DNA of 64,000 nucleotides from Chryseobacterium sp. ERMR1:04. GTDB lineage: Bacteria; Bacteroidota; Bacteroidia; Flavobacteriales; Weeksellaceae. The notes under the pieces are model-generated. The model saw only the letters and a program-made list of their open reading frames with translations. It ran no database searches and was not told the origin of the DNA. Positions 1 to 64,000 of this stretch are shown here, piece after piece. The stretch covers positions 1,116,001 through 1,180,000 of the forward strand of contig NZ_LIRF01000008.1 of NCBI RefSeq assembly GCF_001297705.1, given 5' to 3'. Positions within the stretch are counted from its first letter, which is position 1. Every line of letters begins with the position of its first letter. The translations under genes were made by a program, and so were the position numbers.

Positions 1-701
1 CCTATATTACCAACCAGGATGTATTGGATATGATTATTAAATACAAACCTGATCTGGCAAGAGATACAGACACAGGTTTCATGTATTGTAATACCAATTT
101 TGCATTGTTGGCTCTGTTGATAGAGAAAATAACAAAAACGCCTTTTCCTCAAGCGATGAAAGAAATGGTTTTTACACCATTGAAAATGAATAATACCTAT
201 ATCTTTCAGGAAAAAGATATTCCTACAGCTTCACAATCTTTTTATTACACCAATAAACTATATCCTTTAGATAGATTAGATCTTATTTACGGAGATAAAA
301 ATGTGTATACAACGCCAAGAGATTTATATAATTTCTCAAAAGCAATGTTCTCAAAAAAATTCCTAAAACCGGAACTGATGGATATGGTGTTCTCTCCTTA
401 CAGCAATGAAAAAGTAGGAATGAACAATTATGGGCTAGGATTCAGAATGAAGATTTTTGATAACGGAGAAAAACTAACGTATCATAACGGATGGTGGCAC
501 GGAACAAACTCTGTTTTTGCCCATTTACTAAAATCAAAAGTAACTATTGTTGCCATTGGAAATAAGTATTCAAACAAAGTCTATACGGCGCTTGCTTTAT
601 CAGGTTTGTTTGAAGATTTCCCTGTACAGAAAGATAAGCTTCACAGCATCATGAATGACAATAAAGATTCTTTAAATGGCGGGCAGGATGTTCCAGAATA
701 A
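1..701 (+). CDS. Serine hydrolase of the beta-lactamase (PF00144) family, 5'-truncated by window edge
   Basis: The frame is open from base 3 with no stop before the first codons, so the true start lies outside the window and about 230 C-terminal residues are seen. The Tyr-Cys-Asn of 'FMYCNTNFALL' fits the Tyr-x-Asn motif of penicillin-binding/class C-like serine hydrolases, and His-Asn-Gly in 'YHNGWWHG' fits their third (KTG/HxG) motif. The Ser-x-x-Lys nucleophile motif must be upstream, so activity cannot be judged. The family includes esterases and D-aminopeptidases as well as beta-lactamases; the substrate is unknown and no resistance should be inferred. Confidence 0.8.
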   Translation, partial: YITNQDVLDMIIKYKPDLARDTDTGFMYCNTNFALLALLIEKITKTPFPQAMKEMVFTPLKMNNTYIFQEKDIPTASQSFYYTNKLYPLDRLDLIYGDKNVYTTPRDLYNFSKAMFSKKFLKPELMDMVFSPYSNEKVGMNNYGLGFRMKIFDNGEKLTYHNGWWHGTNSVFAHLLKSKVTIVAIGNKYSNKVYTALALSGLFEDFPVQKDKLHSIMNDNKDSLNGGQDVPE

Positions 702-726
702 TGTTTACTTTTGCTTAAACATATTC

Positions 727-2493
727 ATGAAAAGACTTCTTCTCTTATTTATTATAGGTTTTCTTGTGCAGTCGTGTGCAAGGGTAGGCTCTCCGGTTGG
801 TGGACCTAAAGATTCTTTAGCACCGAAATTTTTAAGCTCAAATATTGATTCAACAAGGATCAATGTTAAAAGAGATATTCGCGAACTGCGTCTTGATTTT
901 GATGAATATATTACGTTGAAAGACATCAATAAAAACCTGATTATTTCTCCGCCTATTAAAAATATCAAGCGTATTTTACCTTCAAATATTGCCAATAAAT
1001 TTATTTTGATCCAATGGACGGATACTTTGAAGGCCAATACAACATATAATTTCAACTTCGGAAACTCTATTGTAGATAACAACGAAGCGAATATTCTGCG
1101 TTATTTCAATTTTGCTTTTTCTACAGGAGATAAATTAGATGATCTGTATATCAGTGGTGAAGTAAAAGATGCATTAGCTATCAAAAAGCAAGCCTCAGGG
1201 ACCGAAAATAAGCTGGTTGTTGGGCTGTATCAAGTAAAAGATACCATTAACTATAAACAGAAACCTTACTACATCACGAAAGTAGATGCCGATGGGTATT
1301 ATGAACTGAATTATCTGTCACCCGGAAAATATAAGATTATTGCTTTCGAAGATGAAAACGGAAATTCAATGTATGATCCTGGAAAAGAAAAGGTTGGTTT
1401 TCAAAAAGAACCTGTAGATGTTGAAAAATCTATTTCAGGGTTGAATTTAAAAGTATATCCTTCTAAAAAAGCATTGAAATATGTTGAGATGAAAGAAATG
1501 CCGGGCGGAGTGATGATGACATTTGAAGGGCATCCTAGTGAAGTGAAAGTTAAGCCTTTGAGCGAAAAAATTAAAGATTACAAGATTACTCATACTCCAA
1601 AATCTGATACCGTGAGAGTTTGGTTTGATGCGGTAAAAAGTGATGTTGGACAAACTGCAACAGAGAACTTAAAGTTTGGGTATAATGCTGACCAGAAAAA
1701 GGATACGCTTTATAATGCCTCATTGTTCTATAAATACAATGCGAAAAGTGCTATGGAGATCAGTAGTGATAATGGAGGTGGAATGTTACCCCCGAAAACT
1801 GATTTCAAGATTACCTCAAATTATATCATCGATAAAATAAACCCTGAAAAATGGGTGTTAAAAAGTGATAGTTTAACGACTCAGGATTTTACGGCTCAGA
1901 TTTCTGAAACAAATCCGTATCAGATTTTAATAAAATCAGATTTTATTATTGGGAAAAAATACCAGTTAACGGTTCCTAAGACTACGGTTTCTTCATTCTA
2001 CGCTAAAACGTCGGAGTCAAAACGTTTCGATTTTGAAGCAGATAAACCTGAGAATTACGGTAGCCTGACATTTAAATTAGAAAATGCTCCTGCCTCCAAC
2101 TATTGGATTCAGTTGCTAGACTCATCAGAAAAGGTTGTTTATCAAAAATATACCAAAGGAGACGAAATAAAATTTGCAATCCTGAAGCCTGCTGAGTATA
2201 TCGTAAGGATATTGGTAGATAATAATGACAATAAATATTGGGACGAATCAGACTTCCTCAATGAGGTTTTTGCTGAAGATTCTTATGTCTATTATAAAGT
2301 TGCTCTTATAAGACCGTTGTGGGATACTAATGAAACTTGGGATTTAAAAGATACCAGAACATTAGACAGCCCTAAAACTTCTACACCTTCTAAAACGGTA
2401 GTTCCGAATGAAAATAAGGATAAACCGGTAAAACAAGATGCAAATAATCGTGAGTTGAAATCTGGAGGGGCTATTTTAACTCCTGTGAAGTAA
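727..2493 (+). CDS. Ig-like domain (SbsA/Big_5 type) lipoprotein
   Basis: I place the start at ATG 727 rather than the upstream ATG 676, because it gives a lipoprotein signal: Lys-Arg, a hydrophobic run and the lipobox Val-Gln-Ser-Cys. Mature residues 20-120 resemble the SbsA-type Ig-like domain common in Bacteroidetes ('RELRLDFDEYITL', then 'TTYNFNFGNSIVDNNE'). A later stretch ('DADGYYELNYLSPGKYKIIAFEDENGN') looks like a carboxypeptidase-regulatory-like beta domain and is echoed near the end ('LKPAEYIVRILVDNNDN'). It is probably an outer-membrane-anchored surface protein of unknown role. The haem-binding gene follows after 7 bases, suggesting co-transcription. Confidence 0.75.
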   Translation: MKRLLLLFIIGFLVQSCARVGSPVGGPKDSLAPKFLSSNIDSTRINVKRDIRELRLDFDEYITLKDINKNLIISPPIKNIKRILPSNIANKFILIQWTDTLKANTTYNFNFGNSIVDNNEANILRYFNFAFSTGDKLDDLYISGEVKDALAIKKQASGTENKLVVGLYQVKDTINYKQKPYYITKVDADGYYELNYLSPGKYKIIAFEDENGNSMYDPGKEKVGFQKEPVDVEKSISGLNLKVYPSKKALKYVEMKEMPGGVMMTFEGHPSEVKVKPLSEKIKDYKITHTPKSDTVRVWFDAVKSDVGQTATENLKFGYNADQKKDTLYNASLFYKYNAKSAMEISSDNGGGMLPPKTDFKITSNYIIDKINPEKWVLKSDSLTTQDFTAQISETNPYQILIKSDFIIGKKYQLTVPKTTVSSFYAKTSESKRFDFEADKPENYGSLTFKLENAPASNYWIQLLDSSEKVVYQKYTKGDEIKFAILKPAEYIVRILVDNNDNKYWDESDFLNEVFAEDSYVYYKVALIRPLWDTNETWDLKDTRTLDSPKTSTPSKTVVPNENKDKPVKQDANNRELKSGGAILTPVK

Positions 2494-2500
2494 GAAAATT

Positions 2501-2959
2501 ATGAAGACTGCAAAAAAAATTGTGTTTTGGACGTTGGTAGCTTTTGCGATGATCCAGTTTATTCCAATCGACAGAGTGAATAAACCCGTAGATCATGCTG
2601 TAAATTTCGTGGAGGCTAAGAATACCCCGGAAAAGATCAGAGGATTGATAAAAGGGGCTTGCTATGACTGTCATTCTAATGAAACAGTATATCCGAAGTA
2701 TGCTTTTATCGCACCTATTTCATGGTCTGTAAAAAGCCATGTTAATGACGGTAGAGAACGTCTTAATTTTTCTATTTGGGGTACTTACAATAAGGAGTTG
2801 AAAGAGAATATGCTGAGCAGAGCTGCAGAAACCGTTCAAAATAAAATGATGCCTTTGCCAGGATATATTGTTTATCATAAAGAGGCTAATTTATCTGAAG
2901 CAGAAAGAAAGCTATTGTCTAATTACTTTGAAGAAATGCTTAAGAATAAGTCTTACTAG
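2501..2959 (+). CDS. Haem-binding domain protein (PF14376-like), single CxxCH
   Basis: This 152-residue protein has an N-terminal hydrophobic segment (residues 7-22), an uncleaved anchor or signal peptide, then a c-type haem motif Cys54-Tyr-Asp-Cys57-His58. The flanking 'RGLIKGACYDCHSNET' and the later 'MMPLPGY' match the Haem_bd family, in which the Met-rich stretch may provide an axial ligand. It probably acts in the periplasm as a small electron carrier or haem sensor, but no partner is evident. It sits 7 bases after the Ig-like lipoprotein gene. The hairpin downstream separates it from the convergent Nudix gene. Confidence 0.8.
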   Translation: MKTAKKIVFWTLVAFAMIQFIPIDRVNKPVDHAVNFVEAKNTPEKIRGLIKGACYDCHSNETVYPKYAFIAPISWSVKSHVNDGRERLNFSIWGTYNKELKENMLSRAAETVQNKMMPLPGYIVYHKEANLSEAERKLLSNYFEEMLKNKSY

Positions 2960-2971
2960 CAAATAAAAAAA

Positions 2972-3042
2972 CTCTCGCAGATCTTACAAATTAGCGGATG
3001 ATTATATTTAAAAATCTGCATAACCTGTAAAATCTGCGAGAG
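2972..3042. repeat. Long-loop inverted repeat between convergent genes (bidirectional terminator or interspersed repeat)
   Basis: Arms 2972-2988 and 3026-3042 are complementary at 16 of 17 positions (CTCTCGCAGATCTTACA against TGTAAAATCTGCGAGAG) and enclose 37 bases. The loop repeats fragments of the arm ('AATCTGCATAA'), typical of the 'AATCTGCG' repeats scattered in flavobacterial intergenic DNA. Its position between convergent genes suits a bidirectional terminator. Confidence 0.6.
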
Positions 3043-3058
3043 ATATATTGATAAAGAA

Positions 3059-3574
3059 TTATATTTTCTTTAAATACCTTTCAAAAAATATCTTCTGAGA
3101 ATCAAAAGCGATATCATCGAGGTTGATTTTATTTAAAGGAATCCATTGGGTCTCTGAGATCTCAGATAACTCAATATTCACTTCAAATTTTTCCGAAACA
3201 GTATATTCATAAAATAAATCAATTGTATTATAATCAATTTCTTTGTATTGATAAACGTTTGGAAGACTCGTTACGTACTTTAAGTTTGAAATATTGATAT
3301 CAAGCTGAAGTTCCTCGAAAAGCTCTCTTTTACAAGCTTCTTCTGCGCTTTCTTTGGGATCTACAAAACCTCCGGCTAAATCTAGTTTTCCTTTTTTAGG
3401 CTCCTGATTTCTTCGGGTAAGGTAAATTTCATCACCACATCTTATTACTACGGCTACAGCGCCGGCAACGTTATTGTAGAGTCTGAAATCACAATTTGGG
3501 CAGCTCCATTTCTTTTCGCCGTCCCACTGTAGAGTTTCTTTGCCACAGCTTGGGCAATATTTCAATAGTTTCAT
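3059..3574 (-). CDS. Nudix hydrolase with N-terminal zinc ribbon
   Basis: The N-terminus has two Cys pairs (CPSCG at residues 8-12 and CPNC at about 26-29), a zinc ribbon as in NudC-like or ADP-ribose-type Nudix proteins. The Nudix box is intact: Gly-x5-Glu in 'GGFVDPKES' followed by 'RELFEEL' (REUxEE). It hydrolyses a nucleoside diphosphate linked to another moiety, but the substrate cannot be named. The ATG overlaps the stop of the recombinase gene (TAATG), so the two are translationally coupled; the deaminase gene lies 8 bases further upstream in the same operon. Confidence 0.85.
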   Translation of the reverse strand: MKLLKYCPSCGKETLQWDGEKKWSCPNCDFRLYNNVAGAVAVVIRCGDEIYLTRRNQEPKKGKLDLAGGFVDPKESAEEACKRELFEELQLDINISNLKYVTSLPNVYQYKEIDYNTIDLFYEYTVSEKFEVNIELSEISETQWIPLNKINLDDIAFDSQKIFFERYLKKI

Positions 3575-4485
3575 TACGCAATATTACTATTTCTCGGGTG
3601 ATAGGTTAAGATCACATCGCGAAGTTCTTCAGTTTTTAAGTGAGTATAGATCTCTGTTGTTGTAATACTTGAATGCCCCAGCATTTCCTGTATATAACGT
3701 AGATCTGCACCGTTTTGTAATAAATGGGTAGCAAAAGAATGTCTAAACGTGTGTGGAGATATTTTCTTGCTTACACCTGCTTTATCGGTAAGTTCTTTTA
3801 TAATTAAGAATACAATTACTCTAGACATAGAGGTACCTCTGCTGTTCAGAAATAGTGAGTCTTCGTACTTTTTATTGATCTTGCTTTTTGAGCGTGTTTC
3901 CTGAATATAGTTTTGTAACAAATCTGCAGTATAATCTGCTAATGGAACGAAACGGGTTTTATTTCCCTTTCCATTCACTTTGATATAATTTTCTACAAAA
4001 TTAATGTTTGAAATCTTCAGATCAATAAGTTCCGAAACGCGAAGGCCGCATCCGTACAATACTTCAATAATACACTGGTTTCTCTTTCCAAGATCTGATG
4101 ATACTTCTATAGCGCTGATAATTTTATTGATATCAGGTAGGCTTAAGGTATCAGGCAAATATAATCCCAACTTGGGACCCTCGAGCAAAGCTGCCGGATT
4201 ATCTTCACGAAACTCATCTTCAAGTAAAAATTTGAAGAAAGCTTTTATAGAAGATATCCATCTTGCTTGTGATCTTTCGCTGAATTTCTGTTTAGAAAGA
4301 TTAAAGATGTATTCTTGCAGATTTTCATACGCTATAGAACCCGGACCGATATTTTCCAGATCCACTACTGCGTATTCTTTTAGTTTTTTAATGTCCCGAA
4401 CGTAGGCGTCGAGCGTGTTTTCTGAAAAATTTCTTTCGAATCGAAGAAATATTTCAAAATCCTTAATTTTTTCATCCCAAGTCAT
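3574..4485 (-). CDS. xerD: Tyrosine recombinase XerD/XerC-type
   Basis: The length (303 residues) and layout fit chromosomal Xer recombinases: a SAM-like core-binding domain (about 1-95) and a catalytic domain (about 110-290). All six catalytic residues are visible: Arg149 (CGLRVSEL), Lys173 (NGKGNKTR), His245 and Arg248 (HTFRHS), His271 (LGHSS) and Tyr280. It should resolve chromosome dimers at dif. It lies among housekeeping genes with no att-like repeats or phage genes, so it is not an integrase of a mobile element. XerC and XerD cannot be separated with certainty from sequence alone; most Bacteroidetes annotate this form as XerD. Confidence 0.85.
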   Translation of the reverse strand: MTWDEKIKDFEIFLRFERNFSENTLDAYVRDIKKLKEYAVVDLENIGPGSIAYENLQEYIFNLSKQKFSERSQARWISSIKAFFKFLLEDEFREDNPAALLEGPKLGLYLPDTLSLPDINKIISAIEVSSDLGKRNQCIIEVLYGCGLRVSELIDLKISNINFVENYIKVNGKGNKTRFVPLADYTADLLQNYIQETRSKSKINKKYEDSLFLNSRGTSMSRVIVFLIIKELTDKAGVSKKISPHTFRHSFATHLLQNGADLRYIQEMLGHSSITTTEIYTHLKTEELRDVILTYHPRNSNIA

Positions 4486-4493
4486 GTTTGTGC

Positions 4494-4916
4494 TTATTTT
4501 TTTAGTTCACAGTCCGATATTTGTTCTATTTCAATGTTATGGTTCCTCAAGAACGATATCCCATCATCGTCCGAATATTCATTAATATACACAAGTCTGG
4601 AAATTCCTGCCTGTAAAATAAGTTTACTACATTCTTTGCAAGGGGATAGCGTTAAATATAACGTTGCTCCTTTTGCAGATTGTGTAGAAGAGGCTAACTT
4701 TAATATAGCGTTAGCTTCTGCATGCAGTACATACCAATGTGTTGTTCCCCCTTCATCTTCACAGCAGTTTTCAAATCCCGAAGGAGTGCCGTTGTACCCA
4801 TCTGAAATAATCATCCTATCTTTTACGATAAGAGCTCCTACTTGTTTTCGTTTGCAGTAGGAAAGGTTTGCCCACTCGAGGGCCATTTTTAGATAAGCTT
4901 TATCAAACTTATTCAT
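4494..4916 (-). CDS. dCMP deaminase-family (ComEB-like) cytidine/deoxycytidylate deaminase
   Basis: The 140-residue protein carries the zinc site of the family: His-Ala-Glu in 'LHAEANAI' (proton-shuttling Glu) and Pro-Cys-x-x-Cys in 'LSPCKECS'. 'NGTPSGFENC' is the additional conserved loop of dCMP deaminases. The likely reaction is dCMP to dUMP, feeding dTMP synthesis. It ends 8 bases before xerD, so the three genes deaminase, xerD and Nudix form one operon. Confidence 0.85.
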   Translation of the reverse strand: MNKFDKAYLKMALEWANLSYCKRKQVGALIVKDRMIISDGYNGTPSGFENCCEDEGGTTHWYVLHAEANAILKLASSTQSAKGATLYLTLSPCKECSKLILQAGISRLVYINEYSDDDGISFLRNHNIEIEQISDCELKK

Positions 4917-4958
4917 ACAGCGTCATTGTTTTTTTTCGAAATAATTGGATTAATTTTC

Positions 4959-5726
4959 TTAGAAGTTAGGCTTTCTTTTCTCAATAAAAGCAGAAACTCC
5001 CTCTTTTTTATCATCAAGTTCAAAAAGTTCCCCGAAATATTTGATCTCAGTTTCAAAACCTTTATCCGTATCAGATAAGTTTACGGCATGTATTGCCTTT
5101 GATATTGCCATCGGTGAGTTGTTGGCAATTACATTTGCTAGTTCTTTTGTTTTTGTTAGTAATTCTCCAATAGGATATACTTCATTTACCAATCCGATTT
5201 CTTTAGCTCTCTGAGCGGGGATCATTTTGGCTGAGAAGATCATTTCATTGGCAATACCTTTTCCTACAAGCTTTGGAAGCCTTTGTGTTCCTCCGTACCC
5301 AGGAATTAATCCTAATGTAACTTCTGGAAGACCCAATTTAGCATTTTCCGATGCGTATCTGATGTGGCATGCCATGGCAAGCTCTAAACCTCCACCTAAA
5401 GCAAATCCGTTTACGGCTGCTATCACTGGTTTAGATAAGTTTTCTATTGTATTAAAAATAAAGTTTTGCCCGTTTCTGGCTAATTCTTCCGCTTTTTCCT
5501 GTCCAAAATCACTAAATTCTTTAATATCAGCTCCAGCTACGAAAGATTTTTCTCCGCTTCCTGTAATAATAATGACTCTGCACGATTTATCTTCGTTTAG
5601 TTCGTTTATTGCTGAACTAATTTCTTTAATCGTTTTTGCGTTTAAAGCATTTAAACTTTCAGGTCTATTTATGGTGATTATTGATAATTTATCTTCTTTA
5701 GTTAATAATATGTTTTCGTAACTCAT
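4959..5726 (-). CDS. Enoyl-CoA hydratase/isomerase (crotonase) family
   Basis: A 255-residue single-domain crotonase. The oxyanion-hole segments are visible ('VAGADIKEF', 'ALGGGLELAMACHIR'), as is the catalytic Glu region ('GLPEVTLGLIPGYGGTQRLP') and the C-terminal 'EGVSAFIEKRKPNF'. Both family glutamates are present, consistent with a hydratase acting in fatty acid or branched-chain CoA oxidation. The specific substrate is not decidable. It is transcribed alone, after the catalase terminator and 42 bases before the deaminase gene. Confidence 0.85.
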   Translation of the reverse strand: MSYENILLTKEDKLSIITINRPESLNALNAKTIKEISSAINELNEDKSCRVIIITGSGEKSFVAGADIKEFSDFGQEKAEELARNGQNFIFNTIENLSKPVIAAVNGFALGGGLELAMACHIRYASENAKLGLPEVTLGLIPGYGGTQRLPKLVGKGIANEMIFSAKMIPAQRAKEIGLVNEVYPIGELLTKTKELANVIANNSPMAISKAIHAVNLSDTDKGFETEIKYFGELFELDDKKEGVSAFIEKRKPNF

Positions 5727-5776
5727 TTTTCCACTTTAAAATATTATTTGTGCAAATTATAAATTTTTTACAAAAA

Positions 5777-5805
5777 AAAGGAAAAAATACTGTTTTTTTT
5801 TCCTT
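5777..5805 (-). terminator. Rho-independent terminator of the catalase gene
   Basis: AAAGGAAAAAA (5777-5787) pairs with TTTTTTCCTTT (5795-5805). On the minus strand the hairpin lies about 30 bases after the catalase stop and is followed by a T run. Confidence 0.65.
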
Positions 5806-5832
5806 TAAATTGAAATTATTATTCAAATATGT

Positions 5833-7320
5833 TTATTTTGAATGATTCATCATATTTGCATCAATATTAACATTTAGTTGTGATGCTACTTTCATGCCAA
5901 GTTCAATATTTGCTCTAAAAAAATGGCATAATTGTCTATTTATGATTTCATCTCTCTTTGGACCATCAATTCCTTTCATGCTTCCGATGATATTTTGAAT
6001 CAGATGTTCTCTGTCTTCATTGTTCATTGCTTTTGTATACAACAAGCCTGGCTGAGTGTAATGATCATCATCGTTTTCATTTCTATTGTAGCTGGCAACG
6101 TGGTTGCTGTCTAGCTCATATTCGAAATTTTTATAGGCTGAATCTGGCTTAATATCATCAAAACTGTTAGGATGATAATTTGGTTGGTCCTGATATTGGC
6201 TTGAGTCTGCCATATAACCATCTCTTTGGTAATTGTTAACGGCAAAAGGACAACGGTTGACTTCTAACTGGTGAGCATTTACGCCAACTCTGTATCGGTG
6301 TGCATCCGGATAAGAAAATAATCTTCCCTGAAGCATTTTGTCCGGAGAGAAACTAATTCCGTCAATTAAATTACTTGGAGAGAAGGTAGATTGTTCTACG
6401 TGTGCGAAATAATTCACAGGAACTTCATTCAATTCCATTTCACCCACTTCAATCAATGGGAAATCTCCCTGGAACCAAACTTTAGTAATGTCAAAAGGAT
6501 TCCATCTGAAATCTCTTGCCTGCTCTTCTGTCATTACTTGGATATACATCGTCCATTTTGGGAAATCTCCATTATCAATAGCGTTGCAAAGATCTTCCTG
6601 AGCAAAATCTGGATTTTCTCCCGCCATTTTCACAGCGTCGTCATTGGTGAAGTTTTTAATTCCCTGTTTTGTTTTAAAATGGAATTTTACCCACACTCTT
6701 TCATTATCTGCATTAATCATGGAGAAGGTGTGAGATCCGAAACCATGCATATGTCTGAATCCGTGAGGAGTTCCTCTATCAGACATTAAAATTAAAACCT
6801 GATGAAGTGATTCTGGGTTTAAACTCCAAAAATCCCACATCATGGTTGCGCTCTTTAAGTTGGTTTTAGGAACTCTTTTTTGGGTATGAATGAAATCCGG
6901 AAATTTTTTAGCATCCTTAATAAAGAATACCGGTGTGTTGTTTCCAACTAAATCCCAGTTTCCGTCTTCTGTATAAAATTTTAAGGCAAATCCTCTAGGG
7001 TCTCTTGCGGTATCTGCACTTCCTTTTTCGCCACCTACGGTAGAGAAACGAGCAAACATTCTGCATGAATTTCCAACTTTTGAAAATATTTTTGCTTTGG
7101 TATATTTACTAATATCATGTGTTATGGTTAACGTTCCATAAGCGCCACTTCCTTTAGCGTGAACAATTCTTTCAGGAATTCTTTCTCTTACAAAATGCGC
7201 AAGGTTTTCCTGAAGGATAAAATCCTGTAATAATACGGGACCTCTTGGACCCACGGTCTGAGAATCCTGATGCTCAAAGTAAGGAGCACCGCTGCTTAAT
7301 GTTAATTTTTTAGAATCCAT
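5833..7320 (-). CDS. Haem catalase (clade 3-type small subunit)
   Basis: At 495 residues this is a small-subunit monofunctional catalase converting hydrogen peroxide to water and oxygen. Visible landmarks are the His-containing 'RIVHAKGSGAYG', the distal-side 'RFSTVGGEKGSADTARDPRGFALKF' block and Asn in 'NNTPVFFIKD', and the proximal haem-ligand motif 'LFSYPDAHRYR' with Tyr. It is transcribed divergently from an OxyR-type regulator over a 132-base gap, the classic peroxide-response arrangement, so induction by OxyR is likely. No secretion signal is seen. Confidence 0.93.
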   Translation of the reverse strand: MDSKKLTLSSGAPYFEHQDSQTVGPRGPVLLQDFILQENLAHFVRERIPERIVHAKGSGAYGTLTITHDISKYTKAKIFSKVGNSCRMFARFSTVGGEKGSADTARDPRGFALKFYTEDGNWDLVGNNTPVFFIKDAKKFPDFIHTQKRVPKTNLKSATMMWDFWSLNPESLHQVLILMSDRGTPHGFRHMHGFGSHTFSMINADNERVWVKFHFKTKQGIKNFTNDDAVKMAGENPDFAQEDLCNAIDNGDFPKWTMYIQVMTEEQARDFRWNPFDITKVWFQGDFPLIEVGEMELNEVPVNYFAHVEQSTFSPSNLIDGISFSPDKMLQGRLFSYPDAHRYRVGVNAHQLEVNRCPFAVNNYQRDGYMADSSQYQDQPNYHPNSFDDIKPDSAYKNFEYELDSNHVASYNRNENDDDHYTQPGLLYTKAMNNEDREHLIQNIIGSMKGIDGPKRDEIINRQLCHFFRANIELGMKVASQLNVNIDANMMNHSK

Positions 7321-7382
7321 ATAGTTATGATTTGAATGATTGATTTACGATTTATATACTATTATGTAAAGGTACTAATTAT

Positions 7383-7418
7383 CAAAATTACAGGAATTTT
7401 TAATTGCTAATTGCAAAA
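7383..7418 (-). promoter_or_regulatory. Candidate catalase promoter (TTTTG-N23-TAATTTTG)
   Basis: On the minus strand TTTTG (7418-7414) is followed after 23 bases by TAATTTTG (7390-7383), matching the Bacteroidetes -33/-7 consensus with a slightly long spacer. It overlaps the oxyR promoter in the opposite direction. Confidence 0.45.
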
Positions 7419-7432
7419 ACATCATATCTTTG
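7404..7432 (+). promoter_or_regulatory. Candidate oxyR promoter (TTG-N18-TATCTTTG)
   Basis: TTG at 7404-7406 and TATCTTTG at 7425-7432 are 18 bases apart and fit the Bacteroidetes consensus. Transcription would start about 7438, leaving a leader of roughly 15 bases before ATG 7453. Confidence 0.5.
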
Positions 7433-7452
7433 TAATAGATAATATTAATCAG

Positions 7453-8403
7453 ATGAACATTCAGCAATTGGAATATCTTATCGCTGTAGATAAGTATAAA
7501 CACTTTGGAAAAGCAGCTCAAGCTTGCTTCATTACACAGCCTACATTGAGTGCAATGATACAGAAATTTGAGGATGAACTGGATGTAAAGGTTTTTGATA
7601 GAACTACCCACCCGATTCGTACAACAGATGTAGGACTTCAGATCATTGATCAGGCAAAGGTAATTATAGAATCCGTCAATGAATTGAGGAATAAGGCTAA
7701 TCTTTTAAATAATATTTTAGGAGGAACCATTAATTTGGGAATCATTCCTACGGTGTCGTCTTTCATTTTACCTACTGAGATTTTTGCATTCTTGGAAGAG
7801 AATCCGAAAATTCAGATGAATGTAAAAGAAATGACCACTGATAGTATTATTAAGGCTTTAAAAGCGGGAGAATTGGATGCAGGAATTATTTCCACTCCTT
7901 ATGATACGGCTGATGAATTTTATCAGGACTTCTTATTTAATGAAGAATTGATGATCTACAGCTCAAATACTGAAGCGAATAAGAAAAATTCTTATGTTGT
8001 TCCTGAAGATCTTAATGTTGAAAAGGTTTGGTTGCTTGAAGAAGGAAACTGCCTGAGAAACCAATTTGAAAATATCTGTCACCTAAAAGAGAATACCTTA
8101 AAACCTAAGAATTTAGATTTCTTGGCGTCTAATATTCAGACTTTGGTACACATGGTAGATAAAGTTGGTGGAATCAGTATTTTACCAGAATTGGCATTGA
8201 GTCAACTTTCTGAAGAACAAAAAGGAAATGTGTTCAGATTTAAGAAGCCTTTCCCTTACAGAGAGATAAGCATCATTTATTATAAGCCAACTTTCAAGCA
8301 AAAAATTATTGATGAATTGTCTAATTCTATCAGAATATCTTTAAAAGACAAACTAAACTATAACGAAAGCCCAAAAGAATTCGTAAGTATAAAACCACAA
8401 TAG
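7453..8403 (+). CDS. oxyR: OxyR-type LysR-family peroxide-sensing regulator
   Basis: The start is set at ATG 7453 ('MNIQQLEYLIAV'), the usual LysR N-terminus; the frame extends upstream but over the promoter. Residues 1-60 form the winged helix-turn-helix ('FGKAAQACFITQPTLSAMI') and about 90-300 the effector domain. Cys200 and Cys209 in 'GNCLRNQFENICH' are nine residues apart, the same spacing as the redox pair of E. coli OxyR, so disulfide sensing of peroxide is well supported. It is divergent from catalase, its probable target. Confidence 0.88.
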   Translation: MNIQQLEYLIAVDKYKHFGKAAQACFITQPTLSAMIQKFEDELDVKVFDRTTHPIRTTDVGLQIIDQAKVIIESVNELRNKANLLNNILGGTINLGIIPTVSSFILPTEIFAFLEENPKIQMNVKEMTTDSIIKALKAGELDAGIISTPYDTADEFYQDFLFNEELMIYSSNTEANKKNSYVVPEDLNVEKVWLLEEGNCLRNQFENICHLKENTLKPKNLDFLASNIQTLVHMVDKVGGISILPELALSQLSEEQKGNVFRFKKPFPYREISIIYYKPTFKQKIIDELSNSIRISLKDKLNYNESPKEFVSIKPQ

Positions 8404-8470
8404 TTTATTTTTCTTAATAAAGGTTGATAAATCATTAATTTAAAGAAAATTATAATTAGTAAACAAAAGT

Positions 8471-8502
8471 TTTGAGTATTAAAAAAATAGTACTTAAATT
8501 TG
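8471..8502 (+). promoter_or_regulatory. metK promoter (TTTG-N20-TAAATTTG)
   Basis: TTTG at 8471-8474 and TAAATTTG at 8495-8502, separated by 20 bases, fit the Bacteroidetes promoter well. The start point would lie about 8508, just before the riboswitch aptamer. Confidence 0.55.
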
Positions 8503-8510
8503 TCAACGTT

Positions 8511-8605
8511 TACGAACGAGGAAAAATTTGACCTGATTGCAACCTCTATAAAAAAAAGCTAAAACAGTATTTCTATTTTGAGCTTTTCTGGCAATTATTC
8601 AGGTT
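8511..8605 (+). promoter_or_regulatory. SAM-II-class riboswitch leader of metK
   Basis: The SAM-II core is recognisable: P1 GAGG (8518-8521) with CCTC (8543-8546), loop L1 containing TTGCA (8537-8541), an A-rich L3 (8548-8557) and the conserved GCTAAAA (8558-8564) with CAG (8565-8567) able to pair with CTG (8533-8535) as the pseudoknot. A competing fold is also visible: AAAAGCT (8554-8560) pairs with AGCTTTT (8581-8587), and CCTGA (8532-8536) with TCAGG (8599-8603), just before T-rich 8604-8620. Location upstream of SAM synthetase supports SAM sensing. The class assignment is by eye. Confidence 0.7.
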
Positions 8606-8642
8606 TTTCTTCATTTTTTTTAATCTAAAAATACAGAATAAT

Positions 8643-9923
8643 ATGTCTTATTTATTTACGTCTGAATCAGTTTCAGAAGGGCATCCAGATAAAATTGCCG
8701 ATCAGATCTCTGATGCATTAATCGATCATTTCTTAGCATACGATAAAAGCTCGAAAGTAGCTTGTGAAACTCTTGTTACAACAGGGCAGGTGGTATTGGC
8801 AGGTGAAGTAAAGTCTGATGCCTATTTAGATGTACAGACTATTGCAAGAGAAGTTATCAACGGAATTGGATATACAAAAGGAGAATATATGTTTAATGGT
8901 GATTCTTGTGGAGTTATTTCTGCAATTCACGAACAATCTCCGGACATTAATCAAGGTGTTGACAGAGCTGTAAATGACGAGTCTTTCGAAGCGAAGGCAA
9001 ATGCACAAGGTGCAGGAGACCAAGGAATGATGTTTGGGTATGCTACCAACGAAACAGCGAACTATATGCCTTTGGCATTAGATTTAGCCCACACTATTTT
9101 GAAAGAACTTTCTGCGATCAGAAGAGAAAATAAAGATATCGTTTATCTTCGTCCGGATGCAAAAAGCCAAGTAACAATTGAATATTCTGATGATCACAAA
9201 CCAGTAAGAATTGATTCTATTGTAGTTTCTACTCAGCATGATGATTTTGCAGCAGAAGAAGAAATGTTGAATAAGATTCGTGAAGACATCAAAAATATTT
9301 TAATTCCTAGAGTAGTCGCTTTACAGACTGAGGAAATTAAAGCGTTATTTAATGATCAGATCAAATATCACATCAATCCAACAGGGAAATTCGTAATCGG
9401 AGGACCTCACGGAGATACAGGTCTTACAGGAAGAAAAATCATCGTTGATACTTACGGTGGAAAAGGTGCTCACGGTGGTGGTGCATTCTCTGGAAAAGAT
9501 CCTTCAAAAGTAGACAGAAGTGCTGCTTATGCAACAAGACACATCGCTAAAAACTTAGTAGCTGCAGGTGTTGCTGACGAAGTTTTGGTACAGGTTTCTT
9601 ATGCTATTGGTGTTGCTGAACCTTGTGGTTTATACATCAATACTTACGGAACTTCAAAAGTAGCGATCAACGATGGTGAAATTGCTAAAAAAGTATCTAC
9701 AATTTTCGATTTAAGACCCTATGCGATTGAGCAAAACTTAAAATTGAGAAACCCTATCTATCAGGATACTGCTTCTTATGGGCACATGGGAAGAGAGCAT
9801 TATGTAGCTGATAAAACTTTCAATAAAGGTCACAAGAATGAATTAACGCTTACAGGGCTGGAATTCTTTACTTGGGAGAAACTAGACAAAGTAGACGAAA
9901 TTAAAGCTTCTTTCGGAATTTAA
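8643..9923 (+). CDS. metK: S-adenosylmethionine synthetase
   Basis: Makes SAM from methionine and ATP in the cytoplasm. The 426-residue protein shows the family landmarks: N-terminal '[21 protein letters not shown]', the '[12 protein letters not shown]' hexapeptide region, the '[21 protein letters not shown]' segment and the '[20 protein letters not shown]' P-loop-like motif. Start ATG 8643 is the only sensible choice. The preceding leader carries a probable SAM-responsive riboswitch, implying feedback control by the product. A strong hairpin terminator follows at 9946-9979. Confidence 0.96.
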
Positions 9924-9945
9924 TTTTTTCTCAACATAATAAATT

Positions 9946-9979
9946 ACTGCTTTATCTTTCAGGTAAGGCAGTTTTTTTT
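9946..9979 (+). terminator. Rho-independent terminator after metK
   Basis: ACTGCTTTA (9946-9954) pairs with TAAGGCAGT (9964-9972), with one G-T pair, and is followed by eight T residues. Confidence 0.85.
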
Positions 9980-10004
9980 AATTTTACACTTAAATAATTT
10001 AAAG

Positions 10005-10490
10005 ATGATGAATTTTCGAGTTGCAATAACCATTCTATCGGTATTCTTTCTAAGCATTTTTACCCAAGCTCAATATACGATGCATAAGATGCTTACGGTA
10101 GGATATACGTACCAAAACCAGAGTTTTGGAGAAGTGGGAGGGAAGTTGCTTTTCCTGAAAAATGATGATGTTATTTACAGGCTGGGAGCTTCTGCATTGA
10201 TGGGCTCTACGCATTCTGAATTTGCCATAATGCCGAAATTACAGGCAGACGTTTTATTAAATTTCCAAAAGGATGTAGATTTCTATCATTCTTACTATTT
10301 GATTATTGGAGCAGAAGGCACAAATAAATACGTTGCACCGAAAATTGGGGTAACTCTTTTCGGAATTTTAGATCTTACGGGGGGATATGCCTTCCCAATT
10401 AGCAATTTAAACGGTAAAGAAATGAAAGGTCTGAATGTTAATTTTACACTAAATATCCCTACAGTGTTCATTCATGACATATTTAAGTGA
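10005..10490 (+). CDS. Hypothetical secreted protein, possible small beta-barrel
   Basis: A 161-residue protein with a Sec signal peptide (hydrophobic residues 6-19, cleavage near Thr-Gln-Ala-Gln). The mature part alternates polar and apolar residues in segments such as 'TVGYTYQNQSF', 'YRLGASALMG' and 'KIGVTLFGILDLTGGYAF', as in small outer-membrane barrels, but I recognise no family. Two consecutive ATG codons (10005, 10008) leave the start ambiguous by one residue. It stands alone between the metK terminator and the sigma factor gene. Confidence 0.55.
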   Translation: MMNFRVAITILSVFFLSIFTQAQYTMHKMLTVGYTYQNQSFGEVGGKLLFLKNDDVIYRLGASALMGSTHSEFAIMPKLQADVLLNFQKDVDFYHSYYLIIGAEGTNKYVAPKIGVTLFGILDLTGGYAFPISNLNGKEMKGLNVNFTLNIPTVFIHDIFK

Positions 10491-10688
10491 TTTTTTTTAA
10501 ATTTTTCGTGTAAAAAATTAATAATAGGTTAACAGTTATTAAAAAATTATTATATTTACACCAATAAATAATGTACCGCCTATTGATTTTACTTTACTCC
10601 AAAGAACTGTTTTGTATTTACAGCTAAAGCTAGATTAATTATCTAGATGTAAGCTTGTCTACAAATTTTTTTATTATTGAGAAGAGTT

Positions 10689-11279
10689 ATGAAATCAAAA
10701 TCGGATAGTTTACTAATTTCCCTTTACCAGGAAGGAGACGAATCAGCATTATCAACGCTTATTCACCGTCACCAGAGAGAGCTTTTTACATTCATTTTTT
10801 ATAAAATTAATGATGAGGACTTGGCCAATGATGTTTTTCAGGATACTTTCATGAAAATCATCTTAATGCTAAAAGAAGGCCGTTACAACGAAGAAGGAAA
10901 ATTCATCCTTTGGGCAAAAAGAATTGCCTACAATCTTATTATAGACCATTTCAGATTAAAATCAAAAAACATTAAAGTTTCAGAAACTACTTTCGAAACG
11001 GATGAATATTCTATTTTTGATCTTATCAGAGAACCCTCTGAGAATATTGAAGATCAATTGGTAACCAATCAAATTCAGGAAGATTTACTAAGAATGTTGC
11101 AATTTCTACCTCTTAATCAGCAGGAGGTAATTAAGCTTAGATTCTTTGACGGACTCAGCTTTAAAGAAATCGCAGATCATACCGATATGAGTATCAATAC
11201 CACGTTAGGAAGAGTACGTTATGCGCTAATAAACCTGAGAAAAATCATGGATGAAAATAATATCATCCTAACGAGATAA
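10689..11279 (+). CDS. RNA polymerase sigma factor, ECF/sigma-70 family
   Basis: I choose ATG 10689 ('MKSKSDSLL') over the upstream TTG at 10677. Region 2 spans about residues 20-90 ('LIHRHQRELFTFIFYKINDEDLANDVFQDTFMKI'), and region 4 about 130-190 ('LPLNQQEVIKLRFFDGLSFKEIADHTDMSINTTLGRVRYA'), a complete two-domain ECF sigma. No anti-sigma gene with a zinc-binding domain follows; instead a 44-codon ORF lies 45 bases downstream. The stimulus and regulon are unknown. Confidence 0.9.
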   Translation: MKSKSDSLLISLYQEGDESALSTLIHRHQRELFTFIFYKINDEDLANDVFQDTFMKIILMLKEGRYNEEGKFILWAKRIAYNLIIDHFRLKSKNIKVSETTFETDEYSIFDLIREPSENIEDQLVTNQIQEDLLRMLQFLPLNQQEVIKLRFFDGLSFKEIADHTDMSINTTLGRVRYALINLRKIMDENNIILTR

Positions 11280-11323
11280 TAATTCTTAAAAATTCTCGTT
11301 TTAAGGAAAAACATTTATCGCCT

Positions 11324-11458
11324 ATGAAAAAAAATGATTCCTTAAAAGTGAAAGCTTTGAAACCTAAGAAAGAAACTATTGATTTTTTACTCAATTTTTC
11401 TAAAAATATTGATGTAGCTAAAACTAAGAGTAAGAATTATCTGATCTCTAAGAATTAA
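11324..11458 (+). CDS. Small basic protein (44 aa) downstream of the sigma factor
   Basis: ATG 11324 opens a 44-codon frame ending at TAA 11456-11458. The product is Lys-rich in its first half ('MKKNDSLKVKALKPKKE'), has a short hydrophobic helix ('TIDFLLNFSKNID') and a basic end. It follows the sigma factor gene by 45 bases on the same strand with no terminator between. Similar tiny ORFs after this sigma factor are, as far as I recall, common in Chryseobacterium, which argues that it is real. Function unknown; it could be a sigma-associated small protein. Confidence 0.5.
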   Translation: MKKNDSLKVKALKPKKETIDFLLNFSKNIDVAKTKSKNYLISKN

Positions 11459-11464
11459 AAGTAT

Positions 11465-11472
11465 TAATTTTG
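11465..11472 (+). promoter_or_regulatory. Candidate -7 element, near-leaderless start
   Basis: TAATTTTG matches TAnnTTTG and ends six bases before ATG 11479, so transcription would begin at or within a few bases of the start codon. No clear -33 TTG is seen. Confidence 0.35.
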
Positions 11473-11478
11473 TGCTGT

Positions 11479-12174
11479 ATGAAAATTCAGCACATTTTTT
11501 TTGATCTTGATAATACGCTTTGGGATCATCGTAAGAACGCTTATCTTACCATCAAAAGACTTTTTGAAACAAAAGAAATCTCTTTAGAATACAATATTGA
11601 TTTTGAAGATTTTCACGCAGTTTATCATGAAATCAACGAAAAACTGTGGGAAGATATAAGAGACGGACTCATCGGAAAAGAATATTTGAGAGAGCACCGT
11701 TTTTATGATACTTTCAAACATTTTGGAGTAGAAAATAAAGAGCTTTCTCTGTATTTTGAAGAGCATTTTTTAGATAAAATACTTAATCATAACGAATTGG
11801 TAGAAGGAGCAGAAGATATCTTGGAATACTTAAAATCTAAGAATTACACGCTGCACATCATCTCCAATGGCTTTAAAGAAGTAACAGAAAGAAAATGCAT
11901 TCTGTCGGGTATTGCCCATTATTTCCATACCATTACCAGTGCTGATTCTGTAGGCGTGAGAAAACCTAAACCTGAAATTTTCGAATATTCTTTAGGCTTA
12001 TCAAATGCTAAAAAAGAAGAAAGTATTTTGATAGGAGATGATTGGATCGCTGATGTTGTAGGATCTCAAAACTTTGGTATTGATGTTATTTTCTTTGATG
12101 TATACAAAGAGAACAAACAGGAAGAAGGGTTGAAATCAATCACCCATCTTTTACAGATCAAAAATTTCTTGTAA
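11479..12174 (+). CDS. HAD-superfamily hydrolase, YjjG-like pyrimidine nucleotidase
   Basis: Start chosen at ATG 11479 ('MKIQHIFFDLDNTLWDH'); the in-frame TTG nine bases upstream lies inside a promoter-like element. HAD motif I is DLDNT, motif II 'IISNG', motif III Lys in 'RKPKPEIF' and motif IV 'IGDDWIADVVG'. A helical cap of subfamily I lies between residues 15 and 95. The TLWDH after motif I is typical of the YjjG/YfnB group that dephosphorylates noncanonical pyrimidine nucleotides. It is monocistronic. Confidence 0.85.
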   Translation: MKIQHIFFDLDNTLWDHRKNAYLTIKRLFETKEISLEYNIDFEDFHAVYHEINEKLWEDIRDGLIGKEYLREHRFYDTFKHFGVENKELSLYFEEHFLDKILNHNELVEGAEDILEYLKSKNYTLHIISNGFKEVTERKCILSGIAHYFHTITSADSVGVRKPKPEIFEYSLGLSNAKKEESILIGDDWIADVVGSQNFGIDVIFFDVYKENKQEEGLKSITHLLQIKNFL

Positions 12175-12196
12175 AATTTTTTAATTAATACAACAG

Positions 12197-12233
12197 TTAT
12201 CCTTGTCAAGATTCAAAATCTTGACAAGGATAA
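12197..12233. repeat. Perfect 17-bp inverted repeat (CTTGTCAAG family)
   Basis: Arms 12197-12213 (TTATCCTTGTCAAGATT) and 12217-12233 are exact reverse complements around a 3-base loop. It follows the HAD gene and could stop transcription, but related palindromes occur at 34492-34524 and 55253-55285, so it is also an interspersed repeat. The rest of 12175-12379 is AT-rich and shows only the possible regulator box. Confidence 0.8.
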
Positions 12234-12315
12234 TCTTTAGAAAGTGAAGAATAAAAAGTATCAGATATAATTTTGTATTTAAATTCTTCATATTTTCAAT
12301 TCACTTCCAATTTTT

Positions 12316-12332
12316 CCTAATTCTTTCCTAAT
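12316..12332 (+). promoter_or_regulatory. Candidate response-regulator box CCTAAT-N5-CCTAAT
   Basis: Two copies of CCTAAT (12316-12321 and 12327-12332) lie with an 11-bp period, the geometry of OmpR/PhoB-family tandem binding and of the PmrA-type box. They sit 48 bases before a PepSY-like gene that precedes an OmpR-type regulator. Confidence 0.4.
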
Positions 12333-12379
12333 TTGATTTAGATCTTTGCTCCATAATAATTAACAAACAATATTTAATT

Positions 12380-12829
12380 ATGGAAAAAAGAAATAAAATA
12401 ACCGTGGTGCTGGCTTTAGTACTTTTATTAATGATGGGCTTTGTTTACGGACAAGACCGAGTGATAAGCGCTAATCAATTACCAAAAACCGCTAAGAATT
12501 TTCTATCCGTTAATTTTAAAGGAATTGCAACAAGTTCTGTTATTGAAGACAATGAAATTTTCGGAGTTGATGAATATAAAGTTTTTTTGACAAACGGAAT
12601 AAAAGTTGAATTCGACAGCAAAGGAAACTGGAAAGAAGTAGATGGTAAACATCAGAAAGTCTCTTATGGTTTCATCCCTGCAACAATAAGAAATTATGTT
12701 GCTAAGAGTTTTCCCAATACTCATATTGTAAAAATAGAAAGAAAAAGCTGGTCTTATAAAGCTGAACTTTCTAATGGAATAGATCTTGAATTTGACAAAA
12801 ATGGAAACTTTAAACGAATTGACGACTAA
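12380..12829 (+). CDS. PepSY-like (PF11396-type) periplasmic protein
   Basis: A 149-residue protein with a signal peptide (residues 8-24, cleavage near Val-Tyr-Gly-Gln). Two repeats of the PepSY-like fold follow: about 28-90 ('LPKTAKNFLSVNF', 'FLTNGIKVEFDSKGNWKEVDG') and 95-149 ('IPATIRNYVAKSFP', 'ELSNGIDLEFDKNGNFKRID'). Such proteins often neighbour two-component systems in Bacteroidetes. Here the response regulator and kinase follow at 13157, and a tandem hexamer box lies in the promoter region, so control by that system is a reasonable inference. Confidence 0.85.
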   Translation: MEKRNKITVVLALVLLLMMGFVYGQDRVISANQLPKTAKNFLSVNFKGIATSSVIEDNEIFGVDEYKVFLTNGIKVEFDSKGNWKEVDGKHQKVSYGFIPATIRNYVAKSFPNTHIVKIERKSWSYKAELSNGIDLEFDKNGNFKRIDD

Positions 12830-12866
12830 TCATAAAAATCACACACAAACAACACAAACAAAAGAT

Positions 12867-13055
12867 ATGGTAAATTGGAACATAATGACAGGTAAGGCAA
12901 TTAGAAAAAGTATTCTAAGCTATATTACAAGAAATCACGCTGGAAGCTGGATTGCTTCTATTGAAGAGAAATACAATGCATACAAGATTAATTTGATGAA
13001 TGGGTCAAGCCTTATTTTTGATGCAAAGGGGAAGTATATAAAAACAAATTCTTAA
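12867..13055 (+). CDS. Truncated PepSY-like fragment (62 aa)
   Basis: The frame is open from 12786, but the upstream part overlaps the previous gene, so ATG 12867 is a plausible start. The product 'IRKSILSYITRNHAGSWIASIEE...INLMNGSSLIFDAKGKYI' is one repeat of the PepSY-like domain without a signal peptide, similar in layout to the second half of the preceding protein. It looks like the remnant of a duplicated paralogue. Whether it is translated is uncertain; a terminator directly follows, so it is at least transcribed with its neighbour. Confidence 0.45.
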   Translation: MVNWNIMTGKAIRKSILSYITRNHAGSWIASIEEKYNAYKINLMNGSSLIFDAKGKYIKTNS

Positions 13056-13068
13056 ATGCATACACAAG

Positions 13069-13096
13069 CCTCCTGCCTTCAGGAGGTTTTAATTTT
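13069..13096 (+). terminator. Rho-independent terminator after the PepSY genes
   Basis: CCTCCTG (13069-13075) pairs exactly with CAGGAGG (13080-13086) around a 4-base loop and is followed by TTTTAATTTT. Confidence 0.85.
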
Positions 13097-13156
13097 ATAT
13101 ATTTGATAGAGGCTAAATAGGGCCTGTAAAAGTATTATCAACCAAGAAGCACAGAT

Positions 13157-13828
13157 ATGAAGATTTTAATTATAGAAGATGAACCGGAATTAAGAAATGT
13201 AGTGCAAAGTTTTCTTGAAGCAGAACATTTTATTGTTGAATATGCTGATGATTATCAATCGGGGTTAGAAAAGATCATCTCTTATGAATATGACTGTATT
13301 CTTTTGGATATTATGCTGCCCAACGGAAATGGAATGGATCTTCTGAAGGAAATTAAAGCGATGCATAAAAAAGATCCCGTAATTATTCTATCTGCGAAAG
13401 ATTCTGTAGATGATAAAGTGAACGGATTGGAAATTGGTGCAGACGATTATCTTGCCAAGCCTTTTCATCTGGCGGAATTAATGGCAAGAATTAAATCTGT
13501 CATCAGACGAAAAAATCAGGATGGCGAAAATACCATTAGCTATAAAAATATTCATATTGATCCGGAAAGCAGGGTTGTGAAAATTGATGATAATGAATTG
13601 ATCCTTAATCGTAAAGAATATGATCTTCTCTACTATTTTGTGGTAAACCCGGAAAAGACGTTGCAAAAAACGATGCTTGCAGAAGCGATTTGGGGAGATT
13701 ACATTGATCAGGCAGACAGTCTGGATTTCATTTATTCTCAAATTAAAAATCTCCGTAAAAAATTAAAAACACTCAATTCACAAGCTGATTTTCAGGCTGT
13801 TTATGGGATTGGCTATAAATTTATTTAA
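13157..13828 (+). CDS. OmpR/PhoB-family response regulator
   Basis: Residues 1-115 are a receiver domain with the acidic pair Glu7/Asp8 ('IIEDEPE'), phospho-acceptor Asp51 ('CILLDIMLPNGNG'), the Ser in 'ILSAKDS' and Lys in 'YLAKPF'. Residues about 125-223 form the winged-helix DNA-binding domain ('LILNRKEYDLLYYFVVNPEKTL', 'YGIGYKFI'). It overlaps the kinase gene by one base (TAATG), so the pair is translationally coupled. A likely target is the neighbouring PepSY-like gene. Confidence 0.92.
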   Translation: MKILIIEDEPELRNVVQSFLEAEHFIVEYADDYQSGLEKIISYEYDCILLDIMLPNGNGMDLLKEIKAMHKKDPVIILSAKDSVDDKVNGLEIGADDYLAKPFHLAELMARIKSVIRRKNQDGENTISYKNIHIDPESRVVKIDDNELILNRKEYDLLYYFVVNPEKTLQKTMLAEAIWGDYIDQADSLDFIYSQIKNLRKKLKTLNSQADFQAVYGIGYKFI

Positions 13829-15105
13829 TGAAAGTTTCTCTAAAATATTACACCATAAAGTACCTCATCACGATCTTGTTATTGATCATTGCTGTTTGGG
13901 CTGCTTTGTTTTACGCCTATATTTTAGATGAAGTATATGATAATGTAGATGATGGGTTAAAAAACAGGAAAATACAAATTATTAAGGCTGTTTATTTTGA
14001 TGAAAACCTGTTAAAGAATAATGAATTTGGTTTTAATGAATTTAAAATAAATCCAATCTCGGCATCCGACTATAAAGATAAGAATAGTCTGTATAATAAA
14101 ATGTATTATATGGAATATGATGATGAAGAACAGCCCTACCGGGTTCTTAAAACAGATTTTATAGATCAGTTTGGAAAACATCAGCAATTGACCATCAGAA
14201 CATCTACGGTAGAAGAGGATGAGCTGGTGTACGACCTTACAACTGCCTTAATTGTTTTATATCTGTTATTGGTCGTAAGTATTATTGCCGTTAACGGATT
14301 TTTGCTTCATAAAGCCATGAGACCGTTTTATTTAATCCTCGATAAGCTTAAAAAATATCAGTTTGGTGTTTCTTCTTCTTATGAGCCTCAAAATTATTCT
14401 ATAAAAGAATTCGAGGAGTTGAATATTGAGATTAATGAAATGATTGAGCGTAATGAACTTGTTTTTCATCAGCAGAAACAGTTTATCGAAAATGCTTCTC
14501 ACGAATTACAAACGCCATTGGCAATCGTGATTAATAAAATTGATCTCTCAATTCAGAATGATGAACTGGATAAGAAAAATCTCAACTTTTTGAATGATGT
14601 TAAAAACGATCTCAGAAGAATGGCAGGATTGAATAAATCTTTGTTAATGCTTTCTAAGATTGAAAATAATCAGTTTAATAAAATATCTAATGTCAATTTT
14701 AATGTATTAATTAATGATTTAGTAAAAAGCTACGAAGATTTTATTGAGTTCAAAAAGATCAACATCAATGTTGTAGAAAAAGAAATTTTTGAAGCGGTTT
14801 TTGATCCCGATTTGGCTAATATTCTTTTGTCTAATTTGCTTAAAAATGCGGTGAAGTATAATAATCAAAATGGAGTCATCAATATTATCACCGAAAAACA
14901 AAAACTGATATTTCAAAATACAGGTTCCGGAATTCCTTTGGATCAATCTCAGATTTTTAATCGTTTTTATAAGCAGGGTTCAGATCAGGGATCTACAGGA
15001 TTGGGGCTTTCTATCATTAAGACGATCATAAAACAATATCCCAGATTAGATATTACCTATGAATTTAAAGAGGGAATGCATTGTTTTGTTCTTTCGAAGA
15101 ATTAA
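13828..15105 (+). CDS. Membrane sensor histidine kinase
   Basis: Two transmembrane helices (about residues 8-31 and 136-160) flank a periplasmic sensor region of about 100 residues. A short HAMP-like linker precedes the dimerisation box 'NASHELQTPLAIV' with the phospho-acceptor His. The ATPase domain shows the N box 'NLLKNAVKYN', the G1-like 'NTGSGIP' and the G2 box 'STGLGLSIIK'. It should phosphorylate the coupled OmpR-type regulator. The signal is unknown; acidic residues in the sensor region ('DEVYDNVDDGL', 'MEYDDEEQPY') might bind cations, as an inference. Confidence 0.92.
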   Translation: MKVSLKYYTIKYLITILLLIIAVWAALFYAYILDEVYDNVDDGLKNRKIQIIKAVYFDENLLKNNEFGFNEFKINPISASDYKDKNSLYNKMYYMEYDDEEQPYRVLKTDFIDQFGKHQQLTIRTSTVEEDELVYDLTTALIVLYLLLVVSIIAVNGFLLHKAMRPFYLILDKLKKYQFGVSSSYEPQNYSIKEFEELNIEINEMIERNELVFHQQKQFIENASHELQTPLAIVINKIDLSIQNDELDKKNLNFLNDVKNDLRRMAGLNKSLLMLSKIENNQFNKISNVNFNVLINDLVKSYEDFIEFKKININVVEKEIFEAVFDPDLANILLSNLLKNAVKYNNQNGVINIITEKQKLIFQNTGSGIPLDQSQIFNRFYKQGSDQGSTGLGLSIIKTIIKQYPRLDITYEFKEGMHCFVLSKN

Positions 15106-15130
15106 TACCAGATTAAAATGACAAAAAACA

Positions 15131-15155
15131 AAAGCCTTTCAATGTGAAAGGCTTT
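15131..15155. terminator. Bidirectional terminator between histidine kinase and trpS
   Basis: AAAGCCTTTC (15131-15140) pairs exactly with GAAAGGCTTT (15146-15155) around a 5-base loop; both flanks are A/T-rich and the genes converge. Confidence 0.85.
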
Positions 15156-15176
15156 CTTATATTTTAAAAGTTTGAA

Positions 15177-16145
15177 TTATATTCCTAAACTTTCTCTTAC
15201 TCTTTTGATTGTTTCAGTGGCAATGACTCTCGTCTTTTGCGCACCTTCCTGAAGTTTAGCCTCCAGTTCATTAAGATTGCTCATGTAATAACTAAACAAT
15301 TCTCTTTCTTTGGTAAAGCGAGTCAGTATTAAATTAAAAAGCTCCATTTTAGCATGTCCGTAACCGAAATTTCCGGCTAAATATTTAGCTCTTAATTCTT
15401 CAGTCTGTTCAGGTGTAGCAACCAGTTGATAGATCGCAAATGTTTTATCTGTTTCCGGATCTTTAGGTTCTTCTAAAGATTTTGAGTCAGATTCAATGCC
15501 CATTATCTGCTTTTTCAATTCCTTTTCAGGTAAGAAAATATTGATAATATTTCCTCTTGATTTAGACATTTTGTGTCCGTCAAGTCCGGGAACATATTTT
15601 GTGTCTTCCTGAAGTTCAGATTGAGGTAAAACGAAAACTTCACCCATCTGATTGTTGAATCTTGAAGCTACATCACGGGCGATTTCTAAATGTTGAAGCT
15701 GATCTTTTCCTACAGGTACAATTTCAGCATCGTACAATAAAATATCGGCAGCCATCAAGATAGGGTACGTAAACAAACCTGCGTTTACGTCCTGTAATCT
15801 GTCTGCTTTATCTTTAAATGAATGCGCTAACGTTAATCTCTGATAAGGAAAAAAACAAGATAAATGCCAAGATAGTTCACAGGTTTCAGGGATATCACTC
15901 TGTCTGTAAAAGAATGTTTTTTCGGTATCTAGTCCACAAGCAAGCCAAGCCGCAGCTATTTCGTAGGTATTTTGTTTCAATTCTTTCGCGTCTTTGATCT
16001 GCGTTAATGAATGAAGATTCGCGATGAATAAAAATGATTCATTTCCTTCCTGTTTTGATAGCTCAACAGCGGGAATAATTGCACCCAACAAGTTTCCAAG
16101 GTGTGGTGTTCCGGTGGCTTGAATGCCGGTAAGAATTCTTGACAT
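15177..16145 (-). CDS. trpS: Tryptophan-tRNA ligase
   Basis: Charges tRNA-Trp with tryptophan using ATP. At 322 residues it has the normal bacterial length. The class I signature is 'TGTPHLGNLLGA' (HIGH equivalent) and the second is 'KMSKSRGN'. 'PVGKDQLQHLEIARD' is the usual tRNA/tryptophan-site block. The promoter-like TAAATTTG lies about 35 bases upstream. It is a single gene. Confidence 0.96.
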   Translation of the reverse strand: MSRILTGIQATGTPHLGNLLGAIIPAVELSKQEGNESFLFIANLHSLTQIKDAKELKQNTYEIAAAWLACGLDTEKTFFYRQSDIPETCELSWHLSCFFPYQRLTLAHSFKDKADRLQDVNAGLFTYPILMAADILLYDAEIVPVGKDQLQHLEIARDVASRFNNQMGEVFVLPQSELQEDTKYVPGLDGHKMSKSRGNIINIFLPEKELKKQIMGIESDSKSLEEPKDPETDKTFAIYQLVATPEQTEELRAKYLAGNFGYGHAKMELFNLILTRFTKERELFSYYMSNLNELEAKLQEGAQKTRVIATETIKRVRESLGI

Positions 16146-16178
16146 TTGTTTAAATTATTTATAAAAATTAATGAATTG

Positions 16179-16186
16179 CAAATTTA
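16179..16186 (-). promoter_or_regulatory. Candidate trpS -7 element
   Basis: TAAATTTG on the minus strand, 34 bases before the ATG at 16145. A TTG at the -33 position is not evident. Confidence 0.35.
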
Positions 16187-16194
16187 ATTATTTT

Positions 16195-16430
16195 CCCACT
16201 GATTGCACAGATTTTCACAGATGATTGTGTTTTTCTTTATTTAAACGCAAAGATTTTATTTCCAAACCTATTATTTTTAGAAGGCAAAGGCAAATAAATT
16301 TGCTGCGTGAAGCTTGAAAACAGAGCTTCATCAAATCAACTTATTGATTCTTCTTTGCTCACTTGAGATTAATTATTATTAGATTAAATCTTTGCATTAA
16401 AAAAAGCATAATCTGCGAAATCAGAATGAG
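16195..16430. repeat. Composite flavobacterial intergenic repeat
   Basis: This gene-free stretch (16146-16437) contains a CACAGATTTTCACAGAT unit, a CGCAAAGATTTTATTT unit and a block whose reverse complement contains GAATCAATAAGTTGATTTGATGAAGCT. The last block recurs with few changes at 22487-22510, and the AATCTGCG/AAAATCTG units recur at 22550 and 24350. It looks like a decayed interspersed element; no coding frame is supported. Confidence 0.6.
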
Positions 16431-16437
16431 AAAGAAG

Positions 16438-17082
16438 TTAAGGAATTAAAATTTTCTCTCCTCCAAATTTCGGTTCAACTCCCAACAGAAGATCCCAATA
16501 GGCTTTTGCTTTAGCAAGGTATTCGCGCATATTGGTTTTAAAACCTGCATATTTATTCACATCTTTAGCGTTGTAGCCAAAAGCTTCAATTCCGTTTTGT
16601 TTGGCTAAAAATACCGCTCTTTCATTGTGGAATTTTTGTGATATAATAACCAACTTCGTTTGTCCAAAGATTTCTTTAGCTCTTACCACAGAATCAAGGG
16701 TTCTGAAACCTGCATGATCCAGAAAAATATGGTCTTGTGGAATTCCGTATTTCATTAAGGTCAATAGCATATCTTCAGGCTCGTTATAATCTTTCGTGCT
16801 ATTGTCTCCGCTTACGATGATGTATTTGATCTTTCCGCTTTTATAGAGATCTATTGCGGCTTGTATTCTGTTGTAGAAATACGCATTGGGAAGTCCGCTG
16901 TTTAAATTTTTGCTTGTTCCTAAAAGTAACGCTGTTTTTGTTTCAGGAACATCAGCAATATTATAGGATACGGACGCATCACTTTCTTTTTTGATGCTGT
17001 AATTCGCCCAGGCAATAAAAATAAATCCTGCAACAATAAGAAGCAGGAATATTTTAAATATAGTTTTGATTATTTTATTCAT
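16438..17082 (-). CDS. SanA/YdcF-type DUF218 membrane-anchored protein
   Basis: A 214-residue protein with an N-terminal membrane anchor (residues 6-26) and the DUF218 core: 'TALLLGTSK', 'AYFYNRIQAAIDLYKSGKIKYIIVSGDN' and 'VIISQKFHNERAVFLAKQNGI'. SanA-like proteins are linked to envelope barrier function and vancomycin sensitivity at high temperature in enterics; the biochemical activity is unclear. It ends the ileS-lspA operon, 15 bases after lspA. Confidence 0.85.
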   Translation of the reverse strand: MNKIIKTIFKIFLLLIVAGFIFIAWANYSIKKESDASVSYNIADVPETKTALLLGTSKNLNSGLPNAYFYNRIQAAIDLYKSGKIKYIIVSGDNSTKDYNEPEDMLLTLMKYGIPQDHIFLDHAGFRTLDSVVRAKEIFGQTKLVIISQKFHNERAVFLAKQNGIEAFGYNAKDVNKYAGFKTNMREYLAKAKAYWDLLLGVEPKFGGEKILIP

Positions 17083-17097
17083 CTTGTATAATTCTTT

Positions 17098-17736
17098 TTA
17101 GAATTCAAGGCCATTGGGAAACGCCTTCTTTCTGAAAACTAATAATAAAACCGCACCAACGGTGATTGCAGAATCTGCAACATTGAAAATATATTTGAAA
17201 AACTCCAGGTGCTTTCCTCCGATTAGTGGAAAACTCTCAGGAACGTTCCAGTCTACCAAAGGGAAATGGAGCATATCAACCACACAACCTCTCATAAATG
17301 TAGAGTAACCTTGTCCTATCGGTACAAGCTTAGAAACTCCGCCATACCCGATCCATCGGTCTATACTAGGATCATATATTGTTCCGCTGTCGAAAAGTAA
17401 TCCGTAAAACATTCCGTCGATAAGATTTCCTATGGCACCGGCAAAAATGATAGCCATTGGGATAATAAGATAGTTGGATGCTCCTTGTTGTAACCACTTT
17501 TTGAACATATACACCATTCCTCCTATTAAGAATATTCTTAAAATAACAAGGAAGTATTTACCAATAACTCCTCCAAAATGAAGGCCGTAAGCCATCCCCG
17601 GATTTTCTACAAAAGTAAGTTTGAAGCCTGGTAAAACGGTAACGCTGTCATCTAGATTGAAATGAGTTTTAATATAGATTTTTGAAGCCTGGTCAATTAA
17701 TAAAATAAGAAAAGTGATAAGTGCAATCTTCTTCAT
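17098..17736 (-). CDS. lspA: Lipoprotein signal peptidase
   Basis: Removes signal peptides from diacylglyceryl-modified prolipoproteins in the inner membrane. The 212 residues contain four hydrophobic helices. The two catalytic aspartates lie in 'AGAIGNLIDGMFYG' and 'FNVADSAITVGAV'; 'VDMLHF' is also conserved. It is longer than the enterobacterial enzyme (about 165 residues) because of an insert around 'DSGTIYDPSIDRWIGYGG', usual in Bacteroidetes. The gene overlaps the preceding 62-codon gene by one base (TAATG). Confidence 0.95.
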   Translation of the reverse strand: MKKIALITFLILLIDQASKIYIKTHFNLDDSVTVLPGFKLTFVENPGMAYGLHFGGVIGKYFLVILRIFLIGGMVYMFKKWLQQGASNYLIIPMAIIFAGAIGNLIDGMFYGLLFDSGTIYDPSIDRWIGYGGVSKLVPIGQGYSTFMRGCVVDMLHFPLVDWNVPESFPLIGGKHLEFFKYIFNVADSAITVGAVLLLVFRKKAFPNGLEF

Positions 17737-17924
17737 TACAATCCTTTTGGTTTATAAGGTTTTCCTATTTTTTCGTTTTTCTTACCAATGACTTTCTTAA
17801 TCGTCTTAGTGTTGTGATGCATCTTGGTATGGAATTTCTCGAACTCGATGTTCATATCTTTTAAAACACTTTTCAGCGCATTCAATTCCATTGCATTTTT
17901 AGTGTGTACTATTATAGACTCCAT
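17736..17924 (-). CDS. Small conserved protein (62 aa) coupled to lspA, DUF2683-like
   Basis: The product begins 'MESIIVHTKNAMELNALKSVLKDMNIEFE', a beta strand plus helix of the kind seen in DUF2683/antitoxin-like proteins, and ends in a basic tail ('IGKKNEKIGKPYKPKGL'). The stop codon overlaps the lspA start (TAATG), strong evidence that it is translated. No toxin gene is adjacent, so an antitoxin role is not supported. Function unknown. Confidence 0.6.
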   Translation of the reverse strand: MESIIVHTKNAMELNALKSVLKDMNIEFEKFHTKMHHNTKTIKKVIGKKNEKIGKPYKPKGL

Positions 17925-17943
17925 CTTTATTTTATTTAAATAT

Positions 17944-18189
17944 TTACTTTTTAGACAATTCGTCTAACCTTCTTCTGTCTTTAGCAGACAAATCATTGAC
18001 TCCATTTTTGCCCATTTTGCTTAAAAGGTGGTCAATTTCTTTTTCCCTGTCGCGTTTATCGGAATTAAATTGATCATCAATTGTATAGTGGGTATGTTTC
18101 TCAGGAAAGAATCTGTTTTTGATCCAAACTCTGTTGAAAAACCATAACACGACCATAAGTATGACCCCTAAAATTAACAATTCGTTCAT
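17944..18189 (-). CDS. Small membrane protein with DUF6576-like C-terminus
   Basis: 81 residues: an N-terminal transmembrane helix (residues 4-22), a linker and the C-terminal 'EIDHLLSKMGKNGVNDLSAKDRRRLDELSKK', matching the short helical DUF6576 motif that also ends Bacteroidetes rhomboid proteases. It lies inside the ileS-to-lspA operon. Function unknown. Confidence 0.7.
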   Translation of the reverse strand: MNELLILGVILMVVLWFFNRVWIKNRFFPEKHTHYTIDDQFNSDKRDREKEIDHLLSKMGKNGVNDLSAKDRRRLDELSKK

Positions 18190-18269
18190 GGATATAAATT
18201 AAAAATTAGGTTTATAAAGTATTTCATGAAATACGATATAAACCCAAATTTATTTTACAAACCTTACGG

Positions 18270-18650
18270 TTATTTCTGCATATTTTTCGCTTCGATGCTT
18301 AGTGTAGCATGAGGAACGGCTAATAATCTTTCTTTAGGAATCAGCTTTCCTGTTACTCTACAAACACCGTATGTTTTATTCTCAATTCTGATTAAAGCAT
18401 TCTTAAGATCGCGCACGAATTTTTCTTGTCTTCCTGCCAAAATAGAGTTTTGTTCTTTGCTTAGTGTCTCAGCTCCCTCTTCAAATGCTTTGAATGTTGG
18501 AGAAGTATCATCCGTCCCATTATTCTGGTCGTTGATGAAGCTTTCTCTGATCAGCTGCAAATCTTTTTCTGCTTTCTCTATTTTCTCTTTAATGATCGTT
18601 TTAAACTCTTGTAAATCAGAATCATTATATCTTACTCTTTCGTCTGACAT
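18270..18650 (-). CDS. TraR/DksA-family protein with degenerate zinc finger
   Basis: 126 residues: a coiled-coil N-terminal half ('LQEFKTIIKEKIEKAEKDLQLIRESFI', then 'SILAGRQEKFVRDLKNALIRIENKTYG') and the DksA-type C-terminal domain 'GVCRVTGKLIPKERLLAVPHATLSIEAK'. Classical DksA has four zinc-binding Cys; only one Cys is visible here. The C-terminal consensus is otherwise kept, so it probably still binds the RNA polymerase secondary channel without zinc. It follows ileS directly. Confidence 0.85.
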   Translation of the reverse strand: MSDERVRYNDSDLQEFKTIIKEKIEKAEKDLQLIRESFINDQNNGTDDTSPTFKAFEEGAETLSKEQNSILAGRQEKFVRDLKNALIRIENKTYGVCRVTGKLIPKERLLAVPHATLSIEAKNMQK

Positions 18651-18709
18651 GTTCTTTTCTCTTTTTTAATAAAATTATGAAATGGGATTTGAAAAACAAT
18701 AACTATATA

Positions 18710-21700
18710 TTAATTTTTTTCAACATTTATCTTAAATTTAACCTCATCTATCTCGATTTCGTTAAAATTTGGAAGTGAAGATACAATTTCTATTTTATTT
18801 GACAAGACCTCGGATGAAATATATTCTTCATTTTTCTGAATATCATTCAGGAAAGGTGAATTTTCTTCTACAAAGATCTTTATCTTATCCGTTAATTCAA
18901 AATTTTGCTCTTTTCTAATATTTTGAACTCTATTGATAAACTCTCTTGCAATCCCTTCAGATTTTAACTCATCTGTTAGCGTCAAATCTAATGCCACAGT
19001 TAATTTTCCTTCACTTGCTACCGCCCATCCAGGTAAATCTGTCGTGATAATTTCTACATCTTTAATGTCAATCCAGTGACCTTCAATACATAATTCTTCA
19101 TTTAGCTCAAGCTCAAAAATTTCTTGTTTAGTTAAAGTTGCCAATCTATTTTTAACAACATTCATATCTTTTCCAAGTTTTGCACCTAATTTTTTGAAAT
19201 CAGGTTTCACAGATTTTTCAATCATGTGATTTGCTTGCTGAACATCCATTGTTAATAATTTTTTTACATTGACTTCTTGCTCAACTAAATTCGCAATGCT
19301 TAAAATTTTATCACCAAATTTATCATCCATAACTGGAACTAAAACTCTTGAAAGTGGCTGTCTAACTTTAAGATTATGTTTTTTTCGTATTGAAAAAACT
19401 AATGATGTGATTGTTTGTGCTAAATGCGTTTTTTCAACCAAATCCTGATCGATTAAACTTTCATTAGCAACAGGGAAATCTGTCAAGTGAATAGATTCAG
19501 CATTTTCTTTTCCTGTTACTTTATTTAAATCCTGATACAATTGATCCATAAAGAACGGAGCGATTGGCGCAGATAATTTAGCAACAGTCTCAAGACAAGT
19601 ATATAAAGTTTGGTAAGCAGAGATTTTATCTTCTGAGTAATCTCCTTTCCAGAAACGTCTTCTACACAATCTTACGTACCAGTTACTCAGGTTATCGTTC
19701 ACAAATGTGTTGATGGCTCTTGCAACTCTTGTAGGTTCGTAGTCTTCGTAGAATGCCTTTACTTCTTTTATTAATAAATTTAATTCAGACAATATCCATC
19801 TGTCGATTTCTGGTCTGTTTTCAATTTCTTTTTCAGAATAATTGAATCCGTCAACATTCGCATACAATGCAAAGAATGAATACGTGTTGTATAATGTTCC
19901 GAAGAATTTTCTTCTTACTTCATCAATTCCTTCAACATCAAATTTCAGGTTTTCCCAAGGATTCGCATTCGAAACCATGTACCAACGCGTCGCATCAGGT
20001 CCGTAATTGGAAAGCGTTTCAAACGGATCAACTCCATTTCCTTTGGATTTTGACATTTTTAGACCGTTTTTATCCAAAACAAGTCCGTTACTCATTACAT
20101 TTTTATAAGCAACTGAATCAAAAACTGCTGTTCCGATCGCATGAAGCGTGTAGAACCAACCACGAGTCTGGTCAACACCTTCCGCAATGAAGTCTGCAGG
20201 GAATGCTTTATTATTGTCAATTAATTCTTTGTTTTCAAAAGGATAGTGCAACTGCGCATAAGGCATAGAACCTGAATCGAACCAAACGTCAATCAAGTCG
20301 CTCTCACGATTCATTGCTTTTCCTGATTCTGAAATCAAAACAATTTTATCAACGATATTTTTATGTAGATCAACCAAAGAATAATTTTCTTCAGACATAT
20401 TTCCGATCTCAAAACCTTTGAACGGGTTTTCTGTCATCAATCCTGCTTCGATAGATTTTTCGATCTCGTTGTATAGCTCTTCTACAGAACCGATGATGAT
20501 CTCTTCTTTCAGATCTTCAGTTCTCCAGATTGGTAATGGAATTCCCCAATATCTTGAACGGGAAAGATTCCAGTCGTTTACATTTTCTAACCAGTTACCG
20601 AAACGTCCTTCTCCGGTTGATTTTGGTTTCCAGTTGATTTCTTTGTTTAAATTAACCAATCTGTCTTTTACAGCAGTCATTTTCACAAACCAAGAATCTA
20701 GAGGATAATATAATACAGGCTTGTCGGTTCTCCAGCAGTGTGGATAACTGTGAACATATTTCTCTACTTTGAAGGCTTTATTTTCTATTTTTAATAAAAT
20801 TGCCAGCTCTACGTCCCAAGATTTTTCAGGTGCAGTGCCTTCATCATAATATTCGTTCTTGATGTATTTTCCAGAGAATAATTCCGGAACATTTTCTCCT
20901 GTGATGAATTTTCCCTGAAGATCTACTAGCGGAACTAAATTGTCGCCTTCATCCTTTATTAACATTGGAGGGATTTCAGGCTTAGCCATTTTAGCCACTC
21001 TCGCATCATCAGCACCAAATGTAGGGGCTGTATGTACGATACCTGTACCATCTTCTGTTGTAACGAAATCACCTAAGATTACTCTGAAAGCATTTTCAGG
21101 ATTGTCATTTGGTGTAAACCAAGGAACTAATTGTTCGTATCTTGTATCAACAAGTTTTTCTCCTGTAAATTCCTTTAAAATTCTAAATGGTATTACTTTG
21201 GTTTCCGGAGTATAGTTGGTAAAATCTTCATCTGTACCTTCAGCATATTTCTTACCAAATACTTTAGGTAAAAGAACGCGAGATAATACAACAGCTATCG
21301 GTTCAAATGTATATTGGTTAAATGTTTCAACCAAAACATATTCAATATCTCTACCTACGGTAAGGGCCGTGTTAGATGGCAACGTCCAGGGAGTTGTTGT
21401 CCATGCAAGGATGTGTACATCTCCATCAACATCGTTGAATAAAGTAGATAAATCTTTTTTAACTTTAAACTGAGCTACAACCGTTGTATCAGAAACATCG
21501 TGATAAGTTCCGGGCATATTTAATTCCGCAGAAGAAAGTCCTGTTCCTGCTTTTGGAGAATAAGGTTGGATGGTGTACCCTTTGTACAATAAATCTTTGT
21601 TGTACAATTGCTTCAACAACCACCAAACAGTCTCCATGTATTTTGGCTTGTAGGTGATATAAGGATCATTAAGGTCTACCCAATATCCAATTTTCTCGGT

Positions 21701-22105
21701 AAGGGTATTCCAAACATCCGTGTAGCGCATTACTGCTTCACGACATGCTTTGTTGTAATCTTCAATAGAAATTTTTTTGCCAATATCTTCTTTAGTGATT
21801 CCTAATTCTTTTTCTACGCCTAGCTCTACAGGAAGTCCGTGTGTATCCCAACCCGCCTTACGGAAAACCTGTTTTCCGTTTTGGGTCTGATAACGACAGA
21901 AAATATCCTTTAATGCTCTAGCCATAACATGGTGAATTCCGGGCATACCGTTTGCTGAAGGCGGACCTTCATAAAAAACAAACTCAGGTTGCCCCTCACG
22001 AATCTCAACACTTTTATTGAAAGTTTTATTTTGTTTCCAAAATTCCGCTACATTGTCTGCTACGTCAATAAGGTTGAGGTTTTTGTATTCTTTAAATTGG
22101 CTCAT
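18710..22105 (-). CDS. ileS: Isoleucine-tRNA ligase
   Basis: Charges tRNA-Ile and edits valine. The 1131 residues carry the class I signature ('PPSANGMPGIHHV'), a CP1 editing region (about 200-420, including 'AWTTTPWTLPSNTAL'), the 'DQTRGWFYTLHAIGTA' block, 'KMSKSKGN' and the anticodon-binding domain with 'NRWYV'-like 'SNWYVRLCRRRFW'. The length and lack of the C-terminal zinc knuckle suit the long IleS form of Bacteroidetes. It heads the operon ileS, dksA-like, DUF6576, 62-aa protein, lspA, sanA-like. Confidence 0.96.
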   Translation of the reverse strand: MSQFKEYKNLNLIDVADNVAEFWKQNKTFNKSVEIREGQPEFVFYEGPPSANGMPGIHHVMARALKDIFCRYQTQNGKQVFRKAGWDTHGLPVELGVEKELGITKEDIGKKISIEDYNKACREAVMRYTDVWNTLTEKIGYWVDLNDPYITYKPKYMETVWWLLKQLYNKDLLYKGYTIQPYSPKAGTGLSSAELNMPGTYHDVSDTTVVAQFKVKKDLSTLFNDVDGDVHILAWTTTPWTLPSNTALTVGRDIEYVLVETFNQYTFEPIAVVLSRVLLPKVFGKKYAEGTDEDFTNYTPETKVIPFRILKEFTGEKLVDTRYEQLVPWFTPNDNPENAFRVILGDFVTTEDGTGIVHTAPTFGADDARVAKMAKPEIPPMLIKDEGDNLVPLVDLQGKFITGENVPELFSGKYIKNEYYDEGTAPEKSWDVELAILLKIENKAFKVEKYVHSYPHCWRTDKPVLYYPLDSWFVKMTAVKDRLVNLNKEINWKPKSTGEGRFGNWLENVNDWNLSRSRYWGIPLPIWRTEDLKEEIIIGSVEELYNEIEKSIEAGLMTENPFKGFEIGNMSEENYSLVDLHKNIVDKIVLISESGKAMNRESDLIDVWFDSGSMPYAQLHYPFENKELIDNNKAFPADFIAEGVDQTRGWFYTLHAIGTAVFDSVAYKNVMSNGLVLDKNGLKMSKSKGNGVDPFETLSNYGPDATRWYMVSNANPWENLKFDVEGIDEVRRKFFGTLYNTYSFFALYANVDGFNYSEKEIENRPEIDRWILSELNLLIKEVKAFYEDYEPTRVARAINTFVNDNLSNWYVRLCRRRFWKGDYSEDKISAYQTLYTCLETVAKLSAPIAPFFMDQLYQDLNKVTGKENAESIHLTDFPVANESLIDQDLVEKTHLAQTITSLVFSIRKKHNLKVRQPLSRVLVPVMDDKFGDKILSIANLVEQEVNVKKLLTMDVQQANHMIEKSVKPDFKKLGAKLGKDMNVVKNRLATLTKQEIFELELNEELCIEGHWIDIKDVEIITTDLPGWAVASEGKLTVALDLTLTDELKSEGIAREFINRVQNIRKEQNFELTDKIKIFVEENSPFLNDIQKNEEYISSEVLSNKIEIVSSLPNFNEIEIDEVKFKINVEKN

Positions 22106-22140
22106 TGTAATATCTCAATATCGTTGATTAATTAAGTTGG

Positions 22141-22148
22141 CAAATTTA
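22141..22148 (-). promoter_or_regulatory. Candidate ileS -7 element
   Basis: TAAATTTG on the minus strand, 36 bases before the ileS ATG. No clear -33 TTG. Confidence 0.35.
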
Positions 22149-22239
22149 CTAAAATTTGTCGGTTTATAATATATGTTTTATTTTGATATTTCCAATTAAA
22201 AAGTTCTGTTTCAGAAATATAAATGTTGGAATTAATTTT

Positions 22240-22267
22240 TTGTGCATTGTGCATTGTGAATTGTGAA
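22240..22267. repeat. Four-copy heptamer tandem repeat
   Basis: TTGTGCA occurs twice, then TTGTGAA twice, with an exact 7-bp period. It lies in the 506-base gene-free region between ileS and the M23 peptidase gene. Confidence 0.75.
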
Positions 22268-22284
22268 GTTTTTGATCTGAATTT

Positions 22285-22580
22285 TAAACACAAATAACAC
22301 TAATGTTTTCACAAATGTCACAATTTTATAGAGTGTTGTATCAATAGGAGTACGCTTTAGCCCGCTTTCAAAATGAATACTTTGAATTTGGTTTTAACCA
22401 AAATTTAAAATATTTCTCACAGATTTTATTTTAGCGCCAAGTTTTTATTGAATAATAATTAATTTGAATTAAGGAAATAAGAATCAACTTGTTGATTTGA
22501 TGAAGCTGAATCGTAATCCTCGTCAAAGAAATATGCATAATGATCTACGAAAATCTACGGAAAATAAAAACAAAATTTTG
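22285..22580. repeat. Composite intergenic repeat, second copy
   Basis: This stretch includes CACAAATAACACTAATG and CACAAATGTCACAA units (echoed at 24300), a GGTTTTAACC palindrome, a segment with GAATCAACTTGTTGATTTGATGAAGCT that matches the reverse complement of the 16.3 kb element, and CTACGAAAATCTACGG. The open frame across it (from 22540) is spurious; the following gene starts at 22612. Confidence 0.55.
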
Positions 22581-22611
22581 TAACTTTAATATAACACTTA
22601 AAACCATTTGT

Positions 22612-24291
22612 ATGAAAGTCTTTTCCCGATTGATAATTCTTTTTTGTCTTGTCAGCTACATTACAATGTTTTCCCAAAATAATTATCCACAAGGTTACTT
22701 TAGAAATCCTTTAAATATCCCCATTAATCTTGCAGCCAACTTCGGAGCAGTTCGTTCCAATCATTTTCATATGGGGTTGGATATCCGAACCAATAGCCAG
22801 GAAAACTTACCAGTCGTTGCCGCAGCAGAGGGTTATATAAGCAGAATAAAAGTAGAGCGATATGGTTTTGGAAATGCGGTGTACGTTACTCATCCGAATG
22901 GGTATACCACAGGTTATGCTCATTTAAATAAATATTTTGATAAGCTGGATGAATTCGTAAAAGAAAAACAATACAAAGACGAAAAATGGGAGCAGGATAT
23001 TGTTTTTTCAGCGAATCAATTTCCTGTGAAGAAAGGACAATTAATTGCTCTGAGTGGTAATACAGGAGGTTCAGCGGGGCCGCACTTACATTTTGAAATC
23101 AGAGATACAAAAACTGAAGTATGTCTCAATCCTTTGCTTTTTGGTTTTACTATTCCGGATACTATTGCCCCGATTATTAGTGGGTTGTATTGGTATGACC
23201 GACGTTTCAGTACGTATGAACCCGGAGCTAATGGAGTTGCGGTAAAAAAAACAGGAAATAATTATACCGCAAATGTCGTGCAGGTGAGTTCTCCCACCAT
23301 AAGTTTTGCCATAAAAGCGGTGGATAAAGCCAATCAGGGTTTTAATTTAGGAATTTATGATGCAGAATTGTTGATGGATGGGAAGTCGGTTTATCATTTT
23401 AAAATTGATAAAGTGAGTTATGAAGATACTCGCTATAGTAATGGTTGTATTGATTATGCAAAGTTCGTTCAAGATAAAATGAGTATTCAGCATTTATCGA
23501 CTTTGCCGGGAATGAAATTGGAGAATTATAGTGTTGGTTCAAACGGGATTATCAATCTTAAAGATGAAGAGATTCACACTATTGAAATTGTTTTAAAAGA
23601 TGTGAATGGAAATACAAGTCGGCTTGCTACAAAAGTGCAGTTAACTAAAAGTTTAGATAAGATTTCTTCTAATGATAAAACGGTCACCCCAAATCAAGCA
23701 AAAACCATTAAAACAGAAAATGCAGAAATTAATTTGAGCAAGAATGCTGTGTATGATGCCGTGAACTTCAATATGTATGAAAAAAATGGAGGTGATGCCA
23801 TTTCAAATGCGGTTGTGTTAAATAGTCCATTAATTCCAATTCATGATAATTATATGGTAAAAATAAAGGCTAACAGGAAATTAACCAATGAAGAAAAAGA
23901 TAAAGTCGTCATGCAGCTCGATTATGGGAGTGATGTCAGCGCAGTAAAAGGAAAATGGAATGGAGATTGGGTAGAAGGCGAGTTTAACAGATTAGGCACA
24001 GCGAAATTATTATTAGATACCAATTTGCCTTCTGTGTCTCCCAGTTGGAAAGATGAAATGCTTCTTAACGGTAGTTTTTTACGATTAAAAGGAGCAACCA
24101 ACATTGGTGATATTGTTTCATTCCGTGCAGAGCTTGATGGTAAGTGGCTTAGGTTTGCGCGTGTAAAAGATGATTTTGTTTATAATTTTGATGAAAAATG
24201 CCCAAAAGGTTCGGGTTTGCATACGTTGAAAGTGACAACAATCAACACTGCGGGGAATACAAATACTCAAACTTTTACTTTTCGTAGATAA
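22612..24291 (+). CDS. M23 (LytM-type) metallopeptidase, secreted
   Basis: Start ATG 22612 gives a signal peptide ('MKVFSRLIILFCLVSYITMFSQ'). The peptidase domain (about residues 40-190) has the zinc motifs His-x3-Asp in 'HMGLDIR' and His-x-His in 'GPHLHFEIRD', with 'YAHLNKY' between; all ligands are present, so it may cleave peptidoglycan cross-links. The C-terminal 370 residues are beta-rich and resemble Ig-like repeats ('SFAIKAVDKANQGFNLGIYDAEL'). Frames upstream of the chosen start fall in repeat DNA. Confidence 0.88.
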   Translation: MKVFSRLIILFCLVSYITMFSQNNYPQGYFRNPLNIPINLAANFGAVRSNHFHMGLDIRTNSQENLPVVAAAEGYISRIKVERYGFGNAVYVTHPNGYTTGYAHLNKYFDKLDEFVKEKQYKDEKWEQDIVFSANQFPVKKGQLIALSGNTGGSAGPHLHFEIRDTKTEVCLNPLLFGFTIPDTIAPIISGLYWYDRRFSTYEPGANGVAVKKTGNNYTANVVQVSSPTISFAIKAVDKANQGFNLGIYDAELLMDGKSVYHFKIDKVSYEDTRYSNGCIDYAKFVQDKMSIQHLSTLPGMKLENYSVGSNGIINLKDEEIHTIEIVLKDVNGNTSRLATKVQLTKSLDKISSNDKTVTPNQAKTIKTENAEINLSKNAVYDAVNFNMYEKNGGDAISNAVVLNSPLIPIHDNYMVKIKANRKLTNEEKDKVVMQLDYGSDVSAVKGKWNGDWVEGEFNRLGTAKLLLDTNLPSVSPSWKDEMLLNGSFLRLKGATNIGDIVSFRAELDGKWLRFARVKDDFVYNFDEKCPKGSGLHTLKVTTINTAGNTNTQTFTFRR

Positions 24292-24299
24292 TTTTATTT

Positions 24300-24380
24300 A
24301 AACACTAATGTCACAAATGGGTTTCACGAATAAGCACAGAATTAAACCACAATCATCTGCGAAAATCTGTGGTTAAAGTT
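24300..24380. repeat. Fragment of the AATCTGCG/CACAAATG intergenic repeat
   Basis: AACACTAATGTCACAAATG and CATCTGCGAAAATCTGTGG lie here; both units recur in the 16.2 and 22.3 kb gaps. Confidence 0.5.
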
Positions 24381-24412
24381 TCCTAGGAAGCAATCTTTTA
24401 ATTTTAATTAAA

Positions 24413-24420
24413 TAAATTTG
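24413..24420 (+). promoter_or_regulatory. Candidate -7 element at the head of the pigment cluster
   Basis: TAAATTTG lies 20 bases before the TTG start of the acyl-activating enzyme; no convincing -33 element. Confidence 0.35.
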
Positions 24421-24439
24421 TCACTTAAAATAAAAACCA

Positions 24440-25732
24440 TTGGAATTCTATCCATCAATCGAAAAATCAAATATTCAGGAAATTAAACAATTTCAGGAGC
24501 AAAAACTTCAGGAGCTTTTAACTTATCTTGAAACTAATTCGCCATTTTATCAGAGATTATTTAAAGAAAATAATATCAATATTGCTGATGTTCAGTCTCT
24601 AGAGGATTTACAAAAGATCCCGACGACAACGAAAAACGATATTCAGCAAAATAATGACGATTTTTTCTGTATTCCAAGTCATAAAATCGTGGATTATAGT
24701 ACGACATCAGGAACATTGGGAGATCCTGTAACTTTTGGTTTGTCAGACAACGACCTTGAAAGATTGGCTTATAATGAGGCGATTTCTTTTGCCTGTGCAG
24801 GAATTCAAAAAGGAGATGTTGTACAGATGATCACAACCATCGACAAAAGATTCATGGCCGGATTGGCTTATTTTCTTGGATTGAGAAAAATGGGTGCAAG
24901 TGTCGTGAGAATGGGGCCCGGAATTCCCGAATTGCAATGGGACTCTATTTTTAGATATAAACCTAAATATTTAATCACCGTTCCTTCTTTTCTGTTGAAG
25001 ATGATTGATTATGCTGAAAAGCATGGGGTTGATTATAAAAACTCCAGTGTTTATGGAGCGGTTTGTATCGGAGAAAGTATCAAGAATCAGGATTTTACGG
25101 ATAATATTCTTTCACAGAAAATTAAAGAGAAGTGGAATATTAAATTATTTTCAACCTACGCTTCTACAGAAATGAGCACTGCTTTTACGGAATGTGAATT
25201 TCAAGTTGGAGGACACCATCATCCTGAATTAATTATTACAGAAATTCTGGATAACGAAGGGAATTTGGTTCAGGAAGGAGAAAGTGGGGAATTAACGATT
25301 ACAACCTTAGGCGTTGAGGCGATTCCGTTATTAAGATTTAAAACCGGAGATATTGTAAAAGCCCATTATGAGCCTTGTGAATGCGGAAGAAATACAATGA
25401 GATTAGGCCCTGTAGTTGGAAGAAAGCAGCAGATGATTAAATACAAAGGAACAACCTTGTATCCGCCTGCAATGAATGATATCTTGAATGATTTTAATAA
25501 TATTTTGTGTTATCAGATCGTTATTCAGTCTAATGAAATTGGGTTGGATGAAATTATCATTAAAATAAGCACAGACAGCAAATCAGAAAATTTTGTAAAC
25601 GAAGTAAGAGATCATTTCCGCGCAAAATTGAGGGTAAGTCCAAAAATTGAGATCATAGATTTTGATGTTTTATCTAAAACAGTGTTTAATCCAAACAGTA
25701 GAAAACCCATTACATTTATAGATTTAAGATAA
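24440..25732 (+). CDS. AMP-binding acyl-activating enzyme, phenylacetate-CoA ligase-like
   Basis: A 430-residue adenylate-forming enzyme of the PaaK type. The P-loop is 'YSTTSGTLGDP' and the later motif 'TYASTEMSTAF' is also clear; the C-terminal subdomain contains 'GRKQQMIKYKGTTLYPPAMND'. The start is TTG 24440 ('MEFYPSIE'), as no ATG is available. With the tyrosine ammonia-lyase nearby, the likely substrate is 4-coumarate, loaded on CoA or ACP to prime polyene synthesis; this is inference from context. Confidence 0.82.
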   Translation: MEFYPSIEKSNIQEIKQFQEQKLQELLTYLETNSPFYQRLFKENNINIADVQSLEDLQKIPTTTKNDIQQNNDDFFCIPSHKIVDYSTTSGTLGDPVTFGLSDNDLERLAYNEAISFACAGIQKGDVVQMITTIDKRFMAGLAYFLGLRKMGASVVRMGPGIPELQWDSIFRYKPKYLITVPSFLLKMIDYAEKHGVDYKNSSVYGAVCIGESIKNQDFTDNILSQKIKEKWNIKLFSTYASTEMSTAFTECEFQVGGHHHPELIITEILDNEGNLVQEGESGELTITTLGVEAIPLLRFKTGDIVKAHYEPCECGRNTMRLGPVVGRKQQMIKYKGTTLYPPAMNDILNDFNNILCYQIVIQSNEIGLDEIIIKISTDSKSENFVNEVRDHFRAKLRVSPKIEIIDFDVLSKTVFNPNSRKPITFIDLR

Positions 25733-25751
25733 TACAAATACACAAACACAC

Positions 25752-26354
25752 ATGAAAAAAACTTTATTTCTACTACTAATTAGTCTTTCCATAGGTTTGA
25801 TGGCTCAAAGAGTCAAAGTTATTTCAGGAGATTATAACTTTTTAAAAGACCAGAAATTTGTAAAAGTCATTTTTAAATATGATCATATGAAGTTTGATAA
25901 AAAGAACTTAAATGAAGCAGAGTTTATGGCTAGAAGAATGGCTGAAGTTGAAAAAGCAAGCGGTAAAGATGAGGCAGAAAAATGGAGAGGAGATTGGGAA
26001 CATAATAAAGCTCAAACTTTTCAGGATAAATTTTTAGCATCTTGGAATAAAAATACCAAGATTGAAGCTTCTACAAAATTTGATAAAACAAAGTACACAC
26101 TAATCGTAGAGCCTACATGGATTTATCAAGGTTGGTTCGGAGGTATCATTAATGATCCTGCACAGATGAATTCCAGAATGACGTTTGTAGAGACAGAAAA
26201 TCCGGATAATATTTTGATGGTTGTGGAAGGGATCAAAGCGGTGGGCGATAATGTTGTAGGGATTCCGAATAATAATTACAGAATTGCAGAATGCTTTGCA
26301 AAAACTTCAAAAATGTTAGCAATAAAAGTTGAATATTACATTCATAAAAAATAG
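25752..26354 (+). CDS. Secreted hypothetical protein, paralogue 1
   Basis: 200 residues with a signal peptide (cleavage near Leu-Met-Ala-Gln). It shares layout and motifs with the next gene: 'SGDYNFLKDQ', a middle helix ending in 'RGDWEHNK', 'KYTLIVEPTWIYQGWFGGI' and 'FVETENPDNILMVV'. The pair is a tandem duplication. Homologues accompany flexirubin clusters as far as I recall; function unknown. The 'TWIYQGWFGG' block is the most conserved part and may form the functional site. Confidence 0.7.
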   Translation: MKKTLFLLLISLSIGLMAQRVKVISGDYNFLKDQKFVKVIFKYDHMKFDKKNLNEAEFMARRMAEVEKASGKDEAEKWRGDWEHNKAQTFQDKFLASWNKNTKIEASTKFDKTKYTLIVEPTWIYQGWFGGIINDPAQMNSRMTFVETENPDNILMVVEGIKAVGDNVVGIPNNNYRIAECFAKTSKMLAIKVEYYIHKK

Positions 26355-26423
26355 ATACATCAAGTTTTTTTTGGCTGTTTTTTTACCTTTATATTTACAA
26401 GCGTTAAAATAAAATTATAAACT

Positions 26424-27029
26424 ATGAAAAAATTATTATTGCTATTGTTTATGGCAATGGCAGCAACAACTTTTGCACAGAATCAAATCAACTTTGAATC
26501 GGGGAATTTTGATTTCCTGAAAGATCAAACTGAAGTAAATGTTCAACTGAAATTTGATAATGCCGTTTATCAGGAGAAAAATTTAACAGAAACAGAATAT
26601 GTTGAAAGTAGAAAAGCTGAAATTACTGCTAGAAAAGGTGAAGTGGTATGGCAAAGTTGGACTAGAGAATGGGAAAGATTTAAAAACACACAATATTTAG
26701 AATACTTTTTCAAAGGAGTTAATAGCAAATCAAAAAAGGTAACTTTTAGAAATGATGTTAAAGCAAAATACACCTTAATTATTGATGCAAAATGGATCTA
26801 CGCTGGTTGGTACGGAGGAATGATCGGTTCTCAGGAAGCAAAACTAACTGCCAATTTGATTTTTGTGGAAACTGATAATCCTGAAAAAGTAGTCATGAAG
26901 TTACTTGCGGATAAAATTCAGGGGAAACAAATGAATCCAGATTTTTCGTGGGAGTACGGAAGAATTGCTGCGGCATATGAAGTTACCGGAAAGAAGTTAG
27001 GTAAAGAAATTAAAAGTAGCATAAAATAA
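26424..27029 (+). CDS. Secreted hypothetical protein, paralogue 2
   Basis: 201 residues with a signal peptide ('MKKLLLLLFMAMAATTFAQ'). Blocks corresponding to the preceding gene are 'SGNFDFLKDQ', 'WTREWERFKNTQ', 'KYTLIIDAKWIYAGWYGGM' and 'FVETDNPEKVVMKL'. The clear divergence between the two suggests an old duplication with retained roles. A bidirectional terminator follows at 27035-27063. Confidence 0.7.
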   Translation: MKKLLLLLFMAMAATTFAQNQINFESGNFDFLKDQTEVNVQLKFDNAVYQEKNLTETEYVESRKAEITARKGEVVWQSWTREWERFKNTQYLEYFFKGVNSKSKKVTFRNDVKAKYTLIIDAKWIYAGWYGGMIGSQEAKLTANLIFVETDNPEKVVMKLLADKIQGKQMNPDFSWEYGRIAAAYEVTGKKLGKEIKSSIK

Positions 27030-27034
27030 AAACA

Positions 27035-27063
27035 ACAAACGGTCTGAAATTCAGACCGTTTGT
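27035..27063. terminator. Bidirectional terminator between convergent genes
   Basis: ACAAACGGTCTGAA (27035-27048) and its exact reverse complement (27050-27063) around one base; strong hairpin ending beside the stop codon of the minus-strand gene. Confidence 0.85.
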
Positions 27064-28314
27064 TTATAACTGTTCTTGCTGTTTCTCAAGTTTGATGAGG
27101 TTGGCAAGATTTTTAATCACGGTATCGTGCTTTTTTACAAAAGGATTGTCTTTATTCCATACATATCCTGCTAAAACTGCACATATTTTTTTCTTTACAT
27201 CTGGATTTTCAGGTTGATGGAAAAATAATTCCTGAAGATTTCCGGTGTACCATTCTTTCACATAGGTCGTGAAAACATCTACCCCATATAAAATATAGTC
27301 TGCGTATTCTGTTTGCCAATTTACTTTTTCGCCATTCAGTTGTTTGATGGCCAGTTTTGCAGCGAGCATTCCTGATTCTGTAGCAAAAGCCATTCCTGAT
27401 GAGAAAACAGGATCTAAGAATTCTGAAGCATTTCCTGTCAACGCAAATCCGTCACCGAATAAGCTTTTCACGGAACAAGAATAATCTTTCAAATGTTTAG
27501 GTTCAAAAAGAAAGTCTACGTTTCCGAAACGTTTGACATAATAATCAGAAAGCGAGATTGCTTTTTTCAACGCTTCTGCGGTATCACCATTTTCGGATAA
27601 TTGATCAATATATTCAGTCGGGCCCACAATTCCTACACTTGTATTTCCATTAGAAAAAGGGATAACCCAAAGCCAGACTTCAGTTTCTATAATATCAAAA
27701 GAGATCAAGGTTCCTTCTTCACCTTCTTCTCTGTTAGAATCTTCTACATGAGCGAAGATTGCAGAGTGGGGAGATAGTTTTGAAGGTTTTTCCAGATCTA
27801 ATAATCTGGGTAAAACTCTTCCGTAACCACTTGAGTCAATCACAAATTTTGCGTGGATTTCCTTCGTTTCTCCGTCTTTGTTTTTTACAGTGGTGATAGA
27901 ATCTGTCCCGTTAAATTCAATTCCGATCACTTCAGTTTCAAATTCTAGGTCAATTCCTTTATTAATCACTTCCTGAGCCAACGTATTATCAAAATCAGCT
28001 CTTGGAACCTGCCAAGTCCAGTCCCAGCCTTCACCGAATTTATCACTGAAATCAAAGATGCAAACTTCGTCACCTCTTAAGAAACGGGCGCCCAACTTTT
28101 TCTCAAAGCCCATTTTGTCGAGCGCAGGGAAAAGTCCGGCTTCATCAAAATGATCCATTACTCTGGGAATCAAGCTCTCGCCAACAACTAATCTTGGGAA
28201 TTTTGTTTTTTCGACAACTTTCACGTTGATATTGTTCTTCTTTAAGTATGAAGAAGATACGCATCCGGAAGGTCCAGCACCGATTACGAGAACATCAACA
28301 AATTCTTTGCTCAT
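27064..28314 (-). CDS. Flavin-dependent halogenase-like FAD oxidoreductase
   Basis: 416 residues. The FAD-binding Gly motif is 'VIGAGPSGCVSSSYL' (residues 12-17), and the flavin-dependent halogenase motif Trp-x-Trp-x-Ile-Pro is intact at 214-219 (WLWVIP). Lys73 in 'KKLGARF' falls where halogenases keep the lysine that forms the chloramine/HOCl adduct. Some geranylgeranyl-reductase-like oxidases share these motifs, so a hydroxylase or oxidase is possible. Chlorinated flexirubins are known, and this gene is divergent from the tyrosine ammonia-lyase gene, so aryl-ring chlorination is a reasonable hypothesis. Confidence 0.7.
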   Translation of the reverse strand: MSKEFVDVLVIGAGPSGCVSSSYLKKNNINVKVVEKTKFPRLVVGESLIPRVMDHFDEAGLFPALDKMGFEKKLGARFLRGDEVCIFDFSDKFGEGWDWTWQVPRADFDNTLAQEVINKGIDLEFETEVIGIEFNGTDSITTVKNKDGETKEIHAKFVIDSSGYGRVLPRLLDLEKPSKLSPHSAIFAHVEDSNREEGEEGTLISFDIIETEVWLWVIPFSNGNTSVGIVGPTEYIDQLSENGDTAEALKKAISLSDYYVKRFGNVDFLFEPKHLKDYSCSVKSLFGDGFALTGNASEFLDPVFSSGMAFATESGMLAAKLAIKQLNGEKVNWQTEYADYILYGVDVFTTYVKEWYTGNLQELFFHQPENPDVKKKICAVLAGYVWNKDNPFVKKHDTVIKNLANLIKLEKQQEQL

Positions 28315-28315
28315 C

Positions 28316-28351
28316 TTTGATTTTTTATTTTAATAATAACTTATATCTTTG
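28316..28351 (+). promoter_or_regulatory. Candidate promoter of the ammonia-lyase operon
   Basis: TTTG at 28316-28319 and TATCTTTG at 28344-28351, 24 bases apart (spacer slightly long); the -7 match is exact. The leader would be about 55 bases. Confidence 0.5.
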
Positions 28352-28413
28352 CCGCAAAATTAGTGACAATTAATTAATATTTTATAAAATTATCTACTAT
28401 TACTTTTTAATTA

Positions 28414-29937
28414 ATGAAAATAAATAGCTTTTTAGAACTGAAAGATTTTCAGGATATCGTCGTAAATAATGAAAAAATAGAACTGGATGACACACTTTTA
28501 GCCAGAGTGGATGCGAGTTTTCAGTTTTTGAAAGAATTTTCTAGGAATAAAGTGATATATGGTGTGAACACAGGCTTTGGACCGATGGCTCAGTTTAAAA
28601 TCAGTGATGAAGATACTCATCAATTACAATACAATTTAATAAGAAGCCACTCTTCAGGGATTGGAAATCCGTTGCCTCCACAAGAAGTTAAAGCTTGTAT
28701 GCTGGCAAGATTAAATACGTTGTCTCTTGGAAATTCAGGAGTTCATCATTCTGTAGTTAATTTACTTAAGGAATTAATTAACAGAGAGGTTACTCCATTG
28801 ATCTTCGAACATGGAGGAGTAGGCGCAAGTGGAGATTTAGTGCAATTGGCACATTTAGCTTTAGTCCTTATTGGGGAAGGTGAAGTGTTCTATAAAGGAG
28901 AAAGAAAATCTACAAAAGAAGTTTTTGAGATTGAAGGACTAGAGCCCATAAAAGTAGAGATTCGTGAAGGTCTTGCTTTAATGAATGGAACTTCTGTGAT
29001 GTCAGGAATTGGAATTGTAAATGCGTACAAAGCCAATCAATTAACTGAAATCTCAATTAAATTGTCTTGTGCAATAAATGAGATTGTTCAGGCGTATGAT
29101 GATCATTTATCTGAAGCGTTGAACGGAACAAAAAAACACTACGGTCAACAAAAGATTGCAGAAAGAATGCGTGCGCATTTATCAGACAGTCAGTTGATCA
29201 GAAAAAGAGAAGATCATTTATATACTCATTTCGAAGAACAGGAAAAGGTATTCAAGGAAAAAGTTCAGGAATATTATTCACTAAGATGTGTTCCTCAAAT
29301 CTTAGGACCTGTTTTAGATACATTGGAATACACGGAGAAGGTTCTTGAAAATGAAATTAACTCTGCGAATGATAACCCAATTATAGACGTTGAAGGTCAA
29401 CATGTTTACCATGGCGGAAATTTCCACGGAGATTATATTTCTTTGGAAATGGACAAACTTAAAATTGTGGTAACCAAACTAACAATGCTAGCTGAAAGAC
29501 AATTAAACTATCTTTTGAATGCTAAAATCAACGAAATCTTGCCTCCTTTCGTAAATTTAGGTAAATTAGGCTTTAATTTCGGGATGCAGGGGGTTCAGTT
29601 CACTGCAACTTCAACAACAGCAGAAAGTCAAATGTTGTCTAATTCTATGTATGTTCACAGTATTCCGAACAACAATGATAACCAGGATATCGTGAGTATG
29701 GGAACAAACTCAGCGGTAATCTGCAGAAAAGTAATTGAAAATGCTTTTGAAGTATTAGCAATTGAAGCCATCACGATTATTCAGGCCATTGAATATCTTG
29801 ATTTTAAGGATAAAGTTTCATCTTCTACAAAAGAATTGTATGATGAAATAAGAAAGATCATTCCTGCGTTCTCAGATGATATGGTGATGTATCCTTATTT
29901 GGAAAAAGTAAAACAATATCTTAAAAACGGAAAATAA
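28414..29937 (+). CDS. Tyrosine ammonia-lyase (HAL/PAL/TAL family)
   Basis: Deaminates tyrosine to 4-coumarate. The 507-residue protein carries the Ala-Ser-Gly triad (138-140, 'GGVGASGDLVQLAHLAL') that forms the MIO cofactor, 'VIYGVNTGFGPMA' with the catalytic Tyr loop, and 'NSANDNPIID'. The selectivity loop reads 'NLIRSHSSG', as I recall from the characterised F. johnsoniae tyrosine ammonia-lyase, to which the whole sequence is closely similar from memory. Histidine lyase is the alternative, but no hut genes are nearby and the pigment context favours tyrosine. Its stop overlaps the next ATG (TAATG). Confidence 0.9.
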   Translation: MKINSFLELKDFQDIVVNNEKIELDDTLLARVDASFQFLKEFSRNKVIYGVNTGFGPMAQFKISDEDTHQLQYNLIRSHSSGIGNPLPPQEVKACMLARLNTLSLGNSGVHHSVVNLLKELINREVTPLIFEHGGVGASGDLVQLAHLALVLIGEGEVFYKGERKSTKEVFEIEGLEPIKVEIREGLALMNGTSVMSGIGIVNAYKANQLTEISIKLSCAINEIVQAYDDHLSEALNGTKKHYGQQKIAERMRAHLSDSQLIRKREDHLYTHFEEQEKVFKEKVQEYYSLRCVPQILGPVLDTLEYTEKVLENEINSANDNPIIDVEGQHVYHGGNFHGDYISLEMDKLKIVVTKLTMLAERQLNYLLNAKINEILPPFVNLGKLGFNFGMQGVQFTATSTTAESQMLSNSMYVHSIPNNNDNQDIVSMGTNSAVICRKVIENAFEVLAIEAITIIQAIEYLDFKDKVSSSTKELYDEIRKIIPAFSDDMVMYPYLEKVKQYLKNGK

Positions 29938-31049
29938 TGAAAAAAAGGTTGATTTTATCTCTCGTACTCTTACTAGTCGGACAAGTGTTTTTTGCCCAAG
30001 AATTGGCTTTAGTCAAGGAAAAATCTAAAATTGGGTATATAAATAAATCCGGAAATTACGTTATTCAACCAAGCTTTGAAACTGCAAAAAGTTTTTCAGA
30101 CGGGTTAGCCGCTGTGAAGGACGGTAAGGCTTGGGGGTTTATAGGAAAAGATGGGAAATTAGTCATTCAACCTTCATTTTCAAATATAAAAGATTTCCAC
30201 AATGGAATTTGTATTGTGGAAAAAGACAAAAATTGGTTTTATATCAACAAAAAAGGAGAGAAGCTTACAATGCCGTATTCAGACAAGTTATATGACTTTA
30301 ATGATGGGTTAGCTTTTATGAAAGTTGGGAATAAGATTGGCGCTTTTGATACGGATGGCAAAGTGGTTATTCATGCAGAATATGACATCATCAAGCCTTT
30401 TCAAAATGGTTTTGCAAGAGCTTCTAAAGATAGCCGTTGGGGAATTATTGATGCGAAAGGAAATGTAATTGTTCCTTTTGAATATGGTGATATCGGAGAA
30501 TATGCAGATGGAACAACCTGGGCTAAGAAAGGAAGCTTATACGGAATTATTGAAGGAAAAGATTTTAAAATCATGGATGAGGTTGATCGAATCTGGGATT
30601 TTCAAGGTCAATCCATTACGTATGCCAAGAAAAAAGGAAAAATAGGATTTATTGATAAAACAGGAAATTGGGTAATTGAACCTAAATTCGATAAGGCGAG
30701 ATCTTTTAATCAAAATTTAGCTCCTGTTTGTGTAAATAGTAAATGGGGATATATTGATACTACTGGAAATTATGTGATAGAGCCTACTTACAATGATGCT
30801 GAGGTTTTCAGTAATGATAATCTTGCTCCGGTAAAAGGAAAAGATTGGGGCTTTATTGATAAGACAGGAAAACTGGTTATTCCAATGGATTACGATATTT
30901 CTAAAAGCTTTGGATTTACAGAAAAAAATAAAGGATTCAATGATGGAGTCTCAAGAGTGAGAAAATCAGGAAAATGGGGCTTTATTGATAGATCTGGGAA
31001 TCTATTAGGAAACAAATGGTTCAATAATGCAGAACTGTTTCAAAATTAA
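29937..31049 (+). CDS. WG-repeat (KWG) secreted protein
   Basis: 370 residues with a signal peptide (to Val-Phe-Phe-Ala-Gln) and about nine to ten repeats of the WG type, each with a core like 'WGFIDKTGKLVI.P.Y/F' ('KAWGFIGKDGKLVIQPSF', 'SKWGYIDTTGNYVIEP'). Such repeats form beta-rich surface or periplasmic proteins with unclear function. It is translationally coupled to the ammonia-lyase gene and followed 18 bases later by fabG-like, so it belongs to the pigment operon. Confidence 0.88.
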   Translation: MKKRLILSLVLLLVGQVFFAQELALVKEKSKIGYINKSGNYVIQPSFETAKSFSDGLAAVKDGKAWGFIGKDGKLVIQPSFSNIKDFHNGICIVEKDKNWFYINKKGEKLTMPYSDKLYDFNDGLAFMKVGNKIGAFDTDGKVVIHAEYDIIKPFQNGFARASKDSRWGIIDAKGNVIVPFEYGDIGEYADGTTWAKKGSLYGIIEGKDFKIMDEVDRIWDFQGQSITYAKKKGKIGFIDKTGNWVIEPKFDKARSFNQNLAPVCVNSKWGYIDTTGNYVIEPTYNDAEVFSNDNLAPVKGKDWGFIDKTGKLVIPMDYDISKSFGFTEKNKGFNDGVSRVRKSGKWGFIDRSGNLLGNKWFNNAELFQN

Positions 31050-31067
31050 AAAAACTACGACTAAGAA

Positions 31068-31799
31068 ATGAAATGTGCAATCATCACAGGTGGCTCAAGG
31101 GGAATCGGAAGAGCAATCTGTATAAAACTGGCAGAAGAGAAAAATTATCATATACTCATCAACTACACTTCAAACGAAGTTGCCGCTAAGGAAACATTAG
31201 CTAAAGTAGAAGAACTAGGCTCTACAGGAGAAATTCTAAAATTCGATGTAGGCAATGCTGAAGAAACGCTAAAAGTTCTTGGAGAATGGCAGGAGAAAAA
31301 TGCTGATTCAGTGGTTGAGGTTATTGTAAACAATGCCGGAATTACAAGAGATGGACTATTCATGTGGATGCCAAGTGAAGACTGGAACTCTGTGATAAAT
31401 ACAAGTTTAAATGGATTTTTCAACGTAACCAATTTCTTTATTCAAAAATTGTTGCGTAATAAATATGGTAGAATCATCAATATGGTTTCTGTTTCCGGAG
31501 TAAAAGGAACAGCCGGCCAGACGAATTATTCTGCAGCAAAAGGTGCTTTGGTTGGCGCTACAAAAGCATTGGCTCAGGAAGTTGCCAAAAGAAATATCAC
31601 TGTAAATGCTGTAGCACCAGGGTTTATCAGAACAGATATGACGCAGGAATTCAATGAAGATGAATTGAAGGCGATGATCCCTGTCAACAGATTTGGAGAA
31701 GCAGAAGAAGTAGCTGATTTAGTGGCATTTTTAGCCTCTAAAAAATCTTCTTACATTACAGGTGAAGTGATTAATATTAATGGAGGAATCTATTCTTAA
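31068..31799 (+). CDS. 3-oxoacyl-ACP reductase (FabG-like SDR)
   Basis: 243-residue short-chain dehydrogenase. NADPH site 'ITGGSRGIGRA' (residues 6-16), 'VNNAGITRDG' (88-96), catalytic Ser in 'NMVSVSG', Tyr154 and Lys158 ('YSAAKGA'), and a C-terminal 'GEVININGGIYS'. It should reduce 3-oxoacyl-ACP in each polyene extension cycle. The ketosynthase and ACP genes follow after a repeat element; the housekeeping FabG is presumably elsewhere. Confidence 0.9.
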   Translation: MKCAIITGGSRGIGRAICIKLAEEKNYHILINYTSNEVAAKETLAKVEELGSTGEILKFDVGNAEETLKVLGEWQEKNADSVVEVIVNNAGITRDGLFMWMPSEDWNSVINTSLNGFFNVTNFFIQKLLRNKYGRIINMVSVSGVKGTAGQTNYSAAKGALVGATKALAQEVAKRNITVNAVAPGFIRTDMTQEFNEDELKAMIPVNRFGEAEEVADLVAFLASKKSSYITGEVININGGIYS

Positions 31800-31896
31800 T
31801 GAATGTAACAATCTATCAATGTAACAATTTAACAATAGAGATTCAATTTAAAAATTGTTACGCTGGTAAACTGATACATTGTTAAATTTGAAAAAC
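31800..31896. repeat. TATCAATGTAACA-type hairpin element (copy A)
   Basis: Contains AATGTAACAATCTATCAATGTAACAA on the left and imperfectly complementary AAATTGTTAC...GATACATTGTTAAATTT on the right. It fills the whole gap before the ketosynthase start and shares words with copies at 33413, 49680 and 50028. Confidence 0.65.
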
Positions 31897-33117
31897 ATGG
31901 AAAATAGGGTTGTAATTACCGGAATGGGAATTTATTCTTGCATCGGAACTTCTTTGGAAGAAGTAAAGGAATCCCTGTATCAAGGAAAATCAGGTATTGT
32001 TTTAGTAGACGAAAGGAAAGAATTTGGTTTCAGGTCAGGCCTTACGGGCGTGGTTCCAAAGCCGGATTTAAAAAGTCTTTTGAACAGACGTCAGCGTATA
32101 AGTATGGGCGAGGAAAGCGAATATGCTTATATGGCAACCAGCGATGCACTAAAACAGGCAAAAATTGATCAAGACTTTTTAGATAACAACGAAGTAGGAA
32201 TTTTATACGGGAATGACAGTGTTTCTCAGGCAGTAGTAGAATCTATTGATATTGCAAGAGAGAAAAAAGATACCACTTTAATGGGTTCTGGGGCGATATT
32301 CAAATCAATGAATTCTACCGTAACCATGAACCTTTCCACGATATTTAAATTAAGAGGAATTAATCTTACCATTAGTGCAGCTTGTGCTAGCGGATCTCAT
32401 TCGTTGGGATTGGCTTATATGATGATTAAGAGTGGAATGCAAGACATGATTGTTTGTGGAGGCGCTCAGGAAACCAACAAATATTCAATGGCGAGTTTTG
32501 ATGGATTAGGTGTTTTTTCAGTAAGAGAAAATGAGCCTACAAAAGCATCAAGGCCTTTTGATAAAGACAGAGACGGCTTAATCCCAAGCGGTGGAGCGGC
32601 CTCTTTAATTGTTGAAAGCTTAGAATCTGCACAGAAAAGAGGGGTAACTATTTTAGGGGAAATTATCGGATATGGATTTTCATCCAATGGCGGACATATT
32701 TCAACGCCTAATGTTGACGGCCCTGCGTTAGCGATGAACAGAGCCTTGCAACAGTCTGGTTTAGAGGTGAAAGACATCGATTATATTAATGCTCATGCGA
32801 CTTCCACACCAATTGGTGATGCGAACGAAGCAAAAGCTATTTACGAGATCTTCGGGAGTGATGTTCCGGTGAGTTCTACAAAATCAATGACGGGTCACGA
32901 ATGTTGGATGGCGGGCGCAAGTGAAGTTATCTACTCAATTCTGATGATGCAAAATGATTTCGTGGCTCCCAATATCAATTTGGAAAACCCTGATGATGAG
33001 GCGAAAAGGATAAATTTGGTCTCTGAAACGAAAAATCAAAAAATTGACGTATTTTTGTCGAATTCTTTTGGATTTGGGGGCACCAATTCCGCATTAATTG
33101 TTAAAAAGTTTGATTAA
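31897..33117 (+). CDS. Beta-ketoacyl-ACP synthase, FabF type
   Basis: Start placed at ATG 31897 ('MENRVVITGMGIYSCIG'); the longer frame starts with a TTG inside the repeat. The catalytic triad is complete: Cys in 'ISAACASGSHSL', His in 'NAHATSTPIGD' and His in 'STKSMTGHECWMAG'. It should condense malonyl-ACP with the growing aryl polyene. The partner ACP follows after 4 bases. It is the intact plus-arm ketosynthase, distinct from those of the minus arm. Confidence 0.9.
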   Translation: MENRVVITGMGIYSCIGTSLEEVKESLYQGKSGIVLVDERKEFGFRSGLTGVVPKPDLKSLLNRRQRISMGEESEYAYMATSDALKQAKIDQDFLDNNEVGILYGNDSVSQAVVESIDIAREKKDTTLMGSGAIFKSMNSTVTMNLSTIFKLRGINLTISAACASGSHSLGLAYMMIKSGMQDMIVCGGAQETNKYSMASFDGLGVFSVRENEPTKASRPFDKDRDGLIPSGGAASLIVESLESAQKRGVTILGEIIGYGFSSNGGHISTPNVDGPALAMNRALQQSGLEVKDIDYINAHATSTPIGDANEAKAIYEIFGSDVPVSSTKSMTGHECWMAGASEVIYSILMMQNDFVAPNINLENPDDEAKRINLVSETKNQKIDVFLSNSFGFGGTNSALIVKKFD

Positions 33118-33121
33118 AAAC

Positions 33122-33376
33122 ATGGAAAGGGAAAAAATTATTGCTATCGTTAATGATTTTTTGGTTAATGAATTCGAAGTTGACGGGGACGAAATCCGTC
33201 ATGACGGGAATCTTAAAACGACACTGGGCTTAGACAGCTTAGATTATATTGATATGGTAGTGGTTATCGAATCTAATTTCGGCGTGAAATTAGGCGAAGC
33301 AGACTTCAAAAAAATGATCACATTTGATGATTTTTATACGACAATTCAGAATAAAATCACGGAGAAAAACGCTTAA
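33122..33376 (+). CDS. Acyl carrier protein (plus arm)
   Basis: 84 residues starting at ATG 33122 (the frame runs further upstream into the ketosynthase). The phosphopantetheine site is Asp38-Ser39-Leu40 in 'TTLGLDSLDYIDMVVVIESNFGV'. It is acidic and helical, as expected for a type II carrier. It lies between ketosynthase and acyltransferase genes, so it probably carries the polyene chain. Confidence 0.9.
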   Translation: MEREKIIAIVNDFLVNEFEVDGDEIRHDGNLKTTLGLDSLDYIDMVVVIESNFGVKLGEADFKKMITFDDFYTTIQNKITEKNA

Positions 33377-33412
33377 TTATCGATTAAAATTTACTCTAAA
33401 TTAAATATTATA

Positions 33413-33488
33413 ATATACCAATTTAACAGTTTACCAATGCTTTACGTCTGATAAATTGTTACGCTGTTAAATTGATACATTGCTAAAT
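33413..33488. repeat. TATCAATGTAACA-type hairpin element (copy B)
   Basis: TACCAATTTAACA on the left is matched by TGCTAAATTGGTA on the right (one internal mismatch); the inner part contains GTTTACCAATG and GTTACGCTGTTAAATTGATACATTG. It occupies most of the gap between the ACP and acyltransferase genes. Confidence 0.65.
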
Positions 33489-33495
33489 TGGTACT

Positions 33496-34380
33496 ATGAA
33501 CAAGTGGAAAGGTAAATCTAAAGGCACAATTCTAGGATATCAAATATTCGTCTGGTGCATTAGAAATATTGGAGTCCGAAGTTCATATTTTGTCCTGTAT
33601 TTCGTTGCTGCTTACTACTTTATATTCGAAAAAAAGAGCAATCAATACATCTCTTATTACTTTAAAAAACGCCTTAATTATACTTCTTGGAAAACTAAAT
33701 TTTCAATATTCAAAAGCTATTTTGTTTTCGGAAAGGTATTAATTGATAAAACGGCTATTTCTGCAGGGCTGAGAGATAAATTCACATATGAATTTGACGG
33801 AATTGAAAATCTTAGAAACCTTTTAGCAGAAAAAAAGGGTGGGGTTCTTATCAGTGCACACATTGGAAATTTTGAAATCGCAGAATACTTTTTTGCGGAT
33901 ATTGATTTTGATTGTCAGATTAACTTAGTGACAACAGATCAGGAAGTTACAGTGATTAAAGAATACTTGGGAAGTGTTTCAGTTAAAGAAAGTAATATCA
34001 AATTTATTTATGTGAAAGATGATATGTCCCATATTTTCGATATCAATGAAGCGTTATCTAAGAATGAATTGATCTGCTTTACCGGTGATCGATATTTTGA
34101 AGGGTCAAAATTCCTTGAAGCTGAGCTATTAGGGAAAAGCGCCAAATTTCCGGCGGGTCCTTTTCTGATTGCTTCCAGATTGGGTGTTCCTGTTGTCTAT
34201 GTGTATGTAATGAAAGAAAAGAATCTTCATTATCACTTGTATGCAAGAGTTGCCGAGGCTGTGAAAAAGCGTGATGCACAAGGTCTTTTGCATTCTTATG
34301 TACAAAATCTTGAATCCATGATCAAAAAATATCCCCTTCAATGGTTCAATTACTTTGATTTTTGGGATGATATTGATTAA
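33496..34380 (+). CDS. LpxL-like lysophospholipid/lipid acyltransferase (LABLAT family)
   Basis: 294 residues with an N-terminal hydrophobic anchor ('SSYFVLYFVAAYYFIF') and the HX4E acyltransferase motif in 'ISAHIGNFEIAEYF', followed by 'CFTGDRYFEGSKF' and 'FPAGPFLIASRLGVPVVYVYVMKEK'. In aryl polyene clusters such enzymes are thought to attach the polyene acyl chain to a lipid or resorcinol moiety; here esterification of the dialkylresorcinol is a plausible role. It acts at the inner membrane's cytoplasmic face. Confidence 0.85.
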   Translation: MNKWKGKSKGTILGYQIFVWCIRNIGVRSSYFVLYFVAAYYFIFEKKSNQYISYYFKKRLNYTSWKTKFSIFKSYFVFGKVLIDKTAISAGLRDKFTYEFDGIENLRNLLAEKKGGVLISAHIGNFEIAEYFFADIDFDCQINLVTTDQEVTVIKEYLGSVSVKESNIKFIYVKDDMSHIFDINEALSKNELICFTGDRYFEGSKFLEAELLGKSAKFPAGPFLIASRLGVPVVYVYVMKEKNLHYHLYARVAEAVKKRDAQGLLHSYVQNLESMIKKYPLQWFNYFDFWDDID

Positions 34381-34399
34381 TTTTCAATATTTTTAGGGC

Positions 34400-34480
34400 A
34401 GCTTTTCCGTCTTCCGCTCCCAATCTTTTTTTGCTTTGGCAAAAAAAGGATTTTCGCTCAAGTCGGGCTGCAAACAATTC
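34400..34480. repeat. GGGCAGCTTTTCCG-type Bacteroidetes repeat
   Basis: The stretch carries the words TTTTCCGTCTTCCGCTC and GATTTTCGCTCAAGTCGGGC with an internal hairpin (TTTTTTTGC with GGCAAAAAAA), as in a repeat I recall from other flavobacterial genomes. It may also terminate transcription after the acyltransferase gene. Confidence 0.5.
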
Positions 34481-34491
34481 AGCGTTGAAAA

Positions 34492-34524
34492 AGCCTTGTC
34501 AAGGTTTTAAACCTTGACAAGGCT
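34492..34524. repeat. Perfect 16-bp inverted repeat (CTTGTCAAG family)
   Basis: Arms 34492-34507 (AGCCTTGTCAAGGTTT) and 34509-34524 are exact reverse complements with a 1-base centre. Second copy of the family seen at 12197 and 55253; it ends 18 bases before the next start codon. Confidence 0.8.
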
Positions 34525-34542
34525 GATGAAAAATTAATCTCC

Positions 34543-36075
34543 TTGAAAAAAACATACGACATATTAATTATCGGTAGCGGATTGGGAGGTCTTGTTTCGG
34601 CTCTAATTTTGGCGAAAGAAGGCTTGAAAGTCTGTGTCTTGGAGAAAAACAATCAGTATGGCGGAAATTTACAGACATTTTCCCGGGATAAACTAATCTT
34701 CGATACCGGAGTTCATTATTTGGGCGGACTCTCAAAAGGGCAAAACCTTCATCAATTCTTTTCTTATTTAGAGATTATAAATGATCTTGAACTTCATAAA
34801 ATGGATGTTGACGGATATGATAAGATCACTTTTGGAGACGATGACATTGATTATCCCCATGCACAAGGGTATGAAAACTTTGTTAATCAACTCTCTCAAT
34901 ATTTTCCGGATGAAAAAGAAAATTTAGAAAATTACTGTGAAGAAATTCAGCGAATTTGCAATCAGTTTCCCAGATATAATGTCGTGGGAAAAGATAATTA
35001 CAATGAAGAAATTCTCCATTTAAATACAAAGAGATTCATAGAATCCATTACTTCAAATACAAAGCTGCAATCGGTTTTATTAGGTTCAAATTTTCTCTAC
35101 GCGGGAGATTCTGAAAATATTCCTTTTCATGTGCATGCTTTAACGGTGAATTCATATATCCAAAGTGCGTATAAATGTGTGAAAGGAGGAAGCCAGATCT
35201 CAAAACTTTTAATCAGAAAACTAAGAGAATACGGCGCAGAGGTACACAAGCATGCAGAAGTTTCCGAATTTATTTTCAATGAAAAGAATGTTTTAATTGC
35301 TGTAAAAACTAAAGCAGGAAAAGAATATGCTGCAAAACAGTTTATTTCCAATATTGAAATCCGTTCACTCATTACATTAATTGGGCAGCAAAGATTAAAA
35401 AAATCCTTTCTCAATAGAGTGTTAAGCTGGGAGCCTGTTTCTTCGTGTTTCAGTGTTTATCTGGTCTTAAAACCTCAGTCTATCCCGAATTTTAATCATA
35501 ATATTTACCATTATTCATCCGAAGAATTGGTTTGGAATGCCTATCGATACGATAAAAACAGTTGGCCGGAAACATATATGCTTTCTTCAACCCCTTCAAC
35601 ATTGCATCCTGAATTTGCAGAAAGTTTAACCGCTATTTCCTATATGGATTTTGCTGAAGTTAAAGCTTGGCAAAAAACAGTAAATACAGTTGTAGAAGAG
35701 CATGAAAGAGGAAAGCAATATGAAAAATTTAAGCAAGAGAAAGCCGAAAAAATGATTGATGCGCTGGCAAAGAAAATTCCAAACTTGCGACAGTCTATTA
35801 AAAAAGTATATACTTCTTCACCCTTATCTTACCGTGATTATATCGGAAGCTTTGAAGGAAATATGTACGGATATATAAAAAGCTCGGAGAACCCCTTAAA
35901 AACAATGGTTTCTCCAAGAACAAAGATCAATAATCTTTTTCTAACAGGACAGTCCGTCAATATGCACGGAATTTTAGGATGTACAATTGGTGCCTTCAAT
36001 ACCTGTGCTGAAATTTTAGGAAAAGAACTTGTTGATGAACGTTTGACACAAATGATTAATAATAATGAAATTTAA
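34543..36075 (+). CDS. CrtI/phytoene desaturase-like FAD oxidoreductase
   Basis: 510 residues beginning at TTG 34543 ('MKKTYDILIIGSGLGGLVSALIL'). The FAD Rossmann motif and 'VLEKNNQYGGNLQTF' follow the NAD(P)-binding-8/CrtI pattern, and the C-terminus has the FAD-contact block 'NLFLTGQSVNMHGILGCTIGAFNTCAEIL'. The family covers carotene desaturases, isomerases and retinol saturases. In this cluster it may isomerise, oxidise or reduce the polyene; that is inference. It overlaps the next gene by 11 bases. Confidence 0.82.
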   Translation: MKKTYDILIIGSGLGGLVSALILAKEGLKVCVLEKNNQYGGNLQTFSRDKLIFDTGVHYLGGLSKGQNLHQFFSYLEIINDLELHKMDVDGYDKITFGDDDIDYPHAQGYENFVNQLSQYFPDEKENLENYCEEIQRICNQFPRYNVVGKDNYNEEILHLNTKRFIESITSNTKLQSVLLGSNFLYAGDSENIPFHVHALTVNSYIQSAYKCVKGGSQISKLLIRKLREYGAEVHKHAEVSEFIFNEKNVLIAVKTKAGKEYAAKQFISNIEIRSLITLIGQQRLKKSFLNRVLSWEPVSSCFSVYLVLKPQSIPNFNHNIYHYSSEELVWNAYRYDKNSWPETYMLSSTPSTLHPEFAESLTAISYMDFAEVKAWQKTVNTVVEEHERGKQYEKFKQEKAEKMIDALAKKIPNLRQSIKKVYTSSPLSYRDYIGSFEGNMYGYIKSSENPLKTMVSPRTKINNLFLTGQSVNMHGILGCTIGAFNTCAEILGKELVDERLTQMINNNEI

Positions 36076-37828
36076 ACATACTCTTGTCATTCTGAATGGA
36101 GCAAAGCGTAATGAAGAATCTAAACTTGTAAAAAGAGATTCTTCCTATCGTCAGAATGACAAATACCGTAAAATAGGAGTCTCATTGTGTTTATTTTTCA
36201 TTCTTAGTCTCACATCTTGCGGTATCAGAAAATCCATCAAACATATTCCTGAGGTTAAGCAATATGCTTTAGAAGTTCCTACAGTTCATAAGATGAATGA
36301 TTCAACATTTAATTTTAATCAAAATTATCTTACCAAAAACAAACAACAGCTTTGGGAATTATATATTAAAGGAAATCCTTTACAATTAGGCTATAACAAC
36401 GGAGCACTGACTCAAAACTTAATGCAAAAACAGGAAGAGATTTTCTTTTCTAAAGTGGAAGGTTTTGTTCCGTCTAAGTTTAAGCAGAAATTATTGAGAG
36501 GTTTTCTAAAATGGTATAACAGGAAAATGTATCTCAATGTACGGGAAGATTATCAGGCAGAATTATTCGGGTTATCTCGATATGCATCAGATAAATATAA
36601 CTTTATTGCACCTAAATATTTAAGAAGTTTATACTTACATGGCGCTCACGATATTGGTCATGCGATGCAGGATTTGATGGTGGTAGGATGCACTTCTTTA
36701 GCGGTTTGGAATGAAAACTCTGAAGACGGAGGTCTGTTGATTGGTAGAAATTTCGATTTTTATGTGGGAGATGATTTTGCTAAAAATAAATTAATAGAAT
36801 TCGTAGAGCCCGAGCAGGGAATCCCCTACATGTCGGTAAGTTGGCCAGGGATGATTGGGGTTGTTTCGGGAATGAATAAAGAAGGTATTACCGTGACGAT
36901 TAATGCAGGAAAATCTAAAATTCCATTAACGGCTAAAACTCCGATTTCTTTTGTAACGAGAGAGATTCTGCAATATGCTAAAAATATTGATGAAGCGATT
37001 GCCATTGCTAAAAAGAGAAAAGTTTTTGTTTCTGAATCTATTTTGGTGGGAAGTGCAAATGATAAAAATGCAGTGATTATTGAAGTCTCACCAAACAATT
37101 TTGGTGTTTACAGGGTTGAAAATACAGACCGAGTTTTTTGTACCAATCATTTTCAATCAGAAGCGTATAAAGATGATAAAAGAAACCAGAAACACATTCT
37201 GGAAAGCCATTCTGAATACCGCTATGAAAAGCTTGAGGAGCTATTACAGGAAAATAAAAAACTTAATCCTGAAAAAATGGCTTCTATTCTTAGAGATAAA
37301 TCAGGCTTGAAAGGGGAGAAGATTGGCTATGGAAATGAGAAGGCTATTAATCAGTTATTGGCGCATCATGCTGTGATTTTTTCGCCGGAAAAGAGATTGG
37401 TTTGGGTGTCGTCAAATCCTTATCAGTTGGGAGAATTTGTTTGCTATGACCTTAATAAAATCTTCTCAAACCAAAAATTTCAAAATGATGAATTGGCAAC
37501 TTCCACCTTAAATATTCCCAAAGATCCTTTTGTAGATTCTCAAGAATTTAAAAATTTTGAGGTTTCTAAAATTATAGAATCTCAACTCAGCGATGCAATT
37601 TCAAAAAAGGATGTTATGTTATCTGATGATGCAATTGGACATTATCAATCGTTGAATCCAGATTTTTGGTTTGTATATTATCAGGCTGGAAAATATTATT
37701 TTGCGAGAAAAGAATATTCAAAAGCAAGAATGGAGTTTGAAAAGGCGCTGACAAAAGAAATCACGACCGTTCCCGATAAAGAGAATGTTGAAAAATATCT
37801 AAAGAAAACATTAAAAAAACTACAATGA
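36065..37828 (+). CDS. C45-family autoproteolytic acyltransferase/hydrolase-like lipoprotein with TPR tail
   Basis: 587 residues. The hydrophobic core 39-50 and lipobox Leu-Thr-Ser-Cys52 mark a lipoprotein, but 38 extra residues precede it; residues 7-33 are the translation of an interspersed hairpin repeat. The C45 (acyl-CoA:6-APA acyltransferase-like) domain has Gly208-Cys209 in 'MVVGCTSLAVWN', the expected self-cleavage site and nucleophile, with 'GLLIGRNFDFYVG' and 'VTINAGKSKIP'. The C-terminus (about 525-585) has a TPR-like pair. It could form or cleave an amide or ester bond of the pigment; no substrate is shown. Confidence 0.78.
   Translation: MKFKHTLVILNGAKRNEESKLVKRDSSYRQNDKYRKIGVSLCLFFILSLTSCGIRKSIKHIPEVKQYALEVPTVHKMNDSTFNFNQNYLTKNKQQLWELYIKGNPLQLGYNNGALTQNLMQKQEEIFFSKVEGFVPSKFKQKLLRGFLKWYNRKMYLNVREDYQAELFGLSRYASDKYNFIAPKYLRSLYLHGAHDIGHAMQDLMVVGCTSLAVWNENSEDGGLLIGRNFDFYVGDDFAKNKLIEFVEPEQGIPYMSVSWPGMIGVVSGMNKEGITVTINAGKSKIPLTAKTPISFVTREILQYAKNIDEAIAIAKKRKVFVSESILVGSANDKNAVIIEVSPNNFGVYRVENTDRVFCTNHFQSEAYKDDKRNQKHILESHSEYRYEKLEELLQENKKLNPEKMASILRDKSGLKGEKIGYGNEKAINQLLAHHAVIFSPEKRLVWVSSNPYQLGEFVCYDLNKIFSNQKFQNDELATSTLNIPKDPFVDSQEFKNFEVSKIIESQLSDAISKKDVMLSDDAIGHYQSLNPDFWFVYYQAGKYYFARKEYSKARMEFEKALTKEITTVPDKENVEKYLKKTLKKLQ
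36084..36162. repeat. GTCATTCTGA hairpin repeat embedded in a coding region
   Basis: Outer arms TTGTCATTCTGA (36084-36095) and TCAGAATGACAA (36151-36162) are exact complements; inner arms GAAGAATCT (36113-36121) and AGATTCTTC (36136-36144) also pair. The same repeat is intergenic at 47315-47389. Here it is translated as residues 7-33 of the C45 lipoprotein precursor. Confidence 0.85.
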
Positions 37829-38190
37829 TCCCCAAAAGTATACAGTATTTATTTTCAATTCCATTCCTTATAATCGTTTGTTATTCTGTGTATTTGCTAA
37901 GTAAATACAGTTCAATTCCAGACACTATTCCTATTCAGGGATACGGAAAAAATACAGGGGGATCCGGAAGTAAATTATTCCTTTTTTCTCCGATTATATT
38001 AAACCTGATCATTTTATGGTTCATTTGGCGAATTATTAAAAATCCGGGTAAAATTAATTTTACTTTTGAAGCGAAAGAAGAAGATCAGGAGAAAGCAAAT
38101 TTTACCGTACAACTTGTGTTGGTGATTATTGCGATATTTGTCACTGTTTTTACAACCCTTTTGTTGTTCTCGGATGTTGTTTATAAATAA
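37825..38190 (+). CDS. Small DUF1648-like membrane protein
   Basis: 121 residues with three hydrophobic segments (about 6-26, 50-68 and 92-115). The segment 'SSIPDTIPIQGYGKNTGGSGSKLFLFSPIILNLIIL' follows the DUF1648 pattern (Pro-x-x-Ile...Gly...Gly-x-Lys...Pro). The ATG overlaps the stop of the C45 gene (ATGA), so it is coupled. Function unknown. Confidence 0.7.
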   Translation: MIPKSIQYLFSIPFLIIVCYSVYLLSKYSSIPDTIPIQGYGKNTGGSGSKLFLFSPIILNLIILWFIWRIIKNPGKINFTFEAKEEDQEKANFTVQLVLVIIAIFVTVFTTLLLFSDVVYK

Positions 38191-38406
38191 TATTAATTTC
38201 CAAAGTCGTTACCTTTATTTTATGTGTTTTTTATTTTAAATGTTGCTTTCTTTAATTTGAGTTTTATCTTGTGTTTGTGGTGTATTTATTGAGTAATTAA
38301 TAATTTAATATTAGTTTTGTTTTATTATTTTTATTAGTTTCTCTATTTTGGTGTAAAATATTTGGCGCGTAGTTGATTTATTATTTATATTCGTTTCCTT
38401 AAAACC
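38191..38406. other. AT-rich gene-free gap
   Basis: A 216-base T-rich stretch without supported ORF. It marks the end of the plus-arm pigment genes and probably holds the promoter for the cytochrome gene, but no exact TAnnTTTG element was found near the start. Confidence 0.4.
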
Positions 38407-39507
38407 ATGAAACGAATGAGAAAAAAATATTTTTTATCTCTTGTATTTTTATTGATGCTATTTTCTTGTAAAGATGAGAAAATGGAAGGGGTAGAAGTTG
38501 AGAGTTCTTTTGTTAATTTTGACATCAATGCAGTTCCTTACGCTAAACTGTCTACATATGCATTTTTTACCGGCGAACTAAAAAACTTAACGCCATCTAG
38601 CAAAGTAATTCCTTATGAACCTGCCAGTTCGCTATTTACAGACTACGCTCTTAAAAAAAGATTTATTTGGATGCCACAAGGCGTAAAAGCGACTTATGAC
38701 GCAGATGATAAAACACTGAATTTTCCTGTAGGAACTGTTTTAATAAAAAGCTTTTATTATAATACCGTACAGCCTAATAATACGACCAAAATATTGGAAA
38801 CCCGATTAATGATTAGAAAATCAAGCGGTTGGGTGTTTGCAGAATATGTGTGGAATGATGATCAGACAGAGGCCAATCTGGTAGCCGGAACAGATTTTAC
38901 GAGTGGGAGTTCTAAAAATATTACTTTCAAGAAAGAGAATAATGAGGTGATGGCAATAGAGTACAGAATTCCTTCTGAATCAGAATGCCTTGCTTGTCAT
39001 AAACTGGATAATAAGCCGATTCCCATTGGTGTAAAACCTCAAAATCTAAATACAACTTACACGTACTCAGGAGGAGTTAAAAATCAATTACAAAAATTAG
39101 TAGATGAAGGCTATTTGCTAAGTTATCCTTCTAGTATTGTTTCTACGGTTAATTACAAAGATACCAGTAAGCCTTTAGATATAAGATTACGCTCTTATGT
39201 AGACATCAACTGTGCGCATTGTCATCAACAGAATGCGCGTTGTGATTATCGTGCTATACGCTTGGGTTTTAGTCAAACGACCAATCTTACCAATATGGGA
39301 GTTTGTGTGATGGCAGATGAGCCGCAAGGTCCTTCATTAGAAAGAATTATAACACCGGGAAATCATAATAAGTCGGTAATGAACTTTAGACTCAACTCTG
39401 TAGATGAGAGTAATAGAATGCCTTTGCTAGGAAGAACCATTGTACACGATGAAGGGGTAGAACTTTTAAAGCAATGGATCAATTCACTGAATCAAAACTG
39501 TCCTTAA
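38407..39507 (+). CDS. Dihaem c-type cytochrome lipoprotein (SO2930-like)
   Basis: 366 residues with a lipoprotein signal (lipobox Leu-Phe-Ser-Cys21) and two c-type haem motifs: Cys-Leu-Ala-Cys-His and Cys-Ala-His-Cys-His. The N-terminal 150 residues are beta-rich ('FPVGTVLIKSFYY', 'ETRLMIRKSSGWVFAEYVWNDDQTEANLV'), as in SO2930-family cytochromes, often neighbours of repeat-containing secreted proteins. It is probably a periplasmic or outer-membrane electron carrier. The following FG-GAP gene starts 25 bases later. Confidence 0.8.
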   Translation: MKRMRKKYFLSLVFLLMLFSCKDEKMEGVEVESSFVNFDINAVPYAKLSTYAFFTGELKNLTPSSKVIPYEPASSLFTDYALKKRFIWMPQGVKATYDADDKTLNFPVGTVLIKSFYYNTVQPNNTTKILETRLMIRKSSGWVFAEYVWNDDQTEANLVAGTDFTSGSSKNITFKKENNEVMAIEYRIPSESECLACHKLDNKPIPIGVKPQNLNTTYTYSGGVKNQLQKLVDEGYLLSYPSSIVSTVNYKDTSKPLDIRLRSYVDINCAHCHQQNARCDYRAIRLGFSQTTNLTNMGVCVMADEPQGPSLERIITPGNHNKSVMNFRLNSVDESNRMPLLGRTIVHDEGVELLKQWINSLNQNCP

Positions 39508-39532
39508 AAACGAATAACCAAAATGAAAAAAT

Positions 39533-41545
39533 ATGAGAAAAATAGTATCCTTTTTTGTTATATTATGTAATATAACATGGGGAATAGCTCAACTTACATG
39601 TGCTTCCGCAATAGATATTACTCCAGGAACTTATACGGCTCCTTTAATTACGGGAACACCACCTCCCACAGTTTGTAATTTGGGTACTCCCGCACAAGCA
39701 GCAATTTGGTATAAATATACAGCTACAGCAAATAAGAGTGTTACTGTTTCTTCGGTAATTGCAGGACAAAATGTAGATACAAGATTAATGGTATTTGCAG
39801 GAAGTTGTGGAGTATTAGCATGTGTGGCCGCGAATGATGACTCTACCGGGACTTCTTCAAAGGTTACCTTTGGAGCTGTTGCCGGAAATACCTATTATGT
39901 GGTATTCGATAGCAGATGGACTAATTTAGGGTTTAATTTTACCGTGGCTGAAGGGCCACCTATTATCAATAGGCTTTCGTTTAATTCTCAGCCGGTTACA
40001 GCATCCGGTAGTTACAATAACTGTGTGGTAGATATGAATGGAGATTATTTGGATGATATTGTCTCTGTAGTAAATAATACTCAAATCGTTATCTCTTATC
40101 AACAGCCGGGAGGCGGATTTAATAATGTTACCTATGCAATTCCTAGTTCTATTATATTGCCTTCATGGAGCATTGCAGCCGGAGATTATGACAATAACGG
40201 TTTTAATGACCTGATGTATGGATCGGGAAGCGGGATTGCTTTTGTAAAAGCTAATGCTGATGGAACGGGCTTTACTATCGATAGAAAACCGCAATCTTTT
40301 TTAGTTCAGAGAACTAATTTTATAGATATCAATAAAGATGGAAAACTAGATGCTTTCGTATGTGATGATAATGCTCCGAACAGGTTTTATTTGAATGACG
40401 GAACCAATATGAACCATAATCAGGGAGGGCTAGGTGATTTTCCTTCCGGAGGAAACTATGGTTCTATTTGGGTAGATTATGATAATGACGGGGATATGGA
40501 TCTCTATATAGCCAAATGCAGTGGAGGAGGCTCTGGGCCTGGTGGAAATATTGATGAATTGCTGAGAAATAATGGTGATGGAACCTTCACAAATGTTGCC
40601 GCCGACGCCAATATGGCAAATCCTACTCAGACATGGTCTGCTGCTTGGGGAGATTTTAATAATGATGGTTGGATGGACGCTGTTGTAGGAATCAATGCTA
40701 CAACCAACGGGCTGAGCAAAGTGATGAAGAATAATGGGGATGGTACATTTACCGATAAATCAGTAGGTTCGGGTTATGATATAATTAATACTTCGAGCAG
40801 AGAATATGTTGCTTATGATTTTGATAATGATGGATTTCTGGATGTTTTAGGCGCAGGAAATACAATCATGTTTGGAAATGGTGATTTTACTTTTACTCCG
40901 AATGCTACTGCTTACAACGTAAATACGATTAAGCGTCCCATTGGAGATCTTAATAATGATGGTTTTCTGGATATTCAGAATGGAAATACCATTCTTATGA
41001 ATGCAGGAAATACCAATAAATGGCTTAAAGTAACCTTACAGGGAACCCAAAGTAACAGAAATGGGATTGGGGCAAGAGTGGAGATCTATGGAGCTTGGGG
41101 AAAACAAATTCGAGATGTACAAAGTGGAGTAGGATTCGGAAATATGAATACACTGAATACTCATTTCGGCATTGGTCAGGCTACAGCCATTACAAAAGTG
41201 ATTGTGAAATGGCCTTCAGGTTTGGTTGATACCATTTATAATGTAACACCTAATACAACATTACATGTGGTTGAAGGATCTTATTTAGGAGTTAAAGACG
41301 TTCAGGCTACTCAGGAATTATTCACGGTGTATCCAAATCCGAGTGATGATATTGTTAATTTTAAAACTAAAAATGATCTTATCCTAACGGATGCGAAAGT
41401 ATATGAAATGAGTGGTAGAATGGTTTTACAGGCGAAAGTTGAAAGAAATTCAATCTCAATCAAACAATTAAATTCTGGTGTGTATATGCTTGTTTTAGTT
41501 GATAAGAATGGAAAGACATATTCTCAGAAGCTAACAAAAAAATAA
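39533..41545 (+). CDS. FG-GAP/VCBS-repeat ASPIC-UnbV protein with T9SS sorting domain
   Basis: 670 residues, signal peptide to Ile-Ala-Gln. Several FG-GAP/VCBS repeats carry calcium-binding-like loops ('DYDNNGFNDLMYG', 'DINKDGKLDAFV', 'DYDNDGDMDLYIA', 'DFNNDGWMDAVVG', 'DFDNDGFLDVLG'). An ASPIC/UnbV module follows ('NGIGARVEIYGAWGKQIRDVQSG'), then a type A T9SS C-terminal sorting domain ('FTVYPNPSDDIVNF...'). It is exported by the gliding-type secretion system and probably cell-surface attached. Likely co-transcribed with the dihaem cytochrome. Confidence 0.9.
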   Translation: MRKIVSFFVILCNITWGIAQLTCASAIDITPGTYTAPLITGTPPPTVCNLGTPAQAAIWYKYTATANKSVTVSSVIAGQNVDTRLMVFAGSCGVLACVAANDDSTGTSSKVTFGAVAGNTYYVVFDSRWTNLGFNFTVAEGPPIINRLSFNSQPVTASGSYNNCVVDMNGDYLDDIVSVVNNTQIVISYQQPGGGFNNVTYAIPSSIILPSWSIAAGDYDNNGFNDLMYGSGSGIAFVKANADGTGFTIDRKPQSFLVQRTNFIDINKDGKLDAFVCDDNAPNRFYLNDGTNMNHNQGGLGDFPSGGNYGSIWVDYDNDGDMDLYIAKCSGGGSGPGGNIDELLRNNGDGTFTNVAADANMANPTQTWSAAWGDFNNDGWMDAVVGINATTNGLSKVMKNNGDGTFTDKSVGSGYDIINTSSREYVAYDFDNDGFLDVLGAGNTIMFGNGDFTFTPNATAYNVNTIKRPIGDLNNDGFLDIQNGNTILMNAGNTNKWLKVTLQGTQSNRNGIGARVEIYGAWGKQIRDVQSGVGFGNMNTLNTHFGIGQATAITKVIVKWPSGLVDTIYNVTPNTTLHVVEGSYLGVKDVQATQELFTVYPNPSDDIVNFKTKNDLILTDAKVYEMSGRMVLQAKVERNSISIKQLNSGVYMLVLVDKNGKTYSQKLTKK

Positions 41546-41569
41546 AACATAATTTATTCTTCATAACTC

Positions 41570-41599
41570 ACTGCAAGGTCGAAAGGCTTTGCAGTTTTT
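41570..41599. terminator. Terminator between convergent FG-GAP and glycosyltransferase genes
   Basis: ACTGCAA (41570-41576) pairs with TTGCAGT (41589-41595), followed by TTTT. Ends both the plus-strand pair and the 20-kb minus operon. Confidence 0.75.
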
Positions 41600-41617
41600 A
41601 TGTAAAAGAGTGTTGAA

Positions 41618-42790
41618 TTATTTATTATCAGGGCTCACTTTATTCAAGAACAGGAAAGTGGCCGTTCCTAAAATCAAAGACATTGAACTTGCCAAAATCA
41701 GACTTCCGATTACATATTGAAGAAGATTATTTTTAATAAGCTCAAAGTTAAGTTCACTGCTTAAAATATTACTGTCTCCATGCACAAAAGGAGCGCCTAA
41801 AAATAGAGAAGCAGCAATAACAAAAGGAATTAATGGAGGTAAGCTCACATTGGATGCAACAAAAGCCAAGACCTTGTTCAGTTTAAAAAGCACGGACAAA
41901 GAAATCACCAATAAGGTCTGAAATCCCCATAACGGGCAAAGGCCTATAAAAACCCCAAGCGCGATGGAGAAAGCTTTTGTACGGTTGCTTCCATCGCTTT
42001 CTAAAACATCTTCTTTGATGAATCTTTTAAAACTCTTTTTTCTGAAATTATTTATGAAATTTCTCGGAATAATATAAAGCAAAGTAATGGTTACCAAGAT
42101 GGTATTCAGAATACTGATTCTTGTGAAATCTTTGAATGGTCTGAAATGCGAAACCCTTTCTGCAGGATCATACAACACTTTTATAGGAACATTTTTTACC
42201 GGAACGTGCCTCCAGGCTGTTCTTACAATAATTTCAATCTCAAATTCGAATTTTGGGGTAAAATATTTCTTTGGAATTTTATGTAAAGGATATAAACGAT
42301 AGCCAGATTGGGTATCTTCCAGCTTAATACCAGTTTCAAACCAAAACCAGAAATTAGAAAAACGATTTCCAAAACTGCTTTTCTTTGGAATTCCGTCTTG
42401 CGACATATTTCGGTTTCCGATGAGTAAAACGTCCTGCTCTTCATTTAGTAAAGCTTCCACAAAAACCGGAAGGTCATCAGGATAATGCTGGCCATCAGAA
42501 TCAATCGTTATTGCATAATCAAAACCTAATTCCTTTGCCTTTCTGAAGCCTATTTTAAGTCCATTTCCTTTGCCTTTATTCTCAGGCAGGGAAATCGTTG
42601 TAATTTGAGAATAATGACCGAGGATTTGATGAGTAGAATCCGTAGACCCGTCATTGATCACAATGATATTTTCGGTATACTCTAAAACACCATCAATTAC
42701 TCTTCTCAGAGTTTTCTCGTTGTTGTAAGTAGGGATTAAAATACAAATCTTTTTTTCAGAAATTGCATTTTGTACTTCAGGAAGGGTCAT
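41618..42790 (-). CDS. GT2 glycosyltransferase fused to DUF2062 membrane domain
   Basis: 390 residues. The N-terminal 230 form a GT-A fold: 'ILIPTYNNEKTLRRVIDGVL', 'VINDGSTDSTHQIL', DxD-type Asp-Ser-Asp in 'ITIDSDGQHYP', and 'FEFEIEIIVRTAWRHVPVKNVPI'. The C-terminal part (about 255-385) is DUF2062 with several membrane helices ('GVFIGLCPLWGFQTLL'). Such fusions occur in aryl polyene and flexirubin clusters. It is the last gene of the minus operon and may modify the pigment or a lipid carrier. Confidence 0.88.
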   Translation of the reverse strand: MTLPEVQNAISEKKICILIPTYNNEKTLRRVIDGVLEYTENIIVINDGSTDSTHQILGHYSQITTISLPENKGKGNGLKIGFRKAKELGFDYAITIDSDGQHYPDDLPVFVEALLNEEQDVLLIGNRNMSQDGIPKKSSFGNRFSNFWFWFETGIKLEDTQSGYRLYPLHKIPKKYFTPKFEFEIEIIVRTAWRHVPVKNVPIKVLYDPAERVSHFRPFKDFTRISILNTILVTITLLYIIPRNFINNFRKKSFKRFIKEDVLESDGSNRTKAFSIALGVFIGLCPLWGFQTLLVISLSVLFKLNKVLAFVASNVSLPPLIPFVIAASLFLGAPFVHGDSNILSSELNFELIKNNLLQYVIGSLILASSMSLILGTATFLFLNKVSPDNK

Positions 42791-42794
42791 TGTT

Positions 42795-43271
42795 TTATTT
42801 TAATGATGCTTTTTCAGTATCAGACATGGTTTTAGATTGTACAGCAAACTTTTTGATATAACTTTTCATGGCTGTATTCTGCTTTCCATAGTTGCTTAAA
42901 ATGAATGCTTTATCATCTTTCAATCCGCCTCTGTATCCTACAATTTTGGGGATATTTTCCTGAACGCTTAGTCTTATCAAATGTAATTCAATATTGTTAG
43001 GATTAGATTTAATAATACTTTCAAGATCCGTTGCTCCGGATTTTACAAGTGCTTTTCTGTTTTGTTTAACAATTTTAGCCTCCATGATTTTTGCAGCAGC
43101 TTTATAACCAGTCGTCACCGCATCGGAACCAGATTGTTTTTCGGCATTACTAATAAATGCCTGTGTATTTTCGTTGGATTGATTGGCCTTTGCATAGCTG
43201 TTTCTTAATGACTCCAAATCATTTTGAAAGAAAAATATAAAAGCTGTGATGAATGATAAGATCAATTTCAT
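42795..43271 (-). CDS. Secreted hypothetical protein
   Basis: 158 residues with an N-terminal hydrophobic segment. The remainder is helical and lysine-rich ('YKAAAKIMEAKIVKQNRKALVKSGATDLESIIKSNPNNIELHLIRLSVQENIPKIVGY'), resembling a TPR-like single helix pair. The start overlaps the hotdog gene by 4 bases (ATGA) and it ends 4 bases before the glycosyltransferase, so it belongs to the cluster. No family recognised. Confidence 0.65.
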   Translation of the reverse strand: MKLILSFITAFIFFFQNDLESLRNSYAKANQSNENTQAFISNAEKQSGSDAVTTGYKAAAKIMEAKIVKQNRKALVKSGATDLESIIKSNPNNIELHLIRLSVQENIPKIVGYRGGLKDDKAFILSNYGKQNTAMKSYIKKFAVQSKTMSDTEKASLK

Positions 43272-43648
43272 GATGTCAATTTTTTATAGTGTACAGACAT
43301 TTTTAGTGCAATTGTCTCGCCAAATAAAGTGGTGTTTTTTACTTTCACTTCATCATCACTTTCATTAATATCCAATTGTAACGTTAAATCTGGGGTTTCA
43401 AATGGGTTAATAATCGCCATGAATTTCACATTCGAAGCAGATTTTAAAAATAACGATGCACCTGTAAATTCTTCAGTTAATTCTTTTACGATCTGCATCA
43501 TGCAAACTCCTGGAGTTACAGGATTTCCCGGGAAATGCCCATTAAAAATATCATGATCTTTATTGAGCGTGATATGAGCAATGAAACGTCCGTTTTCTTC
43601 TTTTTCTGATGATTGTAAGGTGTAAAAGTCTGTAAGAATAGTCTGCAT
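43268..43648 (-). CDS. ApeI-like hotdog 3-hydroxyacyl-ACP dehydratase
   Basis: 126-residue single hotdog. It keeps the FabZ-type catalytic His in 'IFNGHFPGNPVTPGV', but the residue 14 positions later, Glu in FabZ, is Gln ('CMMQIVKEL'). The usual N-terminal LPHRxPF motif is absent. It could be an active aryl-polyene dehydratase of the ApeI group or a binding partner for the two other hotdog proteins at 55.7-56.6 kb. Context: operon with glycosyltransferase and lipoprotein carriers. Confidence 0.75.
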   Translation of the reverse strand: MQTILTDFYTLQSSEKEENGRFIAHITLNKDHDIFNGHFPGNPVTPGVCMMQIVKELTEEFTGASLFLKSASNVKFMAIINPFETPDLTLQLDINESDDEVKVKNTTLFGETIALKMSVHYKKLTS

Positions 43649-43652
43649 AAAA

Positions 43653-44249
43653 TTATTTTTTCATGTTAAATGTATAGTAAACGCCCGCCTGAAAAGTAAC
43701 GTTTGTATGATTGTCATAGAAGCTGTAAACAGGAACAAAGCCTTTTTTTACTCTTGCTTCAACCCCAAAGTTTTTTGTAATGTCATATCCTAAACCGGCT
43801 GTAATTCCTAAATCTATTTCGCTTTCCGGATCAAAATTTTTCTTGTCAACAACAAATTCCAAGGTTGGCCCTACAAGAACGTTGAATTTATTGAAATAAA
43901 ATTTATTAACCAATTGAAGTCCTAAATAAGAAACAGAAAGTGTTTGTCCGTTCCAGTTGTTAACATTGGTTTCAAACTTTGCTCCCTGTCTCGAATAATT
44001 AATTTCCGGCTGTAAAGCATAAAATTTTGCAAAACGAATATTTCCTAGAAATCCAATATAAAACTCGGTTTTAGTTTTAAAATCCATGCTCATATTCGCG
44101 TTTGGAGAATCTGGCCAGTAGAATGTTTGATTTTCATTATTGGTAAAATGCGAAAAATTCGCTCCTGCTCTTATTCCCGGGTTAAAAGTCACCTGAGCAA
44201 AAGATAAAGTGGCAAATAAAGCAAAGAGTAAAAGTGCCGTTTTTTTCAT
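43653..44249 (-). CDS. Outer-membrane beta-barrel protein (PorT-like)
   Basis: 198 residues, signal peptide to Leu-Ser-Phe-Ala-Gln, then alternating strands ('GIRAGANFSHF', 'EFYIGFLGNIRFAKFYALQPEINYSRQGAKF', 'YLGLQLVNKFYFNKFNVLVGPTLEF', 'GLGYDITKNFGVEARVKKGFVPVY', 'FQAGVYYTF') ending in Phe-Asn-Met-Lys-Lys. This is the usual small eight-stranded barrel of Bacteroidetes. It could help place pigment in the outer membrane; that is inference from the operon. Confidence 0.8.
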   Translation of the reverse strand: MKKTALLLFALFATLSFAQVTFNPGIRAGANFSHFTNNENQTFYWPDSPNANMSMDFKTKTEFYIGFLGNIRFAKFYALQPEINYSRQGAKFETNVNNWNGQTLSVSYLGLQLVNKFYFNKFNVLVGPTLEFVVDKKNFDPESEIDLGITAGLGYDITKNFGVEARVKKGFVPVYSFYDNHTNVTFQAGVYYTFNMKK

Positions 44250-44257
44250 GTTAAAAA

Positions 44258-44893
44258 TTATTCGGTTTCGGTTATTTGAAATAGTTTTATATTGATCTTG
44301 AAATCTTTATGTTGAAGATTCAAACTATCCGCGAAGATATGTTTTTTTGCTTCAAAAGTGAAATCGATTTTTTCCTTATTGTTTTTGGTATAAATGATCT
44401 GATTCAGCAATCCATTTTCTTTATTGAAGAACAGATAATATTGTTTCTTATCCAATTTTGAAAGATAAATTTTCGATTTTTCATTCTCAAAACTTTCACT
44501 AACAGGGTATTTCTGTTTTAGCAATTGCTGAAAATCATTCTTTAAAAAATTAATGACAATCTTTTTATCTAAGTCTGCTAAAACATAATTCAGTTTAAAA
44601 TTATCTCCGGAAATTTCAAAATCAATTAATTTATTTCCAAAATCAGAGGTTAATACAACACGGTGTGTCGCATCATTGATCTTTTTGATAATCAGAATTC
44701 CGCTTACATGGTTTTTATAAATATCCATCTGACATTTATATATGTAATCTTCATTTGACGAAAAGTATAAATTTTCAACGGTCTTCTCAGAAGTTGAAAC
44801 TGATTTTGCATCTGAAAGTTTATAGGTTTTACACGAAACAAACAGAAGAAAAATTAGGCTATAAAGAAAATTCTGAAGCAGAAATCGGCGCAT
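44258..44893 (-). CDS. Cluster lipoprotein of unknown function
   Basis: Start taken at ATG 44893 ('MRRFLLQNFLYSLIFLLFVSC'), giving a lipobox Leu-Phe-Val-Ser-Cys; an upstream ATG at 44917 is possible. It overlaps the end of the LolA gene by 35 bases. The mature part is beta-rich ('IYKCQMDIYKNHVSGILIIKK', 'HRVVLTSDFGNKLIDFEI') with a LolA/LolB-like look, so together the two may form a carrier pair for moving pigment across the periplasm. No family assigned with certainty. Confidence 0.65.
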   Translation of the reverse strand: MRRFLLQNFLYSLIFLLFVSCKTYKLSDAKSVSTSEKTVENLYFSSNEDYIYKCQMDIYKNHVSGILIIKKINDATHRVVLTSDFGNKLIDFEISGDNFKLNYVLADLDKKIVINFLKNDFQQLLKQKYPVSESFENEKSKIYLSKLDKKQYYLFFNKENGLLNQIIYTKNNKEKIDFTFEAKKHIFADSLNLQHKDFKINIKLFQITETE

Positions 44894-45485
44894 TGATCTT
44901 CGTATTTTTAAAAACAATATTTGTGGTGTCTCCTGAGGCTTCCGTCATATTAACCTGCGAAACGGTTGATTGACCTTTAGGAAAACTTAGTTCAATCTGT
45001 TTGATGTATTTCAGTAATTGCGCAGATTTAGGAGTGAATTTTGCGATGTTATAATTTGCATTTTTCAAGTAAGCTACGGAAAATTCAGGATCGTTAAACA
45101 TTTGTCCGTTTGAACTTCCTACAATCAGTTTATTGATCTTTTCAAAGGTTTTACTTTTAGCATCCACAGAAGATTTCTTTCCCTGATCGTTGATGAATAT
45201 CTTATTGTCCTTAAAGATAATGCTGTACTGGTAAGGCTTTGTATATTTCCAGCTTAAAATGTTGGGTGTTTTTAAAGACATTCTTCCATACGTCACAATG
45301 TTTTTATCCAAAAAATCCATCTTTTTGGTTTGGGTAAAATCACTTTGTAATGTTTTTATTTCCTTGGTTTCAGATGAAACTTTGGTTACGAATGCTTTTG
45401 CTTCAGGTCCTGACATTGCTGTGTTCTGAGCAAAAAAGAGACTTGAAACTAATAAAAATGCTCCGAAAGCAATATTTTTAATCAT
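44859..45485 (-). CDS. LolA-family outer-membrane lipoprotein carrier
   Basis: 208 residues with a signal peptide ('MIKNIAFGAFLLVSSLFFAQ'). The LolA pattern is visible: 'KEIKTLQSDFTQTKKMDFLDKNIVTYGRMSLKTPNILSWKYTKPYQYSIIFKDNKIFI'. LolA homologues occur in aryl polyene clusters and may shuttle the lipidated pigment to the outer membrane rather than lipoproteins. Lies 23 bases after the RHS-like lipoprotein gene. Confidence 0.85.
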   Translation of the reverse strand: MIKNIAFGAFLLVSSLFFAQNTAMSGPEAKAFVTKVSSETKEIKTLQSDFTQTKKMDFLDKNIVTYGRMSLKTPNILSWKYTKPYQYSIIFKDNKIFINDQGKKSSVDAKSKTFEKINKLIVGSSNGQMFNDPEFSVAYLKNANYNIAKFTPKSAQLLKYIKQIELSFPKGQSTVSQVNMTEASGDTTNIVFKNTKINAPISASEFSL

Positions 45486-45508
45486 TGTTTAATTTTTATT
45501 GATAATAT

Positions 45509-46378
45509 TCAATTTTTTTTTTTAATGGTAATCTTCTCGACTTTTGGATTGATTATTATTTTTATAGTCCAATTTTTATTTTTATCATACTGTTCGTAAA
45601 CTTTAAAATCTTTATCGAATTTGTGTTTATGAGATTCGCTATGAGTACCATCAGTATTGAATAGTGTTTCCTTTTTAACTTCTCCTTGGTCATCATACTC
45701 ATACACCCAACGGACTTCTAATTTTCCATTTTTTTCGTATCTGTGATTTTCCAATTTTTGTCCAAATTGGTTATATGTGTAAATATTGTCAAACCGGAAC
45801 TCATTGTCTTCGTGGTGTACAATTCTAACTTGGTTTTTATCTTCACTATAGCTATATAGCCATATCTGTTTGTTTACATATTGTTTGATGAGATGTCCAG
45901 ATTTATTATACTCAAATTTCATATCGCCAGGAAATGCAAAATCATCACCTTCTAAATTATTTCTAACAATAGTCAGTTGATTATTCTTGTCATAAAATAA
46001 AGTATCCGTTTCAAGAGATTTGCTACCAAACCTTTCTCTAAACGAAATTCTGTTTACAATATATCCGTTTTTATTAAAAGTGACCTTACAATCGTTATCC
46101 ATTTCTGCAAGATTAAAGTATTGATGCTCTTTATTCATATCAATAAGTTCAAATTTACTAAAATCTGTAATAGAATCCTTTGAGGCAGAAGAAGTTTTCT
46201 GTTCTACCGTTTTCACTTTCCCTTTAAGTCCGTATTTTCCTACTGTTTCATTTACATCATCTTTAGTTACTTCATAGATGCTTTTTAATTTGAGGTTTGT
46301 TTTCGTTTCATTTTTTTGTGCACAACTTTGTAAACATAATAAAATGAGTAGAAATGAAAATGTAGCTGTTGTCTTCAT
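45509..46378 (-). CDS. Lipoprotein with YD/RHS-like repeats
   Basis: Start taken at ATG 46378 ('MKTTATFSFLLILLCLQSCAQ'), giving lipobox Leu-Gln-Ser-Cys. The body has repeats like 'YDKNNQLTIVRN', 'FEYNKSGHLIKQYV', 'YTYNQFGQKLENHRYEKNGKLEVRWVYEYDDQGEVKKETLFNTDG', typical of short RHS/YD-type beta repeats in Bacteroidetes lipoproteins. No toxin tip is present. The gap of 113 bases upstream is larger than others in the operon, so this gene may be a later insertion. Confidence 0.75.
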   Translation of the reverse strand: MKTTATFSFLLILLCLQSCAQKNETKTNLKLKSIYEVTKDDVNETVGKYGLKGKVKTVEQKTSSASKDSITDFSKFELIDMNKEHQYFNLAEMDNDCKVTFNKNGYIVNRISFRERFGSKSLETDTLFYDKNNQLTIVRNNLEGDDFAFPGDMKFEYNKSGHLIKQYVNKQIWLYSYSEDKNQVRIVHHEDNEFRFDNIYTYNQFGQKLENHRYEKNGKLEVRWVYEYDDQGEVKKETLFNTDGTHSESHKHKFDKDFKVYEQYDKNKNWTIKIIINPKVEKITIKKKN

Positions 46379-46491
46379 ATTATTTGGTGGAGAGTGCATC
46401 TGTTTTTAACGAAATTGTTAGAAAATATTCTTTATTGGTGGCTGGTTGGTTGTGTATGCGTTGGTAATAATTGCCACCAACACCAAAATTC

Positions 46492-47259
46492 TTATGCATT
46501 AAAAGCTTTTGCGCCTTTTGTGGTTGAAATAGTATCTATCGTAAAAGTTGAATACTTTTCACGTTCCAAAAATACTAATAAATCTGTCAAAACATTATAC
46601 GTTTTTTCCGAAGTATCGTGAAGGAGAATGATGCTTCCTTTCTTTAGATTTTTTGTAACTCGTTTATAAATTTTCTTTTCGTTGTCTGTGATCGTATCTA
46701 AAGAACGGACATTCCAGCCGATGCTTTCTTTATGAGTTTGTTTAATGGCTTTAGCAATATTCGGATTGGTAACGCCAAAAGGAGGACGGTATAAATTGGT
46801 TTTAATATTTCCCACTTTCTCCATAATTTGATCACATTGCTCAATCTCCTCAATCATTTTTGAGGTAGATAAAAATCCTGTGTTGTTGGAGTGAGATAAG
46901 GTGTGATTTCCAATTGTATGACCTTCTGCAATAATTCTTTGGAAAGTTTCGGGATATTTTTCAATCTGTTTTCCAATACAGAAAAAGGTTGCTTTTATCT
47001 GGTTTTCTTTTAATAGATCTAAAAATTTTGGAGTAAACTCGGTCGGACTATCATCAAAAGTCAAAGCAACTTCCTTGATTTTTGTTCTTTTATGCGTCAA
47101 ACTATTGACAAAATATCCTAATTGAATGTCAAAAGATCCCCAAACGACCACCGCCGAAAAAAGTAAGAAACAAAACAGATATACCCAAAAAGTCCCGTGA
47201 AATGCATAAATAAATACATTGCAGAAAAGATAAAATAGAATAAATGGATAGTGTTTCAT
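46492..47259 (-). CDS. NodB-type polysaccharide deacetylase, membrane-anchored
   Basis: 255 residues: two hydrophobic segments (about 5-20 and 22-42), then a NodB domain with Asp69-Asp70 ('ALTFDDSPTEFTPKFLDLL'), zinc His119/His123 ('GNHTLSHSNN'), 'YRPPFGVTNPNIA' and 'GSIILLHDTSEKT'. All catalytic elements are present. Homologues recur in flexirubin clusters; the substrate may be an N- or O-acetyl group on a lipid or glycan, unknown here. The preceding 161-base gap holds a hairpin repeat. Confidence 0.87.
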   Translation of the reverse strand: MKHYPFILFYLFCNVFIYAFHGTFWVYLFCFLLFSAVVVWGSFDIQLGYFVNSLTHKRTKIKEVALTFDDSPTEFTPKFLDLLKENQIKATFFCIGKQIEKYPETFQRIIAEGHTIGNHTLSHSNNTGFLSTSKMIEEIEQCDQIMEKVGNIKTNLYRPPFGVTNPNIAKAIKQTHKESIGWNVRSLDTITDNEKKIYKRVTKNLKKGSIILLHDTSEKTYNVLTDLLVFLEREKYSTFTIDTISTTKGAKAFNA

Positions 47260-47314
47260 CTTTTTATTATTTTGAGTTTTTGGTTTAAAATTTTCTCAAT
47301 CTGGACATTCGTTC

Positions 47315-47389
47315 TGTCATTCTGAATGTAGCAAAGCGAAATGAAGAATCTAATATTGATGTTGAGATTCTTCCTCCGTCAGAATGACA
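47315..47389. repeat. GTCATTCTGA hairpin repeat, intergenic copy
   Basis: TGTCATTCTGA at 47315-47325 pairs with TCAGAATGACA at 47379-47389; between them GCAAAGCGAAATGAAGAATCT and GAGATTCTTCC match the copy at 36084-36162. It lies between the chain-length-factor and deacetylase genes. Confidence 0.85.
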
Positions 47390-47420
47390 AACAGATCGTC
47401 TTAATTCTCTACGTTAAAAC

Positions 47421-48482
47421 TTAAGCTCTCTCCAACAAAACCAAACTATGATCACTTCCTCCCAAATGATTATACAAAAGAATGTTTTTAATACTTTCTT
47501 TTTTCACTTCATTAATCATCATCACTTCCGGAATCTGCTGATCTTTCAGAATATGACAAGCCATAAATGTTGAGAAACCACTTGCTGTATTGAATTCTCC
47601 ACTTAGATGCTTATAATATAATAACGCTGAATTGGGAAATAAATCCATTGCTTTGGTATAATAGGCGTCCGATTTAGAATCTCCGCTAAAACCTAAAATC
47701 ACAGCGTCAATTTCTTCAAAGGTAAGATGGTTTTTTGTTAGTAAGTCTCTGATAAACTTTTGAATTTCATCTTGTTCTAATCTATTGTTGATTTTAATAT
47801 CTCTAAGCTGAGCGTAAGAACTTTCTGCCTTTTCTTTTCCTAAAACAAAAAAGCTTGAACCTTCTCCCCAAATAACGCCTTCTGTTGTTGAGTGTAAATA
47901 ATCAACAGGAAGATTTTCTTCTTTTTTAATGGTATTGTTTAATTTATACAATTCCATTGTTCTGTCGGTCTGCTCATCTGTTGAACCCACCAAAACATGA
48001 TCAGCCTCACCATCATTAATTTGAAGTTTGGCGTCTAACATGGAGAATTCTAAAGAAGAAGAAGTATTCACATAGGTGAAATTGTAAGCGTGGCATTGTA
48101 ATGCTAAAGCTATTTGCCCGGCAACCGTATTGTGAGTGGATTGGATAAAATAAGTTGGAGTCAGAAACTCTTCATTATTATCAATTACATTTTTTAAAAA
48201 CTTTTCAGAATCCTGGGAACATCCCATTCCTGTTCCGACAATAATCGCATCAGGATTTTCAATTCCGGCTTCTTTTAAAGCGTATTTTGAGGCTACAGAA
48301 CTCATTTTTACAGTTTTAGACATTCTTCTGCTCATTGCAGGGGGAATGAATTCTTTGTAATTAGGTTCAATAGCTTTTACGATCTGAATTGAATTTTCAG
48401 GCGTAAGATTTTGGATGAAATTTTCATTTAAAGTGTCCTGAACCGAGATGCAGGCTGCACTGTTGATATACACTGCGCTCAT
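47421..48482 (-). CDS. Ketosynthase-like chain-length-factor protein (inactive KS partner)
   Basis: The start at ATG 48482 overlaps the ketosynthase stop (ATGA), which fixes the choice and indicates coupling. The thiolase fold is recognisable, but the nucleophile region reads 'YVNTSSSLEFSM' with Ser142 where active synthases have Cys, and the first His motif (HGTAT) is lost ('GFSGDSKSD'). This matches chain-length-factor-like partners of type II systems, so it should pair with the upstream ketosynthase and set chain length. The partner gene carries a frameshift in this sequence. Confidence 0.82.
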   Translation of the reverse strand: MSAVYINSAACISVQDTLNENFIQNLTPENSIQIVKAIEPNYKEFIPPAMSRRMSKTVKMSSVASKYALKEAGIENPDAIIVGTGMGCSQDSEKFLKNVIDNNEEFLTPTYFIQSTHNTVAGQIALALQCHAYNFTYVNTSSSLEFSMLDAKLQINDGEADHVLVGSTDEQTDRTMELYKLNNTIKKEENLPVDYLHSTTEGVIWGEGSSFFVLGKEKAESSYAQLRDIKINNRLEQDEIQKFIRDLLTKNHLTFEEIDAVILGFSGDSKSDAYYTKAMDLFPNSALLYYKHLSGEFNTASGFSTFMACHILKDQQIPEVMMINEVKKESIKNILLYNHLGGSDHSLVLLERA

Positions 48483-49665
48483 GATTTTGAGAAAATTAAG
48501 GTTGAACAATTTCCTCCGAACCCAAATGAGTTGGAAAGTACATGATCGATATTCTTCTCTTTCAATTCGGTAACGGGAGTTAGATCAAATTCTTCCATTT
48601 TCGTTTTAAAATTCAAATTGGGGAAAATGATATTATTTTGAATGGCCAACAATGAATAGATGGCTTCAATTCCCGCCGCTGCAGCTAAAGTATGACCTGT
48701 AAACGCTTTTGTAGAACTGAATTCCGGAACCTGATTTTCGCCAAAAAGTCTGATCATCGCAATTCCTTCTGAAAGATCATTATTGGGAGTTGCTGTTCCG
48801 TGAGCGTTGATATAATCGATATTTTCTTTCTGTAAACCTGACACTTTCAATGCTTTTTCCATGGCTAAATAAGCGCCTTGTCCGTTTTCCGAAGAAGCGG
48901 TTTGATGGTGGGCATCGTTGGCATTTCCATAGCCTGAAAGATAGCCGAGTACTTTTTGACAAGTTCATCAGATTCCAACACCAAAAAGGCTGCTGCTTCT
49001 CCTAGATTTAATCCTTTTCTGTCATTGTCGAAAGGCGTATTATAAGCATCAGTAAGAATCATTAGGGTACTGAATCCATTCAAAGTAAATTTTGAAAGAG
49101 AATCTGTTCCACCAACAATCACGCGGTCTAAGACTCCATTTTTAATAAGCTTTGCGCCAATCATAATCGCGTTGGCAGCAGATGAGCAAGCCGTACTGAT
49201 GGTAGAAACCATGCCTTTAAGGCCTAAATAATCTGCAATGGCTAATGATGAATTTCCTGCATCATGAGAGTCTATATATTTTTGCTTTTCAGGAAAGTCT
49301 TCGTAGGAGTAGAAATACTTTTCGGTGATATCCATTCCGCCAACGCTTGTTGAAGAAATTAACCCCGTTTTGTAGCCGTTGATATCTGATATACCGGCAC
49401 TTTCTACCGCTTCTTTTGCAGCAACCATACCTAATAAAGCGGTTCTTGTTACATTATTATCTTCATTAAGCTGAAGTTTTTGTACCAATTCTTCATTAGA
49501 TAATTTGATCTCGCCTGTTTTAATATTTCCGGTGTGACGGGTTTCAAACAACTGAATATCTGAAATTCCGTGTTTTCCGGAAGTGAGCGAAATGAAATTT
49601 TCTTCCACATTGTTACCGATGGAAGAAATGATGCCCATTCCTGTTATGGCAATTTTTTGACTCAT
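48479..49665 (-). pseudogene. Beta-ketoacyl-ACP synthase, split by a one-base A-tract frameshift
   Basis: Frame 1 (49665 to about 48957) holds 'STISTACSSAANA' with the catalytic Cys and ends 'LNLGEAAAFLVLESDELVKK' before leaving frame and stopping at 48865. Frame 2 resumes 'VLGYLSGYGNANDAHHQTA' and continues through 'NAHGTATPNND' and 'STKAFTGHTLAAAAG' to 48479. The switch falls in a five-base A run (48952-48956 as T on the plus strand); one more A restores a 395-residue synthase with an intact Cys-His-His triad. A sequencing error, a real mutation or recoding are all possible. Confidence 0.85.
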
Positions 49666-49679
49666 TTTTATACAAAATT

Positions 49680-49742
49680 TACCAATGTATCAATGTAACA
49701 GTTTACCAATAATTGCTAGACTATTACATTGATACATTGGTA
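49680..49742. repeat. TATCAATGTAACA-type hairpin element (copy C), perfect 19-bp arms
   Basis: TACCAATGTATCAATGTAA (49680-49698) and its exact reverse complement (49724-49742) enclose 25 bases. It fills the gap between the ACP and ketosynthase genes. Confidence 0.85.
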
Positions 49743-49749
49743 GATTAAC

Positions 49750-50007
49750 TTATTTTGTTCTGTTTTCTTCGATGAATTTTGCCATCGTATCGATAGATTG
49801 AAAAATTTCCTTTCCTTTTTTAGGATCGGCTAATTTTATTCCATAATCTTTGTCAAGAAGAACGATCAACTCTAAAGCGTCGATAGAATCTAATCCTAAA
49901 CCTCCTCCGAATAACGGATCAGTATCTTTGATTTCTTCTATAGAAACATCTTCAAGATTAAGTACTTCGATAATTTTGTGCTTCAATTCAGTTTGTAGGT
50001 TTTCCAT
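49750..50007 (-). CDS. Acyl carrier protein (minus arm)
   Basis: 85 residues; phosphopantetheine site Asp40-Ser41-Ile42 in 'GGGLGLDSIDALELIVLLDKDYGI'. It is flanked by hairpin elements and lies between the ketosynthase-like half protein and the frameshifted ketosynthase. With the plus-arm ACP it makes two dedicated carriers, as usual in aryl polyene systems. Confidence 0.92.
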   Translation of the reverse strand: MENLQTELKHKIIEVLNLEDVSIEEIKDTDPLFGGGLGLDSIDALELIVLLDKDYGIKLADPKKGKEIFQSIDTMAKFIEENRTK

Positions 50008-50027
50008 AAATAAATTTCATTTATAAT

Positions 50028-50110
50028 TTATCAATGTATCAGTTTAACAATGTAATAATAATTATAAGCATTATTTAAAAATTGGTAAATGGGTACATTT
50101 TTATATTGTT
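50028..50110. repeat. TATCAATGTAACA-type hairpin element (copy D, degenerate)
   Basis: TTTATCAATGTATCAGTTTAACAATGTAA on the left and AAATTGGTAAATGGGTACATTTTTATATTGTTAGA on the right resemble copies A-C, with weaker pairing. Confidence 0.55.
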
Positions 50111-50113
50111 AGA

Positions 50114-50653
50114 TTACGTAGTCAGCAAATATACAAAAGCTTTGTAACTTTCCTGATATAGCTCTACCCAGCCACAGAGTACCTTTTCAGCCTTTCCTGA
50201 CTGTAAAATCTGTTCTGAGTAATCATTTAAAAATTTTTCATCAAATTCATCCAAAACAAAAAAAGCATTCTCTGTCTGCATTGTATGTCTGATGCTTATT
50301 TCACCGACGCAGATGTTGGGCAATGTGTACACAAAAACAGCCGGGCTCGGGAAGAAATTGTCCTGAGAATTGATGCTTTCCTGATATTTAAAATCAGTAT
50401 CTAAACTTGATGATCTGTTGGCCAAAACAATTGCTGTTTTGCTATGATCTCTGTCTTTTAAAATCATTTCGGAAGCCAGAAAAGCGAGTTTGCTTAAGTT
50501 ATCCATTTTATGAAATTTAGGATAATTCACTTCTAAACTTTTATAAGCTTCTTTGGCAAATTCTGAAAATACTTCAGATTGACTTTCGAAAATAATTTCT
50601 CCGTTGACGGTTATTTTTGAGTTTTCTATGGTGCAAATGTCTGTTTTCTTCAT
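50114..50653 (-). CDS. Ketosynthase-like half protein lacking the active site
   Basis: 179 residues that read as the N-terminal half of a thiolase-fold ketosynthase: '[33 protein letters not shown]' matches the strand-helix before the nucleophile, and '[34 protein letters not shown]' the dimer-interface loop. It continues '[26 protein letters not shown]', resembling the post-nucleophile core, but the catalytic Cys and both His motifs are absent. It lies 4 bases after the active ketosynthase gene, so an accessory subunit role is likely. Confidence 0.7.
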
Positions 50654-50657
50654 CGTG

Positions 50658-51812
50658 TTAACATTTTTCTAAAACAATTGCTGCATTACACCCACCAAAA
50701 CCTGAAGCCGTTTTCAAAATATATTTGATTTCCGCAGGTTGGTTTTCTTTAATAATATGTAAAGGCTGGGAAACTCCCATTTCTTCAAAGTTTTTAGATG
50801 AAATTAAGGTATTATGAAGAGCACTTTCCATAGAAATAATACTTTCCAGTAAACCTGATGCTCCTAAACAGTGTCCGTAAAAACCTTTCATGCTGTTGAG
50901 AGGAACATTCTGTAATTCCATTCTGTTGAAAGCGATGGCTTCCATTTCGTCGTTGTATATTGTTGCTGTTCCGTGAGCAGATATAAAATTGATTTGTTCT
51001 GTTGAAACTTGTGCCTCTGTCATTGCATTTTTGATGCTTGCATACAATCCGTCTCCCGTTCTTGAGGGTCCGGAAATGTGATTCGCATCGTTAATAGCTG
51101 AATCTCCGGATATTTTAAAACTAAAACTTTCGTTTGAGATTGCTTCGTCACTTCGTTCCTCGCAATGACCTGTAATAAAAGCCGCCGCTGTAGCTTCACC
51201 AATATTGATTCCGCTGCGGTTTTTGTCATAAGGTTTACAAGGTTCGCTTCCTATGGCCTGAAAAGAATTGAATCCTGAAATCACAAATTCTGAGATCTCA
51301 TCTCCGGCAACGACAAACGCATCTTTATATCTTCCTGCCTGAATCATATTTTTAGCAACAGCAATCGCCATTACCCCTGAAACGCAGGCATTGGAAACTA
51401 CAATGGGTTTGGTTTTAAATCCGAAAAAGTCTGCGATTTTTTGTGCTAAACTTGAAAGATAAGCACCTTCCGGTACAGTCACTTTATTTTTTAATAAGCT
51501 TATATTTCCTTTTGTTGTTGATAAAATAAAAGCCGTTTCTTCTGTAATGTTATGTCTTTCTACCAAAGGTTTTAAGCTTAACAAAAACATTTTTTCCAGT
51601 CTTGTGAAATCCTGATTGTCGAAGTTCTTATTGAATTCTTCTTCCAACTTTTCAGAATCGATGATAGAAGCATAAAAAGCTTCCTGATTTTCGATCACTT
51701 TATGTTTGGCGACCCCTGATTTTCCTTGTAATAAAGCATTCCAATTGGATGCAACATCAAATCCTAAAGGAGTGACGCAGTTGTAATCTGTGATGTAAAC
51801 TTCTTTTCTCAT
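50658..51812 (-). CDS. Beta-ketoacyl-ACP synthase with repeat-derived insert
   Basis: 384 residues with a complete triad: Cys143 ('[13 protein letters not shown]'), His280 ('[11 protein letters not shown]') and His314 ('[11 protein letters not shown]'). Residues about 215-226 read '[12 protein letters not shown]', the well-known translation of a CATTGCGAGGAACGAAG-type interspersed repeat, in the surface loop after '[10 protein letters not shown]'. The insert keeps frame, so the protein is probably still active. It overlaps the thioesterase gene by 4 bases and precedes the half ketosynthase. Confidence 0.88.
51136..51169 (-). repeat. CATTGCGAGGAACGAAG repeat inside the ketosynthase gene
   Basis: On the minus strand the 34 bases run GTCATTGCGAGGAACGAAG followed by TGACGAAGCAATCTC; ends TTGC/GCAA and centre are partly self-complementary. 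Only this copy is seen in the window. Confidence 0.8.
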
Positions 51813-52234
51813 AATCCCATTTTATCTTTCCAAGCTTGAAAAAACTCGGGATTATACAAACATAAATTATTGTCAGAATCTAAGAAAACCTGAATGGTTT
51901 CTCCGCTGCAAACCAATTTGTTGTCTTGATTAAAAAGTTCGTATCTGTAAATCAATTTTGCAGCAGTAGAATTAACAAAAGTGGTTACGATATTGAAGGT
52001 TTCTCCATATTTTAAAGGCAGAAAATGTTCGCAGGTACTTTTTATGATAGGGGTTACGAATCCGGCTTTCTGAATATCAAGATAAGTTAAGCCATGCTGT
52101 CTGCCGAAAGCTTCTCTTCCGTCTTCGAAATACACAATGTAATGGCCATGCCAAACAATTCCCAACGGATCTGTCTCATTGAATCGTACTCGTACTTCCT
52201 CAGTACACTGGATTGGTTTTTCGTTAGACTGCAT
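51809..52234 (-). CDS. Acyl-CoA/ACP thioesterase, 4-hydroxybenzoyl-CoA type hotdog
   Basis: Start chosen at ATG 52234 ('MQSNEKPIQCTEEVRVRF'), preceded by AAAGGA; earlier ATGs at 52249 and 52276 lie deeper in the permease gene. The motif 'NETDPLGIVWHGHYIVYFEDGREAF' with its Asp is the catalytic signature of the 4HBT family. It may release or proofread acyl chains during polyene synthesis, as in other aryl polyene clusters. It overlaps the permease by 11 bases and the ketosynthase by 4. Confidence 0.85.
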   Translation of the reverse strand: MQSNEKPIQCTEEVRVRFNETDPLGIVWHGHYIVYFEDGREAFGRQHGLTYLDIQKAGFVTPIIKSTCEHFLPLKYGETFNIVTTFVNSTAAKLIYRYELFNQDNKLVCSGETIQVFLDSDNNLCLYNPEFFQAWKDKMGL

Positions 52235-53495
52235 TTTGTTTCCTTTCATAAAAAATTGAAATAGTGACCATGGCAATATAAAATAAAAATAATAAAGCCA
52301 GCTCTTTTGCTATACCAGCGATTCCGCTGTTTCTTAAAATAATATCGTAATAGGCATTCAGTCCCCAGTTCATGGGTGAGAATTTCGCAACGGTCTGCAT
52401 GAATTCAGGCATTAAGAATACAGGAACCCATATTCCTCCAACAGCTGCCAATACAACCACAGAAGTCGCTCCAAACGGCGCAGACTGTTCCTGAGTATCG
52501 GCCAGTGTTCCTAATAAAACACCGAAGCCAATAGCTGCCAATCCTGCAAAAATGGTAACGATAATGAGGTGGAACATTTTTCCAGTCACATCAAACTGAG
52601 GTAAATTCATATAAGGGAAAAGGTAAACTCCCACCGCTACCATCAATAAAAACTGAATGATACAGATGATTAAATACGTACACGTTTTTCCTAAAATATG
52701 AATATAATAAGGCGTTGGGCTCACTCTTACTCTTACACTGGTTCCCTGACTTTTTTCTTTCACTAAATTAATAGAAAGCGGAACGACGATAAAAAATATG
52801 GCGAATAGCGCCCAAGCCGGAACATTATGCTGAACAGAATTCGGTATAATGTCCATTTTCCCTTTTGTAGGCGTAATTTCTTTAAAACTGATTAAGTTTT
52901 TATTTTCATCCAGATTTTCGGTGGTTCCCAATTGATCCTGAAAGGCTTTGTAGATCTTTTTGTTTTCGATCTCAAAAACCATTTTATTAACGGCATTCAT
53001 GACATTGTTTTTGAAACCGATATTGGTTGCCGGATCAAAGTACAAGTGAATGTCTTTGGCTTTTATGTCAACATTCTTTTTTGCAGAAGCAGCATCTGCC
53101 TCAATTCCAAATGAACTTACAATGGTCTGAACCTTAGAGTCAATATTTGCATTTAGATCTTTCGTTAAATTTTCAGGAATGACGATGGCCATCTGATAAT
53201 CCCCTGAAAAAACAGCTTTTTGGGCAGATTTTTCATTGTAATGGGTCACTAACTCGAATGTTTTACCATTTTCGAGCTCATGTTTTATATTTTTTGAAAT
53301 TTCGGATTTGTCGTTATCAATAAAAATAATTGGAATTTTTGAACCTTCCAGATTTTTAAAAGTAGAATCCTGAATTAAAGTGATCGTAATAATCAACAAT
53401 AAAGGCATCACAAAAATAATGACGATTCCACCGATATCTCTTTTCAGTAAAAGGATTTCCTTAACGAAACTTCTCCACAATTTATACAACAACAT
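52224..53495 (-). CDS. ABC-2 type exporter permease
   Basis: 423 residues: first membrane helix about 22-42, a long periplasmic domain (about 43-220), then five helices ('WALFAIFFIVVPLSINLV', 'YLIICIIQFLLMVAVGVYLF', 'LIIVTIFAGLAAIGFGVLLG', 'VVVLAAVGGIWVPVFLM', 'LALLFLFYIAMVTISIFY'). This is the ABC2_membrane_3 topology. It overlaps the ATPase gene by 14 bases and should export a pigment precursor or lipid. Confidence 0.9.
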   Translation of the reverse strand: MLLYKLWRSFVKEILLLKRDIGGIVIIFVMPLLLIITITLIQDSTFKNLEGSKIPIIFIDNDKSEISKNIKHELENGKTFELVTHYNEKSAQKAVFSGDYQMAIVIPENLTKDLNANIDSKVQTIVSSFGIEADAASAKKNVDIKAKDIHLYFDPATNIGFKNNVMNAVNKMVFEIENKKIYKAFQDQLGTTENLDENKNLISFKEITPTKGKMDIIPNSVQHNVPAWALFAIFFIVVPLSINLVKEKSQGTSVRVRVSPTPYYIHILGKTCTYLIICIIQFLLMVAVGVYLFPYMNLPQFDVTGKMFHLIIVTIFAGLAAIGFGVLLGTLADTQEQSAPFGATSVVVLAAVGGIWVPVFLMPEFMQTVAKFSPMNWGLNAYYDIILRNSGIAGIAKELALLFLFYIAMVTISIFYERKQNAV

Positions 53496-54237
53496 CTCTT
53501 AATTCTTTTCCGGTTAATGAAATGAAAACATCTTCTAAGTTTTCGGCACTGGCAACTCTGTTCACCAATTCTTCAGGAGTTCCAACAGCGTGGATTTTCC
53601 CATGATCAATGATCGCAATTTTTGTACAGAATTCTTCTGCCTCAGAAAGGTGATGTGAGGTGTAAATGATGCACGTTCCTTTTTTATTTAAATCTAAAAG
53701 ATAATCAATAATTGCTTTTTTAGATTGAACATCAACGCCAACGGTTGGTTCATCAAGAAACAAGACTTTCGGATTATGAAGTGTTCCTGCTATCAAATTG
53801 CAACGACGTTTCATTCCTCCAGAGAATTGTTCTACTTTTTTATCAGCGAATTTTGACAATCCCATAAGTTCTAAGGATTCATCAATCGCAATTTTTAATT
53901 TTTTATGAGGCAAACCATACAAGCTACCGAAGAACATTAAGTTTTCTTTTGCCGTAAGCGTAGGATATAATGCATATTCCTGAGGAACGATCCCGATGAT
54001 CTGTCTTAATTTAAAACCATCTTTTTGGGGAGATAGTCCGTTGATCTTAAAAGTTCCTGACGTAGGTTTTATCAACCCCGAAAGTATAGAAATCAAAGTT
54101 GTTTTTCCTGCTCCGTTGGGTCCCAGTATTCCGTAGATTTCGTTTTGATTAATATTCAACGAGATATCATTTACAGAAAACTCTTCTGCGTGCTTGTATT
54201 TTTTATACAGGTTTTTTATTTCAATGATGTTCTCCAC
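53482..54237 (-). CDS. ABC transporter ATP-binding protein
   Basis: 251 residues: Walker A 'GPNGAGKTT', Q loop 'VPQEYALYP', signature 'FSGGMKRR', Walker B 'VLFLDEPTVGVD' and H-loop His in 'TSHHLSEAEE'. It forms the exporter with the overlapping ABC-2 permease. It starts one base after the BtrH-like gene. Confidence 0.95.
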   Translation of the reverse strand: MENIIEIKNLYKKYKHAEEFSVNDISLNINQNEIYGILGPNGAGKTTLISILSGLIKPTSGTFKINGLSPQKDGFKLRQIIGIVPQEYALYPTLTAKENLMFFGSLYGLPHKKLKIAIDESLELMGLSKFADKKVEQFSGGMKRRCNLIAGTLHNPKVLFLDEPTVGVDVQSKKAIIDYLLDLNKKGTCIIYTSHHLSEAEEFCTKIAIIDHGKIHAVGTPEELVNRVASAENLEDVFISLTGKELRDVVV

Positions 54238-54238
54238 G

Positions 54239-55234
54239 TTAAATTGCTTTTCTCAGTTTTTTATAGAAAGCTTCTTCCAGATCAGCAATATGAAGCATTG
54301 ATTTTGAAAGCTCCTGATAGATATTGCTTTTTGAATTTCTGTTTTTGTAAACTCTTGCAATATCCACGGCAAAATCTCTCCAAAGATCACCGATTGCGGT
54401 AATTTCTTTAGACAGTTCTTTTAGTTCATCATTCTTAAGAATTACGGAAGCTTCCTGTAAAAAAGCTCCATAAATAAATCTGAAACCGCCACCGCCTGTT
54501 CCGATTTCCTCTTGCATTCTGATCAATTGGCCCAAATAATGATTGGTCACTTTTGTACCTTTTTTATCTGCCCATTTCGGGATGCTTTTTGCGACCCATC
54601 TCATGGCTTTTACGCCGATAAGTGGAACGGGAGCCAACATGTTTTTACAAGTATCTTTAATTCCTTTTTTTATGGCTTCTTCTATATTTACATTCTCAGG
54701 AATATAAGTAGGGTAGTACATATGGCCTTTGGGAGGAAGTGCTCCTTTGGCATATCTTACTTTTTCCAATTCGGCTTCAGAAAGGGAAGTGGTGTAATCC
54801 ATCACGGGATCACTGATCAAAAATCTTCCGTCTTCTTTTCCGTAAACGACCAAATTGTGGGCGTTGAAATGGAATTTATATTCTTCAGGAAAATACGTAA
54901 GGTTAAAAACCCCAACCTGTAAACCTGTTGGGACATTATTTTCTAAGTTTTTCTCTAAAGCTAATTGAGCGTCTTTAGGATTCGAGAATTTTTCTCTTTT
55001 AATTTTAATTCCCAGTCTTTTTGCGGCTTTGCTGAAAATAGCTCCCGGCATTGGCCTGTAGCTGAAGCCTGGGGCGAAATTTACTTTTAAAAAAGGTAAA
55101 TACACGAAAAATAACCCTGAACCAATTCCGAAGATCATCGGTTCGCTGAGTTTGAGCCCTTTGTTTATGAGTAAATTAGAGGCAACACCGTTTTCGCAAT
55201 GCGCAGTTTGATGGTGTTCAAAATTAAGTTTCAT
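54239..55234 (-). CDS. BtrH N-terminal domain protein
   Basis: 331 residues. The N-terminus 'HHQTAHCENGVASNLLINKGLKLSEPMIFGIGSGLFF' fits the BtrH_N family; Cys13 and the later His in 'FNAHNLVVYGKEDGRFLISDP' are the expected papain-like pair. In butirosin synthesis BtrH moves an acyl group from an ACP to an amine. Here it may transfer or release an ACP-bound chain, an inference. The C-terminal 130 residues are helical ('HYLGQLIRMQEEIG...LRKAI'). It follows a palindromic repeat. Confidence 0.8.
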   Translation of the reverse strand: MKLNFEHHQTAHCENGVASNLLINKGLKLSEPMIFGIGSGLFFVYLPFLKVNFAPGFSYRPMPGAIFSKAAKRLGIKIKREKFSNPKDAQLALEKNLENNVPTGLQVGVFNLTYFPEEYKFHFNAHNLVVYGKEDGRFLISDPVMDYTTSLSEAELEKVRYAKGALPPKGHMYYPTYIPENVNIEEAIKKGIKDTCKNMLAPVPLIGVKAMRWVAKSIPKWADKKGTKVTNHYLGQLIRMQEEIGTGGGGFRFIYGAFLQEASVILKNDELKELSKEITAIGDLWRDFAVDIARVYKNRNSKSNIYQELSKSMLHIADLEEAFYKKLRKAI

Positions 55235-55252
55235 TCGTTGCTTGATTTTACC

Positions 55253-55285
55253 AAACCTTCAAGGTTTTTAAAACCTTGAAGGTTT
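55253..55285. repeat. Perfect 16-bp inverted repeat (CCTTCAAGG variant)
   Basis: Arms 55253-55268 (AAACCTTCAAGGTTTT) and 55270-55285 are exact complements around one base. It sits in the only sizable gap of the upper operon and may attenuate transcription. It resembles the CTTGTCAAG palindromes at 12197 and 34492. Confidence 0.8.
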
Positions 55286-55289
55286 CTAT

Positions 55290-55694
55290 TTATTTACCGT
55301 TGAAATTTTTTAATTCATCCACTGAAATCCCGAATGCATCGGCATATTTTTTCAGTACGGATTCGCTTAGTGTCTTAAATACTTTCGGTTTTGCATGTCT
55401 TTTTACTCTCCATTGCCACATTCCGGCGTAGGAAGCAAGAACCTGTAAATCCATTTTGTTCAGTTCCATGAAATAAACAATTGGACTCGCTATATTATTG
55501 GCAACATCTTGTCTGGCTTCTTCTATTCTTTCATTAATTAAGGCTAAAGATTCATCCAAAGCGGCTTTCTTAACGTCCCAACCAATGCTGTTTGCCGTTG
55601 TATAATTATTGTTTTCATCAGTCACGTATAACACTTCGGTCATATTAGCTGACTTCAAGTTGCTTTCGTCCTGAGGAAGGTCTTGTTTTTTCAT
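55290..55694 (-). CDS. Conserved cluster protein, helical, unknown function
   Basis: 134 residues. The N-terminus is acidic and unstructured; residues about 38-70 form a helix ('VKKAALDESLALINERIEEARQDVANN'), followed by 'SPIVYFMELNKMDLQVLASYAGMWQWRVKRHAKPKVFKTLSESVLKKYADAFGIS'. No family motif known to me. It lies 5 bases after the hotdog gene and before a palindromic repeat, clearly part of the operon. Confidence 0.65.
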   Translation of the reverse strand: MKKQDLPQDESNLKSANMTEVLYVTDENNNYTTANSIGWDVKKAALDESLALINERIEEARQDVANNIASPIVYFMELNKMDLQVLASYAGMWQWRVKRHAKPKVFKTLSESVLKKYADAFGISVDELKNFNGK

Positions 55695-55699
55695 TCTTT

Positions 55700-56143
55700 T
55701 TATTGTTTTACTTCCTGAATAAACAAATTAATCTCAGCTCTAATTAATAATTCATCATTATGAAAAGTCTCACAAAAGATATTGCAGATGTTTTCATACT
55801 GAGAAATCAAAGATGCTTTTGAAATGATCTGGTCACCCACTTTAGGTAAGGCGAAAACTTCAATCTTTTTGATATTGGTAATAAAGCCAATCACTTTTGT
55901 GTCGGCTTCAGGATTTTCGAAGAAACTTTGTCCAAGAATGGATGAGCAGGTTTGTGCGAGGTTTTCAATTAGCCCCGCTTCAACAAACTCATTGTTATGA
56001 ACAAAAATATTGTCCTCGAGTATTTCAAAGGAAGTCACCACTTTTTCTTTAGTCAATTCTAAAATATAATCTGCCATCAACATTGGATGACGATGGGGTA
56101 AGAATTGATGAATATTGATGATGTTTTTTTCCTTGATTTCCAT
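55700..56143 (-). CDS. ApeP-like hotdog dehydratase, His-bearing partner
   Basis: 147-residue single hotdog. N-terminal 'FLPHRHPMLMADYI' and core 'DNIFVHNNEFVEAGLIENLAQT' match the predicted 3-hydroxyacyl-ACP dehydratase group (COG4706-like) rather than FabZ, since the GHFPG motif is missing. It has His at both positions where its neighbour has Gln, and the Glu of 'IENLAQ'. It probably dehydrates polyene intermediates with its partner. Confidence 0.78.
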   Translation of the reverse strand: MEIKEKNIINIHQFLPHRHPMLMADYILELTKEKVVTSFEILEDNIFVHNNEFVEAGLIENLAQTCSSILGQSFFENPEADTKVIGFITNIKKIEVFALPKVGDQIISKASLISQYENICNIFCETFHNDELLIRAEINLFIQEVKQ

Positions 56144-56148
56144 GAGAA

Positions 56149-56580
56149 TTATTTTACAACAGTTTTCATTTGAGAGTTGGCAATCTCAACATCATTCAGT
56201 TTCGTAATAATATTGACAAGCGTAACGCCCATTACTTCATTAAGAATAGTAACTTCAGACTTCAGATGATCTCCTACTTTTGGCAATGCCTCAGCTTCAA
56301 AAGACTTGATTGCACCAATATATCCTGTGGGAGCATCTTTTCCCAACAGATAGTATTTGTAGCCGGTGTGTAAAGCCACACTTTGTGCCTGATGCTCGAT
56401 CATTCCTGAAGCCTGAAAAATTCCGTTCTGAACAAAAATATTGTCTTCTTTTATTTCAAATCCTGAGATTAGGTGACTTTCAGAATATTCAGCAATCTCA
56501 TTCACCATTACAAAAGGAGATCTTTGTGGAATTAAGCTTTCAACGAAATTTTGATCTGATGTTGGTAGTCTGTTTTCCAT
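56149..56580 (-). CDS. ApeP-like hotdog protein, Gln variant partner
   Basis: Start at ATG 56580 overlaps the DarB stop (TAATG); an earlier ATG at 56604 is inside darB. The blocks 'LIPQRSPFVMVNEI' and 'DNIFVQNGIFQASGMIEHQAQS' align with the next gene's 'FLPHRHPMLMADYI' and 'DNIFVHNNEFVEAGLIENLAQT'; both His become Gln while the Glu is kept. A catalytically weakened subunit of a heterodimer is the likely reading. Confidence 0.76.
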   Translation of the reverse strand: MENRLPTSDQNFVESLIPQRSPFVMVNEIAEYSESHLISGFEIKEDNIFVQNGIFQASGMIEHQAQSVALHTGYKYYLLGKDAPTGYIGAIKSFEAEALPKVGDHLKSEVTILNEVMGVTLVNIITKLNDVEIANSQMKTVVK

Positions 56581-57719
56581 TAGCAAACCGTTAGTAATGA
56601 ACAAGAATATGCAAATCTTCCACTTTCAGGAACACAAAGAAGTATTTTTTCTCCTTTTTTCAATTTCCCTGAGTTCATCAACTCTTCTAAAGCTACGAAT
56701 ATAGAGCCGGCACCAATATTTCCGATATCAGAAAGATTATAATACCATTTTTCCCAAGGGAAATCTAATCCTACTTTGTCAAATTCCTCTTTAAGGCCTT
56801 CTTTAAAATACCCTGAAGAGATATGCGCCAACACGTGATCAATAGAATCCGGATCTAAACTGTGTTTGTCAAAAGATGATCTTAAACTTTCTGCACCTTT
56901 TACCAAGATGTATTTGTCAAGAATTTTAGTGTCTTGTTTTATCGCAAAAATAGACTGCTTCAACCATTCGTCTGAAGGGTAATCTGCCCAAGATTTTAAA
57001 CTTCCGTCTTCTTGTTTCTCACAACCTGCATACATACAAGCTTCGATTTCGTGAGCGTAAGAATAGAAATCAATGAAATCAATCTTCAAAGAGATTTCGT
57101 TTTCTCTTGGTTTATTTTGTAATAGGAAAGCACCCGCTCCGTCAGAAAGCATCCATCTAAGGAATTCTCTTTTGAAGGCAATAATTGGTCTTTCTTCCAA
57201 TAAAATTAAATTTACTGCTTCGTGGTTGAATTTATCAGCGGTCATCCATGCAGACATTCTTTCAGAACCTGCACAAACTGCTGTTTCCTGAACTCCTGCT
57301 TTAATAGATAGGAATCCGTAATTCAAAGCGTTCATCCCCGAATTACAAAGGCCTGTTGCGGTGTTAATCTCAATAGATTTCCCGATGTTTAATTCCCCAT
57401 GCACCATAGAAGCGTGTGAAGGCTGAATCTGGTCTGGAGAAGTGGTTCCCACAGACAGCAATTTCATATCTGATTTTTTGAAATTTTCATCAAAAAGTCC
57501 TTCAATAGCTTTTGCGGTAAGCTGTGCATTGGTATGCGTTGGGTTTCCTTTTTTGTCTAAAGCGTAATATCTTGTGGTGATTTTATTGTTTCTTAAAATA
57601 ATAGATTTCGCTTTAGATCTCGCCTCATTTATATAGCCAAGATACGTTTCCATTTCATCATTAGAAACAGGCTCATTGGGTAAGTATTTTGATGCTTTTG
57701 TTATAAATACGTCGTACAT
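56580..57719 (-). CDS. darB: DarB, dialkylresorcinol-forming ketosynthase (KAS III-type)
   Basis: 379-residue KAS III-like enzyme that starts dialkylresorcinol synthesis by condensing beta-ketoacyl chains. The nucleophile is Cys125 ('NTATGLCNSGMNAL'), the His lies in 'VLAHISSGYFKEG' and the Asn in 'YYNLSDIGNIGAGSIF'. It ends in TAATG with the next gene and follows darA by one base, the canonical darB-darA pair of dialkylresorcinol and flexirubin clusters. Confidence 0.9.
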   Translation of the reverse strand: MYDVFITKASKYLPNEPVSNDEMETYLGYINEARSKAKSIILRNNKITTRYYALDKKGNPTHTNAQLTAKAIEGLFDENFKKSDMKLLSVGTTSPDQIQPSHASMVHGELNIGKSIEINTATGLCNSGMNALNYGFLSIKAGVQETAVCAGSERMSAWMTADKFNHEAVNLILLEERPIIAFKREFLRWMLSDGAGAFLLQNKPRENEISLKIDFIDFYSYAHEIEACMYAGCEKQEDGSLKSWADYPSDEWLKQSIFAIKQDTKILDKYILVKGAESLRSSFDKHSLDPDSIDHVLAHISSGYFKEGLKEEFDKVGLDFPWEKWYYNLSDIGNIGAGSIFVALEELMNSGKLKKGEKILLCVPESGRFAYSCSLLTVC

Positions 57720-57720
57720 T

Positions 57721-58635
57721 CTATTTTAAATTAATTCCTTGTAAATATTTTTTTTGTTTCTGTCTTTTAAACCAAAATATAGGTGTTGTCAGCAGGTGTA
57801 AAACTAAAACGATGGGTGAGATTACCCAGATTGCTGCCATCAAATATACCTTAAAGAATTTTATCAACAATGGTCGTTTTTCTTTTTTCTTGATAATCAG
57901 GTTAGACCATATGGTGAAAATCTTGTTTCCTACCTTTTCTACTCTTACTAAAAAAGGGCGAATTTCTACGGCTCCGTTTTGTATCAGATCAGGCTGAAGA
58001 TTGTCCAAGTCATTGTTTTTAAAATGCTTTTTAATGACTTCTCCGTATTTTACAGAACCAGTAATTTCTTCATCTGAAACGCCTGCTGCGGGAAGCAACC
58101 CTGATTTTTCTTTTTGCCCGGTTGTTAGCCATCGTAAAATGGTTAATACACTTGTATAATTGTCATGTCGGTCTACCAAAGCGATATTTCCGACAAGTTT
58201 TGATTTCATGTCTTTTAAATACACCTTTAGTTTCTCCTGAGAAAGCATCCACATGTTTCTTGTTGCAGAAATGGTAACTACTGGGGTGTCTTTCAATAGC
58301 TTTTCAGCATATCCGCTTTTCAGGAATGATATAATAGGAATGGAAGGTGTTAAATACCAAACCTGATATCCAAAAATAATAAGGTCATATTTTTTATTCA
58401 ACACTTCCTCCGAAGGCGGAAGGATCTCACTTGGGATCTGTAAATAAGATTCCGGAAAGGTGTCGAAGAATACATCGCTCGACCAGGGGAAAGCAAAGTC
58501 TTCCTTTAACTGAATATTATAATACGTAACATTGTATTCTTCTGTATTACTTTCAAACGGTTTTGCAACATTTTTTACAATGTCTTCCAATTGCCCGGTT
58601 TGTGAATAATATATAACAAGTATGTTTTTTTGCAT
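57721..58635 (-). CDS. darA: DarA, dialkylresorcinol condensing enzyme
   Basis: 304 residues. N-terminus 'MQKNILVIYYSQTGQLEDIVKNVA' is a flavodoxin-like start; 'EDFAFPWSSDVFFDTFPE' and 'IIFGYQVWYLTPSIP' are typical of DarA-type proteins, and the C-terminus has a membrane segment ('YLMAAIWVISPIVLVLHLLTTPIFW'). With DarB it forms the resorcinol ring from two acyl chains. Gene order darA-darB with 1-base spacing supports the assignment strongly. Confidence 0.88.
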   Translation of the reverse strand: MQKNILVIYYSQTGQLEDIVKNVAKPFESNTEEYNVTYYNIQLKEDFAFPWSSDVFFDTFPESYLQIPSEILPPSEEVLNKKYDLIIFGYQVWYLTPSIPIISFLKSGYAEKLLKDTPVVTISATRNMWMLSQEKLKVYLKDMKSKLVGNIALVDRHDNYTSVLTILRWLTTGQKEKSGLLPAAGVSDEEITGSVKYGEVIKKHFKNNDLDNLQPDLIQNGAVEIRPFLVRVEKVGNKIFTIWSNLIIKKKEKRPLLIKFFKVYLMAAIWVISPIVLVLHLLTTPIFWFKRQKQKKYLQGINLK

Positions 58636-58677
58636 TAATTTTTTTTATCGGTTACAAAAATATGCTTTTCATATTTA

Positions 58678-61600
58678 TTATGTATGGTGAAATACTTTTA
58701 TTGATTCTGAACTGAATTCCAGTTTATAATTATCATTTTCAAATGAAGTATTTTTTATATTCAGAAAAATAACAATCTCTGGAAGTTCCGTACTATTTCT
58801 TATATCAAAATTCTCATCAGAAACTAAAAGGACGTTTGCTTTTTTATCGATTTCAGAGAGGTTACTGATGTAATTGATCTTTCTTCTTTTCACAATATAA
58901 CTCTGTTCCGCGATTTCACGTTTTTCGTGATTATTAATTAAACTGAATATTTTTCTGCTTGCTTCCTGTAGCGTTAATAAAACATCTTTTTGTCCAAAAT
59001 CATCAGCGATATGTAAAACAACCGCATCTTTTGGAATATGTTTATTCAATTCGAAGTAAACAGATTTATTCTTTTTGAAATCCTTTTTCAGTTCTTCTAC
59101 AACATCAGTTTCTTTATATAGGAAGCTTAGGAATAACTTCTTTTTAAAATAATTTTCGTCTTCGATCTGATTTCTCAATTTAGCAAACTCATCTCTGAAA
59201 TAGGCATTGATCTTTTTTGTTCTTTCCGAATAGTTTTTACCAAAGCTAAGGTCATCATTGTTAATTCTATCTCCAACTTTTACGGTAATGCTGCCATCAT
59301 AAATAATGAAGTCACCTTTTGGTAATACTTCAGAATTTCCATGAATGTAGACAGGAACTATATCTAAGCCAAACTCTTCGGCAATATAAAAGGCTCCTTT
59401 GTGAAATCTTTTTACATCATTGCTATAAGAACGCTCAGCCTCGGGGAAAACCATTAAAGAATAGCCTTCATTTATTTTTTCTCGAAGTTGATCCATTCCA
59501 TTTTCGATACCTTGAGATACAGGGAAGAAGCCTAGAGCTTTTACCAATTTTCCAAAGACAGGAGATTCATATACCCAGTCATTTACTAAATAGACAATCT
59601 TATGGGTGGCCATTGCCATTGCTAAAGTGTCTAGGAAAGAAGTGTGATTGGCAATAATTACACAGGGCTTACTAAAATCTTCATTCGGATTTCTAATCAC
59701 CGTTTTCTTGACAAACGGACTCAGATGTAAAACGGACTTTAAAAATAATGCAATAGACTTTTTGATCGTACTCAACGTTTTGCCTTTTGCTTTTCTCACA
59801 AAGAAATGTCCGAAGAAAGAAAAGAAAATTCCGCCTAAGCCGTAGTAAAAGAAAGATATAATAGAACGTAAGAACAATCTGAAAGTAATAGGCGAAAGTC
59901 CTTTTTTAGCTCTGTTGGTAATTAATAATCTAAACCAGAACGGATATAATGTTGAGGTGATAATAATGACAGAAAACATTCCGATCAAAGCAACCAAAGC
60001 GAGCGAATGTAAAGCCGGATGTTTGGCGAAAATTAAAGATCCGATGGATAATATCGTGGTGAAAACAGCCAGAATGATTGAAGTTCTATACGTTGGAAGT
60101 TCATTTTTCCCAGTCGTATGCTCTTTTTGCATGGCCTTGGTAAGGAAAATACTGAAATCGTCCCCGACTCCAAAGACTAAGGTACACACAACGGTGCTGA
60201 AAATATTTAATTCTAATCCTAAGAAATAGAGAATTCCCGCAGTTACGACTCCTGTTAAAACAATCGGAAACATCGTAAGAACAGTAAGTTCAAAATTTCT
60301 AAAGAAAACAATGATCGTTAAAACGATTGCTAATAGTGAGTAATTAATTAACGTATTGAAGTCTCTTTTCAATAAGCCTAAAAAGTTTTCGTTCATCTGT
60401 TGACGATCGATTGCTAATGCCTCGTGTTTCTTTTCAACATCTTTGATGAAGGCGTCTCTTTTGGTTTCATCTACTTTCACTACATTAGAAACAGTATAGA
60501 AGCCATTTTCATTACTTAAAAACTCGGAAATTTGTAATGCCTTTATTTTTTCGTAGTCTTCTAAGCTTAACGTAGCATAGTCTTTATTTAAATTGTCATT
60601 GAATTGATTAAAAGCCGAACTGTTAAATCCGAATTTGTTTCCATTGCTTATCAATTCAGAAATTGTCTGATTCTTTTTATGACTGTCCCAGAAATTTTTC
60701 CAGATTTCAATTTTCTTTTGTTGGTCTTTTTCCGATAAAACAACATTTCCAATGGAGTTGTAACTTAATATTTTCCCGTCTTTCTTTTCTTTTTCAAGGA
60801 ATTGAGAAAGTTGAGAGTTCCTTGCCAAGGCTTCGTTCTCAGAATTTCCATAAGAAATGGTGTAAATAGATTTTGAAGTAATGTCAGAAAGTTTCTCCAA
60901 CTTAGCCTCGCTTATTTTTAAATCTTTTGGAATGTAATTCAGATCTCCAATATCTTCATTAAAACCAACGTGTCTGAAACCAAAGATACACGCGATAATA
61001 ATGATAGAGCAGCCAATAATTAAAGGTTTATTTTTCTCATATGGGTAAGATCCTATTTTATCGATAAAGTTGGTGCTTACTTTTTCGTCCTTTTGTTTAG
61101 GCTTGTAAAGTTGAGGAACGATGATTAATGCCGTAATCGAAGAAAGGATAACGGTAATTGCAGCAAAAAGGCCAAGATCTTTCAAAGCTTCAGATCGAAC
61201 AAAAACCAAACATAAAAATGAAACAGCCGTTGTTGCACTACTTAGAATAATGGGTTGTGTAATCTCTTTATACAGCTCTTCAATATTATTGTTGTGCTTG
61301 TAATGGGTAAGAATATGAAGCGCATAATCTATTGTAATTCCAATCAAGATGGCTCCGACACTTAAAGAAATTGCCGAGATTTTATCTTTGATGAAGTATA
61401 AAATCAATAAAGCCAGTAAAACCGAAAATACAGTCGGAAGAAAAACGATGATTGGTGTAAAGAAATTCCTGAAATAATAGATCAACAATATCAAAAGCAA
61501 CGTCATAGAGATGATTACCGTATTCTGAATATCTTTTTTGATCTGTTGAGCATTGGCCACAGCAATTACTGGCGAACCAAAATAACTAAGCTCTGTTTTT

Positions 61601-62331
61601 CCTTTAAACTGTTTGTTGAGGTTATCTTTTATTTCGTTAAGCTGATTGATAAAAGCCTCGTTATTTTTGGTATCATTGCTTTTGTTTTTAGGTTCAATAA
61701 AAAGCAAAAGATTTTTTCCGTCTTTGGTAACGATGTAATTATCTTCAAGTTTAAAGTCTTTGCTGATATTTAAAGCATTCAGTTTTTTGATTCCCAAAAA
61801 CGTGATTCCAAGCGGATCTTTTTTTATAAAATCCTTAGTCACCAAGCTTGTCGGTGAAACCAGTGAAACATAATTGTTTTCTACCTGTTTGGCAATGCTG
61901 TCTTTCTGAAGTTTTCTTTCAATTTCTTTGTAATCGTTTTCATTTAAGAATAAAGGAAGGTTTTGATTAACGAAATCAAAGGTTTCTGAAATTTCGCTGT
62001 CATTTACTTTTCCCTGAACAGAACCTATATATTTTTGTAAAGGGTCAATCTTCTGTAAAAAAGTATCTGCTGTTTCAGAGAGCTGAAAATTGTCTTCTTT
62101 AGATTTATTTTCAATAATGACGATGATCTTATCTGAGAAATTAAGCTGTTTAAGAACTTTTGCAGTAAGATCAGATTTTTCATTCTTAGGGATTATCTGG
62201 TTAATATCTTCTTCGAAATTAATCTTTGATGCGAAAAATCCACATACCAAAGCAATACTTAAAGTAATAAATACTGAAAGTGTTTTGTTTCTGGAAATGA
62301 GATAATATAGAAATATAAAAAAACGGTGCAT
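58678..62331 (-). CDS. MMPL/RND exporter fused to lysophospholipid acyltransferase and a degenerate methyltransferase-like tail
   Basis: 1217 residues, first gene of the minus operon. Residues 1-830 form an MMPL-type transporter with two groups of helices, one starting near residue 270 ('NTVIISMTLLLILLIYYF'), the other near 670. About 870-1050 is a PlsC-type acyltransferase with the HX4D motif at His896-Asp901 ('IIANHTSFLDTL') and 'LMVFPEAERS'. The last 150 residues correspond to the methyltransferase of related trifunctional proteins, but the SAM-binding glycine loop reads 'HIADDFG' at 1107-1113. It probably moves and esterifies the pigment; methylation is unlikely. Confidence 0.87.
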   Translation of the reverse strand: MHRFFIFLYYLISRNKTLSVFITLSIALVCGFFASKINFEEDINQIIPKNEKSDLTAKVLKQLNFSDKIIVIIENKSKEDNFQLSETADTFLQKIDPLQKYIGSVQGKVNDSEISETFDFVNQNLPLFLNENDYKEIERKLQKDSIAKQVENNYVSLVSPTSLVTKDFIKKDPLGITFLGIKKLNALNISKDFKLEDNYIVTKDGKNLLLFIEPKNKSNDTKNNEAFINQLNEIKDNLNKQFKGKTELSYFGSPVIAVANAQQIKKDIQNTVIISMTLLLILLIYYFRNFFTPIIVFLPTVFSVLLALLILYFIKDKISAISLSVGAILIGITIDYALHILTHYKHNNNIEELYKEITQPIILSSATTAVSFLCLVFVRSEALKDLGLFAAITVILSSITALIIVPQLYKPKQKDEKVSTNFIDKIGSYPYEKNKPLIIGCSIIIIACIFGFRHVGFNEDIGDLNYIPKDLKISEAKLEKLSDITSKSIYTISYGNSENEALARNSQLSQFLEKEKKDGKILSYNSIGNVVLSEKDQQKKIEIWKNFWDSHKKNQTISELISNGNKFGFNSSAFNQFNDNLNKDYATLSLEDYEKIKALQISEFLSNENGFYTVSNVVKVDETKRDAFIKDVEKKHEALAIDRQQMNENFLGLLKRDFNTLINYSLLAIVLTIIVFFRNFELTVLTMFPIVLTGVVTAGILYFLGLELNIFSTVVCTLVFGVGDDFSIFLTKAMQKEHTTGKNELPTYRTSIILAVFTTILSIGSLIFAKHPALHSLALVALIGMFSVIIITSTLYPFWFRLLITNRAKKGLSPITFRLFLRSIISFFYYGLGGIFFSFFGHFFVRKAKGKTLSTIKKSIALFLKSVLHLSPFVKKTVIRNPNEDFSKPCVIIANHTSFLDTLAMAMATHKIVYLVNDWVYESPVFGKLVKALGFFPVSQGIENGMDQLREKINEGYSLMVFPEAERSYSNDVKRFHKGAFYIAEEFGLDIVPVYIHGNSEVLPKGDFIIYDGSITVKVGDRINNDDLSFGKNYSERTKKINAYFRDEFAKLRNQIEDENYFKKKLFLSFLYKETDVVEELKKDFKKNKSVYFELNKHIPKDAVVLHIADDFGQKDVLLTLQEASRKIFSLINNHEKREIAEQSYIVKRRKINYISNLSEIDKKANVLLVSDENFDIRNSTELPEIVIFLNIKNTSFENDNYKLEFSSESIKVFHHT

Positions 62332-62352
62332 TGCGTTATGAAATCAAGTTTG

Positions 62353-62382
62353 CAAATTTAATTTTTTAAGTATAAGTTCAAA
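62353..62382 (-). promoter_or_regulatory. Promoter of the 23-gene minus operon (TTTG-N18-TAAATTTG)
   Basis: On the minus strand TTTG (62382-62379) is followed after 18 bases by TAAATTTG (62360-62353), both exact. The start would lie about 15 bases before the MMPL gene's ATG. Confidence 0.6.
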
Positions 62383-62439
62383 AGATTTAATATATAAAGT
62401 TTTAGCTTAAAATATTCGGGACGAAATAAAAAAAAAATC

Positions 62440-62447
62440 TACTTTTG
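62440..62447 (+). promoter_or_regulatory. Candidate -7 element for the EpsG-like gene
   Basis: TACTTTTG matches TAnnTTTG and points away from the pigment operon, leaving a leader of about 90 bases; the -33 element is weak (TTCG at 62415). Confidence 0.35.
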
Positions 62448-62542
62448 CAGAAGTTCCCTATTGATGAAAAAAAAATATAAAAAAACTTTTGAGTAATGAA
62501 CTTGGTTTTTGATATGTTTTTAAAACACAGATACATTAAATA

Positions 62543-63679
62543 ATGAGTTTACTACACCCCTATTTTCTAATAGCAATTTTTTTTCTGTTTATTTTAAGTT
62601 ACCAAGAAGTATTTCGTGGTAAAGTAGATCGTAAATATCTTTATATTTTATGTGGTTATCTGGTTTTGATTGCGGGCTTTCGAGATGCAGGTGCAGATTA
62701 TGGAAGTTATAGGGAAATTTACGTTTATGCCGATACGCGAGATTATCTCAGTATCTTTTATAAAGGTCTTCATTTAGACAGTCCGCAGGACGTTGCAATA
62801 GAGTGGTTGTATGTATTGATTAATAAGTTTATGCTTAATTTTTTCAATGCACCTTTCTATATGCTTACATTTGTTGTAGCGACGTTAGCTATATTTTTTA
62901 AGGCTAGATATGTAGAAGATAATACGTTTTATCCCTTTACCTATATCTTATTTATGTTTATTCCCGGTTTTTTTATCGGTGAATGTGGACAAATGAGACA
63001 GAATTTGGGGGTTTTTATAGCGTATTTTGCAGTGCGATTTATAAAAGAAAGAAAATTATTCTATTATCTATTATGTATTTATCTGGCAGGAGGTATTCAT
63101 AATATATGTTATGCATTTTTGCCAATGTATTGGGTGGCACGTATCCCAGTAAATAAAGGGATTATGCTTGGAGCTATATTAGTATCTATCGTGATGTCTC
63201 CGTTTGAAGTATATAGGGTTTTCGGAAGCTTTTTAAATGGAATTACTTCGGACAGTATTGTTATTAATGGTTTTAATGCATACATGGAGGAAACTGCAGA
63301 AAGGCTTAATGGGGGAATTGGTATTCCGGAGATTATGACAGCTATTCTTACATTTTTCCTCTTTTTCTTTGATACTAAAATGGTAGAAAAATATCCTTAT
63401 TATGAATATCACAGGAATTATGCTCTTGTGGGAATATGCTTTTATTTTATATTCAGAAATAATCCTGTTTTCTCATCCAGATTGGTTGGTGCATTTACTG
63501 GGTTTGGGCTTTTAATTATACCAAATGCTATGTATGTAGTTTCAAAACAAACAAAAGTACGAGTATATCTCTTTATTATATTTTTAGTTATTTTCAATTT
63601 TGTGGTTTTTTCTAGTTTTAGAAATATTGTTGCGGGTAGATTTACCATTGATCTTTATAGGAACTTTCTTCTTCCTTAA
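62543..63679 (+). CDS. EpsG-family membrane protein (polysaccharide polymerase-like)
   Basis: 378 residues with about ten hydrophobic segments. The N-terminal 'VLIAGFRDAGADYGSYREIY' and 'GECGQMRQNLGVFIAYFAVRFIKERKLFYYLLCIYLAGGIHNICY' fit the EpsG/Wzy-like family. It probably polymerises an extracellular polysaccharide. It stands outside the pigment operon, whose promoter it faces, and may open a polysaccharide locus beyond the window. Confidence 0.82.
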   Translation: MSLLHPYFLIAIFFLFILSYQEVFRGKVDRKYLYILCGYLVLIAGFRDAGADYGSYREIYVYADTRDYLSIFYKGLHLDSPQDVAIEWLYVLINKFMLNFFNAPFYMLTFVVATLAIFFKARYVEDNTFYPFTYILFMFIPGFFIGECGQMRQNLGVFIAYFAVRFIKERKLFYYLLCIYLAGGIHNICYAFLPMYWVARIPVNKGIMLGAILVSIVMSPFEVYRVFGSFLNGITSDSIVINGFNAYMEETAERLNGGIGIPEIMTAILTFFLFFFDTKMVEKYPYYEYHRNYALVGICFYFIFRNNPVFSSRLVGAFTGFGLLIIPNAMYVVSKQTKVRVYLFIIFLVIFNFVVFSSFRNIVAGRFTIDLYRNFLLP

Positions 63680-63708
63680 AAGAAAAAAAACAGTAGTATG
63701 CTATTTTT

Positions 63709-63929
63709 ATGAATTTTGACGTTATCGAAAAAAAATAACTTTATTTCCCAATTCTGTAAGAAATATTTTAGATGTCAATCCCGATGAAAAGGAATATTAT
63801 GATCAATTTATAATGGTTTCATATCAACTTGTATAGTAGGGGGAATTTGAAAATAGAATAGCCTATGTGTCCTCTTTAACGGCAGAATTTTTTTCAATAA
63901 AAATAAATTATTACGAAAATGTATTCTGA
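63709..63929 (+). pseudogene. Decayed reading frame after epsG-like gene
   Basis: ATG 63709 starts 'MNFDVIEKK' and stops at an A run (63728-63735); adding one A joins it to a frame reading 'ITLFPNSVRNILDVNPDE' and on to '...MVSYQLV'. Two TAG codons follow (63834-63839), after which the same frame continues 'GEFENRIAYVSSLTAEFF' to TGA 63927-63929. The coding-like composition with several lesions indicates gene decay. I do not recognise the family. The rest of 63680-64000 shows nothing else. Confidence 0.4.
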
Positions 63930-64000
63930 TTATTAAAAAATAATGGCTTAATACGATAAAACCTAGACTGGTACCTAGTATTAAGAGTGTTTTATTTATA

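Follow-up and report, generated by a model that had tools for sequence, protein, structure and literature searches.

A ketosynthase loop of the flexirubin-type cluster as a probable recurrent site of in-frame capture and loss of REP-like repeats in Chryseobacterium

A 64,000-nucleotide stretch of the Chryseobacterium sp. ERMR1:04 genome (hereafter the window, meaning the whole stretch that was analysed) contains a ketosynthase (KS) gene in which one loop, loop 1, is probably a recurrent site of in-frame capture and loss of REP-like repeats that are dispersed in Chryseobacterium genomes. Judging from comparison of the orthologous sequences, repeats have been gained or lost in loop 1 about a dozen times or more across the relatives. 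That REPs and palindromic elements occur inside proteins is already known; what goes beyond the sequence-only reading, in which one mobile or self-spreading repeat appeared to have entered a biosynthetic gene without stopping it, is that capture is recurrent, with several repeat types at one place and a second loop of the same KS affected, and that other species share the insert.

The KS gave matches to Pfam PF00109 and PF02801 above the cut-off, and every match to NCBIfam beta-ketoacyl-ACP synthase models was under the cut-off of the model. From these domains and the nearby darB, darG and darH genes (Table 1), the gene was assigned to a flexirubin-type (Dar) cluster. Cys143, His280 and His314, which we take to be the catalytic triad, showed no variation in two alignments containing 10 and 35 orthologues, in support of the earlier statement that the catalytic residues are left intact. 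As both the frame and these three catalytic-type residues survive, the enzyme is predicted to be able to go on working; the loop would be exposed and the KS still active. A structure prediction based on 35 close orthologues had a mean pLDDT of 45.9 and a pTM of 0.48; being poor, it was set aside, and the surface position of the loops was therefore based on the sequence and on knowledge of the family, both loops presumably belonging to the face with which FabF-like enzymes dock the acyl carrier. The paralogous second KS of the cluster (window positions 48479-49665, minus strand) was found to be divided by a frame change into two overlapping ORFs, both halves of which lie within one ORF in the 76 other loci compared; this is either a lesion or an assembly error here.

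Table 1. Coordinates of the KS gene, its loops and residues, and neighbouring cluster genes in the window
Feature	Position	Strand	Basis or remark
Ketosynthase (KS) gene, repeat-bearing	50658..51812	-	384 aa, open frame; ORF list
Captured type A repeat, in frame, 12-residue peptide, loop 1 of KS	about 51135..51170	-	Sequence, genomic copies, 160 orthologues
Loop 2 of KS, native here (NKNFDNQD), residues 61-68	51609..51632	-	Orthologue comparison
Cys143 codon, intact	51384..51386	-	Invariant in KS alignments
His280 codon, intact	50973..50975	-	Invariant in KS alignments
His314 codon, intact	50871..50873	-	Invariant in KS alignments
darH, BtrH-related acyltransferase	54239..55234	-	NCBIfam NF053550 above cut-off
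darG, flexirubin biosynthesis	55290..55694	-	NCBIfam NF053545 above cut-off
darB, dialkylresorcinol condensing enzyme	56580..57719	-	NCBIfam NF053539 above cut-off

The whole type A element in the KS is GGTCATTGCGAGGAACGAAGTGACGAAGCAATCTCA. Its 17-mer CATTGCGAGGAACGAAG, read in the KS frame as HCEER plus two bases of the following codon, was located at a single place in the window (51151-51167, minus strand, 0 mismatches), with 0.03 chance matches expected in the window when 3 mismatches are allowed, and the presence of an in-frame repeat inside an open KS was thereby borne out. The sequence-only reading had proposed that genomic copies be counted: in the 5.53 Mb genome, with the KS copy included, CATTGCGAGGAACGAAG was found exactly at 5 places and with up to 2 mismatches at 29, and the reversed control of CATTGCGAGGAACGAAG gave 0 matches at up to 2 mismatches in the same genome. 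The 32-base type A element with up to 3 mismatches was also found at 29 own-genome places, and the KS insert is identical to the genomic type A pattern across 32 bases. Among the 173 genomes of the genus, the 32-base type A pattern with up to 2 mismatches was present in 113 (control, 0) and type B, also with up to 2 mismatches, in 105 (control, 0), KS copies being included in both counts; the repeat is thus dispersed while the KS frame is kept, as had been supposed. In the loci L002, L003 and L005, another repeat (ACTTCGACAGGCTCAGCACAGGCTA) adjoins or sits within type A copies.

Outside the KS, the repeats were mainly extragenic. When 30 of the 32 repeat places in the own genome were read, the KS copy alone lay within a long ORF, and five further places were inside stop-to-stop frames of 94-125 aa. 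In a genus sample of 60 loci (one place per genome, by non-random choice), 58 copies were re-found by pattern, and two of these were located within ORFs of 120 aa or longer with 25 aa to either side, the ORF being the KS in both cases. In 80 loci of up to 21 kb together with the window, 47 repeat matches fell in conserved ORFs, 36 of them in the KS; among the remaining 11, five were in conserved ABC ATPase codons and were judged to be chance matches, and six were in the first approximately 30 codons of stop-to-stop frames and are probably upstream of the start codon. The exclusivity of the KS as host gene is accordingly a result from samples, not from a genome-wide census.

The KS was present in 171 of the 173 genomes, and loop 1 was read in 160 of these 171 (G165, outside those 160, was later seen to be native). 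The loop was short and native in 109 orthologues and carried a repeat at the same place in the other 51, namely type A in 28, type B (TGTCATTCTGACGAAGGAAGAATCTCA, translated CHSDEGRIS) in 21, type C in one (G022) and a composite type D in one (G028). Loops were typed by motif rules, the first of which missed six loops, and a loop of 17 residues in G063 was classed as native. The earlier reading had proposed an alignment to confirm a lineage-specific insert and had held that the same residues in all relatives would speak for an ancestral native loop. Such a shared loop was not found, and the insert is lineage-specific in that 109 of 160 orthologues are native, but it is not private to the species, since 51 of 160 have a repeat. 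Decayed A and B loops were also observed (for example, G113 and G085). Native loops were exactly 15 residues long in 103 of the 105 parsed; the repeat inserts occupy the place of native codons and are therefore not clean insertions. Of two strains bearing the name C. jejuense, one (L297) has type B in this loop and the other (L321) the native form. In L049, L101, L072 and L193, a longer nested repeat (GGCTAAACGCCGAATCTTCGATTTCTGA) was seen in one or other of the two KS loops.

Loop 2, the second captured loop, contained the type S repeat core (RFFDSAQNDN) in 36 of 160 orthologues (the anchor of the loop being absent in 3 of the 160) versus 0 of 480 codon-shuffled genes, and long nested repeat forms were also found there. 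For the presence or absence of the repeat in loop 2, 24 changes were required on a tree that still included the loop 2 columns. In 15 independent pairs, loops 1 and 2 changed in the same direction in 3.8 and in opposite directions in 0.6 on average, a co-occurrence that was non-significant (median p, 0.25).

On a KS tree constructed without loop 1, 26 presence/absence changes of loop 1 were counted, of which starred branches force 15 or more. To allow for possible recombination of the KS, a second tree was constructed from 17 flanking ORFs without the KS (78 of 81 rows, 3949 columns; two of the 17 ORFs are halves of one split gene), and at least 14 changes were obtained, at least 12 of them forced by starred branches. 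Both trees were quick searches with a single support measure, and their counts combine gain and loss. A gain is favoured where G126 (native) stands beside G027 and G103 (type A), with the similar native loop of G123 outside, and the changes as a whole would include repeated new insertions from a mobile pool. Some changes may be losses, since the native-looking loops of G161, G075, G046 and G134 have a TCACAAAAC or TCAAAC end like the end of the repeat.

Synonymous agreement was compared in pairs of carriers with a whole-gene synonymous identity of 0.5-0.65, ungapped comparison of the insert codons being possible for 26 of the 28 inserts of type A and for 19 of the 21 of type B. Insert codons agreed at 0.945 for type A (1922 comparisons) and 0.947 for type B (602 comparisons), and codons 9-20 from the insert at 0.533 and 0.553, respectively. 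In the nearest 1-8 codons, type A pairs agreed at 0.761 versus 0.699 in native pairs of similar distance. The mean flank identity of the carriers was 0.877 to the nearest native-loop relative versus 0.804 to distant type A carriers; individually, no distant carrier matched the flank better than the native relative did in 13 of 28 cases, and some distant carrier did so in 15 of 28. An insert that is uniform while distant codons diverge, within flanks that follow the lineage, seems to have a history of its own or to be under a constraint of its own, and both a neutral ancestral loop and transfer of KS alleles are disfavoured by the near-identity of the inserts in lineage-following flanks.

In the process favoured here, an element of approximately 27-36 bases, free of stop codons in one frame and encoding a charged peptide there (the type A 12-mer or CHSDEGRIS), would replace approximately 3 to 5 native codons; the insert may later be lost, decayed or replaced, so that the site would toggle between species. 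Loop 1 is presumably singled out by a local target preference or by selection. Counting against fresh insertion from the local pool are the forms of the paired bases in the repeat and the case of G104. Own-genome type A copies mostly have the G/C form, which gives the same peptide as the A/T form, and the exact A/T form was confined to the KS copy among the 29 own-genome places. In the KS, all 26 alignable type A inserts had the A/T form, as did that of G155 by a separate comparison; the insert of G113 is the decayed one. Such uniformity in a form scarce in the own genome would not be predicted by fresh insertion from the local pool. In G104, a type A carrier, no second genomic match was found within 3 mismatches. 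Also weighing against the favoured process are the replacement of native codons by the inserts, the native-looking loops that end like the repeat, and the 15 of 28 carriers with a flank better matched by some distant carrier.

The same uniform A/T form speaks for a rather unlikely account in which one ancestral insertion was lost many times and was kept uniform by selection on DNA, RNA or peptide as an exapted loop; it would also accommodate the Q variant of the insert (EEQ), which recurs in separate clades, and some native loops that resemble deletion remnants. Such an account has to meet several observations that point the other way. Of the 14 loops read in the nearby genus g9, 13 were native and one (G208) was type A, and KS matches were slightly shorter in more distant genera, where whole matches and not loops were compared. 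Furthermore, the losses must keep restoring the same spacing found in nearly all parsed native loops, and the occurrence of types B, C and D at this site requires replacement as well. The coordinates of G208 are equal to those of the Epilithonimonas arachidiradicis locus.

Horizontal transfer of the loop as a short patch from the KS gene of one species to that of another, which we regard as improbable and as somewhat less likely than a single ancestral insertion, would likewise produce near-identical inserts with the A/T form in common across deep splits, and the slightly raised agreement of the nearest 1-8 codons and the 15 of 28 carriers whose flank is best matched by a distant carrier are in its favour. 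The best among many distant carriers is, however, expected to do well by chance, mean flank identity goes by the carrier's own lineage, synonymous identity is at background from codon 9 outwards, and a tract comprising the insert and very few codons would be unusual for homologous recombination. The reading that the loop is native and variable, its likeness to the repeat being due to chance or low complexity, could draw on the length of the loop 1 site, which is also unlike that of other KS (alignment to chain 4ls5_A), but it was judged refuted and is retained at a negligible probability: the identity to the genomic repeat is exact over 32 bases, the type A core was found in 27 of 160 real KS genes versus 0 of 480 codon-shuffled ones, and several distinct repeat families occur at the one place. 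Recurrent capture and loss in loop 1, which appears to tolerate such inserts, is thus the reading preferred.

As to the enzyme that moves the repeats, type A copies in several genomes were found as inverted pairs approximately 115-135 or 355-370 bases apart, and four wide pairs (L356, L364, L370 and L371) enclose a small GIY-YIG ORF. The inverted match between the two flanks exceeded the best of 60 shuffles for 13 of 16 small GIY-YIG ORFs from 10 genomes of the genus, three of these loci (L352, L362 and L373) having a flank match near the threshold, versus 0 of 10 with one tie for a comparison set of uvrC-like frames of about 600 aa, taken as UvrC. The arms of the 13 passing loci were type A in six (two of them with the full repeat on one side only), B/S-like in one and of another TGTC type in five, and those of L362 were of none of these. 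The shuffles preserve base composition only, and the link between GIY-YIG ORFs and repeats is therefore an association, not proof. In a phylum sample of 30 loci, seven reached a contig end and were left out, and 12 of the 23 usable loci passed, with arms that were not all of the TGTC type. Inverted REP-like repeats were observed flanking small GIY-YIG ORFs at L356, L364, L369, L370, L371 and L373, and the small GIY-YIG ORF of L362 (G022) is bordered on both sides by repeated tRNA-end-like stretches (AATCGGGACG...GGTTCGAATCC).

A RAYT (Y1_Tnp) enzyme was considered as mobiliser and rejected: of nine Y1_Tnp matches in the own genome, eight were above the cut-off, and at none of these eight loci was a repeat of type A, B or S nearer than about 350 bases, a bare TGTCATNC motif standing beside one of them. 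From the flank comparison, a small GIY-YIG nuclease appears to be the best candidate for a trans-acting enzyme that copies the repeats. No small GIY-YIG ORF was found in the own genome, and its copies would accordingly have to be relics or to depend on a different enzyme. A free-standing GIY-YIG homing endonuclease with end repeats could cut its target and be copied in as a cassette; the present case differs in that solo repeats outnumber the small GIY-YIG ORFs in several genomes, and the cleavage role is putative. It is tentatively suggested, as a possibility we rate well below an even chance, that the dedicated mobilisers so far missing for CGTC/TGTC-type REPs in Bacteroidota are small GIY-YIG nucleases, in which case the repeats would be the ends of GIY-YIG cassettes, solo repeats would be non-autonomous derivatives of these, and the KS loop would be a preferred target that is repeatedly rewritten.

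Among known systems, the CGTC-tagged REPs are described, in the accessible text of a 2013 survey, as having a CGTC or often TGTC tag, a stem of 8-9 bp starting with AT and a loop of 4-5 bases, and as mostly intergenic with some copies within genes and present in Bacteroidetes (PMC3733652). The 29 tags counted at own-genome places besides the KS were TGTC (9), CGTC (7; together 16 of 29), GGTC (3), AGTC (2) and others (8), and the tag of the KS copy is GGTC. By eye, the only outer pairing was ATTGC/GCAAT (5 bp), with a short inner stem in addition; when folded as single-strand DNA, the half-elements of types A, B and S were no better than shuffles and type C had a z of -3.46. As the tags fit in 16 of 29 and the stems loosely, the repeats are called "REP-like" and are not firmly filed. 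Like CGTC-tagged REPs, they are interspersed, mainly extragenic and not found flanking tyrosine transposase genes (8 Y1_Tnp loci). The same text reports different REPs at about the same site in recB of two Xanthomonas species (PMC3733652); unlike CGTC-tagged REPs, the repeats here have struck the loop of one metabolic gene repeatedly and genus-wide, with several repeat types. A further difference is that the repeats here flank small GIY-YIG ORFs, whereas CGTC REPs, as far as that text goes, apparently lack a dedicated transposase and are not associated with transposase genes (PMC3733652).

RPE-4 and RPE-6 of Rickettsia are counted among the CGTC-tagged REPs in the accessible text of that survey (PMC3733652), and Rickettsia palindromic elements are described, in the accessible part of a review, as about 150 bp long and located in frame inside unrelated proteins (PMC10969869). 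The KS repeat resembles the latter in being translated in frame inside a protein, and differs in its length of 27-36 bases and in that the KS is the only confirmed host gene in the samples. GTAG REPs with RAYT are, according to the portion of the source available, short, often in inverted pairs and proposed to be moved in trans (PMC2817692); the present repeats are also short, interspersed and in inverted pairs, but are without a GTAG tag (0 among the 29 own-genome tags counted) and without a flanking RAYT gene (8 Y1_Tnp loci). In the literature, judged mostly by titles and abstract openings, nothing was found on repeats in flexirubin KS, on GIY-YIG genes flanked by REPs, or on these repeat or peptide strings, nor any report of REPs in Chryseobacterium or Flavobacteria that covers this case.

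The genus thus constitutes a natural experiment in which one loop, several repeat types, and native and captured states occur in close relatives. With it, two ideas can be put to the test: that selfish DNA is a source of protein loops fit for use, and that one loop can serve as a lasting target. The link with GIY-YIG ORFs also suggests a candidate enzyme for a superfamily of REPs described without a dedicated transposase in the available text of the 2013 survey (PMC3733652). If the GIY-YIG reading is true, a loop in a protein of pigment synthesis would be rewritten again and again by this machinery.
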